In this document: piece after piece, positions 1 to 64,000 of the stretch
Position numbering within the stretch: position 1 is the stretch's first letter
How the letters are laid out: each line of letters begins with the position of its first letter
NCBI RefSeq assembly: GCF_017315725.1
Contig: NZ_JAFLRG010000001.1
Coordinates: forward strand, 3,348,001-3,412,000
DNA from: Trinickia acidisoli
Lineage (GTDB): Bacteria > Pseudomonadota > Gammaproteobacteria > Burkholderiales > Burkholderiaceae
Length of the DNA: 64,000 bases
Reading direction: 5' to 3'
Program-made: the position numbers and the translations under genes
The notes under the pieces: model-generated
What the model saw: the letters and a program-made list of their open reading frames with translations, nothing else
What the model was told of the DNA's origin: nothing
Database searches by the model: none

Positions 1-268
1 CCGCGTCGACGACGGGCCCGTCCTCTTCAGTACGCAAATGAAAATAGGAAGCGTCGCCCTTATACGGACAGTGCGAGCCGCTTTCGGAGCGCTGCAAGCG
101 CGTCATGTTCACGTCTTCTCGCGGGAAGTAGAAGACGTCCGGCAGGCCGGTTTCCTTCAGCGTCAATCCTTTACGCGTGTCGGCAATCGTGATGCCGCCA
201 TGGATGACGCGCAGACGGTGAGAGTTCGGCTCGATATCGATACGATGTGAGGCATCGGCATTCGTCAT
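1..268 (-). CDS. DUF427 domain protein (C-terminal part missing)
   Basis: About 89 codons read leftward from an ATG at 268 and run off the left edge, so the gene is incomplete. The start is supported by an AGAGGA ribosome site eight bases upstream. The peptide carries LPDVFYFPREDV and CPYKGDASYF, the pattern I associate with the DUF427 (NTP_transf_9) family of small cytosolic beta-rich proteins without a proven biochemical role. No signal peptide or membrane segment is visible. The family assignment rests on motif recall; the function is unknown. Confidence 0.75.
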   Translation of the reverse strand, partial: MTNADASHRIDIEPNSHRLRVIHGGITIADTRKGLTLKETGLPDVFYFPREDVNMTRLQRSESGSHCPYKGDASYFHLRTEEDGPVVDA

Positions 269-316
269 AGCAATTCCTCTCGCAAGGCGTATGCCGGGTG
301 CCCGTGTGCATCGCAC

Positions 317-347
317 AAAAAAAGCCACGAGCGGGCGCCCGTGGCTT
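317..347 (-). terminator. Rho-independent terminator for the small secreted protein gene
   Basis: An 8-bp stem (322-329 with 340-347) is followed, in the minus direction, by a run of T (seven A on the plus strand, 317-323). It lies 45 bases past the stop codon at 392. A second perfect 9-bp hairpin (362-370 with 377-385) sits between the stop and this one but has no T run. Confidence 0.75.
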
Positions 348-391
348 CATTATCGGCGAAAGTCGGGCCGCGTGCTCGGCCCGACCGCGGA

Positions 392-883
392 CTATTGCGT
401 ATTCCAGTGGAAATCTGCGCGCGCACCCGGCGTCTTTGCAACGTTGACCTCGCGCGTCTGGTCGTCGTCCTTGTAGCGCGCGTGCACGGTGTAGTGGCCC
501 GGTGGCAGCTTCACGAGCATGTAGGGCCCGCGCGAATCGGCTTTGAGCACATCGGCGTCGTGCGGACCGACGATGCGCACATGGACGTCGGCCAGGTAGT
601 CGGAACCGGGCCCCGTGAAGCGCATGGCGAGCGGCCATTGATGCGCGGCGCTCTTGAGCGCCGCCGACTCGTCGCTGCCGACGCCGCCCGAGACATAGGC
701 CACGTCGCCCTTGTGCTGAATCTGCGGCATGCCGCCGCCGTTCGTATTGCCCGCGCTCGTCATATCGGTGGTCGTGCCGCCGACCGTGCCCGAGCCTTGC
801 GCAAACGCGCCGGCCGTCAAGCCGAGCGCCGCCGCCGCAACGGCCGTGGCGAGCATTGCTTTCTTGGTGGTTCGCGTTTTCAT
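392..883 (-). CDS. Small secreted protein of unknown function
   Basis: The 163-residue product begins MKTRTTKKAML followed by an alanine-rich hydrophobic stretch ending AGAFA-QG, a standard Sec signal peptide with cleavage near residue 28. The mature part has a linker rich in Gly/Thr/Asn (residues 30-55) and a beta-rich C-terminal half with LPPGHYTVHARYKD, resembling the carboxypeptidase regulatory-like (transthyretin-like) fold that occurs in many periplasmic proteins. It has no catalytic motif. It lies downstream of the Do protease on the same strand, separated by 133 bases holding a GC hairpin, and probably acts in the periplasm. Function unknown. Confidence 0.7.
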   Translation of the reverse strand: MKTRTTKKAMLATAVAAAALGLTAGAFAQGSGTVGGTTTDMTSAGNTNGGGMPQIQHKGDVAYVSGGVGSDESAALKSAAHQWPLAMRFTGPGSDYLADVHVRIVGPHDADVLKADSRGPYMLVKLPPGHYTVHARYKDDDQTREVNVAKTPGARADFHWNTQ

Positions 884-966
884 TGCATCGCTCCTTCGAG
901 TTGCGCGCCCGTCGACTTGCGACTGCCGGCGCTACGGGAATCAGGCAAGCAAACGCCGTTCCCGGC

Positions 967-992
967 GGGCCGCGCTTCTTGCTGCGCGGCCC
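967..992 (-). terminator. GC hairpin after the Do protease gene
   Basis: A perfect 9-bp stem (967-975 with 984-992) with an 8-base loop lies 25 bases past the protease stop codon on the minus strand. There is no clear T run, so termination may be partial and allow read-through into the next gene. Confidence 0.45.
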
Positions 993-1016
993 TCTACGAG
1001 CTGACGCCCGCAAACG

Positions 1017-2516
1017 TCAGCCCAAATCGACCGGCACGAAGATCTGCGCGTTGTCGCGCTGGATCAACAGCGCAACGCTGTTGCCGGCTTTGGCGATGAC
1101 GTCGCGCAGTTGCTGAACGGACGTCACCGGATGACCGTTGACGGCAAGGATCACGTCGCCGGGTTGGATGCCCGCGCTGGCCGCCGGGCCGCTCGACTGC
1201 TGCACGAGCAAACCGTGCGTGAGCGACGTGCCGCTGCGTTCTTGCGGCGTGAGCGAACGCACCGCCACGCCGAGACGCCCTTGCTCCGACCCCTGCGTGC
1301 CTTTGTCCGCCACCTTCGTATCGGACAACGAGCCGAGCGTGACCGTCACCTGCTTCTTGCTCTTGTCGCGCCAGATGTCGAGCGTCGCCTTCGTGCCCGG
1401 CTTCATGCTCGCGATTTGCGACGGCAGGTCGGTCGAGTCGTTCACGGCCGTGCCGTTGACGGCCAAGATGACGTCGCCTGCCTGCAAGCCGGATTTCGCG
1501 GCCGGACCGTCCGGGTCGACCGAGCTGACGAGCGCGCCGACCGGCTTTTGCAAGCCGAACGACTCGGCCAGTGTCTGATTGACGCCCTGCACGGCCACGC
1601 CGAGCCGGCCGCGGCTCACGTGGCCCGTCTTCACGAGTTGGTCCTTCACGCGCATCGCCTCGTCGATCGGAATCGCGAACGACAGGCCCTGGAAGCCGCC
1701 CGTCTGCGAATAGATCATCGAGTTGATGCCGATCACCTGCCCTTCCAGATTGAACAGCGGGCCGCCCGAGTTGCCGGGATTCACGGGCACGTCGGTCTGG
1801 ATGAACGGCGTGTAGTTCTCGTTCGGCAGCGAGCGCCCCTTCGCGCTGATGATGCCGGAGGTGACCGTGTTGTCGAACCCGTAGGGCGAGCCGATCGCCA
1901 CGACCCACTGGCCGACCTTGCTCTGGTTAGGATCGCCGATCTTCACGATCGGCAGATTCGAGGCGTTGATCTTGAGTACCGCGACGTCGGACTGCTTGTC
2001 GGTGCCGACCACCTTCGCGCGGAACTCGCGCTTGTCGGTCAGCTTGACGGTCACGACGTTGGCGCCGTCGACGACGTGCGCATTGGTCAGGATGTAGCCG
2101 TCGTTGCTGATGATGAAGCCCGAACCGAGGCTCGCGCTCGGCACGTCGTCCTGTCCGCCCCCACCGCCGCCGCTATCGCCACCGTTGAAGCCCGGGAACT
2201 GGCCGTAGAAACGCTTGAAGAATTGGTAGAAAGGATCGTCGGGGTCGACGGGCAGTTGCTGCATCGAGCGTTGCGCCGTCTGCTTCACGACGTGCTTCGC
2301 GCTGATGTTGACGACCGCGGGCCCATAAGTTTCCACGAGCCCGGAGAAATCGGGAATACCCGTTTTCGCGGCGGCTTCCGCCGGCATCATCGCGGCGGCA
2401 TGGGCGGCCGAGATGATCTGCGGATCCGCGTGACGCGTGCCGGCGACGTAGCCGGCGGAAAGCGCGGCGGCGACGGCGACAGCCACGGCACCGCGGGACA
2501 GCGTTCTTGCGTTCAT
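1017..2516 (-). CDS. degP: Do-family periplasmic serine endoprotease (DegP/MucD type)
   Basis: The 499-residue product is a periplasmic quality-control protease that degrades misfolded envelope proteins. The start at 2516 (MNARTLSRGAV) is chosen because GGAGG precedes it and a signal/anchor segment (residues 9-25) follows directly; longer in-frame starts lack this. The trypsin-like catalytic triad is complete: His147 in TNAHVV, Asp177 in SDVAVLKI and Ser250 in GNSGGP. A Gly-rich loop occupies residues 112-121. Two PDZ domains follow (about 290-375 and 405-495), each with a GDVILAVNG core. It lies downstream of a two-component pair on the same strand, as expected for an envelope-stress locus; co-regulation is inferred. 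Confidence 0.93.
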   Translation of the reverse strand: MNARTLSRGAVAVAVAAALSAGYVAGTRHADPQIISAAHAAAMMPAEAAAKTGIPDFSGLVETYGPAVVNISAKHVVKQTAQRSMQQLPVDPDDPFYQFFKRFYGQFPGFNGGDSGGGGGGQDDVPSASLGSGFIISNDGYILTNAHVVDGANVVTVKLTDKREFRAKVVGTDKQSDVAVLKINASNLPIVKIGDPNQSKVGQWVVAIGSPYGFDNTVTSGIISAKGRSLPNENYTPFIQTDVPVNPGNSGGPLFNLEGQVIGINSMIYSQTGGFQGLSFAIPIDEAMRVKDQLVKTGHVSRGRLGVAVQGVNQTLAESFGLQKPVGALVSSVDPDGPAAKSGLQAGDVILAVNGTAVNDSTDLPSQIASMKPGTKATLDIWRDKSKKQVTVTLGSLSDTKVADKGTQGSEQGRLGVAVRSLTPQERSGTSLTHGLLVQQSSGPAASAGIQPGDVILAVNGHPVTSVQQLRDVIAKAGNSVALLIQRDNAQIFVPVDLG

Positions 2517-2720
2517 GGGGAAAGGCCTCCTTGCTTGATGTGAGGCAGAGTAAAAGGGCTGTCTTAAAGGAGACTTAACGGTGAAATCGTCCGATAGGCC
2601 CATAGCAACGGGGCCTCGAGGCCCGGCCCAGTCTGTTCGCGGCGAAGCCCGGCGTGCGCGGCACGCTCTTGCGGCCGGAACACCGTCAACCCATCGTCGA
2701 AACGACCCGCAACCCCGCTG

Positions 2721-4028
2721 TCAAAACCGCACGGTGACGAGCAAGCCGCCAAGCGGAGCGTCGCCGAGCTCGATTGCAGCCCCATGCTGCGCGGCGACAC
2801 GCTTGACGATCGCGAGCCCCAGGCCGCTGCCCGAGACGTCCGCCCGCGCGCGCGCCGAGGCGTCGCGGTAAAAGCGGTCGAACACGCGCGCGCGTTCGTC
2901 GGCCGGAATGCCGGGGCCGCTGTCGGCGATCTGCACGCAAGCCCCGGCCCCGCCGCCGTCCTTGCCGGCCGAAAGCGTCACGTCGATACGGCCGCCGGCA
3001 GGCGTGTACTTGACCGCATTGTCGAGCAGATTGCCGAACATGACGCGCAGCGAATCGGCGTCGGCCGTCACGCTGGCCGGCTGAGCCTGTTCGAAGCCGA
3101 GATCGATGCCGCGGCGCTGGGCAATGGGCGCATGCGCGGCGACGCATTCGGCCAGCAACGTACGCAGATCGACAGCCTCCTTGACCGCGCTCGCATCGGG
3201 TTCCGCGCGAGCGAGCGCGAGCAGTTGCTCGGCCAGGCGCGTCGCGCGCGTGACGCCGGCTTGCAGGTCGGCCAGCGCCTCGCGGCGAGCGTCGGCATCT
3301 TGCGCGCGCGCGACGAGCTGCGATTGAATCTGCACGGCCGCGAGCGGCGTGCGCAACTCATGCGCGGCATCGGCCACGAATGCGCGCTGCGTGTCCAGCG
3401 CCACCGCCAGTCGCGCGAGCAAGCCGTTGAGCGCACGCACGAGCGGACGCACTTCGAGCGGCAACCGCGCTTCGGGCAAAGGATCGAGCGCCTCGGGACG
3501 GCGCGCGTCGAGCGCGCGCGTCACGCGGCGCAGCGGTGCGAGCCCGCGTCCGACGACACCCCACACGGCCACGCCGAGAAACGGCAGCAAGACGATGAGC
3601 GGCCACAGCGTGCGCAGCGCGACGTTGGCGGCGAGACGGTTGCGCACGGACAGCGGTTGCGCGAGCTGCACGACGTTGTCGCCGACGATCGCGCCGTACA
3701 CGCGCCAATCGCCGCGGTCGGTGCGCTCGGTCGAAAACCCGAGCTCGGCGCGCGGCGCGAGCGGCGCCCGCGGGTGCGAGTAATACATCAGCGAGCCGGT
3801 GCGGCTCCAGATTTGGATGACGATGCCTTCATCGGCATCGTTGTGCGCGCCGAAAATCTGCGCGAACGGCTCGGACGGCAAGGCCGCCGCGATCTCCTGT
3901 AGCTGATAGTCGAACAGCTCGTTGGCTTCGGCAAGCGCCTGCCGATAGATGAGCCAACCGGCGAGCCCCAAACCGGCGAGGACGATTCCGATCAGCCAGA
4001 ACAGCAGTTGACGACGAATGGATTGCAT
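2721..4028 (-). CDS. Membrane sensor histidine kinase (OmpR-partner type)
   Basis: The 435-residue kinase has a transmembrane segment at residues 8-28, a periplasmic sensor of about 110 residues, a second transmembrane segment near 141-160, a HAMP-like linker, the phospho-acceptor H-box AAHELRTPLAAVQ with His223, an N-box (GNLLDNAVKYTPAG, about 336) and a glycine-rich ATP lid (ADSGPGIP, then GSGLGLAIV). This is the QseC/PmrB-type architecture. It lies 38 bases downstream of its response regulator on the minus strand, so the two are almost certainly co-transcribed. The signal sensed cannot be read from sequence. Confidence 0.92.
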   Translation of the reverse strand: MQSIRRQLLFWLIGIVLAGLGLAGWLIYRQALAEANELFDYQLQEIAAALPSEPFAQIFGAHNDADEGIVIQIWSRTGSLMYYSHPRAPLAPRAELGFSTERTDRGDWRVYGAIVGDNVVQLAQPLSVRNRLAANVALRTLWPLIVLLPFLGVAVWGVVGRGLAPLRRVTRALDARRPEALDPLPEARLPLEVRPLVRALNGLLARLAVALDTQRAFVADAAHELRTPLAAVQIQSQLVARAQDADARREALADLQAGVTRATRLAEQLLALARAEPDASAVKEAVDLRTLLAECVAAHAPIAQRRGIDLGFEQAQPASVTADADSLRVMFGNLLDNAVKYTPAGGRIDVTLSAGKDGGGAGACVQIADSGPGIPADERARVFDRFYRDASARARADVSGSGLGLAIVKRVAAQHGAAIELGDAPLGGLLVTVRF

Positions 4029-4066
4029 CTAGGGTCTGTTTACATGGGGAACGCGCGCGCGTTGCC

Positions 4067-4726
4067 TCATTCCTTCGCGATCATATAGCCGAGGCCGCGT
4101 ACGTTGCGGATCAGATCCGCCCCGAGCTTCTTGCGCAGCGCGTGAATGTAGACCTCGACCGTGTTGCTGCCGATCTCCTCGCCCCAGCCGTACATCTTCT
4201 CTTCGAGCTGGGTCTTGGACAGCACGGCGCCCGGCCGGGCGAGCAGTGCTTCGAGCAACGCGAATTCGCGCGCCGACAACGCCACGGGCGCACCGTCGAG
4301 CGTCACTTGATGCGCGGCCGAATCGAGCGTGAGCGAACCGTGACGGATCATCGACTCGCAGCGGCCGGCCTGACGCCGGATCAGCGCGCGCATGCGGGCG
4401 CCGAGTTCGTCGAGGTCGAACGGTTTGACGAGGTAGTCGTCGGCGCCGGCGTCGAGCCCTTTCACGCGATCGGCCACGGCGTCTCGCGCCGTGACGATCA
4501 GCACCGGCAGCCCGTTGCCGCGCGCGCGCAACGAACGCAGCACGTCGAGGCCGTCGCGTTTGGGCAGACCGAGATCGAGCAGCACGAGATCGTAGGTCTC
4601 GTTGCCCGCGGCCGTCAGCGCAGCCTCGCCGTCTTGCACCCAATCGACCGCAAACCCTTCCCCGCGCAGCGCCTTGCGCACACCTTCCGCAATCATGCGA
4701 TCGTCTTCGACTAGCAATATTCGCAT
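4067..4726 (-). CDS. OmpR/PhoB-family response regulator
   Basis: The 219-residue product has an N-terminal receiver domain (MRILLVEDDR, acidic pocket residues 8-9, phospho-acceptor Asp51 in LLDLGLP, conserved Lys in LVKPFDL) and a C-terminal winged-helix DNA-binding domain (about 125-219, ending SNTVEVYIHALRKKL and RGLGYMI). The ATG at 4726 is chosen because it places the receiver at the extreme N-terminus; an upstream in-frame start would add 11 unrelated residues. The kinase gene follows after 38 bases, then the Do protease. The product is PmrA/QseB-like; its regulon is unknown. Confidence 0.93.
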   Translation of the reverse strand: MRILLVEDDRMIAEGVRKALRGEGFAVDWVQDGEAALTAAGNETYDLVLLDLGLPKRDGLDVLRSLRARGNGLPVLIVTARDAVADRVKGLDAGADDYLVKPFDLDELGARMRALIRRQAGRCESMIRHGSLTLDSAAHQVTLDGAPVALSAREFALLEALLARPGAVLSKTQLEEKMYGWGEEIGSNTVEVYIHALRKKLGADLIRNVRGLGYMIAKE

Positions 4727-4888
4727 CGCTTCACGCTCAACGCGTCCGAAATCGTTCACTTAGCGCATTCTAACGGGTCCCGTATCGACGTTCGCGCGCA
4801 GCTCACGCGACTTGAGTCCTACAATGAGCGTTTTCCGCGCGCGCCCCGTGCGCATCGCCCTTGCCATCGGCCCTTTTCGCATTATTTC

Positions 4889-6502
4889 ATGACGCTCGCC
4901 TCGTTTTTTTCACTTCGCCGCCGCGCCGTCCAAGCTCCGTCTCGTTTTTCCGCATTCTCCGCTTCGTCCGCCTCCCCCACCGCCCACGCCCTTGACATGC
5001 GACGTGCGCGCCGTGCACGACACCGCATCGCCTTCGTCCGCGCGGCATGCGCGCTCGCGGCCGTCGGCGCGCTCGTCGCGCCCGCGCCGGCCGACGCGCA
5101 CAAACTGCCGCATCGCCACGCGCGCGCCGTCGCGCCCGCGCCGGAACTGCCGCGCTCGGTGACAGGCGCGCTCCGGCGCGCGGGCGTGCCGCTGTCGGAC
5201 ATCAGCGTCGTCGTCGAGCGCATCGGCAATCGCACGCCGCTCGTCGCGCTCAACGCGGACGCGCCGATGCTGCCGGCCTCGACGATGAAGCTCGTGACGA
5301 CCTACGCCGGCCTATCGATCCTCGGCCCCGACTACCGCTGGCGCACGAGCGCCTACGCCGACGGCGAGGTGGACCGCAACGGCATGCTGCACGGCAATTT
5401 GTACATTCAAGGCACAGGCGACCCGAAGCTGGTGCCGGAAGAGCTCATCGATCTGGTCGACAAAATCCGGCAAGCGGGCATCACCGGGATCGACGGCGCC
5501 CTCGTACTCGACAAGCGCTTTTTCGATCCGTCGACCCGCGACCTGCCGCCCTTCGACGACGACACGGACGCCCCGTACAACGTCGGCCCCGATCCGCTGC
5601 TCTACGCGTTCAAATCGCTGTCGTTCACGCTGACGCCCTCACCGGACGGCACCGTTGCCATCGACGTCATTCCCGCCCTCGCGCAACTGCAAATCGACAA
5701 CTCGCTGCACGCGAGTCCCGGGGCCTGCGTCGGCGTCGAGGCCGCGCTCACGCCGAGCGTCACGCCCGAGGCGAACGGCACGGTCGACGCGCTCTTCTCG
5801 GGCGACTATCCCGTGCGCTGCGGCCCACGCACGATCAACCTCGCCGTGCTCGACCACACCGCGTTCTTCGCGGGCGGCTTTCTCGCTTTGTGGCGCTCGG
5901 TCGGCGGCACGTTCAACGGCACCACGCACGAAGGGCCCGTGCCCGCCGGCGCGCGGCTCATCGCCGTTCACCGCGGCCCCGTGCTGGCCGACATCGTGCG
6001 CGACATCAACAAGTTCAGCAACAACGTGATGGCGCGCAACCTGTTTCTCACGATCGGCGCCATCGGCGACAAGCCGCCCGCCACGCCCGCGAAATCGGCG
6101 GACGTCATCGAGCGCTTTTTGCGCTCGCAGGGGCTCGCGATGCCCGAACTCACGCTCGTGAACGGTTCGGGCCTCTCGCGCGAAGAGCACGTGAGCGCGC
6201 GCTCGCTCGCCGATCTGCTGCAAAACGCGAACGCAAGCCCCGTCGCTCAAGTGTTCGTCGCGTCGTTGCCCGTGGCCGGCGTGGACGGCACCATGCGCAA
6301 CCGCCTGCGCAGCGAACCCGTCCTCGGCAACGCGCATATCAAGACGGGCACGCTCAACGACGTGCGCTCGATCGCGGGCTACGTGGCCGCGGCCAACGGC
6401 GAAAGCTACGTGGTCGTCAGCCTCATCAACGCGCCGCGGGCCGCCGAGGCACGCGCGGCTCACGACGCGCTGCTCGAGTGGGTCTATCGGGGTTTGCGCT
6501 AA
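4889..6502 (+). CDS. dacB: D-alanyl-D-alanine carboxypeptidase/endopeptidase (PBP4)
   Basis: The product is a class C penicillin-binding protein that trims or cleaves peptidoglycan cross-links in the periplasm. All three active-site motifs are present: STMK (Ser131, Lys134), SNN (377-379) and KTG (485-487), with the long insert between the first two that marks the PBP4 family. A twin-Arg-rich n-region and hydrophobic core near residues 38-70 form the signal peptide. The start is uncertain: the ATG at 4889 gives 537 residues, but an internal ATG at 4997 would put the signal peptide at the N-terminus. Neither has a clear ribosome site. Confidence 0.92.
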   Translation: MTLASFFSLRRRAVQAPSRFSAFSASSASPTAHALDMRRARRARHRIAFVRAACALAAVGALVAPAPADAHKLPHRHARAVAPAPELPRSVTGALRRAGVPLSDISVVVERIGNRTPLVALNADAPMLPASTMKLVTTYAGLSILGPDYRWRTSAYADGEVDRNGMLHGNLYIQGTGDPKLVPEELIDLVDKIRQAGITGIDGALVLDKRFFDPSTRDLPPFDDDTDAPYNVGPDPLLYAFKSLSFTLTPSPDGTVAIDVIPALAQLQIDNSLHASPGACVGVEAALTPSVTPEANGTVDALFSGDYPVRCGPRTINLAVLDHTAFFAGGFLALWRSVGGTFNGTTHEGPVPAGARLIAVHRGPVLADIVRDINKFSNNVMARNLFLTIGAIGDKPPATPAKSADVIERFLRSQGLAMPELTLVNGSGLSREEHVSARSLADLLQNANASPVAQVFVASLPVAGVDGTMRNRLRSEPVLGNAHIKTGTLNDVRSIAGYVAAANGESYVVVSLINAPRAAEARAAHDALLEWVYRGLR

Positions 6503-6734
6503 GGCTTCCCACGCCAATCACGGCCGCGAGGCCCCCAAGCGGCCGGCGGGCAAGGCGCCGGCCATCGAATACTTCTTCTAGGATCAAATGACGCCGGGCG
6601 CGACGCGAGCGTGTACGCTGTCGAGCAACGACCGGCGCATGACCGGATGGATGCCTTTGCCCCGCGCGCCAACGACCGGCGACAACGCGCGCTGTGGGTT
6701 TCAATAACGACGAGACACGAAGGAGGAAGACGTC

Positions 6735-7679
6735 ATGCAATTGGACGCCGAATTGCTTCTGCTCGCCCTGGCGCCCGTCTTTCTCGCATGCATCGGCTGG
6801 GAGGCCTGGCACTTCGCGCGCACACGCCGCACCGACGGTCTCTATAGCTGGCCCGACACGCTCTGCAATGCCACGCTCGCGCTCATGCATCAAGGGGCCG
6901 ACAAGCTCGCCTGGCTAGCGGTCGTACCCGTTTATGCCTACGTCTACGCGCATTTTCGGCTGCTAACCTGGGACGGCGGCTGGGTGTCGTTCGCCGTGCT
7001 GTTCGTGGCACAGGACCTGCTCTACTACGTGTTTCACCGCTGCAGCCACCGTATCCGCTGGTTCTGGGCCGCGCACGTCGTTCACCATTCGTCGGAGCGC
7101 TTGAATTTGTCGACGGCGTTCCGTCAAAGTCTCATGTACCCGATCGCCGGCATGTGGGCATTTTGGACACCGCTTGCACTACTCGGATTCCCGCCGAAGC
7201 AAATCATCGCGATCGTGCTCATCAATCTCGCATTTCAATTTTTCGTTCATACGCAGGCGGTCAAGCGCCTCGGATGGCTCGAATACGTCTTCAACACGCC
7301 GTCGATTCATCGCTGCCATCACGCACGGAACGCGCGCTACATCGATCGCAATTACGCCGGCGTTCTCGTGATCTGGGATCGGCTGTTCGGCAGCTACGTG
7401 CCCGAGGACGCAAACGACGCGCCGCAATACGGCATCGTCGAGCCGCTGCACACGTACAACCCGTTGACGGCGACGTTCCACGAATGGCGCTCGATGCTGT
7501 CCGACGCACTGCACGTGCCGCGCTTTGCCGATAAAGTGCACGCGATTTTCGGGCCGCCCGAATGGGCGGCGGCTTATCACGCGGCACGCGCCGAGCAAGC
7601 CCGCGAGAAAAGCCCCATCGGCATAGACCCGTCGTATTCCGCTTCCGGGCCGGCCGTTGCGGCTACGCGCGAGACATAA
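6735..7679 (+). CDS. Sterol desaturase / fatty-acid hydroxylase family membrane protein
   Basis: The 314-residue integral membrane protein carries the di-iron histidine clusters of the family: HRCSH (101-105), HVVHH (114-118) and HRCHH (192-196). Hydrophobic segments lie at about 5-20, 60-75, 83-100 and 137-170. A GGAGG ribosome site precedes the ATG. Members hydroxylate or desaturate lipids at the membrane surface; the substrate here is unknown and sterols are not implied. It stands alone between dacB and the lipoprotein esterase, all on the plus strand. The C-terminal 25 residues are polar and probably unstructured. Confidence 0.9.
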   Translation: MQLDAELLLLALAPVFLACIGWEAWHFARTRRTDGLYSWPDTLCNATLALMHQGADKLAWLAVVPVYAYVYAHFRLLTWDGGWVSFAVLFVAQDLLYYVFHRCSHRIRWFWAAHVVHHSSERLNLSTAFRQSLMYPIAGMWAFWTPLALLGFPPKQIIAIVLINLAFQFFVHTQAVKRLGWLEYVFNTPSIHRCHHARNARYIDRNYAGVLVIWDRLFGSYVPEDANDAPQYGIVEPLHTYNPLTATFHEWRSMLSDALHVPRFADKVHAIFGPPEWAAAYHAARAEQAREKSPIGIDPSYSASGPAVAATRET

Positions 7680-7818
7680 CCTATAACGAAGACACTGGAC
7701 ACCACGTCCCGGCCGCCGGAGACAACGTCTTGCGGCCAAGACACAGGCGCCCTGCGTCGATTTTCACGCATCAAGCATCACAACACGGCCATGCCGCCTA
7801 CACGAGGAGATGAAGTCG

Positions 7819-8961
7819 ATGGAACACGGTAATAAGACCCGGAACAATACCTGGCTGCGCGTGGCGCAAGGCTCGATTGCAACCGCGACGTTCGCGCTGC
7901 TCGCCGCATGCGGCGGTGGTGGCGGCAGCAGTTCGACCAGCGCGAGCGCAACACCGGCAGGCGGCGTATCTTTGCAGACCGTCTCGTTCGGCGACAGCCT
8001 CTCCGACGTCGGCACCTACGCGTGGTACGCGCTGCCGAACTTCGGCGGCGGCGAGTTCACGACGAACCCCGGCACGATCTGGACGCAGGACGTGGCGGCT
8101 TACTACGGCACCACGCTCACGCCGGCCTATTCGGGCGGTTTCACGATGACCACGCCCACCGCGATCGGCGGCTTCGGCTATGCGCAGGGCGGTGCGCGCG
8201 TCTCGCTGACGCCCGGCGTCGGGGCCCCGGTGCTGAGCGCGGTGCCGGTCACTACGCAGATTCAAAACTATCTGAGCACGTACGGCAGCTTCAATACCAA
8301 CCAACTCGTGCTGATCCAAGGTGGCGCTAACGACATCCTCACCGCCGCTCAGATCATCGCGGCCGATCCGACGGACCCCACGGTGATCGCTACGGAAGAG
8401 GCCGCTGTCGAGAACGCGGCGATCGCGCTCGCAACGGATGTCGGCACACTGCTCCAGAAGGGTGCGACGAAGGTCGTGCTCGTCAACGTGCCCGACATCG
8501 GCAAGACGCCGCTCGGCGTCAGCTCATCGGACGGCGGCGCACTGCTCACGGCCTTGAGCTCGGGCTTCAATACGGCGCTGACCACGGCGCTGACGACGGC
8601 CGGCATCATGAACGACGTGATCTATGTCGACTCGTTCAGCTTCATCGACAACGTGATCACGAATGCGGCGGCGGACGGCTTTACGCAGACGAACACCGCC
8701 ACGGCCTGCAACCTGACGCAGATGGAAACGTCGGCCACGGCTTACGGCACCGCCAACCCGAGCGTACTCAACGGCGATACGCCGGCCGAGTTCGGAGCGT
8801 CGCTGGCCTCGTCGCTGTTCTGCTCGCCGCAAACGCAGGTGGCGTCCAACGCAAACCAGACCTACATGTTCGCCGACACGGTTCACCCGACCACGCACCT
8901 GCATCTGCTGTTTGCGCAACAGGTCGAGAAGCAGGTGGCGGCCGCCGGTATTGGACACTGA
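7819..8961 (+). CDS. GDSL/SGNH-family lipoprotein esterase
   Basis: The 380-residue product has a lipoprotein signal ending LLAAC (lipidated Cys31) followed by a Gly/Ser linker. The SGNH hydrolase blocks are visible: FGDSLSDVG with nucleophile Ser60, the oxyanion Asn in GGAND (169-173) and the catalytic Asp/His in FADTVHPT near residue 356. The start at 7819 is preferred over the ATG at 7810 because GAGGAG lies nine bases upstream of it and abuts the other. It is probably an outer-membrane or periplasmic ester hydrolase (phospholipase/esterase). The substrate is unknown. Confidence 0.88.
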   Translation: MEHGNKTRNNTWLRVAQGSIATATFALLAACGGGGGSSSTSASATPAGGVSLQTVSFGDSLSDVGTYAWYALPNFGGGEFTTNPGTIWTQDVAAYYGTTLTPAYSGGFTMTTPTAIGGFGYAQGGARVSLTPGVGAPVLSAVPVTTQIQNYLSTYGSFNTNQLVLIQGGANDILTAAQIIAADPTDPTVIATEEAAVENAAIALATDVGTLLQKGATKVVLVNVPDIGKTPLGVSSSDGGALLTALSSGFNTALTTALTTAGIMNDVIYVDSFSFIDNVITNAAADGFTQTNTATACNLTQMETSATAYGTANPSVLNGDTPAEFGASLASSLFCSPQTQVASNANQTYMFADTVHPTTHLHLLFAQQVEKQVAAAGIGH

Positions 8962-9061
8962 TCGATCGCGACGACAGCCGCACGCGCGGTGCGCAGGGCC
9001 TAGCCTAGACGCGCATTGCCGCGCTGCATTTGACACGCGCGCCGCCCGACGACGCCGATCG

Positions 9062-10111
9062 CTACTCGTTCGCCTCGAACGCCGCCGCCGCGCGGCCCAG
9101 CCGATCGTTGACGGCGATCCACTCGAGCGTGTCGGGCAGCTTTTCGACGAAGATGCGAACACAATCGGCCCGATCGAGTGCGCGCAGCAACCCGTAGAGC
9201 TCGCGCGCATAGACATGCGGATCTTCGGGCGCCGCGACGAAATGCACGTTGCGCGCATCGGCCCACGCGCCGGCGCGCGAAACGCGCGCTACCAATGCGA
9301 TGCGCGTATCGGCCGCACTGGCCTCGGCCAGCATCGATTCGAGCGCCTCGAACGGCAGCAGCGCAAGTGGCGTGCTCGGCGCGTAGTGGGCCTTGAGCGT
9401 GCCCGATGCGCGCGGCGCCGTCGCGTCGCTGCCGTCGGGCAAGCGCGGCGCCACGCCGAGCACGTCCGCGATCTCACGCGGGGTCACGCGCCCAGGGCGC
9501 AGCAGCGCGGGGAAACCGCGAGACAGATCGAGTATCGTCGATTCGATCCCGACTTCGCAGGCGCCACCATCGAGCACGTGAATCGCGCCGCCGAACTCGT
9601 CGCGCACGTGTTGCGCCGTCGTCGGGCTCACATGACCGAAACGGTTCGCCGATGGCGCCGCGACGCCGCCGTGGCCGCCACGCCGCGCGCTGAACGCGTC
9701 GAGCAGCCGTTGCGCGACGGGATGTGACGGACAACGCAAACCGACCGAATCCTGACCGCCGCTAACGGCATCGGGGATGCGCGCCGCGCGCTTGAGGATC
9801 AACGTGAGAGGGCCCGGCCAAAACGCATCGATGAGCTTTTGCGCGTCGGCGGGCAGGTGCTCGGCCCAATATTGCGGATCGCCGTGCGGCGCCAGATGCA
9901 CGATCACCGGATGATTGGCCGGCCGCCCCTTTGCCGCATAGATGCGAGCCACGGCAGCCGGGCTCGCGGCATCGCCGCCGAGCCCGTAGACCGTCTCGGT
10001 CGGAAACGCGACGAGCTCGCCCGCATCGAGCAGCGCGGCCGCTTCGTCGATCTGCGCGTCGGAAACCGCGGATGCGGCAGACGCGGCGGATGAAGTCGAA
10101 CGGTCGGACAT
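9062..10111 (-). CDS. sua5: L-threonylcarbamoyladenylate synthase (Sua5 type)
   Basis: This 349-residue enzyme makes threonylcarbamoyl-AMP from threonine, bicarbonate and ATP, the first step of the t6A modification at position 37 of ANN-decoding tRNAs. The N-terminal YrdC domain (about 20-215) carries PTETVYGLGGDA and the KRAARIPDAV/LRCPSHP region. The C-terminal Sua5 domain (about 240-345) marks it as the long Sua5 form rather than the short TsaC form. It is the last gene of a minus-strand run purC-purE-purK-sua5, 28 bases after purK. The first 18 residues are Ser/Ala-rich and may be disordered. Confidence 0.93.
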   Translation of the reverse strand: MSDRSTSSAASAASAVSDAQIDEAAALLDAGELVAFPTETVYGLGGDAASPAAVARIYAAKGRPANHPVIVHLAPHGDPQYWAEHLPADAQKLIDAFWPGPLTLILKRAARIPDAVSGGQDSVGLRCPSHPVAQRLLDAFSARRGGHGGVAAPSANRFGHVSPTTAQHVRDEFGGAIHVLDGGACEVGIESTILDLSRGFPALLRPGRVTPREIADVLGVAPRLPDGSDATAPRASGTLKAHYAPSTPLALLPFEALESMLAEASAADTRIALVARVSRAGAWADARNVHFVAAPEDPHVYARELYGLLRALDRADCVRIFVEKLPDTLEWIAVNDRLGRAAAAFEANE

Positions 10112-10139
10112 CGTCGATGAGCCTAGACGCGCGCCTCGC

Positions 10140-11348
10140 TTACGCGAGCGGAATATGCAGCAGCCGCGCGCAATCGCGTGCGGCCGTGCGCGCTTCGTCG
10201 AGCGTGGCGGCCGTGAAATTCACGTGCCCCATCTTACGCCCGGGCCGAGCCTCTTCCTTGCCGTACAAGTGCAAGCGCGCCGCCGGCATCGCGGCCACCT
10301 CGTGCCAAGGCGGCGTCACGGCCGTCGGGCGGGCCGAGCCCTTCGGATCGACGGGAAACCAGACGTCGCCGAGAATATTGAGCATGACGGCCGGCGAGTG
10401 CTGGCGCGTATCGCCGAGCGGCATGCCCGTCATCGCGCGCACCTGCTGCTCGAACTGGCTCGCCGCGCAGGCATCGACCGTGTAGTGGCCAGAGTTGTGC
10501 GGCCGCGGCGCCATTTCATTGGCGACGAGCGAGCCGTCTTCGAGCACGAAAAATTCGACGCATAGCACGCCGACGTAGCCAAGCTTCTCGGCGATGCTGA
10601 TCGCCGCGAGCTGTGCCCGCTCGGCGAGCGCCGGCGACGCGTCGGGCGCGGGCACGACCGTCACCGCGAGCACCCCGCCACGATGCAGGTTTTGCGCGAG
10701 CGGATAAACCGCCGTCGCACCGTGGGTGCCGCGCGCAACCAGCGCCGACACCTCGAACTTCAAAGGCAAACGCTTTTCGAGCACGCACGGCACGCCGCCG
10801 AGCGCGCTGTAGGCATCGCGCACCTCGTCGGCGCTCACGACCCGCACTTGGCCCTTGCCGTCGTAACCGAGCCGGGCCGTCTTCAAGATACCCGGCAGCA
10901 CGGCCGCAAGCTGTGTGTCGTCGAGCGCAGCCAGCGCGTCGGACGATTCGATCACGACGTGCGGCGCGACGGGTACGCCCGCCTCGGCGATAAAGCGCTT
11001 TTCGGCGATGCGGTCTTGCGCGATCGCGACGCAGCGACCGGCCGGGCTCACGAACGTCGAGCGCGCCAGAAAATCGAGACTCGCTGCGGGCACGTTCTCG
11101 AACTCCGTCGACACGGCCGCGCACAGGCGCGCGAGCTCGGTCAGTGCGGTTTCATCGGCGTAAGCGGCGCGCAGATGCCGGTCGGCCACGCTGCCGGCAG
11201 GGCTCGCTTCGTCAGGGTCGAGCACGGCCACGCGATAGCCCATCGCCTGCGCCGCGAAACAGAACATGCGACCGAGTTGGCCGCCGCCGACCATCCCGAG
11301 CCAAGCGCCGGGCATGATGGGTGAAACCGGAGTGTTCTCTTGATTCAT
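10140..11348 (-). CDS. purK: N5-carboxyaminoimidazole ribonucleotide synthase
   Basis: The 402-residue ATP-grasp enzyme converts AIR, bicarbonate and ATP to N5-CAIR in purine synthesis. The start at 11348 ([10 protein letters not shown]) places the nucleotide-binding motif [10 protein letters not shown] at residues 19-28, as in PurK homologues; the frame stays open far upstream but that part is not protein-like. Downstream motifs are [12 protein letters not shown] and the ATP-grasp block [11 protein letters not shown]. It follows purE by 113 bases, which include a GC-rich inverted repeat near 11430-11460, and precedes sua5. Confidence 0.94.
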
Positions 11349-11461
11349 TTGAGTGGTCGGTCGCGCCCACGGCGTGTCGAGCAGCAGCGGGACGGGGAAG
11401 CAATGGTCGCGAAAACGGGACCTCGGAACGAGCCGGGCCGGGCACAGCCCCGGCCCCACGC

Positions 11462-11983
11462 TCAAAGCACCGGCAGCACCATCGCGTGGGCGGCCTGATT
11501 CTGCCGAACGCGAAACGCCGCGAGCCGCTCGGCATACTCGCTCGACGTACCGGCAAGCAGCGCCACGGCGAACAACGCCGCGTTCGCCGCGCCGGCCTCG
11601 CCGATCGCAAACGTCGCGACGGGCACGCCCTTGGGCATCTGCACGATCGAATGCAGCGAATCGACCCCTTTCAGGTACCTGCTGGCCACGGGCACGCCAA
11701 GCACCGGCACCGTCGTCTTCGCAGCGAGCATGCCGGGAAGGTGCGCCGCACCGCCGGCGCCGGCGATGATCGCGCGCAAGCCGCGCTCGCGCGAACGCTG
11801 CGCATAGTCGAACATCTCGTCGGGCATCCGATGCGCCGAGACGACCTTCGCTTCGTACGGCACGCCGAATTCCCGCAGCATCGCCACGGCATGCTTCATT
11901 ACGTCCCAATCCGAGCTCGATCCCATCAGCACGCCAATGAGCGGCGCGCTATGCGTGTGGGCGCTCTGAACTTCTTCGGTCAT
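11462..11983 (-). CDS. purE: N5-carboxyaminoimidazole ribonucleotide mutase
   Basis: The 173-residue class I PurE moves the carboxylate of N5-CAIR to give CAIR. The active-site signature [10 protein letters not shown] (about 20-29) and the SAHRMPDEM and [12 protein letters not shown] segments are intact, and [17 protein letters not shown] lines the pocket. It lies between purC and purK on the minus strand, 37 bases after purC, consistent with an operon for consecutive steps of the pathway. The length is normal for the family. Confidence 0.95.
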
Positions 11984-12020
11984 GGTCCGGTCTTCCTTCC
12001 TCTATCTCGATCAGGCCAGA

Positions 12021-12911
12021 TCAGGCCAGTGTTTGTCCCGTGAGCCGCTCGAGCGCCTCTTGATACTTGCTGCTCGTTTTCGCGACGACGTCGTCGGGCA
12101 GCTTCGGCGCCGGCGGCGTCTTGCCCCAGTTCTGCGCTTCGAGCCAATCGCGCACGAACTGCTTGTCGAACGAGGGCGGGTTCGTGCCGACGCGATACTC
12201 GGTGGCCGGCCAGAAACGCGACGAATCGGCCGTCAGCGCTTCGTCCATCAGGAACAGCTTGCCGTGGTTGTCGAGCCCGAACTCGAACTTCGTGTCGGCG
12301 ATGATGATCCCACGTGTGGCCGCGTATTCCGACGCTTCCTTGTACAGCTTGATCGAGATGTCGCGGATCGTCGCGGCGAGCTCGCTGCCGATACGGCGCT
12401 CGCACTCGTCGAACGTGATGTTTTCGTCGTGATGCCCCATTTCGGCCTTCGCCGCGGGCGTGAAGATCGGCTCGGGCAGCTTTTGCGCATTCGCGAGGCC
12501 GGGCGCCAGCGCGACGCCGCAGACGGCGCCCGTCGCTTGGTAGTCCTTCCAGCCGCTGCCGGCCAGATAGCCGCGCACGACGGCCTCGACGAGAATCGGT
12601 TCGAGCCGTTTGACGACGACGGCACGCCCCTTCACCTGCTCGACTTCGTCCGCGGCGACGACCGTCTCGGGCGCGACGCCCGTCAGGTGGTTCGGCACGA
12701 TGTGCTCGAGACGGTCGAACCAGAAGTTCGCCATCTGATTGAGTACGCGGCCTTTGTTCGGAATCGGCTCGCCCATGACGACGTCGAACGCCGACAGACG
12801 ATCGGTCGTGACGATCAGCAACTGGTCGTTGCCGACGGCGTAGTTGTCGCGGACCTTGCCGCGGCCGAGCAGCGGCAGCGAGCGGAGCGAAGATTCGTAA
12901 AGGGTAGACAT
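12021..12911 (-). CDS. purC: SAICAR synthetase
   Basis: The 296-residue product is phosphoribosylaminoimidazole-succinocarboxamide synthase, which joins CAIR and aspartate using ATP. The glycine-rich GRGKVRDNY (about 17-25), [15 protein letters not shown] (about 37-51) and DTKFEFGLD motifs are present. The length of about 296 residues is the long PurC form common in proteobacteria and fungi. It heads the minus-strand purC-purE-purK-sua5 run, 221 bases downstream of fba, with a terminator-like hairpin in the gap. Confidence 0.95.
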
Positions 12912-13031
12912 CGTCGTGAGCCGTCAGTCAAAAGTGATGAACGAATGAAACACCAGGCGGAAACACAACGCCTCGAAGCATCCTGCCGCGAGCCGCCTGA
13001 ACCACAACACCGTACAAAACACTACAAAACG

Positions 13032-13072
13032 AAAAAAGGCAAACGCCGTTCCCATCGATTGATCGGAACGGC
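13032..13072 (-). terminator. Probable terminator after fba
   Basis: An 8-bp stem (13045-13052 with 13065-13072) lies 60 bases past the fba stop. In the minus direction it is followed by TTTG and then a six-T run (13032-13037), a slightly delayed but plausible intrinsic terminator separating the glycolytic and purine genes. Confidence 0.55.
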
Positions 13073-13132
13073 GATCGATTCAAAGCGGCCGCGCGACCGG
13101 ACAAACCCGCGCGCGGCCCTTCGTCGGACAGG

Positions 13133-14197
13133 TCAGCGCACCACTTGCGCCAGTTCGCCCGCCTTGTACTTCTCGGCCATCTTATCGAGCGCGATCGGCT
13201 TGATCTTGCCCGCTTGGCCTTCACAGCCGAACGCGACGTAGCGCTCCACGCAGATCTTCTTCGCCGCTTCGCGCGCGGGCTTCAGGTAGTCGCGCGGATC
13301 GAACTTGCTCGGATTCTCGAACAAATAGCGACGGATCGCTCCCGTGATCGCAAGACGCAGATCGGTGTCGATGTTCACCTTGCGCACGCCGTGCTTGATC
13401 CCTTCCTGAATTTCCTCGACGGGCACGCCATACGTTTCCTTCATGTCGCCGCCGAACTCGCGGATCTCGGCAAGCAGTTCCTGCGGCACCGACGACGAAC
13501 CGTGCATCACGAGGTGCGTGTTCGGAATCCGCGCGTGGATTTCCTTGATGCGATCGATCGCGAGGATGTCGCCCGTCGGCTTCTTCGTGAACTTGTACGC
13601 ACCGTGCGACGTGCCGATCGCGATCGCGAGCGCGTCGCACTGCGTCGCGCGCACGAAATCGGCGGCTTGCTCGACGTCGGTCAAGAGTTGCTCGCGCGTC
13701 ATCGTGCCTTCGGCGCCGTGGCCGTCTTCCTTGTCGCCCTTCATCGTCTCGAGCGAGCCGAGCACGCCCAGTTCGGCCTCGACCGTCACGCCGATCGAGT
13801 GCGCCATCTCCACGACCTTGCGCGACACGTCGACATTGTATTCGTACGACGCGACGCTCTTGCCGTCGGCCTCGAGCGAGCCGTCCATCATGACGCTCGT
13901 GAAACCGCTGCGAATCGCGGCCATGCAAACAGCCGGCGATTGCCCGTGGTCTTGATGCATGACGACCGGAATATGCGGATACGCTTCGATCGCCGCTTCG
14001 ATCAAGTGGCGCAGGAACGCCTCGCCCGCGTATTTGCGGGCGCCGGCCGACGCTTGCATGATGACGGGCGCGCCGACTTGATCCGCCGCGGTCATGATCG
14101 CTTGCACTTGCTCGAGATTGTTCACGTTGAACGCCGGTAGGCCATAGCCGTGCTCGGCGGCATGGTCCAGCAGTTGACGCATTGATACGAGAGGCAT
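13133..14197 (-). CDS. fba: Class II fructose-bisphosphate aldolase
   Basis: The 354-residue enzyme cleaves fructose-1,6-bisphosphate in glycolysis, or forms it in gluconeogenesis and the Calvin cycle. Zinc-binding and catalytic segments of class II aldolases are intact: [41 protein letters not shown] and [11 protein letters not shown]. The length matches the CbbA/FbaA subtype found beside pgk and pyk in Burkholderiaceae. It is the third glycolytic gene in the minus-strand series pgk-pyk-fba, separated from pyk by 208 bases that probably hold its own promoter. Confidence 0.95.
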
Positions 14198-14405
14198 GCT
14201 GTACTCCTAGGATTGAAATCGGGGTGCTCGGTCGGCACTTTTTTGTGCGAATGCGCGATTTTATCGCGAAGCGGAGGCCTCCCCGAACTCAGGAGGCCGT
14301 CGTGCCCCCGCGGCAAGCGCCGACGCGCGGCGCAAAGCGCCCGGCGAACGGCGCGCAGCGCCGGTTCGTGGCCGGCGCGCCGCCTTCAATCCGCCGCGCC
14401 GAGTA

Positions 14406-15842
14406 TCAATACGGATCGCCGACGCGCACGATCTTGAGCGTATTGGTGCCGCCCGCTTGGCCCATCGGCTCGCCCACGGTCAACACGACCATGTCGCCGA
14501 TCGCGGCAAAGCCCTTCGAGACGACGACGTCCACGGCCTGTTTGAGCGCCTGGTCGCGATCGTTGTTCGACTCGACCGACAGTGGCGTGACGTTGCGAAA
14601 CAGCGCCATCGCGCGCTCGCTCGTCACGCGCGAGGTCAGCGCGAAGATCGGAACGTGCGACCAATGGCGCGAGAGCCATAGCGCGGTGGCGCCCGACTCC
14701 GTCAGCGCCACGATCGCTTTCGCGCCGAGATGGTAGGCCGTAAACAGCGCGCCCATCGCGATGGATTGGTCGATGCGCGTGAACGTGCGGTCGAGAAAAT
14801 CCTTGTCGAGTTCGACGTGCTCCGACTTTTCCGCTTCGATGCAGATCGCGGCCATCGCCTCGATCGTCTGCACCGGATACTTGCCCGCGGCCGTCTCGGC
14901 CGACAGCATCACGGCATCGGTGCCGTCGAGCACGGCGTTGGCGACGTCGGACACCTCGGCGCGCGTCGGCACGGGCGCATGGATCATCGACTCCATCATC
15001 TGCGTGGCCGTGATGACGAGCTTGTTCGACTCGCGCGCCATTCGGATCATGCGTTTTTGCAGCGCGGGCACGGCCGCGTTGCCGACTTCGACCGCTAAAT
15101 CGCCGCGCGCGACCATGATGCCGTCGGATGCGTCGAGAATGCCTTGCAGCGCCGGAATGGCTTCGGCCCGCTCGATCTTCGCGATCATCTTCGGCTTGTT
15201 GCCGTACGGCACGCCGGCGATGTTCGCGAGTTGGCGCGCCATCTCCATGTCCGTCGCGTTCTTCGGGAACGAGACGGCGATGTAGTCGACGCCGATCGAC
15301 ATCGCCGTGCGGATGTCTTCCATGTCCTTGGCGGTCAACGCGGGCGCGGTGAGGCCGCCGCCTTGGCGGTTGATGCCCTTGTTGTTCGACAGCTCGCCGC
15401 CGACTTTGACTACCGTGTGGATTTCCTCGCCGACGACGCGCGACACCGTCAGCACGATCAGCCCGTCGTTGAGCAGCAGCACGTCGCCCGGCCGCAGGTC
15501 GCGCGGCAGATCGCGATAGTCGAGGCCGACGCGCTCGTCGTTGCCGAGCGCGCAGTTCGCGTCGAGGATGAACGGCTGGCCCGGCTCGAGCATGGTCTTG
15601 CCGTTCTCGAACTTGCCGACGCGAATCTTCGGCCCTTGCAGATCAGCCATGATGGCGATCGCACGCCCCGTCTGGCGGGCCGCTTCGCGCACGTACTCGG
15701 CGCGCTGGCGATGATCGTCGGCCGTGCCGTGCGAAAAATTCAGGCGGACCACATCGAGGCCCGCTTGCATCATCTGCAAGAGAACCTCGGGCGAACTCGA
15801 AGCGGGTCCGATGGTGGCGACAATCTTGGTGGCGCGATGCAT
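14406..15842 (-). CDS. pyk: Pyruvate kinase
   Basis: The 478-residue product transfers phosphate from phosphoenolpyruvate to ADP. It begins MHRATKIVATIGPASSS, the normal N-terminus of the family, directly behind a GAGGAG ribosome site at 15843-15855. Conserved segments are NFSHG, the catalytic lysine region PKMIAKIERAEA, the metal and substrate segment DGIMVARGDLAVEVG and the MMESMIHAPVPTRAEVSD block. The frame is open upstream to 16163 without a stop, so a longer protein with a 107-residue Ala/Pro-rich extension is formally possible; the ribosome site argues for the short form. Confidence 0.94.
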   Translation of the reverse strand: MHRATKIVATIGPASSSPEVLLQMMQAGLDVVRLNFSHGTADDHRQRAEYVREAARQTGRAIAIMADLQGPKIRVGKFENGKTMLEPGQPFILDANCALGNDERVGLDYRDLPRDLRPGDVLLLNDGLIVLTVSRVVGEEIHTVVKVGGELSNNKGINRQGGGLTAPALTAKDMEDIRTAMSIGVDYIAVSFPKNATDMEMARQLANIAGVPYGNKPKMIAKIERAEAIPALQGILDASDGIMVARGDLAVEVGNAAVPALQKRMIRMARESNKLVITATQMMESMIHAPVPTRAEVSDVANAVLDGTDAVMLSAETAAGKYPVQTIEAMAAICIEAEKSEHVELDKDFLDRTFTRIDQSIAMGALFTAYHLGAKAIVALTESGATALWLSRHWSHVPIFALTSRVTSERAMALFRNVTPLSVESNNDRDQALKQAVDVVVSKGFAAIGDMVVLTVGEPMGQAGGTNTLKIVRVGDPY

Positions 15843-16159
15843 GTATCTCCTCGTTTGAGTGGTATCGCTGGTAAACGCGTTGCGAGACGATGCGTCGGGC
15901 GCCTGGGGCGAAGCGCTCGTGCTGGGGGGGCGCGCGCCGGATCGGGCCGGCGTCGCTTTAGGGCTGATTGGAATCTGGGCCGCCGCGCCGGCAGGCGGCG
16001 CCGCGGCGGGTTCTACGGGCACGGCGGGCTCGATGGCCGCCACGGGCTGCGCCTGCGAAGCCGGGGCTGGCTCCACGGGCACGGGGGCCGCGGCACGGTG
16101 CGCCGATCGGGCCGGCCGGGCCGGGCTTTTGTTCGACTTCGGAGCGCGCGCGCCCACGA
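15843..16159 (-). other. Spacer between pgk and pyk with an open, Pro/Ala-rich frame
   Basis: These 317 bases contain no separate recognised gene. On the minus strand the frame of pyk stays open throughout, and a TTG codon at 16163 overlaps the pgk TGA stop by four bases. Translated, it would be low-complexity (VPVEPAPA, VPVEPAAAPP) and unlike the enzyme that follows. I treat it as intergenic, possibly with a leader role. Confidence 0.4.
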
Positions 16160-17353
16160 TCAAGCCCGCGACTCGAGCACTTCGACGGCGGGCAACTTCT
16201 TGCCCTCGAGGAACTCGAGGAACGCGCCTCCGCCCGTCGAAATGTAGCTGACCTTGTCTTGGATGCCGTACTTGGCGATCGCCGCGAGCGTGTCGCCGCC
16301 GCCGGCGATCGAGAACGCCGACGACTTCGCGATCGCATCGGCCAGCGTCTTGGTGCCGTTGCCGAACTGGTCGAACTCGAACACGCCGACGGGGCCGTTC
16401 CAGACGATCGTGCCTGCGCTCGAAAGCTGCGAGGCCAGCGCCTTAGCCGTTTGCGGGCCGATGTCGAGAATCATGTCGTCGGCTTCGATGTCGGCGACAG
16501 GCTTGATCACGGCTTCGGCCGTGGCCGAAAACGCCTTCGCCACCACCACGTCGGACGGAATCGGCACCGATGCGCCGCGGGCGCGCGCGCCGTCGATGAT
16601 GGCCTTGGCCTCGTTCACGAGATCGGCCTCGGCGAGCGACTTGCCGATCTTCAACCCGGCCGCGAGCATGAACGTATTGGCGATGCCGCCGCCCACGATC
16701 AGTTGATCGACCTTTTCGGCAAGCGACTTGAGAATCGTGAGCTTGGTCGACACTTTCGAGCCCGCGACGATCGCCACGAGCGGACGCTTCGGATTGCCGA
16801 GGGCCTTGCCGAGCGCATCGAGTTCGGCCGCGAGCAGCGGGCCCGCGCAGGCGACCTTCGCGTATTTGGCGATGCCGTGCGTCGTGGCCTCGGCGCGATG
16901 CGCCGTGCCGAACGCGTCGTTGACGTAGACGTCGCATAGTTGCGCCATTTTCTGCGCGAGCTCGTCGCTGTTCTTTTTCTCGCCCTTGTTGACGCGGCAA
17001 TTTTCGAGCAGGACGACCTGCCCCGGCGCGACGTTCACGCCGTTCTCGACCCAATTGGCGACGAGCGGCACGTCGCGGCCGAGCAGTTCGGCCAGGCGCT
17101 TGGCCACGGGCGCCAGCGAATCCTCAGGCTTGAACTCGCCCTCGGTCGGACGCCCAAGGTGCGACGTCACCATGACTGCCGCGCCGGCGCTAAGCGCCGC
17201 CTCGATGGCCGGCACGGAGGCGCGAATGCGCGTGTCCTCGGTGATGTTGCCTCGATCGTCCTGCGGCACGTTGAGATCGGCGCGGATGAAGACGCGCTTG
17301 CCGGACAGCAAGCCCTTTGCGATCAGATCGGAGAGACGCAGCACTTGGCTCAT
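16160..17353 (-). CDS. pgk: Phosphoglycerate kinase
   Basis: The 397-residue monomeric enzyme interconverts 1,3-bisphosphoglycerate and 3-phosphoglycerate with ADP/ATP. Family motifs are complete: [12 protein letters not shown] (substrate Arg/Asp/Asn), [24 protein letters not shown], the hinge and nucleotide site [10 protein letters not shown] and the C-terminal ATP segment [17 protein letters not shown]. It lies upstream of pyk on the minus strand and downstream of azlCD by 287 bases, so it probably starts its own transcription unit. Confidence 0.96.
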
Positions 17354-17640
17354 GGGAATGTACGCATGCAGGTTGATTGGCGGGCGGGCGCACGCGCCGC
17401 GAACTGGCGGACCCAGCTCGCGGCTCGGCGGCAGTCGATCATTTTAGCCGATCGTCCCCGCTTCGAAGCCGATGCTGGAACGAATGTCGCGTATTCGACG
17501 AACGTGTGTCGCAATTGCGGCGAAATTGGCGTATCCGCGACGGCTGCGACGCGAAAACGCCGGCGGGCTGCGCCAAACGACTCGGAGCACCGTGCCGCGC
17601 GGGCGTTCCGGGGGGGCCGTCCCCCTGCACGGCGCGGGCG

Positions 17641-17964
17641 TCACGCCCAAAGGCGCAGCAGCGTATAGGCGATCATGCCGACGACGATCGTGCCGAGCAT
17701 GCTGCGCCGCCAGAGAAACCAGGCCAGCCCGGCCAGCGTGCCGTAGAACGCATGGTTCGAGAGCGCGAACGAGAGCCCCTGCGGCGTTTCCAGCACGTCG
17801 GGCAGCACGACGGCGACCAGCGCCGCCGCGGGCGCATAGCGCAACGCGCGCTGCACGCGCTCGGGCAGGACGGCGCGCTCGCCGCCGAGCAGGAAGAATG
17901 CGCGCGTGAGAACGGTCACGAGCCCCAAGCCGAGGATCGCGAGCCAAATCTGGGTAGCCGACAT
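17641..17964 (-). CDS. azlD: AzlD-family branched-chain amino-acid exporter subunit
   Basis: The 107-residue protein has four hydrophobic segments (about 6-25, 45-58, 67-85, 88-105) and the TRAFFLLGG and LRYAPAAALVAVVLP features of the AzlD family. AzlD proteins form a two-part exporter with AzlC for branched-chain or other neutral amino acids. The gene starts three bases after azlC ends, so the pair is translated together. The nearby ilvE gene on the opposite strand is also in branched-chain metabolism, which fits the context, although the substrate is inferred. Confidence 0.88.
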   Translation of the reverse strand: MSATQIWLAILGLGLVTVLTRAFFLLGGERAVLPERVQRALRYAPAAALVAVVLPDVLETPQGLSFALSNHAFYGTLAGLAWFLWRRSMLGTIVVGMIAYTLLRLWA

Positions 17965-17967
17965 CGC

Positions 17968-18738
17968 TCAGGGCTCCTTGCGCAAGTCCGCCGTCCCGGC
18001 CTCGGGCCGCGCGGCGCGGATGCGGCGCAAATCGGCCCGCTCGGCGAGCAGGTCGACGACGCTGCCCGCCCCGATCGCCGCGAACACGGCCAGCGGCAGC
18101 GCGAGCCGATAGGGCAAGTCGATCGCCACGAGCGCCACCACGCCGGCCACCGCGACGGCGGCCAGCACCGAGCGGCTCACGACGGCGGTGACGATCAGCG
18201 GCACGAGCGCCAGCGTACCCGCGAGCGCGAGCCCCCAATCGTCGGGAAATGCGCTGGCGAGCACGATGCCGACGATCGACGAGCCCTGCCATCCCACCCA
18301 CGCCGGCACCGCCATCCCCCAGAAATAGGCCTCCTTGCCCGGCACGTAGCCGGTCGCGAACGCCTTTTTCTGGAACAGCAGATAGACCACGTCGCCGTTG
18401 AAATAGCCGAGCATCATCCGGCGCCAAAACGGCAAATAGGAAAAGTGCGGCGTAAGCCCCGCGCTGAAGATGACGAAACGCGTGTTGATCATGGCCGCCG
18501 TGAGCAGTACCGTCCAGATCGGCAGCTTCGCGGCCATCAGCGGCAGCACCGCGAGCTGCGACGAGCCCGCGTAGACGAACAGCGACATGCCGAGCGCTTG
18601 CGGCACGCTCATCACCGATTTGCTCATCGCGATGCCCGTCACGAGCCCCCACGAGAGGATCGCCATCAGCGTCGGCGAGTAGTCGCGCACGCCGCTCAGG
18701 AAGGCGGCGCGATTGGCAGGGCTGATGCGAGCAGGCAT
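17968..18738 (-). CDS. azlC: AzlC-family branched-chain amino-acid exporter subunit
   Basis: The product, about 256 residues from an ATG at 18738 (a GTG at 18768 is the alternative), has the AzlC pattern: FVYAGSSQLAVLPLM, AAMINTRFVIFSAGLTPHF and a string of hydrophobic segments. It is the large subunit of the AzlCD exporter in the inner membrane, followed immediately by azlD. The gene lies back to back with ilvE (175 bases between starts), a possible shared control region. No ribosome site is obvious at either candidate start. Confidence 0.88.
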   Translation of the reverse strand: MPARISPANRAAFLSGVRDYSPTLMAILSWGLVTGIAMSKSVMSVPQALGMSLFVYAGSSQLAVLPLMAAKLPIWTVLLTAAMINTRFVIFSAGLTPHFSYLPFWRRMMLGYFNGDVVYLLFQKKAFATGYVPGKEAYFWGMAVPAWVGWQGSSIVGIVLASAFPDDWGLALAGTLALVPLIVTAVVSRSVLAAVAVAGVVALVAIDLPYRLALPLAVFAAIGAGSVVDLLAERADLRRIRAARPEAGTADLRKEP

Positions 18739-18912
18739 GTAGGCGAGGCGCGGCGGCGCTGTGCGCACCCCGTCGCGGATTGAACCGGGAAAGTGTCCGA
18801 TTATAAAGACCGAACGCCCACAAAGCCGCTACGGCGTGCCGAGAAGCAGGGAAAAGACGCTAAAATGGCGAACTCACTGGGGCAATCCCCACCGCACCGC
18901 TAGGAGATACGT

Positions 18913-19836
18913 ATGTCAATGGCCGATCGTGACGGCAAGATCTGGATGGACGGCAAGCTGATCGACTGGCGCGACGCCAAGATCCACGTCCTTACACACA
19001 CGCTGCACTACGGCATGGGCGTCTTCGAAGGCGTGCGCGCGTACAAGACGGTCGACGGCGCGAGCGCGATCTTCCGCCTGAAGGAGCATACGAAGCGCCT
19101 GCTGAACTCGGCCAAGATCTTCCAGATGAACGTGCCGTTCGATCATGAAACGCTGGCCGCAGCGCAATGCGAGGTCGTGCGCGAGAACAAGCTCGAGACG
19201 GCGTATCTGCGCCCGATCATCTGGGTCGGCTCGGAAAAGCTCGGCGTGTCGGCGCGCAACAATACGATCCACGTGGCGATCGCGGCCTGGCCGTGGGGCG
19301 CCTATCTCGGCGAAGAAGGCATCACGAAAGGCATCCGCGTGAAAACGTCGTCGTTCACGCGCCACCACGTGAACGTCTCGATGGTGCGCGCCAAGGCGTC
19401 GGGCTGGTACGTGAACTCGATCCTCGCGAACCAGGAAGCCACGGCCGACGGCTACGACGAAGCGCTCCTGCTCGACGTCGACGGCTACGTCTCCGAAGGC
19501 TCGGGCGAGAACTTCTTCCTCGTCAACAACGGCAAGCTCTACACGCCCGATCTGGCTTCGTGCCTCGACGGCATCACGCGCGACACGGTGATCACGCTGG
19601 CCCGCGACGCCGGTATCGAGGTCATCGAAAAGCGAATCACGCGCGACGAGGTCTACACGGCCGACGAAGCGTTCTTCACGGGCACCGCCGCCGAAGTCAC
19701 GCCGATCCGCGAACTCGACAACCGCACGATCGGCACGGGTTCGCGCGGCCCCGTCACGGAAAAACTCCAATCGGCGTTCTTCGACGTCATCGCCGGCAAG
19801 AACCCGAAGTACACGCACTGGCTCACGAAGATCTGA
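18913..19836 (+). CDS. ilvE: Branched-chain amino-acid aminotransferase
   Basis: The 307-residue class IV PLP enzyme performs the last step of leucine, isoleucine and valine synthesis. The PLP lysine is Lys161 in MVRAKASGWYVN; upstream LHYGMGVFEGVRAY binds substrate and the C-terminal GTAAEVTPIRELD segment is the conserved family end. TAGGAG lies seven bases before the ATG. The gene is followed after 38 bases by a small zinc-binding protein gene, then waaF, all on the plus strand. It is divergent from azlC. Confidence 0.95.
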   Translation: MSMADRDGKIWMDGKLIDWRDAKIHVLTHTLHYGMGVFEGVRAYKTVDGASAIFRLKEHTKRLLNSAKIFQMNVPFDHETLAAAQCEVVRENKLETAYLRPIIWVGSEKLGVSARNNTIHVAIAAWPWGAYLGEEGITKGIRVKTSSFTRHHVNVSMVRAKASGWYVNSILANQEATADGYDEALLLDVDGYVSEGSGENFFLVNNGKLYTPDLASCLDGITRDTVITLARDAGIEVIEKRITRDEVYTADEAFFTGTAAEVTPIRELDNRTIGTGSRGPVTEKLQSAFFDVIAGKNPKYTHWLTKI

Positions 19837-19874
19837 CGCCGCACGCCACACCGCCTATAACGAGAATCCGTCTC

Positions 19875-20069
19875 ATGAGCGAAACGAAGGAAATGCCGCT
19901 GGTCGAGCTGTCGGCCAAAGATTTGCCCGCTTATTGCCCGAATCCGGCGATGCCGCGCTGGAGCGCGCATCCGCGCGTGTTCATCGACGTCACGCACGGC
20001 GAGGCGCGCTGCCCGTACTGCGGCACGCGCTACAAGCTGCGCGAGGGCGAAGTCGTCAAGCATCACTGA
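19875..20069 (+). CDS. Small zinc-finger domain protein (zf-CHCC type)
   Basis: The 64-residue product begins MSETKEMPLVELSA and contains YCPNP (Cys27), HPRVFIDV and CPYCGTRYKL near the C-terminus. This Cys-His-Cys-Cys arrangement is the zf-CHCC family, related to the small complex I subunit NDUFS6; bacterial members are stand-alone proteins of uncertain role. The gene sits 38 bases after ilvE and is probably co-transcribed, a neighbourhood I believe is conserved in Burkholderiaceae. Confidence 0.85.
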   Translation: MSETKEMPLVELSAKDLPAYCPNPAMPRWSAHPRVFIDVTHGEARCPYCGTRYKLREGEVVKHH

Positions 20070-20261
20070 TTCGCTTCGGCGCGCACGCGCCGCCCGTCGC
20101 GCTCGCTCGGCTCGTACCGGCACCGCGCGCGGGCGGCGCGTGCGCGCATTCGGAAGCCGTCTTCCGGTGGCCGATGCGGCGCCGGGCGACGCCGCTCGCT
20201 CAATCGCCGAATGCGGCTGCCTCGCGCGCCGCGTTTGCCTACCTCTCGGATACCCACACTA

Positions 20262-21296
20262 ATGCGTCGCGCGTTGGTAATCGCACCGAATTGGATCGGT
20301 GACGCGTTGATGGCGCAGCCGCTGTTCACGCTGCTCAAGCAACTTCATCCGCGCATCGTCATCGACGCGCTCGCGCCCGCGTGGGTGGCCCCGGTGCTCG
20401 AGCGAATGCCCGAAATCAGCGACGTGCACGCCACCGATCTCGCGCACGGCAAGCTGCAGCTCGTGCGGCGCTGGCAGCTCGCGGGCGATTTGCGCGAGAG
20501 CGGCTACGACGCCGCCTACATCCTGCCCAATTCGCTCAAGTCCGCCCTGATCCCGTGGCTGGCCGGCATTCGCCTGCGTATCGGCTACAGCGGCGAAGGG
20601 CGGGTCGGCCTGCTCAACGTTCGCCACCCGAACCCGAGCAAGAGCGAACGCGGCCCGATGGTGCAGCACTACGCCGCCCTCGCCTATGCCCCAAGCGCGA
20701 ACGTACCCGATCTCGAAGCGCGCCTGCGCATGCCGCGCCTCGATACCGATCCGAACGAATCGGCGCGCGTCTCGGCACGCTTTCACCTCGACACGCGCGT
20801 GCCGCTCGTCGTCTTCTGTCCGGGCGCCGAATACGGCAACGCCAAACGCTGGCCCGCCGAGCATTTCGCCGCGCTCGCGCGGATGATCGGCCAGTCGTTT
20901 CCGTACACGCAAATCGTCGCGCTCGGCTCCAACAAGGACGCACCGCTCGCCCAGGCCATAGCAAGCCAAGCGCCGAACGTGCGCAACCTGTGCGGACAGA
21001 CCTCCCTCGGCGAAGCCTGCGCGCTGATCGCGCGCGCGGGCGCCGTCGTCAGCAACGATTCCGGCCTCATGCACGTCACGGCGGCGCTGCGGCGCCCGCT
21101 CGTCGCCATCTACGGATCGAGCGATCCGCGCCACACCCCGCCGTTATCGGACGCTGCGAAGGTACAATGGCTGCATCTCGAGTGCAGCCCTTGCTTTGCC
21201 CGCGAGTGTCCGCTCGGCCATTTGCGCTGTCTGCGCGAACTGTCGCCGGAGCAAGTGTTCGCCGATCTGCGCACCATGCTGCTCGGCGAGCGCTGA
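20262..21296 (+). CDS. waaF: Lipopolysaccharide heptosyltransferase II
   Basis: The 344-residue GT9 glycosyltransferase adds the second heptose to the LPS inner core at the cytoplasmic face of the inner membrane. It begins MRRALVIAPNWIGDALMAQP, the usual N-terminus of WaaF; the frame is open 17 codons upstream but that stretch is not conserved. Donor-site motifs are FCPGAEYGNAKRWP, VSNDSGLMHVTAAL and YGSSDPRHTPP; the Cys-rich LECSPCFARECPLGHLRC end is typical. No other LPS core gene is in the window. Confidence 0.94.
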   Translation: MRRALVIAPNWIGDALMAQPLFTLLKQLHPRIVIDALAPAWVAPVLERMPEISDVHATDLAHGKLQLVRRWQLAGDLRESGYDAAYILPNSLKSALIPWLAGIRLRIGYSGEGRVGLLNVRHPNPSKSERGPMVQHYAALAYAPSANVPDLEARLRMPRLDTDPNESARVSARFHLDTRVPLVVFCPGAEYGNAKRWPAEHFAALARMIGQSFPYTQIVALGSNKDAPLAQAIASQAPNVRNLCGQTSLGEACALIARAGAVVSNDSGLMHVTAALRRPLVAIYGSSDPRHTPPLSDAAKVQWLHLECSPCFARECPLGHLRCLRELSPEQVFADLRTMLLGER

Positions 21297-21456
21297 CGCA
21301 CGGAACGCGCTGCGCCTTTATGCGTTCATTGACTCGTGGACGCCGCACGCCGAGCCTGAACGACCGAACGCGAGCGCGCCGCGCCGATGAATGCGCAGCG
21401 CGCCAAGTTAGCCCGACGGCGCGAATTGTGCGCGCTACCTACGAGCCCAAAGAGCC

Positions 21457-21909
21457 ATGCCACGTTTTGCCCGCTTGTTCGAAGCCGCAGCCGATACGCT
21501 CAACGCGTTCTATCAGACCGTCGCCGAGGGCAGCATCGATGCGCTGATGGCGCTTTGGATCGACGAGGAGTTCGCGAGCTACGTCAACGCGGGCGGAGCG
21601 CATTGGCACGGCGTGGACCAGATCCGCGCCGGGCTCGTCGCGGCTGCGCAGGCGCACACGCTGCCGACGGCGATCGAGCCGCTCGACGTGCGCGTCTACG
21701 ACAGCCTCGGCACGGTCGTCTACACGGTCGCGGAAGCGCATCGGTTCCAAGAACCGCTCGCGCCGCCGCGGATGATCTACACCACATACGTCATGGTTCA
21801 CGAGCGCGGCGAATGGCGGATCGCCCACATTCATGCGAGCCCGATGCCCGAAGAAACGGCCACCGAGTTCGCCGCGAAGATTCGACACGGACAAGGCGCA
21901 TTGCACTGA
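21457..21909 (+). CDS. NTF2/SnoaL-like fold protein
   Basis: The 150-residue protein has the pattern of the SnoaL-like/DUF4440 group of the NTF2 superfamily: helix TLNAFYQTVAEGSIDALMALW, GAHWHGVDQIRAGL, and strands ending VMVHERGEWRIAHIHASP. Such cone-shaped domains bind small hydrophobic ligands or act as isomerases or dehydratases, but many have no known reaction. It stands between waaF and the YheT-type hydrolase on the plus strand, 52 bases before the latter. No signal peptide. Confidence 0.8.
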   Translation: MPRFARLFEAAADTLNAFYQTVAEGSIDALMALWIDEEFASYVNAGGAHWHGVDQIRAGLVAAAQAHTLPTAIEPLDVRVYDSLGTVVYTVAEAHRFQEPLAPPRMIYTTYVMVHERGEWRIAHIHASPMPEETATEFAAKIRHGQGALH

Positions 21910-21961
21910 CCGGCCGGCAAGCGAAAGCCGGGCGGGACGGTATCAGTTTTCGAGGACGGTC

Positions 21962-23014
21962 ATGAGCACCACACATGACAAACCGGCTTCGTCGGCAGCA
22001 GCAGGGGCTGCGGCCTCCGACAGGCTTGTCCAATTGCTCTACAACCCACCCCGATGGCTTCCCACGAGCCACGCTCAAACGATCGTTCCGGCCCTGTTCG
22101 CGCGCCTCCCGGCAGTGGAATATCGCCGCGAACGCTGGGATACGCCCGACGGCGATTTCATCGACCTCGACTGGCTTGCCTACCCGCCCGGCTCGAACGC
22201 CGCGCCGCCGGCCGACGCCCCGCTCTTCGTGCTCTTTCACGGGCTCGAGGGCAGTTCCGATTCGCACTACGCGCGCGTGCTGATGGCATCGGCCCGCGCC
22301 CTCGGCTGGCAAGGCGTCGTGCCGCACTTTCGCAGTTGTAGCGGCCCGCTCAATCTGGCGCCGCGGTTCTACCACCTCGCCGACAGTGCGGAGGTCGATT
22401 GGGTGCTGCGCCGGCTGCACGCGTCGCATCGAGGCCCGCTCGTCGTAGCCGGCGTGTCGCTCGGCGGCAACGTGCTGCTGCGCTGGCTCGGCGAGCGCGG
22501 CGCGGATGCATCGTTCGTCGCGGCGGCCGCGGCCATTTCCACGCCGCTCGACGTGCATGCCGGCGGCCGCGCGCTCTCGCAGGGATTTGCGCTCGTCTAT
22601 ACGATGAGCTTTCTGAAGACGCTCAAGCGCAAGGCGCTGTCCAAGCTCGAACAATACCCCGGGCTGTTCGATCGCGAGGCCGTGCTGGCGTGTCGGACGA
22701 TGTACGAGTACGACAACGTCGTCACGGCGCCGCTCCACGGGTTTCGCGATACGGAAGAGTACTGGACGCGTGCAACGACGCGCCCGCTGCTGCCCGACGT
22801 CGTCGTGCCCACGCTCGTGCTCAACGCGCGTAACGACCCGTTCCTGCCGAGCGCCGCCCTGCCCACGCGCGCCGAAGTCTCGGCCGCCATCGAGCTCGAC
22901 CAACCCGAGGCCGGCGGACACGTCGGCTTCATGACGGGCCCGTTCCCCGGCCGCATCGATTGGCTGCCGCGGCGCGTCTTCACTTTTCTGGAACCGTACG
23001 CGCACGATGGATGA
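21962..23014 (+). CDS. YheT-family alpha/beta hydrolase
   Basis: The 350-residue product matches the COG0429/UPF0017 hydrolases. The nucleophile is Ser166 in VAGVSLGGNVLL, the oxyanion region is LFHGLEGSSDSHYAR (about 92-105), and PHFRSCSGPLN follows. The catalytic Asp and His lie in NARNDPFLP and GGHVGFM near the C-terminus. The ATG at 21962 is chosen since the 43 codons upstream overlap the previous gene in another frame. Substrates of bacterial members are poorly known (esterase or lipase-like). The last eight bases overlap the next gene, indicating coupled translation. Confidence 0.9.
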   Translation: MSTTHDKPASSAAAGAAASDRLVQLLYNPPRWLPTSHAQTIVPALFARLPAVEYRRERWDTPDGDFIDLDWLAYPPGSNAAPPADAPLFVLFHGLEGSSDSHYARVLMASARALGWQGVVPHFRSCSGPLNLAPRFYHLADSAEVDWVLRRLHASHRGPLVVAGVSLGGNVLLRWLGERGADASFVAAAAAISTPLDVHAGGRALSQGFALVYTMSFLKTLKRKALSKLEQYPGLFDREAVLACRTMYEYDNVVTAPLHGFRDTEEYWTRATTRPLLPDVVVPTLVLNARNDPFLPSAALPTRAEVSAAIELDQPEAGGHVGFMTGPFPGRIDWLPRRVFTFLEPYAHDG

Positions 23015-23591
23015 GCTCGTCAAAGCCGCACTCGCGAAATGGCCCAACGTGCCGCATTGCACCGGGTGGCTGCTGCTCGATCGCCGCGGCCAGTGGCGCA
23101 TGCGCGACGAAGGGGCGCAGGCGCGAGGTGAGCTCGGCACGCCGATTCGTCACGCGGCGCTCGTCGGCTTCATCGAGCGCAATTACGAACATGACGACGA
23201 CGGTTGTTGGTTTTTTCAAAACGGGCCGCAGCGCGTATATGTCGAGCTGGCCTATACGCCGTGGGTCGTCAGGCTCGCGCTTTCGTCGGCCGCCGCTCCT
23301 ACGCTGACCGATCACGCGGGAGCGCCGTTCGACCCGGCGGCGGTACTCGTCGACGACGAAGGCGGCGCGTTGTTCGCCGATGCGTCGCAGCCGGCTCGCG
23401 TGGCGGTATTGCACGATCACGACCTCGATCTTTTCTCGCAATTGGCAACGCTCGACGCCGACGCGCGCGGCGGCACGTTCGACTGGCTGCCCGGCCGGCG
23501 GCTGGCGATCGAAACGGTGCGCCGCGCCGATCTGCCGGCGCGCTTCGGCTTCGTCACGAGCCCCGCGGCGATCATGGTTCGCCCCGATTGA
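23007..23591 (+). CDS. Conserved hypothetical protein coupled to the YheT hydrolase
   Basis: The 194-residue protein is not recognised with certainty. It starts inside the hydrolase gene (8-base overlap), so translation is probably coupled. It is acidic and Trp-containing (CTGWLLLDRRGQWRMRDEG, GCWFFQNGPQRVYVEL, FDWLPGRRLAIETV), has no signal peptide or membrane segment and no enzyme motif. The regular short beta-turn segments suggest a compact cytosolic beta-rich fold. A hairpin at 23595-23618 follows at once and probably ends the transcript. Confidence 0.75.
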   Translation: MDELVKAALAKWPNVPHCTGWLLLDRRGQWRMRDEGAQARGELGTPIRHAALVGFIERNYEHDDDGCWFFQNGPQRVYVELAYTPWVVRLALSSAAAPTLTDHAGAPFDPAAVLVDDEGGALFADASQPARVAVLHDHDLDLFSQLATLDADARGGTFDWLPGRRLAIETVRRADLPARFGFVTSPAAIMVRPD

Positions 23592-23594
23592 GTC

Positions 23595-23618
23595 GGACGG
23601 GGCGTCTCGGCCCCGTCC
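23595..23618 (+). terminator. GC-rich hairpin ending the waaF-to-YheT gene series
   Basis: A perfect 9-bp stem (23595-23603 with 23610-23618) with a six-base loop lies four bases past the stop codon. It is followed by a C/T-rich tract rather than a pure T run, so I rate it a probable, not certain, intrinsic terminator. Confidence 0.55.
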
Positions 23619-23682
23619 CCCTTCCTTGCTTTGATGTCCCCGAGGGTCTACCCCGATTGCGCCAATCCACCAGTCATATAAA

Positions 23683-23705
23683 CATATATATGAATAGTTG
23701 ACTAT
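23683..23705. promoter_or_regulatory. AT-rich palindromes upstream of the GntR gene
   Basis: Two perfect palindromes, CATATATATG (23683-23692) and ATAGTTGACTAT (23694-23705, 5-bp arms), lie 33-55 bases before the GntR start in an AT-rich patch inside GC-rich DNA. They are candidate operators for autoregulation by the GntR protein, whose family binds short palindromes. This is inference from position and symmetry only. Confidence 0.4.
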
Positions 23706-23737
23706 ATTATTGCTCACCTCACCCCAAGGATCGCTTC

Positions 23738-24460
23738 ATGCAAGCAGACGACCGCCTCCCTCGCTATCAGCGCCTGCGCGACGAGCTTGCTGCGCAAATC
23801 GGGGCGCATCGCTGGCGCCCAGGCGAGGCCATCCCGACCGAGCAGGAGCTCTCGCGCACGTATGACGTCGCAGTCGGTACCGTGCGCAAAGCCGTCGATC
23901 AACTCGTCGCCGAAGGGATGCTCGAGCGGTTTCAAGGGCGCGGGACCTTCGTGCGTCGCGCGAGCTTCGACGGCTCCTTGTTTCGATTCTTCCGTTTTCA
24001 GAACCGCCGCGGCGAACGGCGCATCCCGACGAGCCGCATTCTCATGCGCGAAGTCGTTGCGGCGCCATCGGCGGTCAGCGCAGCGCTGCAGATCGATACC
24101 GACGCGCAGGTCATCCATATGTCGCGGCTGCGGCTCGTCGACGAGCATCCGATCCTCGCCGAAGAAATATGGCTGCCATACGAACGCTTCGCAGCATTCG
24201 CCACGCTTGCAACGGAAGAAGTCGGCGATCTGCTCTACCCCGTCTACGAAGGGCAGTGCAATCAGATCATCGCCTCAGCCAGTGAAACGCTGACCGTAGA
24301 AACGATCGACGTGATGCACGGGCGATTGCTGCGCCTCGAACCCGGCACGCCGATCGTCGTCATCGAGCGGCTTGCGTACGGATACGATCGTCGGCCGCTG
24401 GAGTGGCGCCGTTCACGGGGGCCCGCGAGCGAATTCGTCTATCAGGTGGAAATTCGATAG
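23738..24460 (+). CDS. GntR-family transcription regulator (HutC/UTRA type)
   Basis: The 240-residue regulator has an N-terminal winged helix (RYQRLRDELAAQIGAHRWRPGE ending at about residue 70 with FQGRGTFV, the GntR hallmark) and a C-terminal UTRA ligand domain (about 95-235, with HMSRLRLVDEHPILAEEIWLP). UTRA domains sense small metabolites. It is followed after 14 bases by an MFS transporter gene and then an amidohydrolase gene, so it probably controls that catabolic unit in response to its substrate. AT-rich palindromes lie just upstream. Confidence 0.9.
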   Translation: MQADDRLPRYQRLRDELAAQIGAHRWRPGEAIPTEQELSRTYDVAVGTVRKAVDQLVAEGMLERFQGRGTFVRRASFDGSLFRFFRFQNRRGERRIPTSRILMREVVAAPSAVSAALQIDTDAQVIHMSRLRLVDEHPILAEEIWLPYERFAAFATLATEEVGDLLYPVYEGQCNQIIASASETLTVETIDVMHGRLLRLEPGTPIVVIERLAYGYDRRPLEWRRSRGPASEFVYQVEIR

Positions 24461-24474
24461 ATAGGAGACAGGCA

Positions 24475-25788
24475 ATGTTCAAGTGGTTCAAGGAAATTTC
24501 CCCCACCGAGCGCCGCACGTTTTGGGCGTGCTTCGGCGGCTGGGCGCTCGACGCACTCGACGTGCAGATCTTTAGCCTCGTCATCCCGGCGATCATGGCT
24601 GAATGGGCCATCGACAAGACACAGGCCGGCTTCGTCAGCGGCGCCACGCTGATCGCTTCCGCACTCGGCGGCTGGATTGCAGGGGCGCTGGCCGACCGCA
24701 TCGGTCGCGTCCGCACGCTGCAGCTCACCGTCGCGTTTTTCTCGGTCTTCACCTTCGCCTGTGCGTTCGCGCAAAACTTCGATCAGTTCCTCGCGCTCAA
24801 AACGCTGCAAGGGCTCGGATTCGGCGGCGAATGGGCCGCCGGCGCGGTGCTGATGGCCGAATCGATTCGCGCCCAGCACAGAGGCAAAGCGATGGGCTCG
24901 GTCCAAAGCGCCTGGGCGGTCGGCTGGGCCGCCGCGGTCGTGCTTTATACCGCCATGTTCTCGCTGATGCCCGGTGCCTTGGCATGGCGCGCGATGTTCG
25001 CGCTCGGTCTTCTGCCCGCCTTGCTCGTCCTTTACGTGCGGCGCGGCGTGCCGGAGCCCGCGGCCTCGTCCGACCGTAGAGCGTCGGGCGCGAAACCGGC
25101 GACGCAGGCCGCCGAGCGCGCCACAGGGCTGCCGTTCGTCGAAATCTTCTCGCCGCGCGTGTTGCGCATGACGCTCATCGGCGCACTGCTCGGCGTCGGC
25201 GCGCACGGCGGCTATTACGCGCTGACGACATGGCTGCCCACCTACCTGAAAACCGAACGGCACCTGTCCGTGCTGGGCACGGGCGGCTATCTTGCCGTCA
25301 TCATCGTCGCGTTCTTTTGCGGGTGCATCGCCAGCGCGCAACTGCTCGATCGGATCGGGCGGCGCGCCACCATCCTGCTCTTTTCGATCGCCTGCGTGGC
25401 CACGGTGCTGATCTATCTCTTCGTGCCGCTGACGAACGAAGCCATGCTCGTCGTCGGCTTTCCGCTCGGATTTTTTGCGGCGGGCATTCCGGCCAGCATG
25501 GGCGCGCTCTTCACCGAACTGTATCCGCGCGGGATGCGCGGCACGGGGGTCGGCTTCTGCTATAACTTCGGGCGTGTCGTGTCGGCAGGCTTCCCCGTGA
25601 TGGTCGGCCATCTGGCCAAGACGACGACGCTCGGCTTCGCGATCGGCGCCGACGCGGCCATCGCCTATTCGATCGTCGTGTTCGCCGTGTTGATGCTGCC
25701 CGAGACGCGCGGACGCGCCCTCGCCGACAGCGCGCCCGCGGCGGCCGAACATCGCGCATCGTCGAGCGTTCAGCCCGCGCGCCGATGA
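24475..25788 (+). CDS. MFS transporter, sugar/organic-acid type
   Basis: The 437-residue transporter has 12 predicted membrane segments and both halves of the MFS signature: LADRIGRVRTLQL after TM2 (about 65-78) and LDRIGRRATILLF after TM8. The opening FWACFGGWALDALDVQIFSLVIP, with an Asp-rich TM1, resembles NanT/aromatic-acid symporters. AGGAGA precedes the ATG at 24475. Its neighbours, a UTRA regulator and a lactonase-like amidohydrolase, suggest import of a carboxylate or lactone for catabolism; the actual substrate is unknown. Confidence 0.88.
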   Translation: MFKWFKEISPTERRTFWACFGGWALDALDVQIFSLVIPAIMAEWAIDKTQAGFVSGATLIASALGGWIAGALADRIGRVRTLQLTVAFFSVFTFACAFAQNFDQFLALKTLQGLGFGGEWAAGAVLMAESIRAQHRGKAMGSVQSAWAVGWAAAVVLYTAMFSLMPGALAWRAMFALGLLPALLVLYVRRGVPEPAASSDRRASGAKPATQAAERATGLPFVEIFSPRVLRMTLIGALLGVGAHGGYYALTTWLPTYLKTERHLSVLGTGGYLAVIIVAFFCGCIASAQLLDRIGRRATILLFSIACVATVLIYLFVPLTNEAMLVVGFPLGFFAAGIPASMGALFTELYPRGMRGTGVGFCYNFGRVVSAGFPVMVGHLAKTTTLGFAIGADAAIAYSIVVFAVLMLPETRGRALADSAPAAAEHRASSSVQPARR

Positions 25789-25821
25789 TCGACACCCAAC
25801 TTCAATGAAGGTTTTTTTGCC

Positions 25822-26718
25822 ATGCTGACGACGACCGCGCCCGGCGCCGGCGCGGATACGCTCCTTCGCGCAAGTGCCGGCACGATCACCGCCATCGACG
25901 CGCACGCCCACGTGTTTTCTCATGACCTGCCGCTCGCGCAGCGCCGCAGATACGCGCCGACGTATGACGCACCGTTATCGCGCTATCTCGCCCATCTCGA
26001 CGCACACGGTATTTCGCACGGCGTGCTCGTGCAGCCGAGCTTCCTCGGCATCGACAACCGTTGCTTGGTGCAGGCGCTCGCCGAAGCGCCGCATCGTCTA
26101 CGCGGGATTGGCGTGATCGATCCCGCGGCCGTAGCCGCCGATCCGAGCGGACTCGACGCGCTCGCGCGCAGCGGCATCGTCGGCATCCGGCTCAATCTGT
26201 TCGGTCTGCCGGTCCCCGACTTCGCGAGCGCCGCATGGCGAGCGACGCTACCCAGGATCGCTGCACTCGGCTGGCAGATCGAAGTCCACTGCGAAGCGCA
26301 GCGGCTACCGAACGTCGTTGCGCCTCTGCTCGCGCGCGCCGAGGACGCGATCGACATCGTTGTCGATCACTTCGGACGACCCCATCCAACGCTGGGCGTC
26401 GACGATCCCGGCTTTCGGTATCTGCTGACGCTCGGGGCAGCGCGTCGCGTGTGGGTCAAGATATCCGGCGCCTACCGCAACGCGCACCCGGCACAACCGA
26501 ACTCGGGCGAGCAGACCGCGTTGGCTGCGATGCCGCTGCTCGAAAGCGCCTTTGGCCTCGATCGGCTCGTCTGGGGTAGCGATTGGCCCCACACCCAGCA
26601 TGAGCGCACCGAAAGCTACGATTCCGTCTACGCCTTGGTGTCGAAGCTGCTGCCGACGAAGCATGAGCAACGGGCCGTGCTCGTCGATGCGCCCGCGCGG
26701 CTGTTCCGCTTCGCTTGA
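25822..26718 (+). CDS. Amidohydrolase-family protein (PDC lactonase-like)
   Basis: The 298-residue TIM-barrel protein begins its barrel with AIDAHAHVFSHDL (HxH at about residues 28-30), continues with HGVLVQPSFLGIDN, the beta-strand His in QIEVHCEA, DIVVDHFGRPHP and ends with LVWGSDWPHTQHE, the catalytic Asp motif. This series matches COG3618 enzymes such as 2-pyrone-4,6-dicarboxylate lactonase and 4-sulfomuconolactonase. It is 33 bases after the MFS gene and probably hydrolyses the imported compound or its lactone. The exact substrate is not readable. Confidence 0.87.
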   Translation: MLTTTAPGAGADTLLRASAGTITAIDAHAHVFSHDLPLAQRRRYAPTYDAPLSRYLAHLDAHGISHGVLVQPSFLGIDNRCLVQALAEAPHRLRGIGVIDPAAVAADPSGLDALARSGIVGIRLNLFGLPVPDFASAAWRATLPRIAALGWQIEVHCEAQRLPNVVAPLLARAEDAIDIVVDHFGRPHPTLGVDDPGFRYLLTLGAARRVWVKISGAYRNAHPAQPNSGEQTALAAMPLLESAFGLDRLVWGSDWPHTQHERTESYDSVYALVSKLLPTKHEQRAVLVDAPARLFRFA

Positions 26719-26849
26719 TCGACTTTCGGCGGGCGGGCACACGCTTCCGAGGCTGCGGGCCTGTGAGTGCCGGTCCTCGGGCAACAGCGTAGGCTCACTG
26801 ATGAGCCCATAGCGGCTGCTAAGATAGGCGCCCATCGAAGGAGCAAGAC

Positions 26850-27326
26850 ATGCCTGAATTGACCCATTTCGACGCGGCCGGCCAGGCGCATATGGTCGAC
26901 GTCGGCGGCAAAGACGAAACGAAACGGATCGCGGTTGCGCGCGGCTCGATTCGGATGAAACCCGAGACGCTCGCGCTGATCCGCGACGGTCATGCGAAGA
27001 AAGGGGACGTGCTCGGTGTGGCGCGCATCGCCGCGATCCAAGGCGCGAAACGCACGGCCGACTTGATTCCCCTGTGCCACCCACTCGCGCTGACGCGCGT
27101 CGCCATCGACTTCGCGCTCGACGAAGCGCTGCCCGGCGTGCATTGCACAGCCCAAGTCGAAACGCTTGGGCGCACCGGCGTCGAGATGGAAGCGCTTACC
27201 GCCGTGCAAGTCGGCCTGCTGACCGTCTATGACATGTGCAAGGCGGTGGACCGCGGGATGACGATCACCGATGTCGGCGTACAGGAGAAGCGTGGAGGGA
27301 AGTCGGGGGATTGGCAGGCGCCGTAA
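26850..27326 (+). CDS. moaC: Cyclic pyranopterin monophosphate synthase
   Basis: The 158-residue enzyme converts the MoaA product to cPMP in molybdenum cofactor synthesis. Family motifs are complete: [16 protein letters not shown], the core [14 protein letters not shown] (active-site His/Cys region), [23 protein letters not shown] and the Lys in [22 protein letters not shown] lies six bases before the ATG. It stands alone, convergent with pglL; other moa genes are not in the window. Confidence 0.95.
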
Positions 27327-27360
27327 GCGTAGAAGTTAAGCGCCGCACTGGTCGTCGACG

Positions 27361-27407
27361 GGCTAAGCGGCGAGCCGACCAATCTACCAAGCGGCTAAGC
27401 GGCGAGC
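27361..27407. repeat. Pair of 15-bp direct repeats between moaC and pglL
   Basis: An identical 15-mer (GGCTAAGCGGCGAGC) occurs at 27361-27375 and 27393-27407, in the 144-base gap between two convergent genes. The second copy is followed by sequence that can fold back on it. It may be part of a bidirectional terminator or a local duplication. Confidence 0.6.
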
Positions 27408-27470
27408 TAAGCCGCGGTCGCCGGCGCCGGCTCGATCCCGGCCGGCGTCCACCCGTGCGAAGTCGCTCGA

Positions 27471-29249
27471 TCAGTCGTCGCTGTCGTCGTCGTCCGCCGC
27501 TTTCGGCGCAGGTCCGTAGCGCTTGACGAGTTCTGCCTTGAAGGGCGCGAGCTTGGGCTCGTCGTCGCATAGCCCGTATAGCGCCGACAACTGCGACGGC
27601 CAATCGTGCAACACGACGGCAAAGATTTTCAGCCGCTCGACCGTATCGAACGCTTGATTCTCCTTGCCGTCGAGCGCCAACAGGGCCGCGTATCGCCGCA
27701 GCACCGTCTCGCCCGGCAATAGCGCGAGCGCTTTCTCGTGCATGGCCAACTTCGTCTGCAGGTCGTTGCTGTCGATCGACAGCAACGTCGCCATGCCATA
27801 TTCGCCCCATGCGCCAAACAGCACGGACGGCGCGGCCCGATATTCCTCGGCCGGATGCGCCCCGTAATACAGCACTTCGGCGCGGGCGTAATCGCGATAG
27901 ATCGGACCGAGCGCGGCAAATCCCCCCGCTACGACCAGCAATTGCAAGCCCAGCGCGAACCGCCCCGGCACGAAATCGAGTGGCTTCGTCTCCAAGATGC
28001 CGAAGACGAACATCGCCGGCAGCAGGAAGAACATGTACTGCTGCGGATACTCCACGAGCGCGTGCATGAGCAGCGCGCCGATCAGCGCGAGACCGAACAC
28101 GCGCTCGGGCGTGTGCGGGGCGCGCAGCACGCGCCACAGCCATGCCAGGAGGCCCAGCAGGACGATAGCGAGACCCACCGCGCCGGTCTTAGCCAGCAAG
28201 TCGATGATGATGTCGTGCGAATTGTTGGCGATTTCGACGTCGCCGAGCCGTTTCACGAGTTCGTATTCGAAACGCGGAAACTCGCCCCAACCGACGCCGA
28301 GCAGCGGATGCCCGGTAAACATCGTCCAACCGTACTTCCACATCGCCAGACGCAGAACGAACTGCCCTTTGTCCTCGAAGCGGTGCGCGGCCGAGACGTC
28401 CAGATCCAAGTGGAAACGAAGATTCGCCCAGCGCACGGCTAGGTTCACCGCAACGAACAAGATAACGAGCAGGACAGGAATGACCCATTCCCGCATGCCG
28501 CGCCGCGCTGCGCCGATGCCGCGCGGCACGACGAACGCCATCCAGAACCCGGCAACGACGATGACGGCCGTCTGCAACCACGGCCCGCGCGAGACGGTCA
28601 ACGCCTGCCCGAGCACGCAGATCGCCGACACGGCAACCCACACGATGATGTTCAAGCGGCGCGTCTGCACGAGGTACATGGCCGCCGCGAGCGCGAATGC
28701 GATGACGGTCGCCAGGTGATTGGCCTGCGCCATGTTGCCGAACGGCCGCCGCTCGGTCGCAACGTTGTAGGCCACGACGAACGGAGCGAACCGCGCCTCC
28801 GCATGAAACAACTGCACCACTTGGCAAAACACGGCGAACAACCCACCCACGATCAGCGCGGCTGCCGCCCAGCGCAATGCAGTATCGGCCACGCCTGCGC
28901 GAGCGAATCCATACCCCGCCTGCGTGGCCATGAAGCCCGCCAAAAGAAAGCCCGCTCCGAGCCAATTCATCGACGGCTGAGCAAGCGGCAGCACGAACGT
29001 TTGCAGCACCAGCAAAGACCCGAACGCGATCGGCACGAGCGCGACGGACGGCATCGCATACTGCGGGCGCGGCCTGGCCGACACCACCATCAACAGAACG
29101 GCCGCGCCGACGAGCAGATAGAGCGAGAGCGCCGTGAACTCGGCATAGAAGGTCGGAATCGGATACGTATGGTTCGTAACCGCGTAGGGAAGCAGTACCG
29201 CGAACGCCAGGGACGCGAACGACAGATAGCGAGTGAATGGTGATGTCAT
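27471..29249 (-). CDS. pglL: PglL-type O-oligosaccharyltransferase (Wzy_C family)
   Basis: The product, about 592 residues, is an inner-membrane protein with 10 or more hydrophobic segments. The Wzy_C ligase domain (about 200-400) carries SRGPWLQT and FTGHPLLGVGWGEFPRFEYEL, the segment shared by O-antigen ligases and PglL enzymes. The C-terminal region (about 440-590) with YAGAHP-like, WGEYGMATLLSIDS and EKALALLPGETVLRRYAALL looks like a periplasmic helical domain and fits the Wzy_C_2/PglL subgroup. It lies directly downstream of pilA on the minus strand, so it probably glycosylates the pilin or is a general O-OTase. The ATG at 29249 (MTSPFTRYL) is preferred. Confidence 0.85.
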   Translation of the reverse strand: MTSPFTRYLSFASLAFAVLLPYAVTNHTYPIPTFYAEFTALSLYLLVGAAVLLMVVSARPRPQYAMPSVALVPIAFGSLLVLQTFVLPLAQPSMNWLGAGFLLAGFMATQAGYGFARAGVADTALRWAAAALIVGGLFAVFCQVVQLFHAEARFAPFVVAYNVATERRPFGNMAQANHLATVIAFALAAAMYLVQTRRLNIIVWVAVSAICVLGQALTVSRGPWLQTAVIVVAGFWMAFVVPRGIGAARRGMREWVIPVLLVILFVAVNLAVRWANLRFHLDLDVSAAHRFEDKGQFVLRLAMWKYGWTMFTGHPLLGVGWGEFPRFEYELVKRLGDVEIANNSHDIIIDLLAKTGAVGLAIVLLGLLAWLWRVLRAPHTPERVFGLALIGALLMHALVEYPQQYMFFLLPAMFVFGILETKPLDFVPGRFALGLQLLVVAGGFAALGPIYRDYARAEVLYYGAHPAEEYRAAPSVLFGAWGEYGMATLLSIDSNDLQTKLAMHEKALALLPGETVLRRYAALLALDGKENQAFDTVERLKIFAVVLHDWPSQLSALYGLCDDEPKLAPFKAELVKRYGPAPKAADDDDSDD

Positions 29250-29328
29250 GAGGATAGGGGCCGTCGGCAACCGGCGCACTATACAAAAAATTCCTTTCAC
29301 TGTGCGTAGCCGCATGTCCGTCTTGCAT

Positions 29329-29916
29329 TCAAGTTCGGCATTCGGACGGGGCCAGCTTCGCCGGCAATGTGGCGCCCGCGAGCGGCATCGGCCCCGAGCC
29401 CGGTGCAGGCAGTGAAGACGCTTGCTTGCCCGACGCGAAGCATTCCCACGTCAACGCCCCGCCCAGCACAACGCCTGATTCGAGCGCGACGCGCGAAGTG
29501 GGCGGATCGGATGCGTCGGGCAACGAAGGGACGAGCACCAGCGCTTCGCTGCCGGCTCGTGCGACACGCGACGTGTAACGGATCGTAATTTCCCCGGTTG
29601 CGTCGTCGACGGAGATGGACTCGACGTTGCGCGTGGCGGGCGGTGCAACGTAGCCGCTGTCGAACGGGTTGCCACCGGCCGCGTTTTCCGCGACGGCCAG
29701 CCGCGCCCCCGAAGCAAGCGATAGCCCCTCGCCGACACGGCTGCGGGCAAGGTAATCCTGATAGGCGGGCACGGCATAGGCAGCGACGATGCCGACGATC
29801 GCGAGCACGATCATGAGTTCGATCAACGTGAAACCATGTTTGAGATCGCGCGAAGCGCGACATGAGATGACGGCGCACAACAGGCGGCGGGCAAAAACAG
29901 CAACGGCGGCGGACAT
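29329..29916 (-). CDS. pilA: Type IV pilin (PilA-like)
   Basis: The 195-residue prepilin has the leader-peptidase site [21 protein letters not shown], with Glu at +5 and the hydrophobic assembly helix. The leader is 28 residues from the ATG at 29916, long for a class IVa pilin; a TTG start would give about 16. The mature body is about 167 residues with a C-terminal disulfide loop expected between Cys in WECFASG and Cys in SECRT, the last residues. An oligosaccharyltransferase gene follows by 79 bases, so the pilin may be glycosylated on Ser/Thr residues, of which the C-terminal half has many. Confidence 0.9.
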
Positions 29917-30051
29917 CGGCGAACACGCTCCTCGAACGACGGCCCGCCGGCGAATGGGCGGGCAACGTATTCGAAGCGTATCGGCACCGGCTCTCGCCCG
30001 GCAGTCGGCCGAACGGCCAGGTCGGCGGGTAGCGCGGGCGGCAACGGCGCG

Positions 30052-30795
30052 TCAGGGCGTACGGCGCGGCCCGGAGGCTCTGCCGGCCGCGCGCCGCAGC
30101 ATACGGCGCTTGAGCCAATACCCGACGAGCACGACGAGCAGCGCGCCGGCGATATGCGCGCCGTATTCGGCGGCCGGCGTATCGAGCAGCGGCCAGCGAT
30201 CGCCGGCCGGATCGTTGATGATGAGGCCGCCGGCGATCCAGCCGAGCAATGCCGCGCCGAACGTGACGATGACGGGAAAGCGATCGAGCATACGCAACAC
30301 GAGCGTGCTGCCCCAGACGATCAAGGGAATGCTCACCACGAGGCCGAATATGACGAGGGCGATACGGTGGTCGGGATCGGCGGACTCGGCCGCACCTGCG
30401 ATCGCGATCACGTTGTCGAGGCTCATGATGGCGTCGGCCACGATGATCGTCTTGATGGCCGAAAGCAGCTTGTCCGCGGGTTTGACGTTTTCGTGCGAAT
30501 CGTGGGACGGCGCCATCAGGCGTATCCCGATCCACAACAGCAATAGCCCGCCACCGAACTTCAAGAACGGAACGTCGAGCAGCGCGACGGCAAACACGAT
30601 GAGCACGACGCGCAGGACGATCGCGCCCGCGGTGCCCCACAACACGCCCTGCATCCGCTGCGCCGCCGGCAGCTTGCGGCAGGCAAGCGCAATGACGACG
30701 GCGTTGTCGCCGCCGAGCAGAATGTCGATGACGATGATCTGAAAAACCACCGCCCAATGAAGGGTCGCAAAGAAGTCGAGCATGGTGTCGAACAT
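30052..30795 (-). CDS. TerC-family membrane protein
   Basis: The product, about 247 residues (start ATG 30795; 30822 and 30783 are alternatives), has seven or so membrane segments and the TerC acidic motifs DILLGGDNAVVIALA (about 17-31) and ADAIMSLDNVIAIAGAAE. These intramembrane Asp/Asn motifs are typical of the TerC/Alx superfamily, implicated in metal (manganese) export or metalation of exported proteins. The C-terminus is Arg-rich and cytoplasmic. It lies between pilA and sucD on the minus strand, behind the sucCD terminator, so it has its own promoter. Confidence 0.88.
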   Translation of the reverse strand: MFDTMLDFFATLHWAVVFQIIVIDILLGGDNAVVIALACRKLPAAQRMQGVLWGTAGAIVLRVVLIVFAVALLDVPFLKFGGGLLLLWIGIRLMAPSHDSHENVKPADKLLSAIKTIIVADAIMSLDNVIAIAGAAESADPDHRIALVIFGLVVSIPLIVWGSTLVLRMLDRFPVIVTFGAALLGWIAGGLIINDPAGDRWPLLDTPAAEYGAHIAGALLVVLVGYWLKRRMLRRAAGRASGPRRTP

Positions 30796-30833
30796 GAGGG
30801 CAATCACCGTTCCAGAGCGCATCGTGCAGCGAT

Positions 30834-30866
30834 AAAAAAGCGAGGGAGCATGGCTTGCTCCCTCGC
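30834..30866 (-). terminator. Strong terminator of the DUF2889-sucC-sucD operon
   Basis: A perfect 11-bp stem (30840-30850 with 30856-30866) with a five-base loop is followed in the minus direction by six T (A at 30834-30839). It lies about 108 bases past the sucD stop. Confidence 0.88.
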
Positions 30867-30973
30867 TTCTTCTCGTCTGTCGGAAGCCTTACGAAAGAAT
30901 TTCGCAAGGATACCAAAACGACTGGCCGGCCGTGCCGCGGGCTACAGCGCGCGGCATGACCTCACACGGCGGC

Positions 30974-31855
30974 TTACAGGATCGACTTCAGCAGACGCCC
31001 CATCTCCGACGGATTCTTCGTCACTTTGATGCCGCAGGCTTCCATGATTTCGAGCTTCGCATCGGCCGTATCGGCACCGCCCGAGATCAGCGCGCCGGCG
31101 TGGCCCATGCGCTTGCCCGGGGGCGCCGTCACACCGGCGATGAAGCCGACGACCGGCTTCTTCATGTTGTCCTTGATCCAGTAAGCGGCGTTGGCCTCGT
31201 CCGGGCCGCCGATCTCACCGATCATGATGACGGCGTCCGTATCCGGATCGTCATTGAACATCTTCATGACATCGATGTGCTTGAGCCCGTTGATCGGGTC
31301 GCCGCCGATACCGACCGCCGACGATTGGCCGAGACCCAGCGCCGTCAGTTGCCCCACGGCTTCATACGTCAGCGTGCCCGAACGCGACACGACGCCGATG
31401 CGGCCCTTGCGGTGGATGTGGCCCGGCATGATGCCGATCTTCAGCTCGTCCGGCGTGATCGTGCCCGGGCAGTTCGGCCCGAGTAGCAGCGTCTTGCGGT
31501 TTTCGCGACGCATGCGGTCGCGCACTTCGATCATGTCGCGAACGGGAATACCTTCGGTGATGCAGATGGCCAGGTCGAGGTCGGCTTCGACCGCTTCCCA
31601 GATCGCTGCAGCCGCGCCGGCGGGCGGCACGTAGATGACCGAGACGGTCGCGCCCGTTTCGGCCTTCGCTTCCTTCACGCTCCCATAGATGGGAATGCCT
31701 TCGAAGTCTTCGCCGGCCTTCTTCGGATTCACGCCCGCGACGTATGCTTCGCGGCCGTTCGCATATTCGCGGCATGCGCGCGTATGAAACTGGCCGGTCT
31801 TGCCGGTGATGCCCTGCGTGATGACCTTCGTGTCTTTGTTGATCAGAATCGACAT
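30974..31855 (-). CDS. sucD: Succinyl-CoA synthetase alpha subunit
   Basis: The 293-residue subunit forms, with SucC, the TCA-cycle enzyme that makes ATP/GTP from succinyl-CoA. Present are the CoA-binding Rossmann segment (TKVITQGITGKTGQFHTRA), the LLGPNCPGTITP loop, SRSGTLTYEA and the phospho-histidine region MGHAGALISGG with the active His. It starts 39 bases after sucC on the minus strand. Length is normal and all catalytic segments are intact. Confidence 0.96.
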   Translation of the reverse strand: MSILINKDTKVITQGITGKTGQFHTRACREYANGREAYVAGVNPKKAGEDFEGIPIYGSVKEAKAETGATVSVIYVPPAGAAAAIWEAVEADLDLAICITEGIPVRDMIEVRDRMRRENRKTLLLGPNCPGTITPDELKIGIMPGHIHRKGRIGVVSRSGTLTYEAVGQLTALGLGQSSAVGIGGDPINGLKHIDVMKMFNDDPDTDAVIMIGEIGGPDEANAAYWIKDNMKKPVVGFIAGVTAPPGKRMGHAGALISGGADTADAKLEIMEACGIKVTKNPSEMGRLLKSIL

Positions 31856-31894
31856 GTATTGACCTCTGTTCGTATCCGGTTGCGCCCGAGCCGC

Positions 31895-33064
31895 TTACGC
31901 GTTGCCCTGGACAGCCGCGACGACCTTCTGCGCAGCCTCTTCCATGCTGTCCGCCGAAATGATCGGCAGGCCCGATTCAGCAAGCATCTTCTTGCCGAGG
32001 TCTTCGTTCGTACCCTTCATGCGCACGACGAGCGGGACGTTCAGGTTCACCGCCTTCGAGCCGGCGATCACGCCTTCCGCGATCACGTCGCAGCGCATGA
32101 TGCCGCCGAAGATGTTCACGAGGATCGCCTTCAGGTCCGGGTTCTTCAGCATCAGCTTGAACGCTTCGGTGACCTTTTCGGTCGTCGCGCCGCCGCCGAC
32201 GTCGAGGAAGTTCGCCGGCTCGCCGCCGAACAGCTTGATCGTGTCCATCGTCGCCATGGCCAAGCCCGCGCCGTTCACGAGGCAGCCGATGTTGCCGTCG
32301 AGCGAGATGTAGGCGAGATCGAACTTCGACGCTTCGACTTCAGCCGGATCTTCTTCGTCGAGATCGCGGTACGCGACGATTTCGGGATGACGGAACAGCG
32401 CGTTCGAATCGAAGTTGAACTTCGCGTCGAGCGCGATCACCTTGCCGTCGCCCGTGAGGATCAGCGGGTTGATTTCGGCGAGCGATGCGTCCGTTTCCCA
32501 GGTGGCCTTGTAGAGGCCTTGCAGGATGGCGCGCGCTTGCGGAATCGAAGCATCGGGCACGCCGATCTTCTTCGCGAGATCGTCGGCTTCCGAATCGAGC
32601 AGCCCCTTCGACGGGTCGACGGCCACCTTGTAGATCGCTTCCGGCGTCTTTGCGGCGACTTCCTCGATGTCCATCCCGCCTTCGCTCGAAGCCATCACGA
32701 CGACCTTTTGCGACACGCGGTCGATCACGAGGCCGACATAGAGCTCCTTCTTGATGTCCGCGCCTTCTTCGATCAGCAGGCGGTTCACCTTCTGGCCTTC
32801 CGGACCGGTTTGGTGCGTGACGAGCTGCATGCCGAGGATCTGGTTCGAGTACTCGCGCACTTGCTCGAGCGACTTGGCTACCTTCACGCCACCGCCCTTG
32901 CCGCGACCACCCGCGTGGATCTGCGCCTTGACGACCCAAACCGGGCCGCCCAGCTCCTCAGCGGCCTTGACCGCGTCATCCACCGAAAACACCGGCTTGC
33001 CGCGCGGTACCGCGACGCCGAATTTCCGCAGGATTTCCTTTCCCTGGTACTCGTGAATCTTCAT
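31895..33064 (-). CDS. sucC: Succinyl-CoA synthetase beta subunit
   Basis: The 389-residue ATP-grasp subunit begins [20 protein letters not shown], as in all SucC proteins. Nucleotide and metal-binding segments [37 protein letters not shown] and the [13 protein letters not shown] / FLDVGGGA blocks are intact. The ATG overlaps the stop of the upstream DUF2889 gene by four bases (ATGA), so translation of the two is coupled. sucD follows after 39 bases. Confidence 0.96.
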
Positions 33065-33777
33065 GCGTGATTCCCTTCAGTCTGAGAGTTGGATTGAACT
33101 TCGTGATCGCTGAGTGCCTTCGAGCCGGGCGCGTCGGACTGCGCCGTGCGGCTTACGGAGATCGACGCCTTGCCCGCCGAGGCGCCGCTCGTTTGGAGGC
33201 TGCGCGGTACGTGCCCGTACCAGCGCGGATAAAAACGCCGCACTGCCTCGCCGTCGAACCGTAGCGCATGGCAGCGGTCGAGTTGAAACGGCGGTTCGCG
33301 ATGAGCGTCGGAACCTTCCGGTGCATCCGTCGCGCTATCGCGCGGGTTCCAGACGTCGCCGGCGAATGCTTGGACCGCGGCCGTCGGGAGGATGGAGCAG
33401 AGTTCGGTGAGATGCGTACAGCCAGTCGTTCCGGCGAGCAAGCGCCGAGCTTGGCGGCGGAAATCGTTGAGGAGGTTGAGACCGATGAGGGCGCGATAGG
33501 CGGGATTGGAGGCTTCGCAATGACCGGGATACGGCACCCATTCCGACGACGCTTCGGCGTCGACGATGGTGAGCTTGCGGTCGATGGTGATGCGGAGCCA
33601 GAGTTCATGGATCGGTAGGCCTTTGGGCCGGACACCGGGAGCCAATGCGACATCGCGCGGCTTATGGTCGGTCAGACACGCCTCGATATCCCACAAGCCG
33701 TCGTCGCGCTCGAAGGCTTCCGCTCGGATTGCGCGGTGATGGCGCAACTGGCGGGAAACGGGCGGCGAAAGCGGCAT
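33061..33777 (-). CDS. DUF2889 domain protein
   Basis: The 238-residue cytosolic protein contains the DUF2889 pattern: [59 protein letters not shown] and [18 protein letters not shown]. The conserved Cys and His (CTHL, PGHC) suggest a metal or redox site, but no function is established to my knowledge. The last residues are Ser/Gln-rich and dispensable-looking. Its stop codon overlaps the sucC start, so it is the first gene of the suc operon. Confidence 0.85.
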
Positions 33778-33929
33778 GCGAGGGGAACGGCTGGAGAGGA
33801 GAACCGAGGGATTTTACCATACCGGATATTTGAGACGCCGGCCGCCCACTTTGTGGTACGTCCGCACCGCATGCCGCAGTCGCACGCGCGGCACCCCTGG
33901 CGCAAATCGCGCCACGCGGCGACACGCGG

Positions 33930-34574
33930 CTACTCGTCACGCCAGTCGTCGTCACCCTTGAGAATTTGGGAGATCGTCGCGCCCGAAAAACCTCGCATCG
34001 CCAGAAAGCGCGCCTGCTTCGCGCGCTCGGCCGGCGACTGCGGCAACTGACCGAACTTCTTGCGCCACACCGCTTGGGCACGGGCTCGCTCGGTGTCGCG
34101 CAGTTGCGAGCCGACCGATTCGATCAGCGCGCCGTCGAGCCCGTGTTGACGAAGCTCGCCGACGATACGGCTTGCCCCCATCCGCGCCGAGCGCCGGTTC
34201 ATCACGCTCTCTGCAAAGCGCGCGTCGGATAGCAAACCTTCGCGCTCGAGCGCATCGAGCAGCGGATCGAGCGCATCGCCCTCCTCGACGAACGGCGCCA
34301 ATTTGCGGGTGAGCTCGGCGCGGCTGTATTCGCGCCGCGAGAGATAGTCGATCGCTCGCGCCTTGAGCGACCGGGTAGGCCGACGCGAGCGACCGCCGCC
34401 TTCGGACGCGGAAGACGACGAATCGGACGCCTCGTGATTCGACGAAGGGTCGAGCGGATCGGCATGGGAGGCACCTACGTCGGCACCCAATGCTTCGCCG
34501 CGAAGCCCTTCGCGCGCACCGAAGCGGCGCCCTTCACGGGGACCGCCCGGCGCCACCCGCCCTTTGCGTATCAC
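33930..34574 (-). CDS. recX: Regulatory protein RecX
   Basis: The 214-residue protein is the RecA modulator that binds the RecA filament groove and restrains or remodels it. The RecX core (about 70-212) has ARAIDYLSRREYSRAELTRKL, DARFAESVMNRRSARMGASRI and ARFLAMRGFSGATISQIL. About 65 residues of low-complexity, charged sequence precede the core. The start is a GTG only eight bases after the recA stop, with no strong ribosome site, so expression probably depends on recA read-through and coupling. Confidence 0.92.
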   Translation of the reverse strand: MIRKGRVAPGGPREGRRFGAREGLRGEALGADVGASHADPLDPSSNHEASDSSSSASEGGGRSRRPTRSLKARAIDYLSRREYSRAELTRKLAPFVEEGDALDPLLDALEREGLLSDARFAESVMNRRSARMGASRIVGELRQHGLDGALIESVGSQLRDTERARAQAVWRKKFGQLPQSPAERAKQARFLAMRGFSGATISQILKGDDDWRDE

Positions 34575-34581
34575 GCGCGGC

Positions 34582-35655
<1,074 letters not shown>

Positions 35656-35715
35656 GAATCGTCCTTTGCTATGATGAGCGGGCGTCTGAGGCGGGCGGGC
35701 CGGGCGATGGGGCGC

Positions 35716-35781
35716 TGTGAGACGTCTGTGAGACGTCTGTGAGACGTCTGTGAGACGTCTGTGAGAAGCCTGTGAGACGCG
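35716..35781. repeat. Six tandem 11-bp units in the recA leader
   Basis: The unit TGTGAGACGTC repeats without gaps at 35716, 35727, 35738 and 35749, with two degenerate copies at 35760 and 35771. Each perfect unit, with the next base, contains the self-complementary octamer AGACGTCT (35720, 35731, 35742, 35753), so four palindromes are spaced one helical turn apart. The array lies between the recA start and its LexA box, inside the presumed 5' leader. Confidence 0.95.
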
Positions 35782-35786
35782 ATTGC

Positions 35787-35822
35787 GATCACGCAGTCGA
35801 TCACACAGTCGATCACGCAGGC
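35787..35822. repeat. Three tandem 12-bp units next to the recA leader repeats
   Basis: The units GATCACGCAGTC (35787), GATCACACAGTC (35799) and GATCACGCAGGC (35811) follow one another directly. They differ in sequence from the 11-bp array beside them, so the region holds two independent tandem expansions. Confidence 0.9.
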
Positions 35823-35870
35823 GCCCCACGTTTGCGACACTATTTCCGGCTAGCGCACGAAACGCAGACA

Positions 35871-35886
35871 CTGTATAAAAAAACAG
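35871..35886 (-). promoter_or_regulatory. LexA (SOS) box overlapping the recA promoter
   Basis: The 16 bases CTGT-N8-ACAG with an A/T-only centre match the LexA operator consensus used in enterobacteria and betaproteobacteria. On the minus strand the -10-like TATACA (35872-35877) lies within the box and a -35-like TTGCAA (35893-35898) lies 15 bases upstream of it, so bound LexA would block recA transcription. The box is 216 bases from the recA start. Confidence 0.85.
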
Positions 35887-36045
35887 GGTTCTTTGCAAGC
35901 CCGATGCACGCGGATTTGCGTTGCGGCAACGGAGCGTCCACCCGGCGCCACGTGCGAGCCGCCCCCGACATCGAATCCAGACAAGACCATCGGAGACACC
36001 CGCTCAGGGCCGGCACGAAAGCGCCGGCCGGCCGCGCGGCGCATC

Positions 36046-36837
36046 ATGCGAATACTCATTGCCGAAGACGACAGCATACTCGCGGACGGCCTCGTCCGAT
36101 CACTCCGCCAATCGGGCTATGCCGTCGATCACGTCAAGAGCGGAAGCGAAGCCGATGCCGCGCTGTCGATGCAGACGTTCGACCTCTTGATCCTCGATCT
36201 CGGCCTGCCGCGCCTGTCCGGGCTCGAAGTCCTGCGCCGCCTGCGCGCCCGCAATTCGGCATTGCCCGTGCTGATCCTGACGGCCGCCGACGGCGTCGAC
36301 GAGCGCGTGAAGGGGCTCGACCTCGGCGCCGACGACTACATGAGCAAACCGTTTCATCTGAACGAACTCGAAGCGCGCGTGCGGGCGCTGACGCGGCGCG
36401 GCAGCGGCGGAGGGCCGACGCTCGTGCGGCACGGCTCGCTGACCTACGATCAGGTGGGGCGCGTCGCCGCGGTCAACGAGCAAGTGCTCGACCTCTCCGC
36501 CCGCGAGCTCGGCGTGCTCGAAGTGCTACTTGCGCGGATCGGCCGGCTCGTGTCGAAGGAGCAGCTCGTCGATCATCTTTGCGAATGGGGCGAGGAAGTC
36601 AGCAACAACGCGATCGAAGTGTATGTGCATCGCCTGCGCAAGAAGATCGAGCCGAGCGGCGTGCGCATCATTACCGTGCGCGGGCTCGGCTACTGCTTGG
36701 AGAAACCTGCTTCGAGCTGCACGGGCACGCCCACGCCGCTGCCCCGCGCGATCGTGACTCCGGCGCCAGACGTCCCGAACGCGCCCGCCCCTTCTCCGAC
36801 GCAAACCGACGTTGCCGCAAGCGCCCGACCGAAGTAG
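36046..36837 (+). CDS. OmpR-family response regulator with a C-terminal tail
   Basis: The 263-residue product has a receiver domain (MRILIAEDDS, phospho-acceptor Asp51 in LILDLGLPRL, Lys in YMSKPFHL) and a winged-helix effector domain (about 125-222, ending RGLGYCLEKP). The last 40 residues are Pro/Ala/Thr-rich and absent from typical TctD/QseB-like regulators; they look disordered. The ATG at 36046 puts the receiver at the N-terminus. A histidine kinase gene follows after seven bases, and recA lies divergently upstream. Confidence 0.92.
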   Translation: MRILIAEDDSILADGLVRSLRQSGYAVDHVKSGSEADAALSMQTFDLLILDLGLPRLSGLEVLRRLRARNSALPVLILTAADGVDERVKGLDLGADDYMSKPFHLNELEARVRALTRRGSGGGPTLVRHGSLTYDQVGRVAAVNEQVLDLSARELGVLEVLLARIGRLVSKEQLVDHLCEWGEEVSNNAIEVYVHRLRKKIEPSGVRIITVRGLGYCLEKPASSCTGTPTPLPRAIVTPAPDVPNAPAPSPTQTDVAASARPK

Positions 36838-36844
36838 GCCCGCC

Positions 36845-38440
36845 GTGGCCTCGCCCATTTCCGAGCAGGACGGCGTCCAACCTTCGCCCGGCTCACCCGG
36901 CTCGCTCCCGCCCATGCCGCGCGACGCGCAACTGCCTGCGGCCGAGCGCGCCGTCCTCCGCGCCAACCCGTTCGCGCCGCCCGACGAAACCGAGCCGAGC
37001 GCGACGAGCCGGCCCCGCTCGCTGTTCGGCGAGATTCTCGACTGGATGCTCGCGCCGCTCTTGCTACTGTGGCCGATGAGCATCGCGGTCACTTATCTCG
37101 TGGCCAAGACGATCGCGAACGGACCGTTCGACCGCGGGCTCGAGACCGACACCTACGTGCTCGCGCGACAAATTCACCCGGTCAACGGCGTGGCCACGCT
37201 GACCCTGCCCGAGGCCGCACGCGATTTCCTCACGGGCGACAACATCGACAAAGTCTTCTATCAGGTGATCGGCACGCGCGGCGAACTCGTCACGGGCGTA
37301 TCCGACCTGCCGCTGCCGAGCGAGGACGATCGTCCGCAGCCCGGTCTCGTCGAATTTCGCGACGCGACGCTGCACGGCAACGACATCCGTATCGCATACA
37401 CGACGGTGGCGCTTCCCGCCGGCGCGGGCGCAGACGCGGGACAAGCAGTGCTCGTCCAAGTGGCCGAGACGTTCGACAAACGCAGCGCACTCGCCAACGA
37501 GATCATCAAAGGCGTGATCCTGCCTCAGTTCGTGATCCTGCCGTTGGCGATCGTGCTCGTCTGGTTCGGGCTCTCGCGCGGGCTCGCCCCGCTGACGACG
37601 CTGCAATCGAACCTGCGCACGCGCCGGCCCGACGACCTCTCGCCGCTCGAAGCATCGAGCGCGCCGCCCGAGATCGAGCCGCTCATCACGTCGTTCAATG
37701 ACCTGCTCACGCGGCTCGCGCAAAACATCGACTTGCAAAAGCGCTTCATCGCCGACGCGGCGCATCAGATGAAAACGCCGCTGGCCGGCCTACAGATGCA
37801 GGCCGAACTCGCGCTGCGCCACGAGGTGCCGCCCGAGGTGCGACGCTCGCTCGAGCAGATCGGGACGGGCGCCGACCAAGCCGCGCGCCTCGTGACGCAG
37901 TTGCTCGCGCTGGCGCGCGCGGAGAACCGCATGTCGGGGCACGTCTTCTCGCATGTCGAAGTGACGCACCTCGCGCGCCTCGCGGTGCGCGACTGGGTGC
38001 GCGCGGCGCTCGCCAAACAGATGGACCTCGGCTATGAGCCCCCGGACGAGCCTGTCTTCGTCGAAGGCAACCCGATCATGCTCCGAGAAATGCTGTCGAA
38101 CGTGATCGACAACGCCATCCGCTACACGCCGGCCGGTGGCCGCATCACCGTGCGCGTGCGGCCACAGCGCGAGGCGGATCGCGTGCACATCGAAGTCGAA
38201 GATACGGGCCCCGGCATCGCGCCGGCCGAGCGGCCCAAGGTGGTCGAGCGGTTCTATCGCATCCTCGGACGAGAAGGCGACGGCAGCGGCCTAGGCCTTG
38301 CGATCGTCAGGGAAATCGCGACGATGCACGGCGGCACGCTCACGCTCGACGATCACGTCTACCAAGCGTCGCCGCGCCTCGCGGGCACGCTGGTTAGCAT
38401 TAGTCTGCCGATTTCGGAAACCACTCCGTGCTTACCCTGA
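36845..38440 (+). CDS. Sensor histidine kinase (TctE-like)
   Basis: The protein, about 531 residues from a GTG at 36845 (preceded by AGTAGG; a TTG at 36812 and an ATG at 36914 are alternatives), has a Pro-rich cytoplasmic N-terminus of about 60 residues, a membrane segment at about 68-90, a periplasmic domain of the 2CSK_N type with DTDTYVLARQI-like helices, a second membrane segment near 225-245, and the kinase core: ADAAHQMKTPLAGLQMQ (His307), NVIDNAIRYTPAGG and DTGPGI with GSGLGLAIV. TctE relatives sense tricarboxylates; the MHS transporter downstream could be its target, but that is inference. Confidence 0.9.
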   Translation: MASPISEQDGVQPSPGSPGSLPPMPRDAQLPAAERAVLRANPFAPPDETEPSATSRPRSLFGEILDWMLAPLLLLWPMSIAVTYLVAKTIANGPFDRGLETDTYVLARQIHPVNGVATLTLPEAARDFLTGDNIDKVFYQVIGTRGELVTGVSDLPLPSEDDRPQPGLVEFRDATLHGNDIRIAYTTVALPAGAGADAGQAVLVQVAETFDKRSALANEIIKGVILPQFVILPLAIVLVWFGLSRGLAPLTTLQSNLRTRRPDDLSPLEASSAPPEIEPLITSFNDLLTRLAQNIDLQKRFIADAAHQMKTPLAGLQMQAELALRHEVPPEVRRSLEQIGTGADQAARLVTQLLALARAENRMSGHVFSHVEVTHLARLAVRDWVRAALAKQMDLGYEPPDEPVFVEGNPIMLREMLSNVIDNAIRYTPAGGRITVRVRPQREADRVHIEVEDTGPGIAPAERPKVVERFYRILGREGDGSGLGLAIVREIATMHGGTLTLDDHVYQASPRLAGTLVSISLPISETTPCLP

Positions 38441-38688
38441 GAGCGCGGTACCGCGGCGGCGTCCACTTCCGCGCACGAATCGACCGCCATCGTTAAATCA
38501 ACGATGTTTCAAAGTTTTAGCGCCACAAAGATAGAAAAAAACCACCAAATCCGTTTCTGACGGATAGGCAACGAAGATGTCTTCGGCGTCAGTGAGCCGT
38601 AAGTTTCCGTTCCAATAATCGACGACGGGGTGTGCGCCAAGTGCGGCCGCCTGCGAACTCAATATCAAAAATTATTTGGAGACGACTC

Positions 38689-40347
38689 ATGGCAACCGTT
38701 GGCGGGCAAATTGCGCGCGCGCAGATGACGAGCGACGAGAAGCGAGTAATCTTCGCGTCATCGCTCGGTACCGTATTCGAGTGGTACGACTTCTATCTAG
38801 CGGGCTCGCTCGCGGCTTACATCAGCAAGAGCTTCTTCTCCGGCATCAACCCGACGGCCGCCTTCATCTTCACGTTGCTCGGCTTCGCGGCGGGCTTCGC
38901 GGTGCGCCCGTTCGGCGCGCTCGTGTTCGGGCGGCTCGGCGATATGGTCGGACGCAAGTACACGTTCTTGATCACGATCATGATCATGGGCTTGTCGACC
39001 TTCGTCGTCGGCTTCTTGCCCGGCTACGCGTCGATCGGCTTTGCCTCTCCGGTCATCTTCATCGCCATGCGGTTGCTGCAGGGCCTCGCGCTCGGCGGCG
39101 AGTACGGCGGCGCGGCCACCTATGTCGCCGAGCATGCACCGGCCAACCGTCGTGGCTACTACACCTCGTGGATTCAGACGACGGCGACGCTGGGCCTGTT
39201 CCTGTCGCTGCTCGTGATCCTGGGCGTGCGCACGGCGATGGGCGAGGAATCGTTCGGCGCCTGGGGCTGGCGCATCCCGTTCATCGCGTCGCTGATTTTG
39301 CTGGGAATCTCCGTCTGGATTCGTTTGCAATTGGCCGAATCGCCGGCATTCGAGCGCATCAAGGCCGAGGGCAAGACGTCGAAGGCGCCGCTGACCGAAT
39401 CGTTCGGCCAATGGAAGAACTTGAAGGTCGTGATTCTCGCGCTGATCGGCCTGACGGCCGGCCAAGCGGTGGTCTGGTATACGGGCCAGTTCTACGCCCT
39501 CTTCTTCCTGACGCAAACGCTGAAGGTGGACGGCACGAGCGCCAATATCCTGATCGCGCTGGGGTTGCTGATCGGCACGCCGTTCTTCGTGTTCTTCGGC
39601 TCGCTGTCGGACCGGATCGGCCGCAAGCCCGTCATCATGACCGGCTGCCTGATCGCCGCGCTGACTTACTTCCCGCTGTTCAAGGCGCTGACGCACTATG
39701 CGAACCCGACGCTCGAGGCTGCTGAACAGAGGGCACCGATCGTCGTCATCGCCAATCCGGACGACTGTTCGTTCCAGTTCAACCCGGTCGGCACGGCCAA
39801 GTTCACGAGTTCGTGCGACATCGCGAAGAGCGCGCTGGCGAAGTCGGGGCTGAACTACGAGAACGTGGCGGCGCCGGCGGGCACGATGGCTCAGATCAAG
39901 GTCGGCGATACGGTGATCGACACATACGACGGCAAGGCGGCCGACGCGAAAGACAAGGCGAAAACATTCAGCACGACGCTGGCGGGAACGCTCAAGAGCG
40001 CCGGCTATCCGCCCAAGGCCGACCCGTCGCAACTGAACTGGCCGATGACCGTGGCGATCCTTGCGTTGCTCGTGATCTACGTGACGATGGTGTACGGGCC
40101 GATCGCGGCGATGCTCGTCGAGATGTTCCCCACGCGCATTCGCTACACATCGATGTCGCTGCCGTATCACATCGGCAATGGCTGGTTCGGCGGCTTTCTG
40201 CCTGCGACGGCGTTCGCGATCGTGGCGGCACAGGGCAACATCTACTCGGGACTCTGGTATCCGGTCGTGGTGGCGCTGGGCACCTTCGTGATCGGGATGC
40301 TGTTCGTGAAGGAAACCAAGGACTCGAACATTTACGCGGAAGATTGA
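38689..40347 (+). CDS. MHS-type MFS transporter (ProP-like) with a long loop
   Basis: The 552-residue transporter begins with ASSLGTVFEWYDFYLAGSLAAYI, the TM1 signature of metabolite:H+ symporters such as ProP and KgtP, and has GRLGDMVGRKYTFL and LSDRIGRKPVIM. A roughly 110-residue hydrophilic insertion (about 340-445, with two Cys: DDCSF and SSCDIA) separates two C-terminal membrane segments and is probably periplasmic. GGAGA lies six bases upstream of the ATG. The substrate is unknown. The gap of 248 bases before it probably carries its promoter. It is the last chromosomal gene before the tRNA-Met island. Confidence 0.88.
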   Translation: MATVGGQIARAQMTSDEKRVIFASSLGTVFEWYDFYLAGSLAAYISKSFFSGINPTAAFIFTLLGFAAGFAVRPFGALVFGRLGDMVGRKYTFLITIMIMGLSTFVVGFLPGYASIGFASPVIFIAMRLLQGLALGGEYGGAATYVAEHAPANRRGYYTSWIQTTATLGLFLSLLVILGVRTAMGEESFGAWGWRIPFIASLILLGISVWIRLQLAESPAFERIKAEGKTSKAPLTESFGQWKNLKVVILALIGLTAGQAVVWYTGQFYALFFLTQTLKVDGTSANILIALGLLIGTPFFVFFGSLSDRIGRKPVIMTGCLIAALTYFPLFKALTHYANPTLEAAEQRAPIVVIANPDDCSFQFNPVGTAKFTSSCDIAKSALAKSGLNYENVAAPAGTMAQIKVGDTVIDTYDGKAADAKDKAKTFSTTLAGTLKSAGYPPKADPSQLNWPMTVAILALLVIYVTMVYGPIAAMLVEMFPTRIRYTSMSLPYHIGNGWFGGFLPATAFAIVAAQGNIYSGLWYPVVVALGTFVIGMLFVKETKDSNIYAED

Positions 40348-40423
40348 AAGAGCACGGCGGGGCGGGCGGTGGCGCTGTTGGGGGACGACTTTACTCGCCG
40401 CCCCTTCGCGTTCAACAATGGGG

Positions 40424-40452
40424 TTGACAGCCTGGCCCGTTGTGACCATAAT
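40424..40452 (+). promoter_or_regulatory. Sigma-70 promoter of tRNA-Met
   Basis: TTGACA (40424-40429), a 17-base spacer and CATAAT (40447-40452) form a near-consensus promoter. The mature tRNA begins 12 bases after the -10 element, so transcription should start almost at the tRNA 5' end. Confidence 0.9.
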
Positions 40453-40463
40453 CCTTTTTCTTC

Positions 40464-40540
<77 letters not shown>

Positions 40541-40551
40541 AATCTTCGCAG

Positions 40552-40583
40552 AGGCCCGTGTTCTCAGGAACACGGGCCTTTTG
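40552..40583 (+). terminator. Terminator after tRNA-Met supplied by the island
   Basis: A perfect 12-bp stem (40552-40563 with 40568-40579) with loop TCAG ends in a short T run. It lies 11 bases beyond the attL core, so it belongs to the island and replaces the chromosomal tRNA terminator that now lies at 53252-53284. Confidence 0.88.
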
Positions 40584-40623
40584 TCTTGTGCGCGCGGTGA
40601 GCCACCTTGTGAGCCATCCGCGA

Positions 40624-41952
40624 ATGCACAAGCTGCCGCATCTCTACCAAAACCGTTTCGGCGTCTACTATCTCAGGCTGATCCGCGCCGGACGGGAGAC
40701 GAAGAAATCCCTGCGCACGAAGGACTATCGCCAAGCTAAGATTTGGGCTCTCGCGTTCAATCTGGAACTGGCGATGAACAAGCCGAAAGCCTCTGATTTT
40801 GACCTATCGGGCACGAATGCTCGGGAGTTCGACGTCGTGTTGCCCGACGGGACCCAAATCAAGAACATCGAAACAGCCGAGGACGTTCGGCTCGCCAAAG
40901 AGATGTTCGGCGATCGCCTGGCCGCCCCGCTCGATCTGCCGGTTTTCACGCCCGCCGTGGCCGCAGCCATTGCCGCCCAACAAGCGAATTCCGCGCCGAA
41001 AAAACGCGGCAAGCCATTCGCAGACGTCGTGAAGCTCTACGCGCGGGAAAAATCCCTCGACAACGCGCCCAGGACGATCACAGCCAAGCAAGGCGCGTTC
41101 GATGACTTCTCGGCGAGCGCTGGCGCGCGGACTATGGACGCTTACACGCTCGATGACGCCGTTTCATACAAGAACAAACTCATTGACGCAGGCGGGAGCG
41201 CCAGCCGCATAAACTCGAAGCTCTCTTACTTGCGAGACCTTTTCGCCTATGCATTGGCGAACGGCCAGCACCCCGGCCCAAACCCATTCGAAAACGCCAA
41301 GGTGTCTTCGAAGTCGAAGCTGGAACAGCAAAAGCGCTCCTACAAACCTTTCAGCGCCGACGACCTAAAAGCCATTTTTGCCCCTGACACCTACACCGCC
41401 CGAATGGACAAACCGGGCTATCGATGGCTCCCGTTCCTTGCGTTGTATTCGGGCGCGCGACTTGAAGAGCTGGCGAGCCTCGCCTTGTCGCAAATTCAAC
41501 GGGACGGGGATGTTTGGTTCTTCGAACTCGTCAAAGCAAAGAACTCGAACTCCCTGCGCCGCATCCCCCTGCACCGGACGGTAGTCGAATCTGGTTTTCT
41601 GGCCTACGTCGAAAAAGCGAGGGCCAGTGGCGCTACGCAACTGTTCCCCGAACTGAAACCGGGCAAAAACGGCTATGGAAAGAATGTCACCAGGCGCTTC
41701 GGCGACTATTTGGACGAGATCGGCATAACGGACGACCGCAAGGTTTTCCACAGCTTCCGGCACACGTTCATCGCGCGCATGAGCGCGCGCAACGTCCATC
41801 CCGCCATGCTCATGGCCTTGGTTGGCCACTACGATCAGGCCAAAGTTGATTTCAGCAGTCCGCACTTCACGAATTACCAACACGACAAGCCGCTCGCTGA
41901 GCTCAAAGAGACAATTGATCTTTTCGACGTGGCGTTGCCGCAGAAATTTTGA
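40624..41952 (+). CDS. Tyrosine-type site-specific integrase of the island
   Basis: The 442-residue recombinase has an N-terminal arm-binding region (LYQNRFGVYYLRLIRAGRETKKSLRTKDYRQAK), a SAM-like core-binding domain (about 130-225) and a catalytic domain with Arg279 (SGARLEEL), His376 and Arg379 (VFHSFRHTF), His402 (VGHYD) and Tyr418, the full set. The frame is open back to 40558 but that part includes the tRNA terminator hairpin, so the ATG at 40624 is chosen. Position and completeness make it the likely enzyme that integrated the element at tRNA-Met. Confidence 0.92.
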   Translation: MHKLPHLYQNRFGVYYLRLIRAGRETKKSLRTKDYRQAKIWALAFNLELAMNKPKASDFDLSGTNAREFDVVLPDGTQIKNIETAEDVRLAKEMFGDRLAAPLDLPVFTPAVAAAIAAQQANSAPKKRGKPFADVVKLYAREKSLDNAPRTITAKQGAFDDFSASAGARTMDAYTLDDAVSYKNKLIDAGGSASRINSKLSYLRDLFAYALANGQHPGPNPFENAKVSSKSKLEQQKRSYKPFSADDLKAIFAPDTYTARMDKPGYRWLPFLALYSGARLEELASLALSQIQRDGDVWFFELVKAKNSNSLRRIPLHRTVVESGFLAYVEKARASGATQLFPELKPGKNGYGKNVTRRFGDYLDEIGITDDRKVFHSFRHTFIARMSARNVHPAMLMALVGHYDQAKVDFSSPHFTNYQHDKPLAELKETIDLFDVALPQKF

Positions 41953-42000
41953 ACTTCGTCCCTTTTTTGGTGTCCAAAGCTGAAAGCGCTTTTCGCGCCT

Positions 42001-42045
42001 CCTCAGTGGCGTCACGGCGGCTACGCCGCCGTGACGCCACTGAGG
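42001..42045. repeat. 45-bp perfect palindrome (21-bp arms)
   Basis: Arms 42001-42021 and 42025-42045 are exact reverse complements around a three-base centre, giving a GC-rich 21-bp stem with an almost absent loop. It lies 49 bases after the integrase stop and is not followed by a T run. It could extrude as a cruciform, act as a terminator, or be a recombination or protein-binding site. Confidence 0.95.
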
Positions 42046-42156
42046 CCTCGCCCCCAAATCGTTGTTGACGTTTTGTGCAGCAAAAGATAGTATCTGCCGC
42101 GTGGACCCTTCTCCTTACTAAGTTGCACATATCCCCGGAGCGGGGTCCCATACTAC

Positions 42157-42180
42157 AAAAGGCCCTCTCGGGCCTTTTTT
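42157..42180. terminator. Bidirectional terminator between integrase and NYN gene
   Basis: AAAAGGCCC-TCTC-GGGCCTTTTTT: a stem with A on the left arm and six T on the right works in either direction. It lies 22 bases before the NYN gene start and insulates it from upstream transcription; translation of the NYN gene would need a promoter within or just after it. Confidence 0.85.
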
Positions 42181-42201
42181 ACGTTGTGGCCGCCAATAAC
42201 T

Positions 42202-43026
42202 ATGCAAAAAACCGCCGTCTTTGTGGACGCAGGCTATCTTTTCGCCCAAGGCTCCGCCGCGCTCTCAGCCGACCAAGCACCGGTCAAACGGGAGCTTTGC
42301 TCGCTCAACACAACTGCCGTGCTGACCCAGCTTCGAGCGCTGGCGAGCGCGACACCAACACAAGAGCTGTTGCGCATCTACTGGTATGACGGCGCAGCGG
42401 GAGCCCCCAGCGCGGAGCAATTGGCGCTCGCGAAATCCGACAACGTCAAACTTCGACTCGGCATTATCAACAACTTTGGCCAACAAAAAGGCGTTGATGC
42501 CCTAATCATCACCGACCTGATTGAATTGGCCCGCAATCACGCCATCGACGACGCAATATTGCTGTCCGGCGACGAAGACGTGCGCGCTGGCGTGTCCATC
42601 GCCCAAGCCTTTGGCGTCCGCGTCCACCTTCTCGGCATCGATTGCGCCGGAAGAACAAACCAGTCATCGGGTTTGAGCCAGGAGGCAGACACCTCCAAAT
42701 GTTGGTCAGCCGCAGACGTGGGGGCGTTTCTGACCCTCACCAACGCGCAACCCGGCGTCTTCGCCAATCATCTTGAAATCCAGCAACCGGCTGCGGCTCT
42801 CAACGCAGAGCAAGCAACGGCAGCCCTCAAAGCGTATGTTGCCGTGTTCGTCGCAGCGCTGACCCCTCACTGCGCGACAGCCTGCAAGGCGTCGCCCAAA
42901 AGTGTCATTCGGGAAGTTGACGGACTGCTGCTGGGCTTGGGCGGCAGGACGGTTGGCCGAAACTTGGAGGCGCACGAAAAGAGGCTTGTGCGCCAAGAAT
43001 TTCTGGCCATCGTCACGCGCGTCTGA
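42202..43026 (+). CDS. NYN-domain protein (putative PIN-fold ribonuclease)
   Basis: The 274-residue product opens with KTAVFVDAGYLF (Asp9), continues with KGVDALIITDLIELA (Asp99, Asp105) and LLSGDEDVRAGVSIAQAFGVRVHLLG (Asp124, Asp126), the acidic cluster of NYN (LabA/DUF88) metal-dependent RNases. The C-terminal 100 residues are an additional helical region without a known family, possibly for binding a partner or RNA. A terminator lies directly upstream, an XRE regulator gene converges from the right. NYN nucleases occur in defence and RNA-decay contexts; its role here is unknown. Confidence 0.85.
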   Translation: MQKTAVFVDAGYLFAQGSAALSADQAPVKRELCSLNTTAVLTQLRALASATPTQELLRIYWYDGAAGAPSAEQLALAKSDNVKLRLGIINNFGQQKGVDALIITDLIELARNHAIDDAILLSGDEDVRAGVSIAQAFGVRVHLLGIDCAGRTNQSSGLSQEADTSKCWSAADVGAFLTLTNAQPGVFANHLEIQQPAAALNAEQATAALKAYVAVFVAALTPHCATACKASPKSVIREVDGLLLGLGGRTVGRNLEAHEKRLVRQEFLAIVTRV

Positions 43027-43121
43027 ATGCGCAACTGTGCGCGGGCGAAGTTAGGGTCAAGGGCGGGCGCAGCCCGGCGAAGCGAATCCTTGACGCGCCT
43101 CCCGAGCGGACAATGGCAAGA

Positions 43122-43150
43122 GGCCGGGGCGGCGCTTCTTCGCCCCGGCC
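43122..43150. terminator. GC hairpin between the convergent NYN and XRE genes
   Basis: A perfect 10-bp stem (43122-43131 with 43141-43150) and nine-base loop sits between two genes that face each other. No T run follows on either strand, so it is a weak intrinsic terminator at best. Confidence 0.45.
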
Positions 43151-43178
43151 CTGAAAGCCGCCTCGGCGTCCGCCCGCC

Positions 43179-43646
43179 TCACAGGCCCAGCTTCTTGCGC
43201 GGCCTTGGGGGCTTCGACGGCACGGCTTCGGACAGGTAGCGGCGTTCCAGCTCCGCCATCCGGACGCCCAACGCCTCGTTTTGCCGCCGTAATTCTTCTC
43301 GCTCCCTCGCCACCGCCGCGAACTCCGAGACCACCCGCAGCGCGGCCCGCCTCGCGTCCTCCGGCAGGTCCGCCAGCGCGGCGGCCACGTCTGCCGAATC
43401 CTCCAACGACCGGCCCCGATATTCGCCGAACAGGGCGCTCAGAGGGCACCCGAACAGCTCCGCGAACTGCGAGAGGCGAAAGAGCGTCGGGGCAATCGCC
43501 CCCGTCTCGATCCTCGAAACCGTCTCTTTCTCCAAGCCCAGCGCGTCGCCGACTCGCGCCTGGGTGTATCCGGCGGCCTTGCGCTGGCGGGCAATTTCCG
43601 CGCCAATTCTGCGCGCCAGCTCCTCGCCCATGCTCTCGCCTCGCAT
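43179..43646 (-). CDS. XRE-family transcription regulator
   Basis: The 155-residue protein starts at an ATG (43646) with GGAGG seven bases upstream; an internal ATG at 43631 is an alternative. A helix-turn-helix at about residues 15-70 (IARQRKAAGYTQARVGDALGLEKETVSRIETG) is followed by a long charged helix with heptad spacing (about 95-140, EREELRRQNEALGVRMAELE in pieces), suggesting coiled-coil dimerisation, and a basic tail. It is convergent with the NYN gene and divergent from the CAP lipoprotein gene (183 bases), whose promoter it may control. Confidence 0.88.
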   Translation of the reverse strand: MRGESMGEELARRIGAEIARQRKAAGYTQARVGDALGLEKETVSRIETGAIAPTLFRLSQFAELFGCPLSALFGEYRGRSLEDSADVAAALADLPEDARRAALRVVSEFAAVAREREELRRQNEALGVRMAELERRYLSEAVPSKPPRPRKKLGL

Positions 43647-43829
43647 TTTGTTGCCTCCGCGCGTCAATTTGCGTCCAAAAAACGACGCCCCGTGTCATTT
43701 TCTCGTCCAGCACGATCCGAAAAATGACGTCTGGAGTTACGATGTTGACGCTTTGCGTCATCTGACGCGACGCGCTGGCCCGCGACGAAGCTGAGCCAGC
43801 CTTATCGACCATTCAAAGCGAGAAGAACA

Positions 43830-44945
43830 ATGCGAAAGACAGCTATGGCGGCGACGCTCGCCGCTGGCGCGCTGGCCGCCTGCGGCGGCGGTGGAAGCGG
43901 CAACGGGAGCGGCGGCAGCGCCTCGACGGGCACGGGCTCAGGCGGCTCGACGACAAGCTCGCAAGCGATCTCGCTGTTCGCGGCTCCGGGCGCGGCGGCG
44001 GGCACGTTCACGGCGACGGGCGACGTGAACAACGACTCCTTCGGCTTTCTGAACAACATGCGCGCCCAAGCGGGCCTCGCCGCGCTGTCGTCCCAGTCGG
44101 GCGTCGCGCAAGCGGCGGCCAACCACAGCGTGTGGGAGCAGGACAACAACGTCGTGGGCCATTACGAGACGGCGGGCCAAACGGGCTTCACGGGCGTGAG
44201 CCCTTCGGACCGCGTGAACCTGTATTACTCGACGACGTCGGTCGGCGAAGCAACGGCGGGCGTCTCGGGCGCGTTCTCGACCTCGACGGAGCCGGTCGAG
44301 CTGCTGTTCAACGCTCCATTCCACCGCGCGATCATGCTGTTCGATTCGGTCAACGTCGGCGTCGGCTCCGCCCAAACGACGAACACGTCGCTGCTCTCCA
44401 CGCTGACGATCGACTTCGCGGACTACAAGCAGGTCGTGCCGGACAACCAACTTGTCGCATGGCCTTACAACGGCCAGACGGGCGTCGACACGACCTGGAT
44501 CGCGAACGAAAGCCCGAACCCGATGGCCGCAGGCCCGTCGTATGAAGGCCAAAGCGTGGGCTACCCGGTGACGCTCACAGGCAGCGACAACGCCGCGTTC
44601 TCGAACGTTGCGTTCGCGATCACAGACTCGACGGGCGCCAACGTTCCATGCCAGGAAGTCGACAGCTCGAACAACTCGGAGGCCGTCCGCGAAGCGATGT
44701 GCGTGCCGTTCCAGCCGCTGGCGACGAACATGACCTACACGGTCAAAGTCACGGGCACGCTGACGAACACGAGCCTGACGGCGACGCCGTTCTCGCTGAG
44801 CTGGTCGTTCACGACCGCAGCCGCGGCGACAGTCCACGAGCAAACGACAACGCCCCCGGCAACCCGCCGGGTCATCATTAACGGGCACGCGCAGCCATTC
44901 GCCAAGCGCGTCCGGCTGACGCAAACGACCCAAGGAGCGCAATGA
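43830..44945 (+). CDS. CAP/SCP-domain lipoprotein
   Basis: The 371-residue product has a lipoprotein signal (MRKTAMAATLAAGALAAC, lipid on Cys18) and a Gly/Ser linker. The CAP (cysteine-rich secretory protein/PR-1) domain at about 60-190 has NNMRAQAGLAALSSQS, the His residues in AANHSVWEQ and NNVVGHYE, VGEATAGVS and the paired His/Arg in NAPFHRAIM. A C-terminal beta-domain (about 220-340, ending in FSLSWSFTT) looks Ig-like. CAP proteins bind lipids or act as extracellular effectors; the role here is unknown. Four bases overlap with the next gene. Confidence 0.85.
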   Translation: MRKTAMAATLAAGALAACGGGGSGNGSGGSASTGTGSGGSTTSSQAISLFAAPGAAAGTFTATGDVNNDSFGFLNNMRAQAGLAALSSQSGVAQAAANHSVWEQDNNVVGHYETAGQTGFTGVSPSDRVNLYYSTTSVGEATAGVSGAFSTSTEPVELLFNAPFHRAIMLFDSVNVGVGSAQTTNTSLLSTLTIDFADYKQVVPDNQLVAWPYNGQTGVDTTWIANESPNPMAAGPSYEGQSVGYPVTLTGSDNAAFSNVAFAITDSTGANVPCQEVDSSNNSEAVREAMCVPFQPLATNMTYTVKVTGTLTNTSLTATPFSLSWSFTTAAAATVHEQTTTPPATRRVIINGHAQPFAKRVRLTQTTQGAQ

Positions 44946-45631
44946 TGAGCGCCAACGCCGCGTCTTTCATATCCACCGCCCGCGCGCTCGCCGCCGTGGC
45001 GCTTCTCTCGGCCACGGCCTCGACAGCAATCGCCGCCGACGCGGCGAGCCTCCCCGCCCCCGTCGCGCAGCCCGCGCCGCCATTGGCCGAGGCGCAAGCG
45101 CCCGCGTTCGCCGTCGGCGAGGCGTGGACGTTCTCATACGAGAATGCCTTGGAGCCCGCCAAGAACGCGACCTACGCGCAGTCCGTGTCCAGCGTCGCCG
45201 CCGACGGCTCGCCGACCCTCAACGGCGGCGCGGCCGCGCTCGACGCGAGCGGCAACCTCGTCAAGAACGCCAGCGGCTCTTACCAGCCGAGCGACGGCAA
45301 GCTCCAATTCCCCTTGTTCGTCGGCAAGTCGTGGTCCGCCTCGTATGTCTACCGCGCGGGCTCCTGGGCGGCGCGCGGCGAGCGCGAGGCGAAAGTCGTC
45401 GCCGTCGAGCGCGTCGAAACGTCTGCGGGCGCGTTCGACGCGTTCAAGGTCGAGCAAGTCGTCAGTTGGTCGGGCACCGAGGGCAACCGGGGCCAAGGCG
45501 TCACGCGCGAGACCGACTGGTATGCGCCCAGCGTCGGCCGCATCGTCCGAATGGAGTATGTCGACCAAGCGGCGCACGCCGCCAGCACCACCACGCGGGT
45601 GGAGTTGGCCAAGTTTTCGGCCCCCCAATAA
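44942..45631 (+). CDS. Secreted protein of unknown function
   Basis: The 229-residue product starts with the ATGA overlapping the CAP gene stop, so the two are translated together. A signal peptide runs to about residue 32 (ALLSATASTAIAA-DA), followed by a Pro/Ala linker and a beta-rich domain (VGEAWTFSYEN, FVGKSWSASYVYR, WYAPSVGRIVRMEYV) reminiscent of DUF3108-type periplasmic domains. No catalytic motif is seen. With the CAP lipoprotein and the following membrane protein it forms a three-gene envelope cassette of the island. Confidence 0.75.
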   Translation: MMSANAASFISTARALAAVALLSATASTAIAADAASLPAPVAQPAPPLAEAQAPAFAVGEAWTFSYENALEPAKNATYAQSVSSVAADGSPTLNGGAAALDASGNLVKNASGSYQPSDGKLQFPLFVGKSWSASYVYRAGSWAARGEREAKVVAVERVETSAGAFDAFKVEQVVSWSGTEGNRGQGVTRETDWYAPSVGRIVRMEYVDQAAHAASTTTRVELAKFSAPQ

Positions 45632-45698
45632 CGCCATCGCCTTTCGCTGGCGCTTCCCCCGCCTCATGGGGGCGTCGGCCTCATTCAACGGAGCGCAT

Positions 45699-46079
45699 AT
45701 GCAAAAACCCAAAATCGCAAGCCAGCAAGACCAGGAGAAGCGCGGCGCGGCTTTCGAGAAGCTCTTCGGCGTGCTCGGCTTCGCGATGTTCATGCTGATC
45801 CCGCTGATCAACGCCGTCATCGGCATGTTTATGTTCATTTTTATCGCGATGAAAATCATGTCCGCCAGCGCTCAGCGCGCGGTCGATTTCCTTTGGCTGT
45901 GCGTTGGGTCGGCGGCGTGCATGTTCGGCTTTTTTCTGCCCGCGATTTGCGACGGTCCAACCGCCTCCGGCATGAAGATTGGGTTTTTCCTTGAATTCGC
46001 GCTGAACATTCTTGTCGCGATCTTCATCCTTGGCGGCCGCCTCGGGCACTTGTGGCGCAAGCCCGAGGGCGCGGCCTGA
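45699..46079 (+). CDS. Small membrane protein of unknown function
   Basis: The 126-residue product starts at an ATG preceded by GGAG; ATG 45666 is an alternative. Hydrophobic segments at about 24-48, 63-78 and 88-108 (LGFAMFMLIPLINAVIGMF, FLWLCVGSAACMFGFFLPA, FLEFALNILVAIFILGG) indicate three membrane passes with a basic C-terminus. It follows the secreted-protein gene by 67 bases on the plus strand and ends shortly before a strong terminator. No family is recognised. Confidence 0.7.
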   Translation: MQKPKIASQQDQEKRGAAFEKLFGVLGFAMFMLIPLINAVIGMFMFIFIAMKIMSASAQRAVDFLWLCVGSAACMFGFFLPAICDGPTASGMKIGFFLEFALNILVAIFILGGRLGHLWRKPEGAA

Positions 46080-46771
46080 CCCCGGCGTTGATCGACTCGG
46101 CCACGGGCGGCGACCCGGCGGCTCCCCTTGTTTGCCTCGGGCGGGCGACTTGCCCGCTTTGGCCGCGAAAGCGGCCTTTTTTTCGGACTCGTCGCGCGGC
46201 TCTCAACGCGGCGGCGTCGCGCGACGCGCTTGCGACAGCCCGGGCTCCGCCCCCTCGTTTGTCGCGGCCGGAGCGCGGGGCGCGGCCCGCTTGGGCGGGG
46301 CCGCCATTCTCCGGCCGTTTGGCCGCTCCGGCTCTCGCCAACGCGCGGGCGAGTTGGCGAAGCGCTCGCGCAGCTTTCTCTTATGTCCTTTGCCAACCGT
46401 TTATCGGCTAATTTTGATTATTTTTGCTGCAACGTCAGTCCGCAGCAGCGACTTTTAATTGCCATTTTTTAGGATATTCGGAGCCAGCCCTTTCAATAAC
46501 AATTCAAAAACCATTAAAAGTCAGCAATTTTAAGTATCAAATACGTAAAACATTACAGTCGGCGGGCAACCGCCGACCTCGCGCCGGAGTTTTCCAATCT
46601 CGCAAGCTATTGCGCGTAAAGCCTTTTTTCGAGAGTAAACGGCCCGCGCCAAATGCTGCTGCATTTTTTTATCCGATCCGCTTTGCAGCATTGCATAGGG
46701 CGTCCTGAATCCCTCTCGCTCGAGAGGATATAGAAGGGGCGTTTTCGCCTAAAAATGGGAGACCCAATGGC
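46080..46771. other. 692-base gap between the CAP cassette and the second integrase
   Basis: The first 100 bases carry two hairpins, the second being a strong terminator (46161-46183). From about 46380 the DNA becomes markedly AT-richer than its surroundings, with a short hairpin at 46711-46726 just before the integrase. A plus-strand frame at 46424-46708 is not protein-like. I see no gene here; the change of composition may mark a junction inside a composite island. Confidence 0.55.
46161..46183 (+). terminator. Strong terminator of the CAP lipoprotein cassette
   Basis: GGCCGC-GAAA-GCGGCC followed by seven T: a 6-bp GC stem with a stable GNRA-type tetraloop, 81 bases after the last gene of the cassette. 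A second hairpin, GCGGGC-GACTT-GCCCGC, lies immediately before it (46141-46157). Confidence 0.9.
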
Positions 46772-47842
46772 ATGCTGAGCATTTCCAAGAGAATCAAGAA
46801 AAACGGCCAAACTCAATGGCAAGCGACTGTTCGCGTTGAAGGCCAAAAGAGTGTGAGCCGGACTTTCCAAACATGGGATCAAGCCCGAGAGTTCGGCGCT
46901 GGCCTCGAACGGGAGTTGTTGGCGCTTGGCGCCAAGGCGCCCGAGGCTGAGTTGCCGCCCGATTTGCTGAACGAAGACATCGGCGAAATCGTCGCCGCTT
47001 TTGCCAACAGCCCTCGCGCAAGGCCGCGTCATCGCGGCTTCGCTCCCACCGTCGTCAAACATGTGTCCGGCCGGAAGGTCAGCGATGTTCGGCCACGTTG
47101 GGTCCGTGAATACATCGAAAGGCTGCGAGAGCTGCCGTCCAAGCGCAGGACCATTTACTCTTGGAGCAGCATCTCCTCCCACTTGATCCTGATTTCTCTG
47201 GCAATCCGCTGGCGGGCCGAGGAGCTGGATGTCGCCGCGCCGCCGTTTCCCCGCTTTATGCAGCATTTTCCGGACGACCACGACCCGGCTCGCGAGCGCC
47301 GTCTGGCTCCGGAGGAAGAGCGCGCCCTCCTTGGCAGCCTCTGCCGAATGCGCAACGCCGAGGGCCGCCTCTTCTGCCTATTGATCTTGCTTGCAATCGA
47401 AACGGCCGCGCGCCTGCAAGAGCTGGTTCTGGCCGATTGGAGTGAGTTCCACTTCAGAACCGTCCGGGGAAAGGAGCGCGGTTGGTGGCTCATTCCCAAG
47501 GAACACGCCAAAACAAAAAAGGCCCGCCTCGTTCCGTTGACCGCAAGGGCTCGGAAGATTTTGCGCGCGATGCGGTGTTTGCAGCCCAATCTCGACAAGC
47601 CTGTTTTCGTCGGGCTCGGAACGCCGGGGCGCGTTTCCGACCGATTCCGCGAGCACGCCAAACGCGCCGGTCTTGTGGACTTTCGCTTTCACGACCTTCG
47701 GCATGAAGGCATCACCCGCATGGTGCTTCGCACGCCTCATGCCCCCTACAAGGTGATGCGAGCTGCCGGGCATTCATCGATGGACATGCTCAACCGATAC
47801 GCCAATCTTTTGCCCGACGATCTTTTCGATCTCGTCGATTGA
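46772..47842 (+). CDS. Second tyrosine recombinase
   Basis: The 356-residue protein is a full-length phage-type recombinase: N-terminal arm-like domain (SISKRIKKNGQTQWQATV), core-binding domain and catalytic residues Arg214 (ETAARLQELVL), His307 and Arg310 (FHDLRHEG), His334 (AGHSS) and Tyr343 (NRYAN), with a Lys-rich beta-hairpin near 248-251. It differs from the integrase at the left end and lies internally, not beside a tRNA, so it may belong to an older nested element or act as an invertase/excisionase. A strong terminator follows. Confidence 0.9.
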   Translation: MLSISKRIKKNGQTQWQATVRVEGQKSVSRTFQTWDQAREFGAGLERELLALGAKAPEAELPPDLLNEDIGEIVAAFANSPRARPRHRGFAPTVVKHVSGRKVSDVRPRWVREYIERLRELPSKRRTIYSWSSISSHLILISLAIRWRAEELDVAAPPFPRFMQHFPDDHDPARERRLAPEEERALLGSLCRMRNAEGRLFCLLILLAIETAARLQELVLADWSEFHFRTVRGKERGWWLIPKEHAKTKKARLVPLTARARKILRAMRCLQPNLDKPVFVGLGTPGRVSDRFREHAKRAGLVDFRFHDLRHEGITRMVLRTPHAPYKVMRAAGHSSMDMLNRYANLLPDDLFDLVD

Positions 47843-47860
47843 CGCTCCTGAAAACCACGG

Positions 47861-47890
47861 AAGGCGGCGGCTGCGGGCCGCCGCCTTTTT
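47861..47890 (+). terminator. Terminator after the second recombinase
   Basis: An 11-bp stem (47861-47871 with 47877-47887) with a five-base loop runs into a T tract, 18 bases after the stop codon. Confidence 0.88.
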
Positions 47891-47938
47891 CAGGTCGCTT
47901 GACGGCGCGGTCAATCAGATGAATCAACGAGGAGCGCG

Positions 47939-48730
47939 ATGAAAGTGGACGAAATGAAGTTCGAGGGGCCGGGCTGGGGCCGGGAGCATGTGAGCATTCG
48001 GCTGACGCCGAATCGGAAAACGCGGCTGCTGTCGCTGGCCCGCGAGCTGCCCCCGGATGCAACGCCGACCGACGCCATCGATCGATCGCTTGACCTGGCC
48101 ATCGCTTCGATCATGGCTCGCGGACGAGAAAAAGACTTCTCCGCCGACATTGACGAGCTGCGCAGCGCGCTTGTCAACATGGAGGCGCGCCTGGGCTTGG
48201 CATGCGCCCACGCGAGCCAATCAATCGCTGACTTGTCCGGCCAACTCGCCAGCGCGATGCCTCTGATCGAAGAAACAGCGGACGACGCGAGGCGAGTTCG
48301 CGAGGTTGTCGACGCCGCAACGGACGACGACGAAGGATCGGACGACGCGCAAGCCGGAGCCGCGCCATTGAGCATTCGCGATTGGATTGCGCGCGAAACG
48401 TTGCGTGTCGGAGCCTCAGCCGCCCAAACGGTGGCGCTTCGAGCCGAGTGGATGGCGACGCGCAAGACGTCGCAAAGCCTGTTGGCGATGGATTTTTCCT
48501 GCGAGTTGCTGGTCGTCGACGACAGGCGGGCCAACTCAACCGGGCCGTCGAGCCGATCGACTGCGCGCGTGAACTTGATCGCATCGGATTGCGCTCTGGC
48601 GAAGGGAGGCGCGTCCGACGTTGCCTGCCTCGTTTGCGAAAGACGCGATGCCGGGGCGTGGCTCCTCCGCTTCCACGCGCTCAACGCCCAAAGAAAAATC
48701 GGGGCGATGATCGCTTCCCTTCTCGCATGA
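47939..48730 (+). CDS. Hypothetical protein with a possible ribbon-helix-helix start
   Basis: The 263-residue cytosolic protein follows a GAGGAG ribosome site. The N-terminal segment VSIRLTPNRKTRLLSLARE (about 18-36) followed by a helix (TDAIDRSLDLAIASIMA) resembles ribbon-helix-helix DNA-binding modules of mobile elements. A long helical middle with an acidic patch (VVDAATDDDEGSDDAQ) and a Ser/Cys-containing C-terminal half follow. It sits directly behind the second recombinase, so an accessory role (directionality or repression) is conceivable. The family is not recognised. Confidence 0.65.
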   Translation: MKVDEMKFEGPGWGREHVSIRLTPNRKTRLLSLARELPPDATPTDAIDRSLDLAIASIMARGREKDFSADIDELRSALVNMEARLGLACAHASQSIADLSGQLASAMPLIEETADDARRVREVVDAATDDDEGSDDAQAGAAPLSIRDWIARETLRVGASAAQTVALRAEWMATRKTSQSLLAMDFSCELLVVDDRRANSTGPSSRSTARVNLIASDCALAKGGASDVACLVCERRDAGAWLLRFHALNAQRKIGAMIASLLA

Positions 48731-48976
48731 GGCGGCCCGATCGACGACGTGATTTTCCTCGCCTAAAAAGCGTGCCACAGATGTGCCACCGAAGGGTGCG
48801 TCAGGTGTATAAACAAAAATCGACATCGAAACGCCCAGCAAGTCAAGAGAAGCTGTCGGCGCCGCCCGAAACCGAGGAGGCAGCAGCGTCAGCGCCTTTC
48901 GAATCGCGTCGCGCGGGCGACGAATGTCCACGAGACGTATTCAACCAACAACGCTCCTCGACGGAAGGGATGATCT

Positions 48977-49708
48977 ATGACGAGTTCAGTGCCTGAAATA
49001 GACATTGCACAGCTTTTCTACGATGGAATTTGGGGCTCTGAGCATCAGAGACGACTCAATGAAATTGGGGCTGAATTAAACAAGGTCAGGCTTTACGCGA
49101 ACGAGATGGTGGTCGACGATCTGTTCTCGCAAACCGTTGTCTATTTGACTGGGAGCTCCTACTTCGCCGGCCTCGTGCCGATCGTTCAGATAGAGAGCGC
49201 GTTATTCGTCGAGAAAGAATTCAGGAACGAGTATGCGTATGCGCTTTCAGTTAGAGCCTACGCGGAGGTGGCGGGCAGGCTCCACAAAGGACTTCGGCTT
49301 TGGCGTCAATACAAGGCTGGGACAACGACCCTCGAAGAGTTGCGAGCGGGAGTCGAGCGCTTAATGGCAAAGTATCGACCAAATGAAAAAGCCGCTCGCG
49401 GAATGTTCAAGGGAGACGGCTTCAATGTCATGACTCTAGTGAAATCCTTGGAGGACAAAATTCCAGCGATTGCTAAAATTTACGACAACCTGTCGAGTTA
49501 CGTCCATGGCGGATTCGAGGAGCAGATGCTTACGAGAAAGCTATCGTGGTTTTCAGATATCAAACGTGCCCCCAATCCGATCGTCGAGTCGTATGAGGCT
49601 TTCGCCCAAGAACTTCGGGGTATAGCTTTCGATGATTTTGCCGAGTTGCTGCGAATCACCAAACCTCTCCGAGAGCGCTACGACGAAAGGCACAAAAACA
49701 CCAGCTAG
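48977..49708 (+). CDS. Hypothetical helical protein, possibly HEPN-like
   Basis: The 243-residue product is predicted to be mostly helical and cytosolic. The segment AKIYDNLSSYVHGGFEEQ (about 168-185) resembles the His-containing helix-loop of HEPN-type and DUF5677-like proteins (SxxVHG), but the paired Arg of the RNase motif is not evident. The codon use and base composition are more AT-rich than in the chromosome, fitting horizontal origin. It lies alone, 246 bases after the previous gene and 206 before the Ntn hydrolase. Function unknown. Confidence 0.65.
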   Translation: MTSSVPEIDIAQLFYDGIWGSEHQRRLNEIGAELNKVRLYANEMVVDDLFSQTVVYLTGSSYFAGLVPIVQIESALFVEKEFRNEYAYALSVRAYAEVAGRLHKGLRLWRQYKAGTTTLEELRAGVERLMAKYRPNEKAARGMFKGDGFNVMTLVKSLEDKIPAIAKIYDNLSSYVHGGFEEQMLTRKLSWFSDIKRAPNPIVESYEAFAQELRGIAFDDFAELLRITKPLRERYDERHKNTS

Positions 49709-49914
49709 GGCCGCTTCCATCCAGGGCCGTTGACTGCGGAGGCATCGAGCGAGCGAAGATGTGGCGAAATTCGCGAACGCTCAGGAAAGCGTTTATTGCT
49801 CTCTGGCATTTGAGATGCTATACACCCACCACGGATGCGCCAAAAGAACACGGCGGACGATAAAGCTTTCTGTTTCGACGCCGACAACCAGATAGACCAA
49901 GCGGGGAGAACGCA

Positions 49915-50799
49915 GTGACAATAGCTGCTTGCTATCTTTCGCCTGAGGGCATAGTCTTGGGCGCCGACAGCACCGCCTCGACGGTTGGCCAAGGCGGGAT
50001 GCATTATTTCAACTTCAACCAAAAGGTGTTTGAAGTTGGGCAGGACAGCACTTTGGGCGTCGTTACGTGGGGACTGGGCAGCCTCGGCTCGCTGAGCCAT
50101 CGCACGATTCTGGCCCGAGTGGCCGATGGCTTCGTGGCCAATGCGCCAGGTTCGGTCCAGGCCGCCGCCGATGCTTTCATTGACGCATTTTGGGTGGAGT
50201 ATCAGGCGTTCGCTCCGGTCCAACGATTCAGAGCCCTCAACGCCAAACAGCCATTCGTCCCTGGCGGAAACGCCGGCAACTCGCGCACCGAGCCAGAGGA
50301 GAAGGAGTTTGGCAGTCTAAAAGCAGGCCTCGGCGTGGGCTTCTGCGTTGCTGGATATGTTCTATCGAACCGAACCCCTGCTGCGGTGAGCGTATTTTTT
50401 GATCCACTCGGGGCCACAAAGCCGGCGGGGCAGGCAATGACCCAAGAGGGATCGGCTTGGTGGGGCGTTCCCAACATCGTCGACCGACTCATTAGCGGGG
50501 CGGATGTAAACTTGAAAGGGGCAATCTTGTCCTCGGGGAAGTGGACCGGGACACAGCAGGAACTCGAGCAAGTGGTGGCGACACAATCGCTAAGAGCGGC
50601 GTCACTGCCTATCCGGGACGCGATCGATTACGTCTACTCTTGCATTCACTGCACGATCAAAGCCCTAAAATTTTCCAGCCTGCCGCAGGTTTGCGGCGGT
50701 CCCATCGAACTTGCGGTCATCACAACCGATAGAAAGTTTAGATGGGTAAGGCACAAACCATTTGATGCAGCTATCAATGACGGAGATTGCGATGACTGA
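49915..50799 (+). CDS. Proteasome-like Ntn hydrolase
   Basis: The 294-residue protein starts with GTG behind GGGGAG. Thr2 follows the initiator Met, so methionine removal would expose the N-terminal threonine nucleophile of the proteasome/HslV fold. With that Thr as residue 1, Asp17 (GIVLGADSTAS) and a Lys at 36 (FNQKVFEV, the Lys33 equivalent) complete the triad, and GVVTWGLGSLGSLSH matches the following glycine strand. It is longer than HslV (about 175) or BPH/Anbu, so extra C-terminal elements exist. No ATPase partner is nearby. The 8-base overlap with the next gene indicates coupling. Confidence 0.82.
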   Translation: MTIAACYLSPEGIVLGADSTASTVGQGGMHYFNFNQKVFEVGQDSTLGVVTWGLGSLGSLSHRTILARVADGFVANAPGSVQAAADAFIDAFWVEYQAFAPVQRFRALNAKQPFVPGGNAGNSRTEPEEKEFGSLKAGLGVGFCVAGYVLSNRTPAAVSVFFDPLGATKPAGQAMTQEGSAWWGVPNIVDRLISGADVNLKGAILSSGKWTGTQQELEQVVATQSLRAASLPIRDAIDYVYSCIHCTIKALKFSSLPQVCGGPIELAVITTDRKFRWVRHKPFDAAINDGDCDD

Positions 50800-50989
50800 T
50801 ACCACTCAAAACGGCGCCCAACCTGCCACGTCGGCGACCGTCCAACAAGCGGCTGAGCACATGCGGATTGATTTCGCGACCACAGGCGCGTTTCGCCCAC
50901 AAGACGTGCAGCTTGTGCTCGGCGACATTCGGAGTTCGGTCGTTGTCGCTGCGGTCGACCCGCTAGCAAGCTTCCAGCACAAAGATTGA
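50792..50989 (+). CDS. Small protein coupled to the Ntn hydrolase
   Basis: The ATG at 50792 lies within the last codons of the Ntn hydrolase gene with GGAG six bases upstream, giving 65 residues. The N-terminal third is Thr/Gln/Ala-rich (MTDTTQNGAQPATSATVQQA) and the rest could form one helix and two strands (DVQLVLGDIRSSVVVAAVDP). It has no signal peptide or membrane segment. Its coupling suggests a dedicated partner, substrate or inhibitor of the hydrolase; this is inference. Confidence 0.65.
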   Translation: MTDTTQNGAQPATSATVQQAAEHMRIDFATTGAFRPQDVQLVLGDIRSSVVVAAVDPLASFQHKD

Positions 50990-51180
50990 GTCCTATCAAA
51001 GAAGCGACCCCGACCGCTGCTAGGCTGAGATAGGTTGGCTCCTGTGATTTTGGGGGATCTTTGACGCCCCTCCGCGCTTGGCCCATAATCGCGCGAACCT
51101 GTGAGCAACCGATGGCGAAACGTCCGCCGCTAGGCCCAAAAGCGCCGGAGTCCTGCATTTTCGAATGAGGAGAGCCGCTC

Positions 51181-51417
51181 ATGGAAACAAGCAACGCCCC
51201 TCCCAAGTCAACGCCCGGTGTAAATGAGATGAAGTTGGAAAACCCGCTCGGCCTGGTCTTCGAGACCCCAAAATCCGAAAAGAATCTGCCGAGCGCGACC
51301 CTGTTCAGCGCAGACAGACGAGACAATGTCCCAGCCCAACGACGAGCAGAAGAAGACAACGCCGCAGTTTCCTCGTGGAGCCACGGTCCCTTCGCAATCA
51401 CCCAAATATTGGGTTAA
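51181..51417 (+). CDS. Possible small protein overlapping the SDH protease start
   Basis: A 78-codon frame has a good AGGAG ribosome site eight bases before its ATG. It overlaps the protease gene by 92 bases in another frame. The first half (NAPPKSTPGVNEMKLENPLG) is Pro/Lys-rich and polar. It may be a real leader or partner protein, or only serve to bring ribosomes to the weak protease start. Not recognised. Confidence 0.45.
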   Translation: METSNAPPKSTPGVNEMKLENPLGLVFETPKSEKNLPSATLFSADRRDNVPAQRRAEEDNAAVSSWSHGPFAITQILG

Positions 51418-52168
51418 AGAGAAGGATCGGTATCTCCGCCAGCTTTTGATCGGGGACATCGAGGCGCAAACGCAGCGCCCGCTCGTGGTGTATTTTGCCC
51501 AGCTTGACCAGCAGATCAATCACACCGACCCGGACGACCTCTCGGAAATTCTGTCTGGCGTGGCCGGCGACAGCGCGGACCTGTTCATCCAGACGCCAGG
51601 CGGGGACGTTGACGCCACCGAAAAGCTGATTGGCATTCTTCGGCAACGACTTAAGAGCTGGCGAGTGATTGTTCCCAGTTGGGCTAAATCCGCGGGGACC
51701 GTTGTTGCGCTATCGGCTGAGACCATTCTGCTCGGCGTCAACTCGGAACTCGGCCCGATCGACCCGCAGTTTCGCGGTGCCAATGGGATGAATGTCCCAT
51801 GCGAGATCCTGAGCGCAGACGAGAGCCAGCCGCACCATATCCGACAAATCGCCGGCCTTGCTGTCGCGCGCATGAGGCAGCTCGCACTCTCGATCCTCAA
51901 AAAGGGCATGATGAGCGGCAAGGATGAGACAGAAATCCAAGAGATCCTGGCTAAGATTTCCAGCACGAACGGCTACAAGTCCCATGGTGCCGTAATTGAC
52001 TTCGACGAAGCGAAGAGCCTCGGTTTGGCAGTTCAGTTTCTCTCACCTGACAACGAGCTCTGGAAACGTATTTGGCTGCTTTACTGCATGTATGACTACG
52101 ACACCAAGGCGCACGCCATCGGGAGGCTCGTGGAAGGCGGGAAGTTCAGCATCGCGCGAGCGAGATAG
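51326..52168 (+). CDS. SDH-type serine protease (ClpP/SppA fold)
   Basis: The 280-residue protein matches the SDH_sah (serine dehydrogenase proteinase) family of ClpP-fold enzymes. Visible are the oxyanion segment DLFIQTPGGDVDATEK (Gly92-93), the nucleophile Ser122 in SWAKSAGTVVALSAETILLG, the family motif NSELGPIDPQ (139-148) and a probable catalytic His220 in KSHGAVIDFDEAKSLGL. It lacks a clear signal peptide or membrane anchor, so it appears cytosolic. No AAA+ unfoldase is adjacent. It is the last gene of the Ntn hydrolase cluster on the plus strand. Confidence 0.85.
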   Translation: MSQPNDEQKKTTPQFPRGATVPSQSPKYWVKEKDRYLRQLLIGDIEAQTQRPLVVYFAQLDQQINHTDPDDLSEILSGVAGDSADLFIQTPGGDVDATEKLIGILRQRLKSWRVIVPSWAKSAGTVVALSAETILLGVNSELGPIDPQFRGANGMNVPCEILSADESQPHHIRQIAGLAVARMRQLALSILKKGMMSGKDETEIQEILAKISSTNGYKSHGAVIDFDEAKSLGLAVQFLSPDNELWKRIWLLYCMYDYDTKAHAIGRLVEGGKFSIARAR

Positions 52169-52333
52169 GATCTAGGATCAGCATGTGCTCTCCGGTAAGG
52201 CGCGTGCTCGATGCACGCTCAACTCACCCACTGCCGGCCAAAACCGGCCTCGCTACGGCCGCCTATTGACATACGACCTCCCCAGTGAGATAAAACGCCC
52301 GAAAATTAATCAACACTGACGGGGATTCAGACA

Positions 52334-52486
52334 ATGAACGCCAATGGACAAAAATTCAATCTCAGAAAATTGGGCATTGCTCGGCAAGGAGTTCTTTCCA
52401 GGAATGGTAAAGATTCTACTGCCATGGTTTTTGTAGGCATTGCAGCCATAATTGGCTTCACCATTCTATTCTATTTTATTAAATAA
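52334..52486 (+). CDS. 50-residue tail-anchored peptide
   Basis: The frame from ATG 52334 (GGGGA eight bases upstream) encodes a basic N-terminal half (KFNLRKLGIARQGVLSRNGK) and one C-terminal membrane helix (AMVFVGIAAIIGFTILFYF) ending one residue later. The shape is that of a small inner-membrane peptide or toxin. It lies 165 bases after the SDH protease and ends two bases before the stop of the convergent membrane protein gene. Too short to classify. Confidence 0.55.
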   Translation: MNANGQKFNLRKLGIARQGVLSRNGKDSTAMVFVGIAAIIGFTILFYFIK

Positions 52487-52488
52487 CA

Positions 52489-53007
52489 CTAAAATACGAA
52501 TTTAGCCACCATATCCAAGACAAAAGCAATAACAACGAACATCGAGCCTTTCTCGCAACACGCAGAAGCGTCAACAAACAACCGAGCCACAAGTCGTGAA
52601 AATCTCACGCCACCCTTTATTGCATGAAATTTTAGATTGATTTTGTCCTTATTTAGCAAAATCACGCCTTGCGCGACAAGCATGACCCCCAAGAAATTCA
52701 AAATAGAAGAAGCCACCTCTGTATACTCTTGCAACCCATGCAAATCTTCGCGATTATAAAAAATCCGCAATATAATGCAAGTAATACCAGCAAGGACTAG
52801 AATAGCAACCGTAAATGTCAGGGTTGAAAATTCAAAATGCGCAATTCTTTTTATACAACCCCACAATCTGAGCGCAACACCTTCAAGCCATTTTTCAATA
52901 TCAACAAACCGCGCGAGCAATCTTTTCCTAAGAAAAAATAATCTGGCAACAGCGAGTGCGGCGACACCAATCGCCCCTCCGACAATCCAGCTCTTACAAC
53001 AAATCAT
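52489..53007 (-). CDS. Membrane protein of unknown function, AT-rich
   Basis: Starting at ATG 53007 (GGGAG seven bases upstream; ATG 53052 is an alternative) the product has 172 residues with hydrophobic segments near 6-24, 59-76, 96-112 and 148-168. It contains two Cys pairs (MICC, SACCEKG) and a basic interior (NLKFHAIKGGVRFSRLVARL). Base composition is strongly AT-rich compared with the chromosome, a sign of foreign origin. It is convergent with the 50-residue peptide gene and is the last gene before attR. No family recognised. Confidence 0.65.
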   Translation of the reverse strand: MICCKSWIVGGAIGVAALAVARLFFLRKRLLARFVDIEKWLEGVALRLWGCIKRIAHFEFSTLTFTVAILVLAGITCIILRIFYNREDLHGLQEYTEVASSILNFLGVMLVAQGVILLNKDKINLKFHAIKGGVRFSRLVARLFVDASACCEKGSMFVVIAFVLDMVAKFVF

Positions 53008-53226
53008 CGATAGCTCCCGTTTACGCGTTTGTCGAAAAATCAGCCACCCCATCAAAATCGACAATATGCTCTGGACGGCATCTTATTCGCCAATTGCCGA
53101 GCACGCTGCCCCCAACGGCGATAGGTCGTGATACTATCAGTGAGCCGTAGTTCTTCATACGAAAACTTGGCTTGCCAACGCCTAAGCGATTGATCTGGCT
53201 GGAGAATTATGCGGAGTGGGTTGTCC

Positions 53227-53243
53227 TCCCTGATTCGCCACCA
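53227..53243 (+). repeat. attR: second copy of the 17-bp tRNA-Met end
   Basis: It is identical to 40524-40540 over 17 bases and in the same orientation, followed by the native-looking tRNA terminator at 53252. The rest of the tRNA is absent upstream of it, as expected for the distal attachment site. Confidence 0.92.
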
Positions 53244-53251
53244 GCATTATC

Positions 53252-53284
53252 AAAGGGTTACAAGCGAAAGCCTGTAACCCTTTT
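53252..53284 (+). terminator. Original tRNA-Met terminator displaced by the island
   Basis: An 11-bp stem (53252-53262 with 53273-53283) ending in TTTT lies nine bases after the attR copy of the tRNA end, at the spacing expected for the tRNA terminator before integration. Confidence 0.8.
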
Positions 53285-53736
53285 CCGCTTCTGGCTTCTG
53301 TGTAGGCACCGTGTAGGCATTTTGGGTCCGCATCGATCAATGTCGATCCATGTCGATGAGCAATGGACGCCGAATCTCCGAGTGTGTGCTTGTGGACATC
53401 CACTCGGTGCCCCCACCTCGCCGCCTCGGGCTGCGCTTGTCTCTTTACAGCTTTCACTACGCCGTGCTTCCGTTTCTAGACCTATTGGTCCTCCACCTGT
53501 TCGAGATACCCTGGCTACACCTTTGCCCGTTGCGCGGTCAATTCGGTCAGATCGCAGGTCAATGAACCTCGCACTTCTTCCTCCCGAAGCTAACCGTTAC
53601 CTTCTTGGCCACGATGCCACTGCAATAGTTGGCTGGGTCCATCTTCGACATATCGAGGAGATATCCACGCGGTTGCCCCACCTGTTGATGGATATACTCC
53701 GGTGAGTGTCCGTCTCATCTTCCAAGAGTCTTGCAA

Positions 53737-54471
53737 ATGTTGCTACGTCAGGGAGAAGCCCGCAGTCACGACATTGACCGCCAGCTCGCGTGCATCCTCG
53801 CGGCGATTGCTGGTGCGCTCAACACTGCGGCCTTCCACGCCGTAGGTTTTTTCTCGGCAAACATGACCGGCAACGTGTCATCGCTCTCGGATCACGCGGC
53901 GCTCGGACAGTGGTGGGTGAGCATGTTCTACCTCGCCATTGTCGCCGTATTCATTATCGGCGGCACCGCGTCGACCCTGCTGATCAACGCCGGACGTCGG
54001 CGTGCCATCCGCAGCATCTACGCAATCGGTATCCTTGCAGAGGCCATTCTCATGACCGTGCTCGGCCTTGCCGAATGGTCGATCCCCTCCATCGCGCGCG
54101 GCCCCGTGCTGATCCTTGGCTTGAGCTTCTTGATGGGAATCCAGAATGCTGTCGTCACGCGCATCTCCGATGCGAGAGTTCGCACCACACACGTTTCAGG
54201 CATGTCAACCGACATCGGGATCGAGTTCGGCATGCTCCTCGATATCGTCCGGGGGCGCGAACCCGATGCCGAAGCCGCACCTTATTGGGCAAAGCTAAGG
54301 CTGCACGTGCAAACCGTCCTGTCGTTCCTGGCTGGTGGCGTTGCAGGGGTGGTGATCTATCAGGCAATCGGCACACAACTTCTGTTCGCCGCCGCAGTCC
54401 TGCTTTTTGCCATGGCCATCGCGGCGATCATCCGTGCTCGGACGCAAAGCGGCCAGGTTTTTACGCCCTGA
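53737..54471 (+). CDS. YoaK-family (DUF1275) membrane protein
   Basis: The product, about 244 residues from ATG 53737, has six hydrophobic segments and the family features: LACILAAIAGALNTAAFHAVGFFSANMTGNVSS at the start (the NxTGN membrane motif), GIQNAVVTRISDARVRTTHVSGMSTDIGIEFG in the middle. These proteins resemble small transporters, but their substrate is not known. The gene lies alone, 494 bases after the island end, with no recognised partner. Confidence 0.88.
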   Translation: MLLRQGEARSHDIDRQLACILAAIAGALNTAAFHAVGFFSANMTGNVSSLSDHAALGQWWVSMFYLAIVAVFIIGGTASTLLINAGRRRAIRSIYAIGILAEAILMTVLGLAEWSIPSIARGPVLILGLSFLMGIQNAVVTRISDARVRTTHVSGMSTDIGIEFGMLLDIVRGREPDAEAAPYWAKLRLHVQTVLSFLAGGVAGVVIYQAIGTQLLFAAAVLLFAMAIAAIIRARTQSGQVFTP

Positions 54472-54933
54472 TTTTCCTACCTCGTCCTTGTTTGTCGCGT
54501 CCCTGGCCGTCCAATCTCAGTAGTACTTCATTACCGGCGTCTGCCCTGGCGGCAGGCGTCGCCCTGGCTTGCGCTCATCGCCCCGTTTGACGAGGCACAA
54601 GAACTGCGAAATCGTATCGCGCACCATCGTTCGATTTTTCGGTGGAGATACAGGGATGACAAGACCGGCAACGCAGTCGTGTGTAGCAACGCGGCTCAAG
54701 CCATGCGAGGCCTAATACAGCAAACGAAGCGACTGGAACAAGCGCTTGCGTGGATCAAGCCGGCGGCAAAAGTGCATTGGACAGATAGTTTTGCGCAGCA
54801 ATGGTTTTCCCAGGTCTGCAGCACGAACGCTTACGTATCGATCGGGCCTTTGCTTTTTCAACATGCCTGAATCGAGTTCGAGCGAGGCGCATCGTCACCG
54901 CTCGCGCCTCGCTGGCGCAGGGCGTTGAGCCCC
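54472..54933. other. 462-base gap with a repeat fragment
   Basis: No convincing gene is seen. At 54745-54796 lies a 52-base segment that matches 55529-55580 at 42 of 52 positions without gaps and encodes LAWIKPAAKVHWTDSFA in the plus direction; it looks like a piece of a broken gene. A minus-strand frame ending at 54517 (NRTMVRDTISQFLCLVKRGD) could be the end of another relic. Confidence 0.5.
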
Positions 54934-55209
54934 TTAAGACCCAACCTCGAAGTTGATGGTCTGCCCTTCCACGCAAGCGAAATAGCGCGGAATGCCATCG
55001 CGGACGACGGTCGCGCCAAAATGCTTCTGGTAGCCGGGGCACGGGTCGCCCCTCAACGTTTGGTTGTTGATCGCAACCTTGCCGTACGGGTTGCTTTCCT
55101 CGATCGCGCGTTGAAGCGCATCGGCCACGTCACTGGCAGCCGTTCCATCCGGCGATCCCTGCGCGAGGGCTCCATACACAGCGAATTGCACCTTGAGATT
55201 TCCAGCCAT
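54934..55209 (-). CDS. Small conserved hypothetical protein
   Basis: The 91-residue product has an excellent AAGGAG ribosome site seven bases before its ATG. The sequence (NLKVQFAVYGALAQGSP, DVADALQRAIEESNPYGKVAINN, GATVVRDGIPRYFACVEGQTINF) predicts a small alpha/beta domain with two Cys (DPCPGY, FACVEG). There is no signal peptide. The pattern looks like a conserved cytosolic family but I cannot name it. It stands alone between two relic regions. Confidence 0.7.
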   Translation of the reverse strand: MAGNLKVQFAVYGALAQGSPDGTAASDVADALQRAIEESNPYGKVAINNQTLRGDPCPGYQKHFGATVVRDGIPRYFACVEGQTINFEVGS

Positions 55210-55645
55210 TTTGGTCTCCTTGTTACAAGCGTGATGGATGATGTCGAATTCGATATGAAGATACCGAAATCCGGATTGAAAAGTACGCGCGACGTCGGCC
55301 TTAAATACTTGTTTTAAACCGAACAGCTAATCACGCGAGAAGAGTATTTCGCTCATCAAGGGTATCGAATAGCTGTTAACTTTGGTAGCAACTGAGATAT
55401 CAGAAGCGCCGAAGAGTAGATGGTCGCCAGCCGCGCGGGGCCAGGCAGTAGAGGCACGAGCCGCGGACGGTTCCCACAAGTCCTATGCACGCAGAGGTAT
55501 TTTCTGCCGCCGCGTAGATCACAGACGGCTCGCGTGGATCAAGTCAGAGACAAAAGCGCGTTGGACCCATGGTTTTGCGCGCCCCTACGTCGTCGTATGC
55601 CACGGCCGATCCGAAAACTTCGGCTCGCCGTCCGGTGTCGGCTCC
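55210..55645. other. 436-base relic region left of the IS element
   Basis: It contains the second copy of the diverged repeat (55529-55580, encoding LAWIKSETKARWTHGFA) and, on the minus strand at 55585-55645, the severed last codons of the M48 peptidase gene (reading EPTPDGEPKFSDRPWH and then a TAG stop). No intact gene is visible. Confidence 0.65.
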
Positions 55646-55654
55646 CCCTTACGG
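55646..55654. repeat. Left 9-bp target-site duplication
   Basis: CCCTTACGG directly precedes the left end of the IS element and is repeated directly after its right end (57140-57148). Confidence 0.9.
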
Positions 55655-57139
55655 CATGTCGTTATACACAACGTCGCGGTCACGCCGAGCGGGCGAGAAA
55701 GCCTGTTTACTTTCAATGACATAGCGCGGCGCTTGTAAACTGTCGGCGGATGTCGTTTACTTTGCGCTTTTGAGCGCACGCCTTGGTCACCGAATCGACG
55801 CCCTGGACACAAACGGAATTCGAGCAACTGGACCTGGGCGACGCGCGCCTGAATAAGCGAGCGAGGCTTTTGATGGAAAGAATGTCGGCCGAGCCGACGG
55901 CCAGTGTGCCGCAGGCATGCCATGGTTGGGGCGAAACGATAGCGGCGTACCGCTTCTTCGATAACGAGAAGGTCCAATGGCATGCGATTCTGGAGCCGCA
56001 TTGGCAGCAGACGCAAAAGCGGATGCGGGCGCATCAGGTCGTGCTCTGTCTTCAAGACACCACCGAGCTTGATTTCAACGGTCAGGAGGCGGTCGGACTG
56101 GGTCCGCTGACGTATGAGGCGCAGCGCGGGATGTTCGTTCATCCGACCTATGCGGTGACGCCACAGCGCGAGCCGTTGGGCATCCTGGACGCGTGGATGT
56201 GGGCTCGCCAGAAGAAGGACGAGTCGGGAAAGCGCGGTGGCCCGAAGGAAAGTTTGCGTTGGATCGAAGGCTACGAGCGCATCGCCGAGATGGCGCCGGA
56301 TATGCCCTCGACTCGCCTGGTATATGTGGCGGACCGCGAAGCGGATCTGATGGCGTTGATGGAGCGCGCTGATGCATTGGGCAACCCGGCCGACTGGCTG
56401 GTGCGTGCCTCGCATAACCGCAGCTTGCCTGAAGGCGATAAGTTGTGGGAGCGCACGACGTGCGGCGAAGCGGTGGGCGAAATCGCCTTTACGATGGCCG
56501 CGCGCCAAGGCCTGAAAGCGCGCACGGTACGCCAGCGCCTGTGGCTTGAGCGTGTGCAGTTGCCCGCCAGCAAAGGGAAAAGCATTGCTGCAACGTGCCT
56601 GGTTGCGCGCGAGTTCGACGCGCCTGCCGGCGTCAAACCGATCGAATGGCGCTTGCTGACTAATCGTGGGGCGAGCACGCTCGATGAAGCGATCGAACTG
56701 ATCGAGTGGTATAGGGCGAGATGGGAAATCGAGATCCTGTTCAACGTTCTGAAGAACGGCTGTGAGGTCGAAGAACTGCAGTTGGGTACGATTGAACGGC
56801 TCGAACGCGCGTTGGCGCTGTTTCTGGTGGTGGCCTGGCGTGTGGCTCATTTGATGCGGCTGGGCCGAACCTGCCCCGATCTGGACGCCCATCTGTTCTT
56901 CGATCCCGATGAAATTCGCGCTGCCTACCTTCTCACGAAGACCCGTCGCACAGCGCAACCCAAACTCAACGAGGTGCTGCGCTTGATTGCTCGCCGAGGC
57001 GGATTCCTAGCACGCAAAAGCGACGGCGAACCCGGTGCGGAAACAATCTGGAAGGGACTCACTCACGTGCGCATCGCCGCAGAAACAATGCGCTTGCTAC
57101 GCGACGAAGGCGGTGACGAGTCTTATGTATAACGAGGTG
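55655..57139 (+). mobile_element. IS4/IS50-type insertion sequence, 1485 bp, complete
   Basis: Ends are imperfect inverted repeats (CATGTCGTTATACA on the left, CACCTCGTTATACA read inward from the right). The left end contains TTATACACAA, shared with the outer end of Tn5/IS50. A 9-bp direct repeat flanks the element, the duplication size of the IS50 group. It carries one transposase gene. The exact duplication suggests recent insertion. Confidence 0.92.
55783..57132 (+). CDS. IS4-family (IS50-like) transposase
   Basis: The 449-residue transposase has the DDE triad Asp92 (LCLQDTTELDF), Asp184 (YVADREADLM) and Glu317, with the IS4 signature Y-(2)-R-(3)-E-(6)-K realised as Tyr310, Arg313, Glu317, Lys324. 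An N-terminal DNA-binding region (FEQLDLGDARLNKRARLL) and the FFDNEKVQW segment match Tn5 relatives. The start is a TTG, as no ATG gives the N-terminal domain. The gene fills most of the element and appears intact, so it may be active. Its 3' end overlaps the M48 reading frame. Confidence 0.92.
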   Translation: MVTESTPWTQTEFEQLDLGDARLNKRARLLMERMSAEPTASVPQACHGWGETIAAYRFFDNEKVQWHAILEPHWQQTQKRMRAHQVVLCLQDTTELDFNGQEAVGLGPLTYEAQRGMFVHPTYAVTPQREPLGILDAWMWARQKKDESGKRGGPKESLRWIEGYERIAEMAPDMPSTRLVYVADREADLMALMERADALGNPADWLVRASHNRSLPEGDKLWERTTCGEAVGEIAFTMAARQGLKARTVRQRLWLERVQLPASKGKSIAATCLVAREFDAPAGVKPIEWRLLTNRGASTLDEAIELIEWYRARWEIEILFNVLKNGCEVEELQLGTIERLERALALFLVVAWRVAHLMRLGRTCPDLDAHLFFDPDEIRAAYLLTKTRRTAQPKLNEVLRLIARRGGFLARKSDGEPGAETIWKGLTHVRIAAETMRLLRDEGGDESYV

Positions 57140-57942
57140 CCCTTACGGCTCGCTCCTGCCACGCCAGCACTGATCGCGGCGACGCGACGAGTCAGGCGTG
57201 GATGAGTGCGGTAAATCTCGGTGAGAAAGCCAAAAATCGGCGGCACCATGGCTTCCTGTGCCATAAAGGCGTCGCAATTCATCTGGGGGTTGAGACGGCG
57301 ACAGCCGCATCCCAACATCTGTAGCGCACTGCGCGAAGCGTGCGCATCCTTCGCTAGATAAGCGCCGATACTGTCGCAGGTGTACTCGCGCGAACGCGAA
57401 TACGCTCGTGCAAGAAACGGAACGACGTGCGCGGGCAGCTTGAGCGCATTGAGCCAGGGATTGAGGTGGCCCGCCGCGTGATGTCCAATCTCGTGACCGA
57501 TCACGAAACGCACCTGCGCATCGTTGTTCGCCTCGACAAGCGCCGAAGTGAGAAACACGTAGCGTCCACCCAAAAGACGCCGCGCGAAAGCGTTGAAGAT
57601 GCCGTTCGAGTTGTAGACGAACGCCCGTGGCGGCTCGTGCAAACCCATCTCTCGTGCCCCCTCGACGACCATCGCGTGCAACTCAGGAAATTGACTCGGC
57701 CCGACGAGAACCATGTTCCCGAATGCAGAAGCACGGTACGCGGCACTCATTATCCAAATGAAAATCAAGATGCCGACACCATACGCGACACAGGTATGCA
57801 CGACATGTCCCGTTTTCGGGGCGTTCCAATATTTCGATACCCAGAAGGCAATAGCCGCCCAAAGAATCCAGCCGAACAAGATCATGAGGAACGCGTATCG
57901 CTTCTCGTTCTTGTGACGCAGCATGCCAATCAACTGAGACAT
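57097..57942 (-). CDS. M48-family membrane metallopeptidase with IS-altered C-terminus
   Basis: The 281-residue protein has two N-terminal membrane segments (about 18-35 and 50-66) and the zinc motif HEIGHHAAGH (His150, Glu151, His154) with Glu186 in SREYTCD as the third ligand, as in HtpX/M48 peptidases. An IS element entered after SRKG near residue 267: the present tail GTSLYIRLVTAFVA comes from the IS end. Removing the IS and one target copy restores a tail GEPTPDGEPKFSDRPWHTTT ending at 55585. The catalytic core is untouched. GAGGAG precedes the ATG. Confidence 0.88.
   Translation of the reverse strand: MSQLIGMLRHKNEKRYAFLMILFGWILWAAIAFWVSKYWNAPKTGHVVHTCVAYGVGILIFIWIMSAAYRASAFGNMVLVGPSQFPELHAMVVEGAREMGLHEPPRAFVYNSNGIFNAFARRLLGGRYVFLTSALVEANNDAQVRFVIGHEIGHHAAGHLNPWLNALKLPAHVVPFLARAYSRSREYTCDSIGAYLAKDAHASRSALQMLGCGCRRLNPQMNCDAFMAQEAMVPPIFGFLTEIYRTHPRLTRRVAAISAGVAGASRKGTSLYIRLVTAFVA
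57140..57148. repeat. Right 9-bp target-site duplication
   Basis: CCCTTACGG, identical to 55646-55654, directly follows the right end of the IS element and lies within the M48 peptidase coding frame. Confidence 0.9.
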
Positions 57943-58204
57943 CGGATTCTCCTCGATCTATCGTATTTTTATAACCCGAACGCAAAAAGAGCCCAAGGGT
58001 TCGGCGCGGCGCTGCATGATTTGCGTCAACGTACTTCCAAAGGCTCAATGCCGAGCAACAATAGCAAGCGATATTGCCTTGTGCAAGGCTCGCAAACAGA
58101 AGATATCGAGCAATACCCTAGCATCGGTCATTTCGATATCCCAATACCCCATCGCAGAAGAACATGACCCCAAAAGGCTACTGGCGCGGCACAGCCGCCG
58201 CCTG

Positions 58205-58486
58205 TCACTGCAATCGACACGAATACTCGCTGCCCCATGTCCCGTCGTTGCATCTGCGACAGGTATATCGGGGACACCCTGTCACGCCTTGCCCCGGCAC
58301 CGCGCAGTGATAAACGACGGTGCCATTCGCAACCACACCGTCCGATGCGCGGCAAGCCGCACCGGCAGGCTTAGTGGCTACCGTCTGCGCCGCTTGCGAG
58401 CCCTGCGGCCCCGTCTGCACGCATGCGGCCACAAGGAAGACAATCCCAACGGCCCACAACAGCCTCAGGCATCGATTCGAAAACAT
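58205..58486 (-). CDS. Small Cys-rich lipoprotein
   Basis: The 93-residue product starts at ATG 58486 behind GGAGG and has a lipoprotein signal ending LVAAC (about residue 22). The mature domain has six further Cys (GAACRAS, VYHCAV, VTGCPRYTCRRCNDG, YSCRLQ) in a spacing that suggests three disulfides in the periplasm. It follows the M48 peptidase start by 262 bases on the same strand, so it precedes it in transcription. No family is recognised. Confidence 0.7.
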   Translation of the reverse strand: MFSNRCLRLLWAVGIVFLVAACVQTGPQGSQAAQTVATKPAGAACRASDGVVANGTVVYHCAVPGQGVTGCPRYTCRRCNDGTWGSEYSCRLQ

Positions 58487-58804
58487 GGCGGCACCTCCCC
58501 GATATTCGAATAACGATCTCCCGCACGACAACCGCCCGAGCATGCAGCGATCGACGCCACATCGATCCGAGCAAGAACCGTCGGCCAACGCGCACTGGCC
58601 ACGCTCGATGCGTTAGCCTAAGCATAGGCCGTACGACATCACTGTGATCTCAAGACATCTTTTTAAAACGAAGCAGCCGTTACGCGGAAACATCTCGTCG
58701 ACTTATCGCTTCGGCGGCCTCCAGTGTCAGCGAACGAGCTGTGTCACGTATTCGGGTTGTAGCATTACTTTCCCTGCGATGCCCCTGCACGCCCGGAGGC
58801 CCCG
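58487..58804. other. 318-base divergent gap
   Basis: The region lies between divergent genes for a lipoprotein (minus) and a beta-propeller protein (plus). It should hold both promoters, but I see no clear consensus elements, repeats or hairpins. GGAGG before the plus-strand ATG is the only certain signal. Confidence 0.5.
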
Positions 58805-60496
58805 ATGGACGACAAGCCCTACTCGATGCCCGCGACGAAGCGCTTTCGGCGATTTCGATTCGCATCCGCCGCCGCAGCGATCACTGTGTTCTGCGCGGCG
58901 GAATACGCCTCGTCGGCCGCGGCGGCGGCCGGCAACGGCGCGTCGCCCACCGATGTGCTGACCTATCACAACGACCTCGCCCGCACCGGTCAATACTTGG
59001 CGGAGACGACGCTCACGCCCGCCAACGTCGACGCCGCCCACTTCGGCAAAGTAGCGTTCCTTGCCGTCGACGGCAAAGTCGATGCGCAACCGCTTTATGT
59101 CAGCGGCGTCCCGATAGGTGGCACGATAGGCGGCACGATGAATGGTGCAACGAACGACGCGACGCCTGACATGCACAACATCGTCTACGTCGCGACCGAA
59201 CACGGCAGCCTCTACGCGTTCGACGCCGATACCCACACGAAACTTTGGCAGCGCTCGCTGCTCGGCCCCGGCGAAAGGACGAGCGACAATCGCCGCTGCA
59301 CCCAAATCACACCGGAAATCGGCATCACGTCGACCCCCGTCATCGATCGTTCGCGCGGCGAGCACGGCGTGATCTACGCGGTGGCGATGAGCAAGGACAA
59401 ACACGGTGCGTATCACCAGCGTTTGCATGCCCTCGATCTGTCGACGGGTGACGAAACGCTCGGCGGCCCGAAGGAGATCGCCGCCACCTATCCCGGCCGC
59501 GGCGCCAACAGCAAGCACGGCGTCACCGTATTCGATCCGAAGCAATATGCCGAGCGGCAAGCGTTGACGCTCGTCGGCGGCAACCTCTATCTCGCTTGGA
59601 CGTCTCACTGCGACCACGACCCATACGGCGGCTGGGTCATGGCCTACAGCGCCGACACGCTCGCGCAAACGAGCGTACTCAACCTCACGCCGAACGGCAG
59701 CGAAGGCACCGTTTGGATGAGCGGCGCGGGCATGGCATCGGACGGCAGTGCGCTGTATTTTCTCGATGCCAATGGGACCTTCGACACGACGCTGAACACG
59801 CAAGGTTTTCCGTCGCGCGGCGACTTCGGCAATGCGTTTCTCAAACTCGCGATTTCGCCCAAACTCGCGGTCGCAGACTATTTCGCGCAATTCAATACCG
59901 TTTCCGATTCGGACGAGGACATCGATCTCGGCTCCGGTGGCGCATTGCTTTTGCCCGACCTCGAGGACGCGAACGGCAACGTGCGGCATCTCGTCGTCGG
60001 AGCCGGCAAGAATTCGAAAATCTTCGTGCTCGATCGCGACGCGATGGGCAAGTTCAATCGCACGCGCAATGCGGTTTGGCAGGAGGTCGACGGGCAATTG
60101 GTCGGCGGTGTGTACAGCATGCCGGCTTATTACGGCAACGTCGTCTACTACGGCGCCGTGGGCGACAGCCTCAGGGCGTTTCCGATTTCATCGGCCCGGC
60201 TCGCCGAAACGCCAAGCTCGAAGAGCGACTTCAAATTCCCCTATCCAGGCGCAACGCCTAGCGTCTCGGCGAACGGGAGCCGCGACGCGATCGTCTGGGC
60301 CGCCGAGAATGGTCGCGTGGGTGCGCTGCATGCCTTCGACGCGAGCGACCTCGGGCACGAGCTGTACAACAGCAACCAATCGGGATCGAGAGATCGGTTC
60401 GGCCCGGGGAATAAATTCATCACGCCGATGATTGCGCATGGGCATGTCTATGTCGGCGCGACGAACGGCGTGGCCGTGTTCGGACTATTGCAGTGA
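58805..60496 (+). CDS. PQQ-like beta-propeller protein, secreted
   Basis: The 563-residue product has a signal peptide (basic RRFRRFRFASAAAAI-like start, cleavage near residue 45) and repeating WD/PQQ-type strands such as NIVYVATEHGSLYAFDADT, IVWAAENGRVGALHAFDAS and HGHVYVGATNGVAVFGL. This is the eight-bladed quinoprotein-like fold without the full dehydrogenase active site that I can see. Such proteins in Burkholderia are annotated as pyrrolo-quinoline quinone domain proteins of unknown reaction. GGAGG lies five bases upstream. The gene is monocistronic. Confidence 0.82.
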   Translation: MDDKPYSMPATKRFRRFRFASAAAAITVFCAAEYASSAAAAAGNGASPTDVLTYHNDLARTGQYLAETTLTPANVDAAHFGKVAFLAVDGKVDAQPLYVSGVPIGGTIGGTMNGATNDATPDMHNIVYVATEHGSLYAFDADTHTKLWQRSLLGPGERTSDNRRCTQITPEIGITSTPVIDRSRGEHGVIYAVAMSKDKHGAYHQRLHALDLSTGDETLGGPKEIAATYPGRGANSKHGVTVFDPKQYAERQALTLVGGNLYLAWTSHCDHDPYGGWVMAYSADTLAQTSVLNLTPNGSEGTVWMSGAGMASDGSALYFLDANGTFDTTLNTQGFPSRGDFGNAFLKLAISPKLAVADYFAQFNTVSDSDEDIDLGSGGALLLPDLEDANGNVRHLVVGAGKNSKIFVLDRDAMGKFNRTRNAVWQEVDGQLVGGVYSMPAYYGNVVYYGAVGDSLRAFPISSARLAETPSSKSDFKFPYPGATPSVSANGSRDAIVWAAENGRVGALHAFDASDLGHELYNSNQSGSRDRFGPGNKFITPMIAHGHVYVGATNGVAVFGLLQ

Positions 60497-60619
60497 AGCA
60501 GCGTGTCTCGACCGATTCGCGCCAAACGGAAAGGAAACTGTAAAATTGCCGTTTCGTCCGGCACGGCCGCGATGCGCGATCGACTATCGACGCCCGCGCA
60601 ATAACAGGAACAACGCCCC

Positions 60620-61150
60620 ATGCACCAACGCAAGCCCTTGGAAAAACTGCTCGAGCTCTCCCTCTTCAAATCCCGCTGGCTGCTCGCGCCGTTTTACGTC
60701 GGCCTCGTCTTCTCGCTCGTGATGTTGCTGATCGCGTTCGTCAGCGAACTCGTTCACGCCTTGACGGGCGCCTTCCACGCCCGGCCCGAGCAGGTCATTC
60801 TCGCGACGCTGTCGCTAATCGACCTTTCGCTCGCGGCCAATCTCGTCGTCATCGTAATTTTTTCAGGTTACGAAAACTTCATTTCGAAGATCGATACCGG
60901 CGACAGCGAAGACCGCCCGAGTTGGATGGGCACGCTCGATTTCTCGGGATTGAAGATGAAGCTGATCGGCTCGATCGTCGCGATTTCGGCCATCTCGTTG
61001 CTGCGCGCGTTCATGAGCCTCACGGAGCAAGATCAACCGCTCGACGAAACACGCATTCGCTGGCTCGTCCTCTTGCATTTGACGTTCATCGTATCGGGCG
61101 TGCTGTTCGCGGCGATGGATTGGATCGCGGCGCGCTCGGAGAGTCATTGA
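60620..61150 (+). CDS. UPF0114 (YqhA) family inner-membrane protein
   Basis: The 176-residue protein has four hydrophobic segments (about 22-42, 55-85, 112-130, 143-165) and the UPF0114 pattern: LFKSRWLLAPFYVGLVFSL, LSLIDLSLAANLVVIVIFSGYENFIS and RIRWLVLLHLTFIVSGVLFA. The family is widespread in proteobacteria with no agreed function. It stands alone, convergent with the diguanylate cyclase gene 48 bases away. Confidence 0.9.
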   Translation: MHQRKPLEKLLELSLFKSRWLLAPFYVGLVFSLVMLLIAFVSELVHALTGAFHARPEQVILATLSLIDLSLAANLVVIVIFSGYENFISKIDTGDSEDRPSWMGTLDFSGLKMKLIGSIVAISAISLLRAFMSLTEQDQPLDETRIRWLVLLHLTFIVSGVLFAAMDWIAARSESH

Positions 61151-61197
61151 GATAGAGATAGCGGGCGGCCGCGGGCCTCCTTCGCCGCGGCATCCGA

Positions 61198-62151
61198 TCA
61201 GGCTTGGTGCGCGGGCACGATACACACTTGATTGCGGCCGGCGTGCTTGGCGTCATAAAGCGCCTGGTCCGCATCGGCCACGAGCGCGGCGACGCCCGTC
61301 AGTCCGTCGGCGGCCGCGCAGCCGCCCACGCTCACCGTCACCCTCAAAGGGCCCGAAGCCACTTCGAGCGGATCGTTCTCGATCGCGTAGCGAATTTTTT
61401 CGGCCACGACGGCGGCGCCTGCTCCGTCGCAATGCGGCAGGATCACCATGAACTCTTCACCGCCGTAGCGGCCGAGGATGTCGCTGTTGCGCAGTTGCGG
61501 CGATACCGTCGCGGCGATGTTGCGCAGCACCGCGTCTCCGGTCGGATGGCCGTAGGTATCGTTGATGCGCTTGAAGTGGTCGATGTCGAACAGCAGCACC
61601 GCGAACGAATCGCGATGGCGCGTCCAACTGTTGTATTCGGCCTGCAGACGGCGATCGACGTGGCGGCGGTTGTAAAGCCCGGTCAACGCGTCTCGCTCCG
61701 ACGAATCGCGCAATGCATCGAGCGCGGTCTCGCGCTCCTTCCATGCGACGGCAAGCTCGGTCACGTCAGCGATCGTCACGCAGACGGCGACGACTTCGCC
61801 GTTTTCGATCAACGGCATGAACGAGCAATCCTGCTGCATGAGATCGAGCGAGCCCGTGATGGGGCAATCGTGCTCGAACGGCAGCAGCCACGGACGATGC
61901 TGCCATGACGAAAACGAGCCGCTGTGCAGCAGAAAGACGGTATCGAACTTGCGCTTGAGCCAGGCGCGCGGCAAGTCGGGAAAGCAATCGAAGAAGCTGC
62001 GCCCGATGGCTTGCGCGGCCGGCAGGCCGCTATGCTCGTCCATGAAGCGGTTCCACAGAACGATGCGGTACTCGCGATCCACGGCGAAGATACCGAGCCC
62101 GACGCGCTCCAACGCGAGTTCGCTCAGGCGAGCGGTGCCAGGGATGTCCAT
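61198..62151 (-). CDS. PAS-GGDEF diguanylate cyclase
   Basis: The product, about 317 residues from ATG 62151, has an N-terminal PAS domain (about 10-125, VGLGIFAVDREYRIVLWNRFMDE) and a GGDEF domain (about 155-315) with the active motif GGEEF and an intact product-inhibition site RNSD five residues before it. It should synthesise cyclic di-GMP in the cytoplasm. It is the third gene of a minus-strand unit after the CheY-like and CheC-like genes (31-base gap), so these two may set its level or signal. An in-frame TTG at 62172 is a weaker start. Confidence 0.9.
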   Translation of the reverse strand: MDIPGTARLSELALERVGLGIFAVDREYRIVLWNRFMDEHSGLPAAQAIGRSFFDCFPDLPRAWLKRKFDTVFLLHSGSFSSWQHRPWLLPFEHDCPITGSLDLMQQDCSFMPLIENGEVVAVCVTIADVTELAVAWKERETALDALRDSSERDALTGLYNRRHVDRRLQAEYNSWTRHRDSFAVLLFDIDHFKRINDTYGHPTGDAVLRNIAATVSPQLRNSDILGRYGGEEFMVILPHCDGAGAAVVAEKIRYAIENDPLEVASGPLRVTVSVGGCAAADGLTGVAALVADADQALYDAKHAGRNQVCIVPAHQA

Positions 62152-62182
62152 CTGCGGCTTCGATAAACCCAAAAATCAGCAA

Positions 62183-62812
62183 TCAGAGATTGGCCAGAAA
62201 GCCGTCGAGCGCCGCCACGAGCGACTGCACGGCCTTGGCCGTCATCAGCGTCAGCAGGTGCGAGCCGAACACGCCGTCTTCGGTCTGCAAGTTGACTTCG
62301 AGCAGTAGCGCTCGATCCCACGGCAGCTTGGCCGGATGCAAGACGTCTTCGAGATCGAGTTGCACGCCCATCAAGCGGGGCGGCGTAAAGGTCGGCAGTT
62401 GCCCGAGTTGCTCGAAAAGCCCCGTCAAGCAGGCCCCCGCGATCAGGTTCGCGACGTCGGACAGCACTTCGGCATCCGACATCTCTTCGTCGCTCTCTTC
62501 GGCGTGCATCTCTTCCGAGCGGAACACGAACTTCATATGCGCGGCGCTGCGGCTGTCGAACAGCGAAATCGCCTCGCCGGCGATCTCGCACCGAAAGCTT
62601 TGGCGCAGCGCCGTCACGGGCTCGGTGAAATCGAGCATGTCGCGCACGGCCGAGGGCAGCGTATCGGTGTCGACCATCCGTATGCGCGGCACCGACAGAT
62701 GCACGAAGCGTCCCAGCAGCGCGGCAAGTCGCGCGCCCGCTTGGCCCATGCCAATGTTCGCGATCTCTTGCAGCGCGTCCCGATGATCTTCGGTGAGAAT
62801 GGGCTCACTCAT
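62183..62812 (-). CDS. CheC-like phosphatase/chemotaxis protein
   Basis: The 209-residue protein has the two CheC/CheX phosphatase helices: DALQEIANIGMGQAGARLA (Glu16, Asn19) near the N-terminus and AEVLSDVANLIAGACLTGL near 115-132, separated by mixed strands. CheC proteins dephosphorylate CheY-P. The start overlaps the CheY-like gene by eight bases, so the pair is translated together and probably works together. No other chemotaxis genes are nearby, which points to a dedicated signalling unit. Confidence 0.85.
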   Translation of the reverse strand: MSEPILTEDHRDALQEIANIGMGQAGARLAALLGRFVHLSVPRIRMVDTDTLPSAVRDMLDFTEPVTALRQSFRCEIAGEAISLFDSRSAAHMKFVFRSEEMHAEESDEEMSDAEVLSDVANLIAGACLTGLFEQLGQLPTFTPPRLMGVQLDLEDVLHPAKLPWDRALLLEVNLQTEDGVFGSHLLTLMTAKAVQSLVAALDGFLANL

Positions 62813-63173
62813 ACAATCCGTACTCTTTCAGGACAGGCAAGAGTTTCGCACCCGAAATCGGCTTGTCGATGAAAGCGACGGCACCGAGCGCCTTCACGCG
62901 CGCTTTCGCTTCGGGTTGAATATCGGCTGACACGACGATGATGAAGCTGTCGAGTCCTTCCGCCCGTACGGCCTCGAGCACGTCGAAACCCGTCATGCCG
63001 GGCATCGTCAGGTCGAGGAACATCACCGAGGCCCGACCCTCGCGGTAGGCTGTCAGTGCGTCGGCACCGTTGGTCGCCTGCGTAATTTCGACGTCCCACG
63101 CCTCGGGCAAAGCATTGATCAGCAGTCGGCGGGCGAGCGTCGAATCGTCCACGACTAGTACAGGCAATCCCAT
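62805..63173 (-). CDS. Single-domain CheY-like response regulator
   Basis: The 122-residue receiver has Asp9/Asp10 (VLVVDDS), phospho-acceptor Asp54 (MFLDLTMPG), Ser in IIVVSADIQ and Lys in FIDKPIS, so all catalytic positions are present. It lacks an output domain. AAGGAA lies seven bases before the ATG. It is the first gene of the unit CheY-like, CheC-like, diguanylate cyclase. It probably carries phosphoryl signals from an unlinked kinase to its partners. Confidence 0.9.
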   Translation of the reverse strand: MGLPVLVVDDSTLARRLLINALPEAWDVEITQATNGADALTAYREGRASVMFLDLTMPGMTGFDVLEAVRAEGLDSFIIVVSADIQPEAKARVKALGAVAFIDKPISGAKLLPVLKEYGLYE

Positions 63174-63251
63174 ATTCGGTTTCCTTCGTAACCACGCCTG
63201 ATATAACGGCCGAGCGCGGTCGATCTGAAGTACTTATAAACCCGAACGGAG

Positions 63252-63290
63252 AAAACGTTTACAAATGCGCAAACGTTAGCGGAAACGTTT
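63252..63290. promoter_or_regulatory. Cluster of AACGTT palindromes upstream of the CheY-like gene
   Basis: Three AAACGTT(T) elements lie at 63253-63260, 63271-63277 and 63283-63290 with centres 18 and 12 bases apart. A central CG flanked by A and T runs is the operator style of LacI/PurR/RbsR-family repressors. They are 80-117 bases before the CheY-like start and 114 or more bases past the end of the FucU-like gene, so they could regulate the signalling operon. Confidence 0.45.
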
Positions 63291-63403
63291 GTTTTCGGAA
63301 ATGGGCCGTTTGCGCACTGGTTTTAGAGGCGATTCATTTTTAGGGCCACACCTCTAGTTACACGCGAGGGATCGCACTCGAACGTCGGGAGCAGGCCTTT
63401 GAG

Positions 63404-63889
63404 TTACGCGTCGGCTTTCCCGGACGTATCCAGCGGCGCGTCGGGGGACAAGATGACACCCTTGGCAAAAATGAAGCAGCCGTAGCCGCGCGTTTCGCCC
63501 GTCACGATCACGCAATAGGCTTTGCGCGCTCGCGCATAGAAAGCGTGGCGTTCGATCGGCGCGAACAACACTTTGCGCGTTTCGGCCCGATCGACTTCGG
63601 CTTGCGCTTCGCGCTGCACGACCGGCAGCGTGTATGGATCGCCGACAACCTCCATGCGCATCGCGGGCGACTCGACATACGTGTCGAGCGGCAGCACGGA
63701 CAGCACGGCGCGTACGGCTCTCGCCGAATCCACCCCGTCGATGCGCAGCGGCTTGCCCACGATGGTTGCGCGCGCAACCGAATCGGCCGGGAAGTTGGCG
63801 TCGCAAATCACGAGTTCGTCGCCATGGCCCATTGCGCGCAGCGCATGCAGTACGTCTGCGTTCAGAAGCGGGTCGAGATGTTTCAGCAC
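63404..63889 (-). CDS. RbsD/FucU-family sugar mutarotase
   Basis: The 161-residue protein matches the RbsD/FucU family, which interconverts anomers of ribose or fucose. Motifs include LHALRAMGHGDELVICDANFPA (catalytic His in GHGDE, about 19-25) and the C-terminal GETRGYGCFIFAKGVI. Length fits FucU better than RbsD. The start is a GTG behind GGAGA. A gene of unknown identity ends 44 bases upstream on the same strand, probably the previous member of a sugar operon. Confidence 0.88.
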   Translation of the reverse strand: MLKHLDPLLNADVLHALRAMGHGDELVICDANFPADSVARATIVGKPLRIDGVDSARAVRAVLSVLPLDTYVESPAMRMEVVGDPYTLPVVQREAQAEVDRAETRKVLFAPIERHAFYARARKAYCVIVTGETRGYGCFIFAKGVILSPDAPLDTSGKADA

Positions 63890-63932
63890 AATGTCTCCTC
63901 GGTTTCGTTGCTTCGTTTCGTTGCGGCTGCGC

Positions 63933-64000
63933 CTACGCCTCGATGCGCTTGCGCGTGACGCCGAGCAGCTCTGCCATGGCCGTGCGTGCCGCTTCGGACC
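63933..64000 (-). CDS. 3' end of an unidentified gene
   Basis: The last 21 codons (SEAARTAMAELLGVTRKRI plus EA and a TAG stop) enter from the right edge. The peptide is helical and gives no family. By position it should be part of the sugar unit with the FucU-like gene. Confidence 0.5.
   Translation of the reverse strand, partial: SEAARTAMAELLGVTRKRIEA

What the first reader, a model, noticed from the sequence alone, without database searches (positions are those of the whole stretch)
49915..52168. Two-protease cassette: proteasome-like Ntn hydrolase plus SDH/ClpP-fold protease with two small proteins
Four plus-strand genes encode an Ntn hydrolase with predicted Thr nucleophile after Met removal (Asp17 and Lys36 in place), a 65-residue protein overlapping it by eight bases, a possible 78-residue protein, and an SDH-type serine protease with Ser122 and His220. 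Both peptidases belong to barrel-forming folds, yet no AAA+ unfoldase is present. The setting is a tRNA-borne island beside an NYN nuclease, a possible HEPN protein and small membrane proteins, the type of place where defence or toxin-processing systems sit. I know of no named system with this pair. The small proteins could be substrates, adaptors or inhibitors.
Basis: partly seen in the sequence, partly recalled or inferred. Interest (0 to 1): 0.75.

Follow-up and report, generated by a model that had tools for sequence, protein, structure and literature searches.

The report
Proteasome-like protease with small partner gene
A mobile DNA island in a Burkholderia-type bacterium carries a proteasome-like protease gene with a small partner gene overlapping its end, next to a second, ClpP-like protease with its own small gene; the protease-plus-small-gene pairing recurs in distant phages and bacteria, the first genomic clue to what these orphan proteasome relatives do.

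Summary
The first protein (49915-50799) is a proteasome-like Ntn hydrolase: its predicted structure matches Anbu and 20S beta subunits (Z 18-19), and Thr1/Asp17/Lys are invariant in 21 homologues. It belongs with the uncharacterised proteasome homologues of Fuchs et al. 2021, as a sharply separate branch. The last protein (51326-52168) is an SDH/ClpP-fold protease with Ser122/His220, probably nearest to SDH proteases of ubiquitin-like 'Bub' operons. Both small genes look real: they keep coding patterns, order and overlaps in Paraburkholderia sp. BL21I4N1. All four genes ride a 12.7-kb island at tRNA-Met; the BL21I4N1 island sits at the same tRNA with a related integrase.

The 'one two-protease system' reading is weaker. 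The proteases were found adjacent only in these two related islands (one event), the Ntn gene plus its 65-aa gene occurs without SDH in a Sphingomonadaceae genome, and a conserved promoter-like site splits the cassette into two modules.

The more general finding: this proteasome-homologue family often has a small, fast-diverging gene directly 3' of the enzyme gene (19 of 28 loci against 21% of controls; supported in four clades). Fuchs et al. reported no genomic context for these proteins. Function, including defence, is inferred.

The parts
40464..40540 (+). tRNA-Met, integration target of the island
   Evidence: ARAGORN
40558..41952 (+). tyrosine integrase next to the tRNA (82% to the integrase at the same tRNA in BL21I4N1)
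   Evidence: Pfam PF00589 E 4.5e-11; tblastn
42184..43026 (+). NYN-domain nuclease, island cargo
   Evidence: Pfam PF01936 E 4.4e-11
46772..47842 (+). second tyrosine integrase (40% to one in the BL21I4N1 island)
   Evidence: Pfam PF00589 E 3.7e-14
47939..48730 (+). 263-aa protein of unknown function with a 29% relative upstream of the cassette in BL21I4N1
   Evidence: tblastn E 2e-20
48977..49708 (+).
49915..50799 (+). proteasome-like Ntn (Thr) hydrolase, GTG start, Thr1 exposed by Met removal (inferred)
   Evidence: AF2 model, Foldseek and VIA-align, invariant T2/D18/K37 and near-invariant G48
50792..50989 (+). 65-aa partner protein, overlaps Ntn by 8 bases, conserved with Ntn in L040 and L041
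51061..51089 (+). promoter-like TTGACG-17-CATAAT, preserved in L040 as TTGACT-17-CACAAT in otherwise poorly conserved DNA
51181..51417 (+). 78-aa protein overlapping the SDH start, core EMKLENPLGLVFETPKSEKNLPSAT conserved in L040
51326..52168 (+). SDH-type ClpP-fold serine protease, Ser122 and His220
   Evidence: Pfam PF01972 E 8e-18; alignment; tree
53229..53243 (+). att repeat: exact 15-base copy of the tRNA 3' end, right end of the 12.7-kb island

Best explanation
Two neighbouring protease modules are carried as cargo of a tRNA-Met integrative island. Module 1 is a self-activating, proteasome-like threonine hydrolase (Thr1 freed by methionine aminopeptidase, no propeptide) co-translated with a dedicated 65-aa protein that most likely is its cognate ligand: a regulator, adaptor or substrate that controls an enzyme with no dedicated unfoldase. 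Module 2 is a 78-aa gene overlapping an SDH/ClpP-fold serine protease gene, probably with its own promoter. Most likely the island uses these limited-proteolysis enzymes in a stress or anti-phage role. Shown: fold (predicted), catalytic residues, gene order, coding status, island structure, recurrence of the small 3' gene. Inferred: binding of small protein to enzyme, peptidase activity, biological role, and any co-operation between the modules.
For: Proteasome fold: AF2 model pLDDT 72.6, 230 PDB chains at E<=1e-3, Anbu Z 19.3 and 20S beta Z about 18.5. Catalytic T/D/K invariant in 21 homologues. Whole four-gene block conserved in order in L040 at 72/69/59/83% with codon-position patterns of coding sequence. 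Ntn plus 65-aa gene without SDH in L041 (51% and about 30%; overlap kept; alignment score above all 200 shuffles). Small ATG ORF at the 3' end of the Ntn gene in 19 of 28 family loci against 43 of 206 control genes (Fisher p 1e-6), with coding-pattern or alignment support in four clades. Promoter footprint between the modules. Island: tRNA, integrase, att repeat and a related island in BL21I4N1 at the same tRNA.
Against: No experiment. The SDH pairing rests on one island lineage. Beijerinckiaceae/Hyphomicrobiales members of the family mostly lack the small gene, so it is not obligatory. Loci in the small-gene test are not independent and some of the 19 ORFs (e.g. L031, L033, L048, L053, L059) may be chance. 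No recognised defence gene: PADLOC finds nothing in the seven proteins tested.
Confidence: 0.55

Rival explanations
1. One integrated two-protease system: the Ntn and SDH proteases act on each other's small proteins or in a relay, as in the first reader's reading.
For: All four genes kept as a block in two islands whose other cargo has diverged (int2 40%, 263-aa protein 29%, no relative of the 243-aa protein found there). The SDH protein groups with SDH proteases that end Bub (ubiquitin-like) operons (bootstrap 81, SH-aLRT 87), so a protease dedicated to a small protein partner has a precedent.
Against: Adjacency seen in only one island lineage; L041 has Ntn and the 65-aa gene with no SDH in its genome assembly; a promoter-like footprint separates the modules.
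Confidence: 0.25
2. Toxin-antitoxin-like unit: the Ntn enzyme is toxic and the fast-diverging small 3' protein is its inhibitor, stabilising phages and islands.
For: Small, fast-diverging, apparently translationally coupled partner, often on phage contigs and islands; MazF-type genes near two other Ntn loci.
Against: Beijerinckiaceae-type members persist in a conserved chromosomal context without an evident partner; gene order is enzyme first.
Confidence: 0.15
3. Connectase-like protein ligase: the Ntn enzyme joins or splits specific peptides, with the small protein as substrate (D-P-x-A motif, compare connectase's KDPGA, recalled from memory).
For: AVDPLA in the window and AVDPTA in L040; VKDPYA in the unrelated L047 partner.
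Against: No DP motif in L041, L034, L035, L037, L044, L069, L070 or L072 partners; two or three hits could be chance. Helices H1/H2, absent in connectase (PMC8665760), are present in the model.
Confidence: 0.07
4. Chance grouping of unrelated cargo genes.
For: Islands collect genes at random; SDH relatives and Ntn relatives mostly occur apart.
Against: Order, overlaps and all four reading frames are preserved while third codon positions differ at about half of sites for Ntn, the 65-aa gene and SDH.
Confidence: 0.2

Closest known systems
Proteasome-like homologues of Fuchs, Alva and Lupas 2021 (PMI/WPH and related groups; PMC8665760)
   Same: Thr1/Asp17/Lys/Gly47 core, no propeptide, no AAA+ partner, proteobacterial and phage occurrence, long variants with inserts
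   Different: The window protein with L040 and L041 (probably L042) forms its own long-branched clade and has a defined gene context; the paper reports no genomic context suggestive of function. Subfamily assignment could not be tested.
Anbu
   Same: Best structural match, Z 19.3, rmsd 3.2 over 199 residues, tied within 1 with 20S subunits
   Different: 13-16% identity, and an about 36-residue low-confidence insert (102-138)
SDH/ClpP-fold protease of Bub operons (multiubiquitin-E2-E1-DUF6527-SDH)
   Same: Nearest SDH relatives by path, 32-36% over the full length and 54% over a fragment of L004, shared N-terminal RYxRQxxIxxIE motif
   Different: No ubiquitin-like protein, E1, E2 or DUF6527 in the cassette; a Bub-type operon without SDH lies elsewhere in the same genome
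HslV/20S proteasome
   Same: Subunit fold and active site
   Different: No HslU, ARC/Mpa or alpha-type gene seen next to it

Membership tests
Proteasome-like Ntn hydrolase family | Thr1 nucleophile directly after the start codon, Asp17, Lys33-equivalent, Gly47 | tested here: met
   T2, D18, K37 invariant and G48 at least 90% in 21 homologues
Proteasome-like Ntn hydrolase family | proteasome beta fold | tested here: met
   AF2 model; Foldseek prob 1.00; VIA Z 18-19. Prediction, not a solved structure
A named Fuchs 2021 subfamily (e.g. PMI-1 to PMI-6, WPH) | clustering with the reference sequences | not testable with these tools
   reference alignments are in a Mendeley dataset that is not held
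Anbu | C-terminal helix H5 coiled coil and clustering with Anbu sequences | tested here: inconclusive
   highest Z but tied within 1 of 20S subunits; 13-16% identity
HslUV or 20S with AAA+ unfoldase | co-encoded AAA+ unfoldase | tested here: not met
   no AAA+ Pfam hit among the island proteins scanned; the rest of the genome was not searched
SDH-type ClpP-fold serine protease (PF01972) | score over the curated cut-off, catalytic Ser and His | tested here: met
   64.9 bits against 31.3; S122 and H220 invariant
Bub operon | ubiquitin-like protein, E1 and E2 in the same operon | tested here: not met
   absent from the cassette; multiubiquitin gene at C1:1721338 of the same genome, none in BL21I4N1
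Known anti-phage systems (PADLOC) | match to a system protein | tested here: not met
   no hit for seven proteins
Toxin-antitoxin pair | toxicity of one gene neutralised by the other | not testable with these tools
   needs expression experiments

The most novel reading that the evidence does not exclude
A new kind of mobile, unfoldase-free protease system in which proteasome-like enzymes found in phages and islands each act through a dedicated, fast-diverging small protein (a tag, substrate or inhibitor), here coupled with a Bub-type SDH protease into a two-protease immunity cassette.
Probability: 0.15. Interest if true: 0.85.

Novelty: new variant of a known kind. Interest (0 to 1): 0.55.

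Why it matters
Over twenty proteasome-homologue families are known from bacteria, archaea and phages with no function and, according to Fuchs et al. 2021, no telling gene context. A recurrent small gene directly behind the enzyme gene gives a concrete partner to test, and the window's variant also links such an enzyme to a protease type used in bacterial ubiquitin-like operons.

Tried and rejected
Single-sequence scans of viral contigs with the Ntn or SDH protein found nothing. Plasmid and phage collections have no Ntn match. 199 relatives, 398 genomes of the phylum and 146 of the BL21I4N1 genus gave no other close Ntn gene. The 65-aa alignment found no viral relatives, and the 78-aa protein has no plasmid match. 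The AF2 model of the 65-aa protein is low confidence, mainly two helices (pLDDT 61.8), and was not used for a fold search. The idea that the cassette is a Bub operon was rejected (no Ubl/E1/E2 here; BL21I4N1 has no multiubiquitin gene). A PHROG hit of the 65-aa protein (E 0.0036) was dropped because its L040 orthologue scores E 0.45. The primary papers on Bub enzymes were not held.

Full report
Observation. The four ORFs exist as described. Pfam, NCBIfam and PADLOC give nothing for the Ntn protein; PHROG 5990 matches weakly. The SDH protein matches PF01972 over its cut-off.

The Ntn enzyme. A small alignment seeded by PHROG 5990 members let viral and genome collections be scanned, giving 9 viral and 21 genomic loci. 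Thr directly after the start codon, Asp17 and the Lys are invariant in the 21 sequences aligned, Gly47 nearly so. The AF2 model is a proteasome beta fold, closest to Anbu and 20S beta subunits. Fuchs et al. 2021 (PMC8665760) describe 22 such orphan families, some with inserts like those of the long relatives here, and report no genomic context. The window protein, L040 (72%) and L041 (51%) form a clade on a very long branch; the fragment L042 (62%) probably belongs there.

The cassette. Paraburkholderia sp. BL21I4N1 (L040) has all four genes in the same order and overlaps. Codon-position differences show that the 65-aa gene and the non-overlapping part of the 78-aa gene evolve as coding sequence. 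Between the two halves the DNA is poorly conserved except for a TTGAC(G/T), 17-base spacer, CA(T/C)AAT pattern shared by both, suggesting a separate promoter for the 78-aa/SDH genes. In L041 the Ntn gene is followed, with overlap, by a diverged copy of the 65-aa gene (shared residues R..FA.TG..R..D....LG), then an insertion sequence; no SDH gene was found in that genome assembly.

The island. tRNA-Met at 40464-40540 is followed by an integrase; the last 15 bases of the tRNA recur exactly at 53229-53243, defining a 12.7-kb island of lower G+C than its left flank (0.59 against 0.65). In BL21I4N1 the same tRNA, an 82% integrase and the same att end bound a larger island of about 28 kb. The cassette and the first integrase are the best conserved parts; the second integrase (40%) and the 263-aa protein (29%) have diverged, and no relative of the 243-aa protein was found. 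The two occurrences are therefore one lineage, not independent evidence of association.

The small 3' gene as a family trait. Among 28 Ntn-family loci, 19 have an ATG ORF of 40-110 aa starting within 40 bases of the enzyme's stop, against 43 of 206 control genes. Coding-pattern or alignment support exists in four clades: L035/L036/L039, L034/L038, L070/L072 and window/L040/L041. The chromosomal Hyphomicrobiales/Beijerinckiaceae clade mostly lacks it. The loci are not independent, and some ORFs may be chance.

The SDH enzyme. Its nearest relatives on plasmids end Bub operons (multiubiquitin, E2, E1, DUF6527); a tree of 23 sequences puts it on their side with moderate support (81/87). Other SDH relatives sit in phages or alone. 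Of the Ntn loci, only the window and L040 have SDH beside them. The window genome has a Bub-type operon elsewhere that lacks SDH. Bub operons have not been shown to protect against phage (PMC13373217).

Judgement. Ordinary parts: the folds and the island. New: the conserved small partner of an orphan proteasome-homologue family, and its block with an SDH protease. The claim of a single two-protease system is possible but rests on one lineage. Function is inferred throughout.

Noticed in passing
L079:4234-6630 (same genome, C1:1721233-1723629): Bub-type operon: triple multiubiquitin protein, DUF6791-ThiF protein and DUF6527 protein, no SDH gene found, downstream of an IrrE-UvrD-PDDEXK fusion.
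   Followed up: partly
L045:7847-8460 and L044:8956-9117: MazF/PemK-type genes near two distant Ntn-hydrolase loci (Pfam-confirmed in L045; judged by eye in L044).
   Followed up: no
L009, L010, L019: SDH protease genes of another clade also have a 66-70 aa ORF ending at or near their start.
   Followed up: partly
L084:2884-3879: SDH-type protease in a cargo (moron-like) position between antiterminator Q and holin genes on an E. coli prophage-like plasmid.
   Followed up: no
window 51061-51089: Promoter-like site kept between two diverged islands in otherwise poorly conserved DNA.
   Followed up: yes
window 55783-57132: Tn5-type transposase just outside the island.
   Followed up: no
L047:2116 onwards, and the window's 65-aa protein: D-P-x-A motifs in small partners, reminiscent of connectase's recognition sequence; may be chance.
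   Followed up: partly
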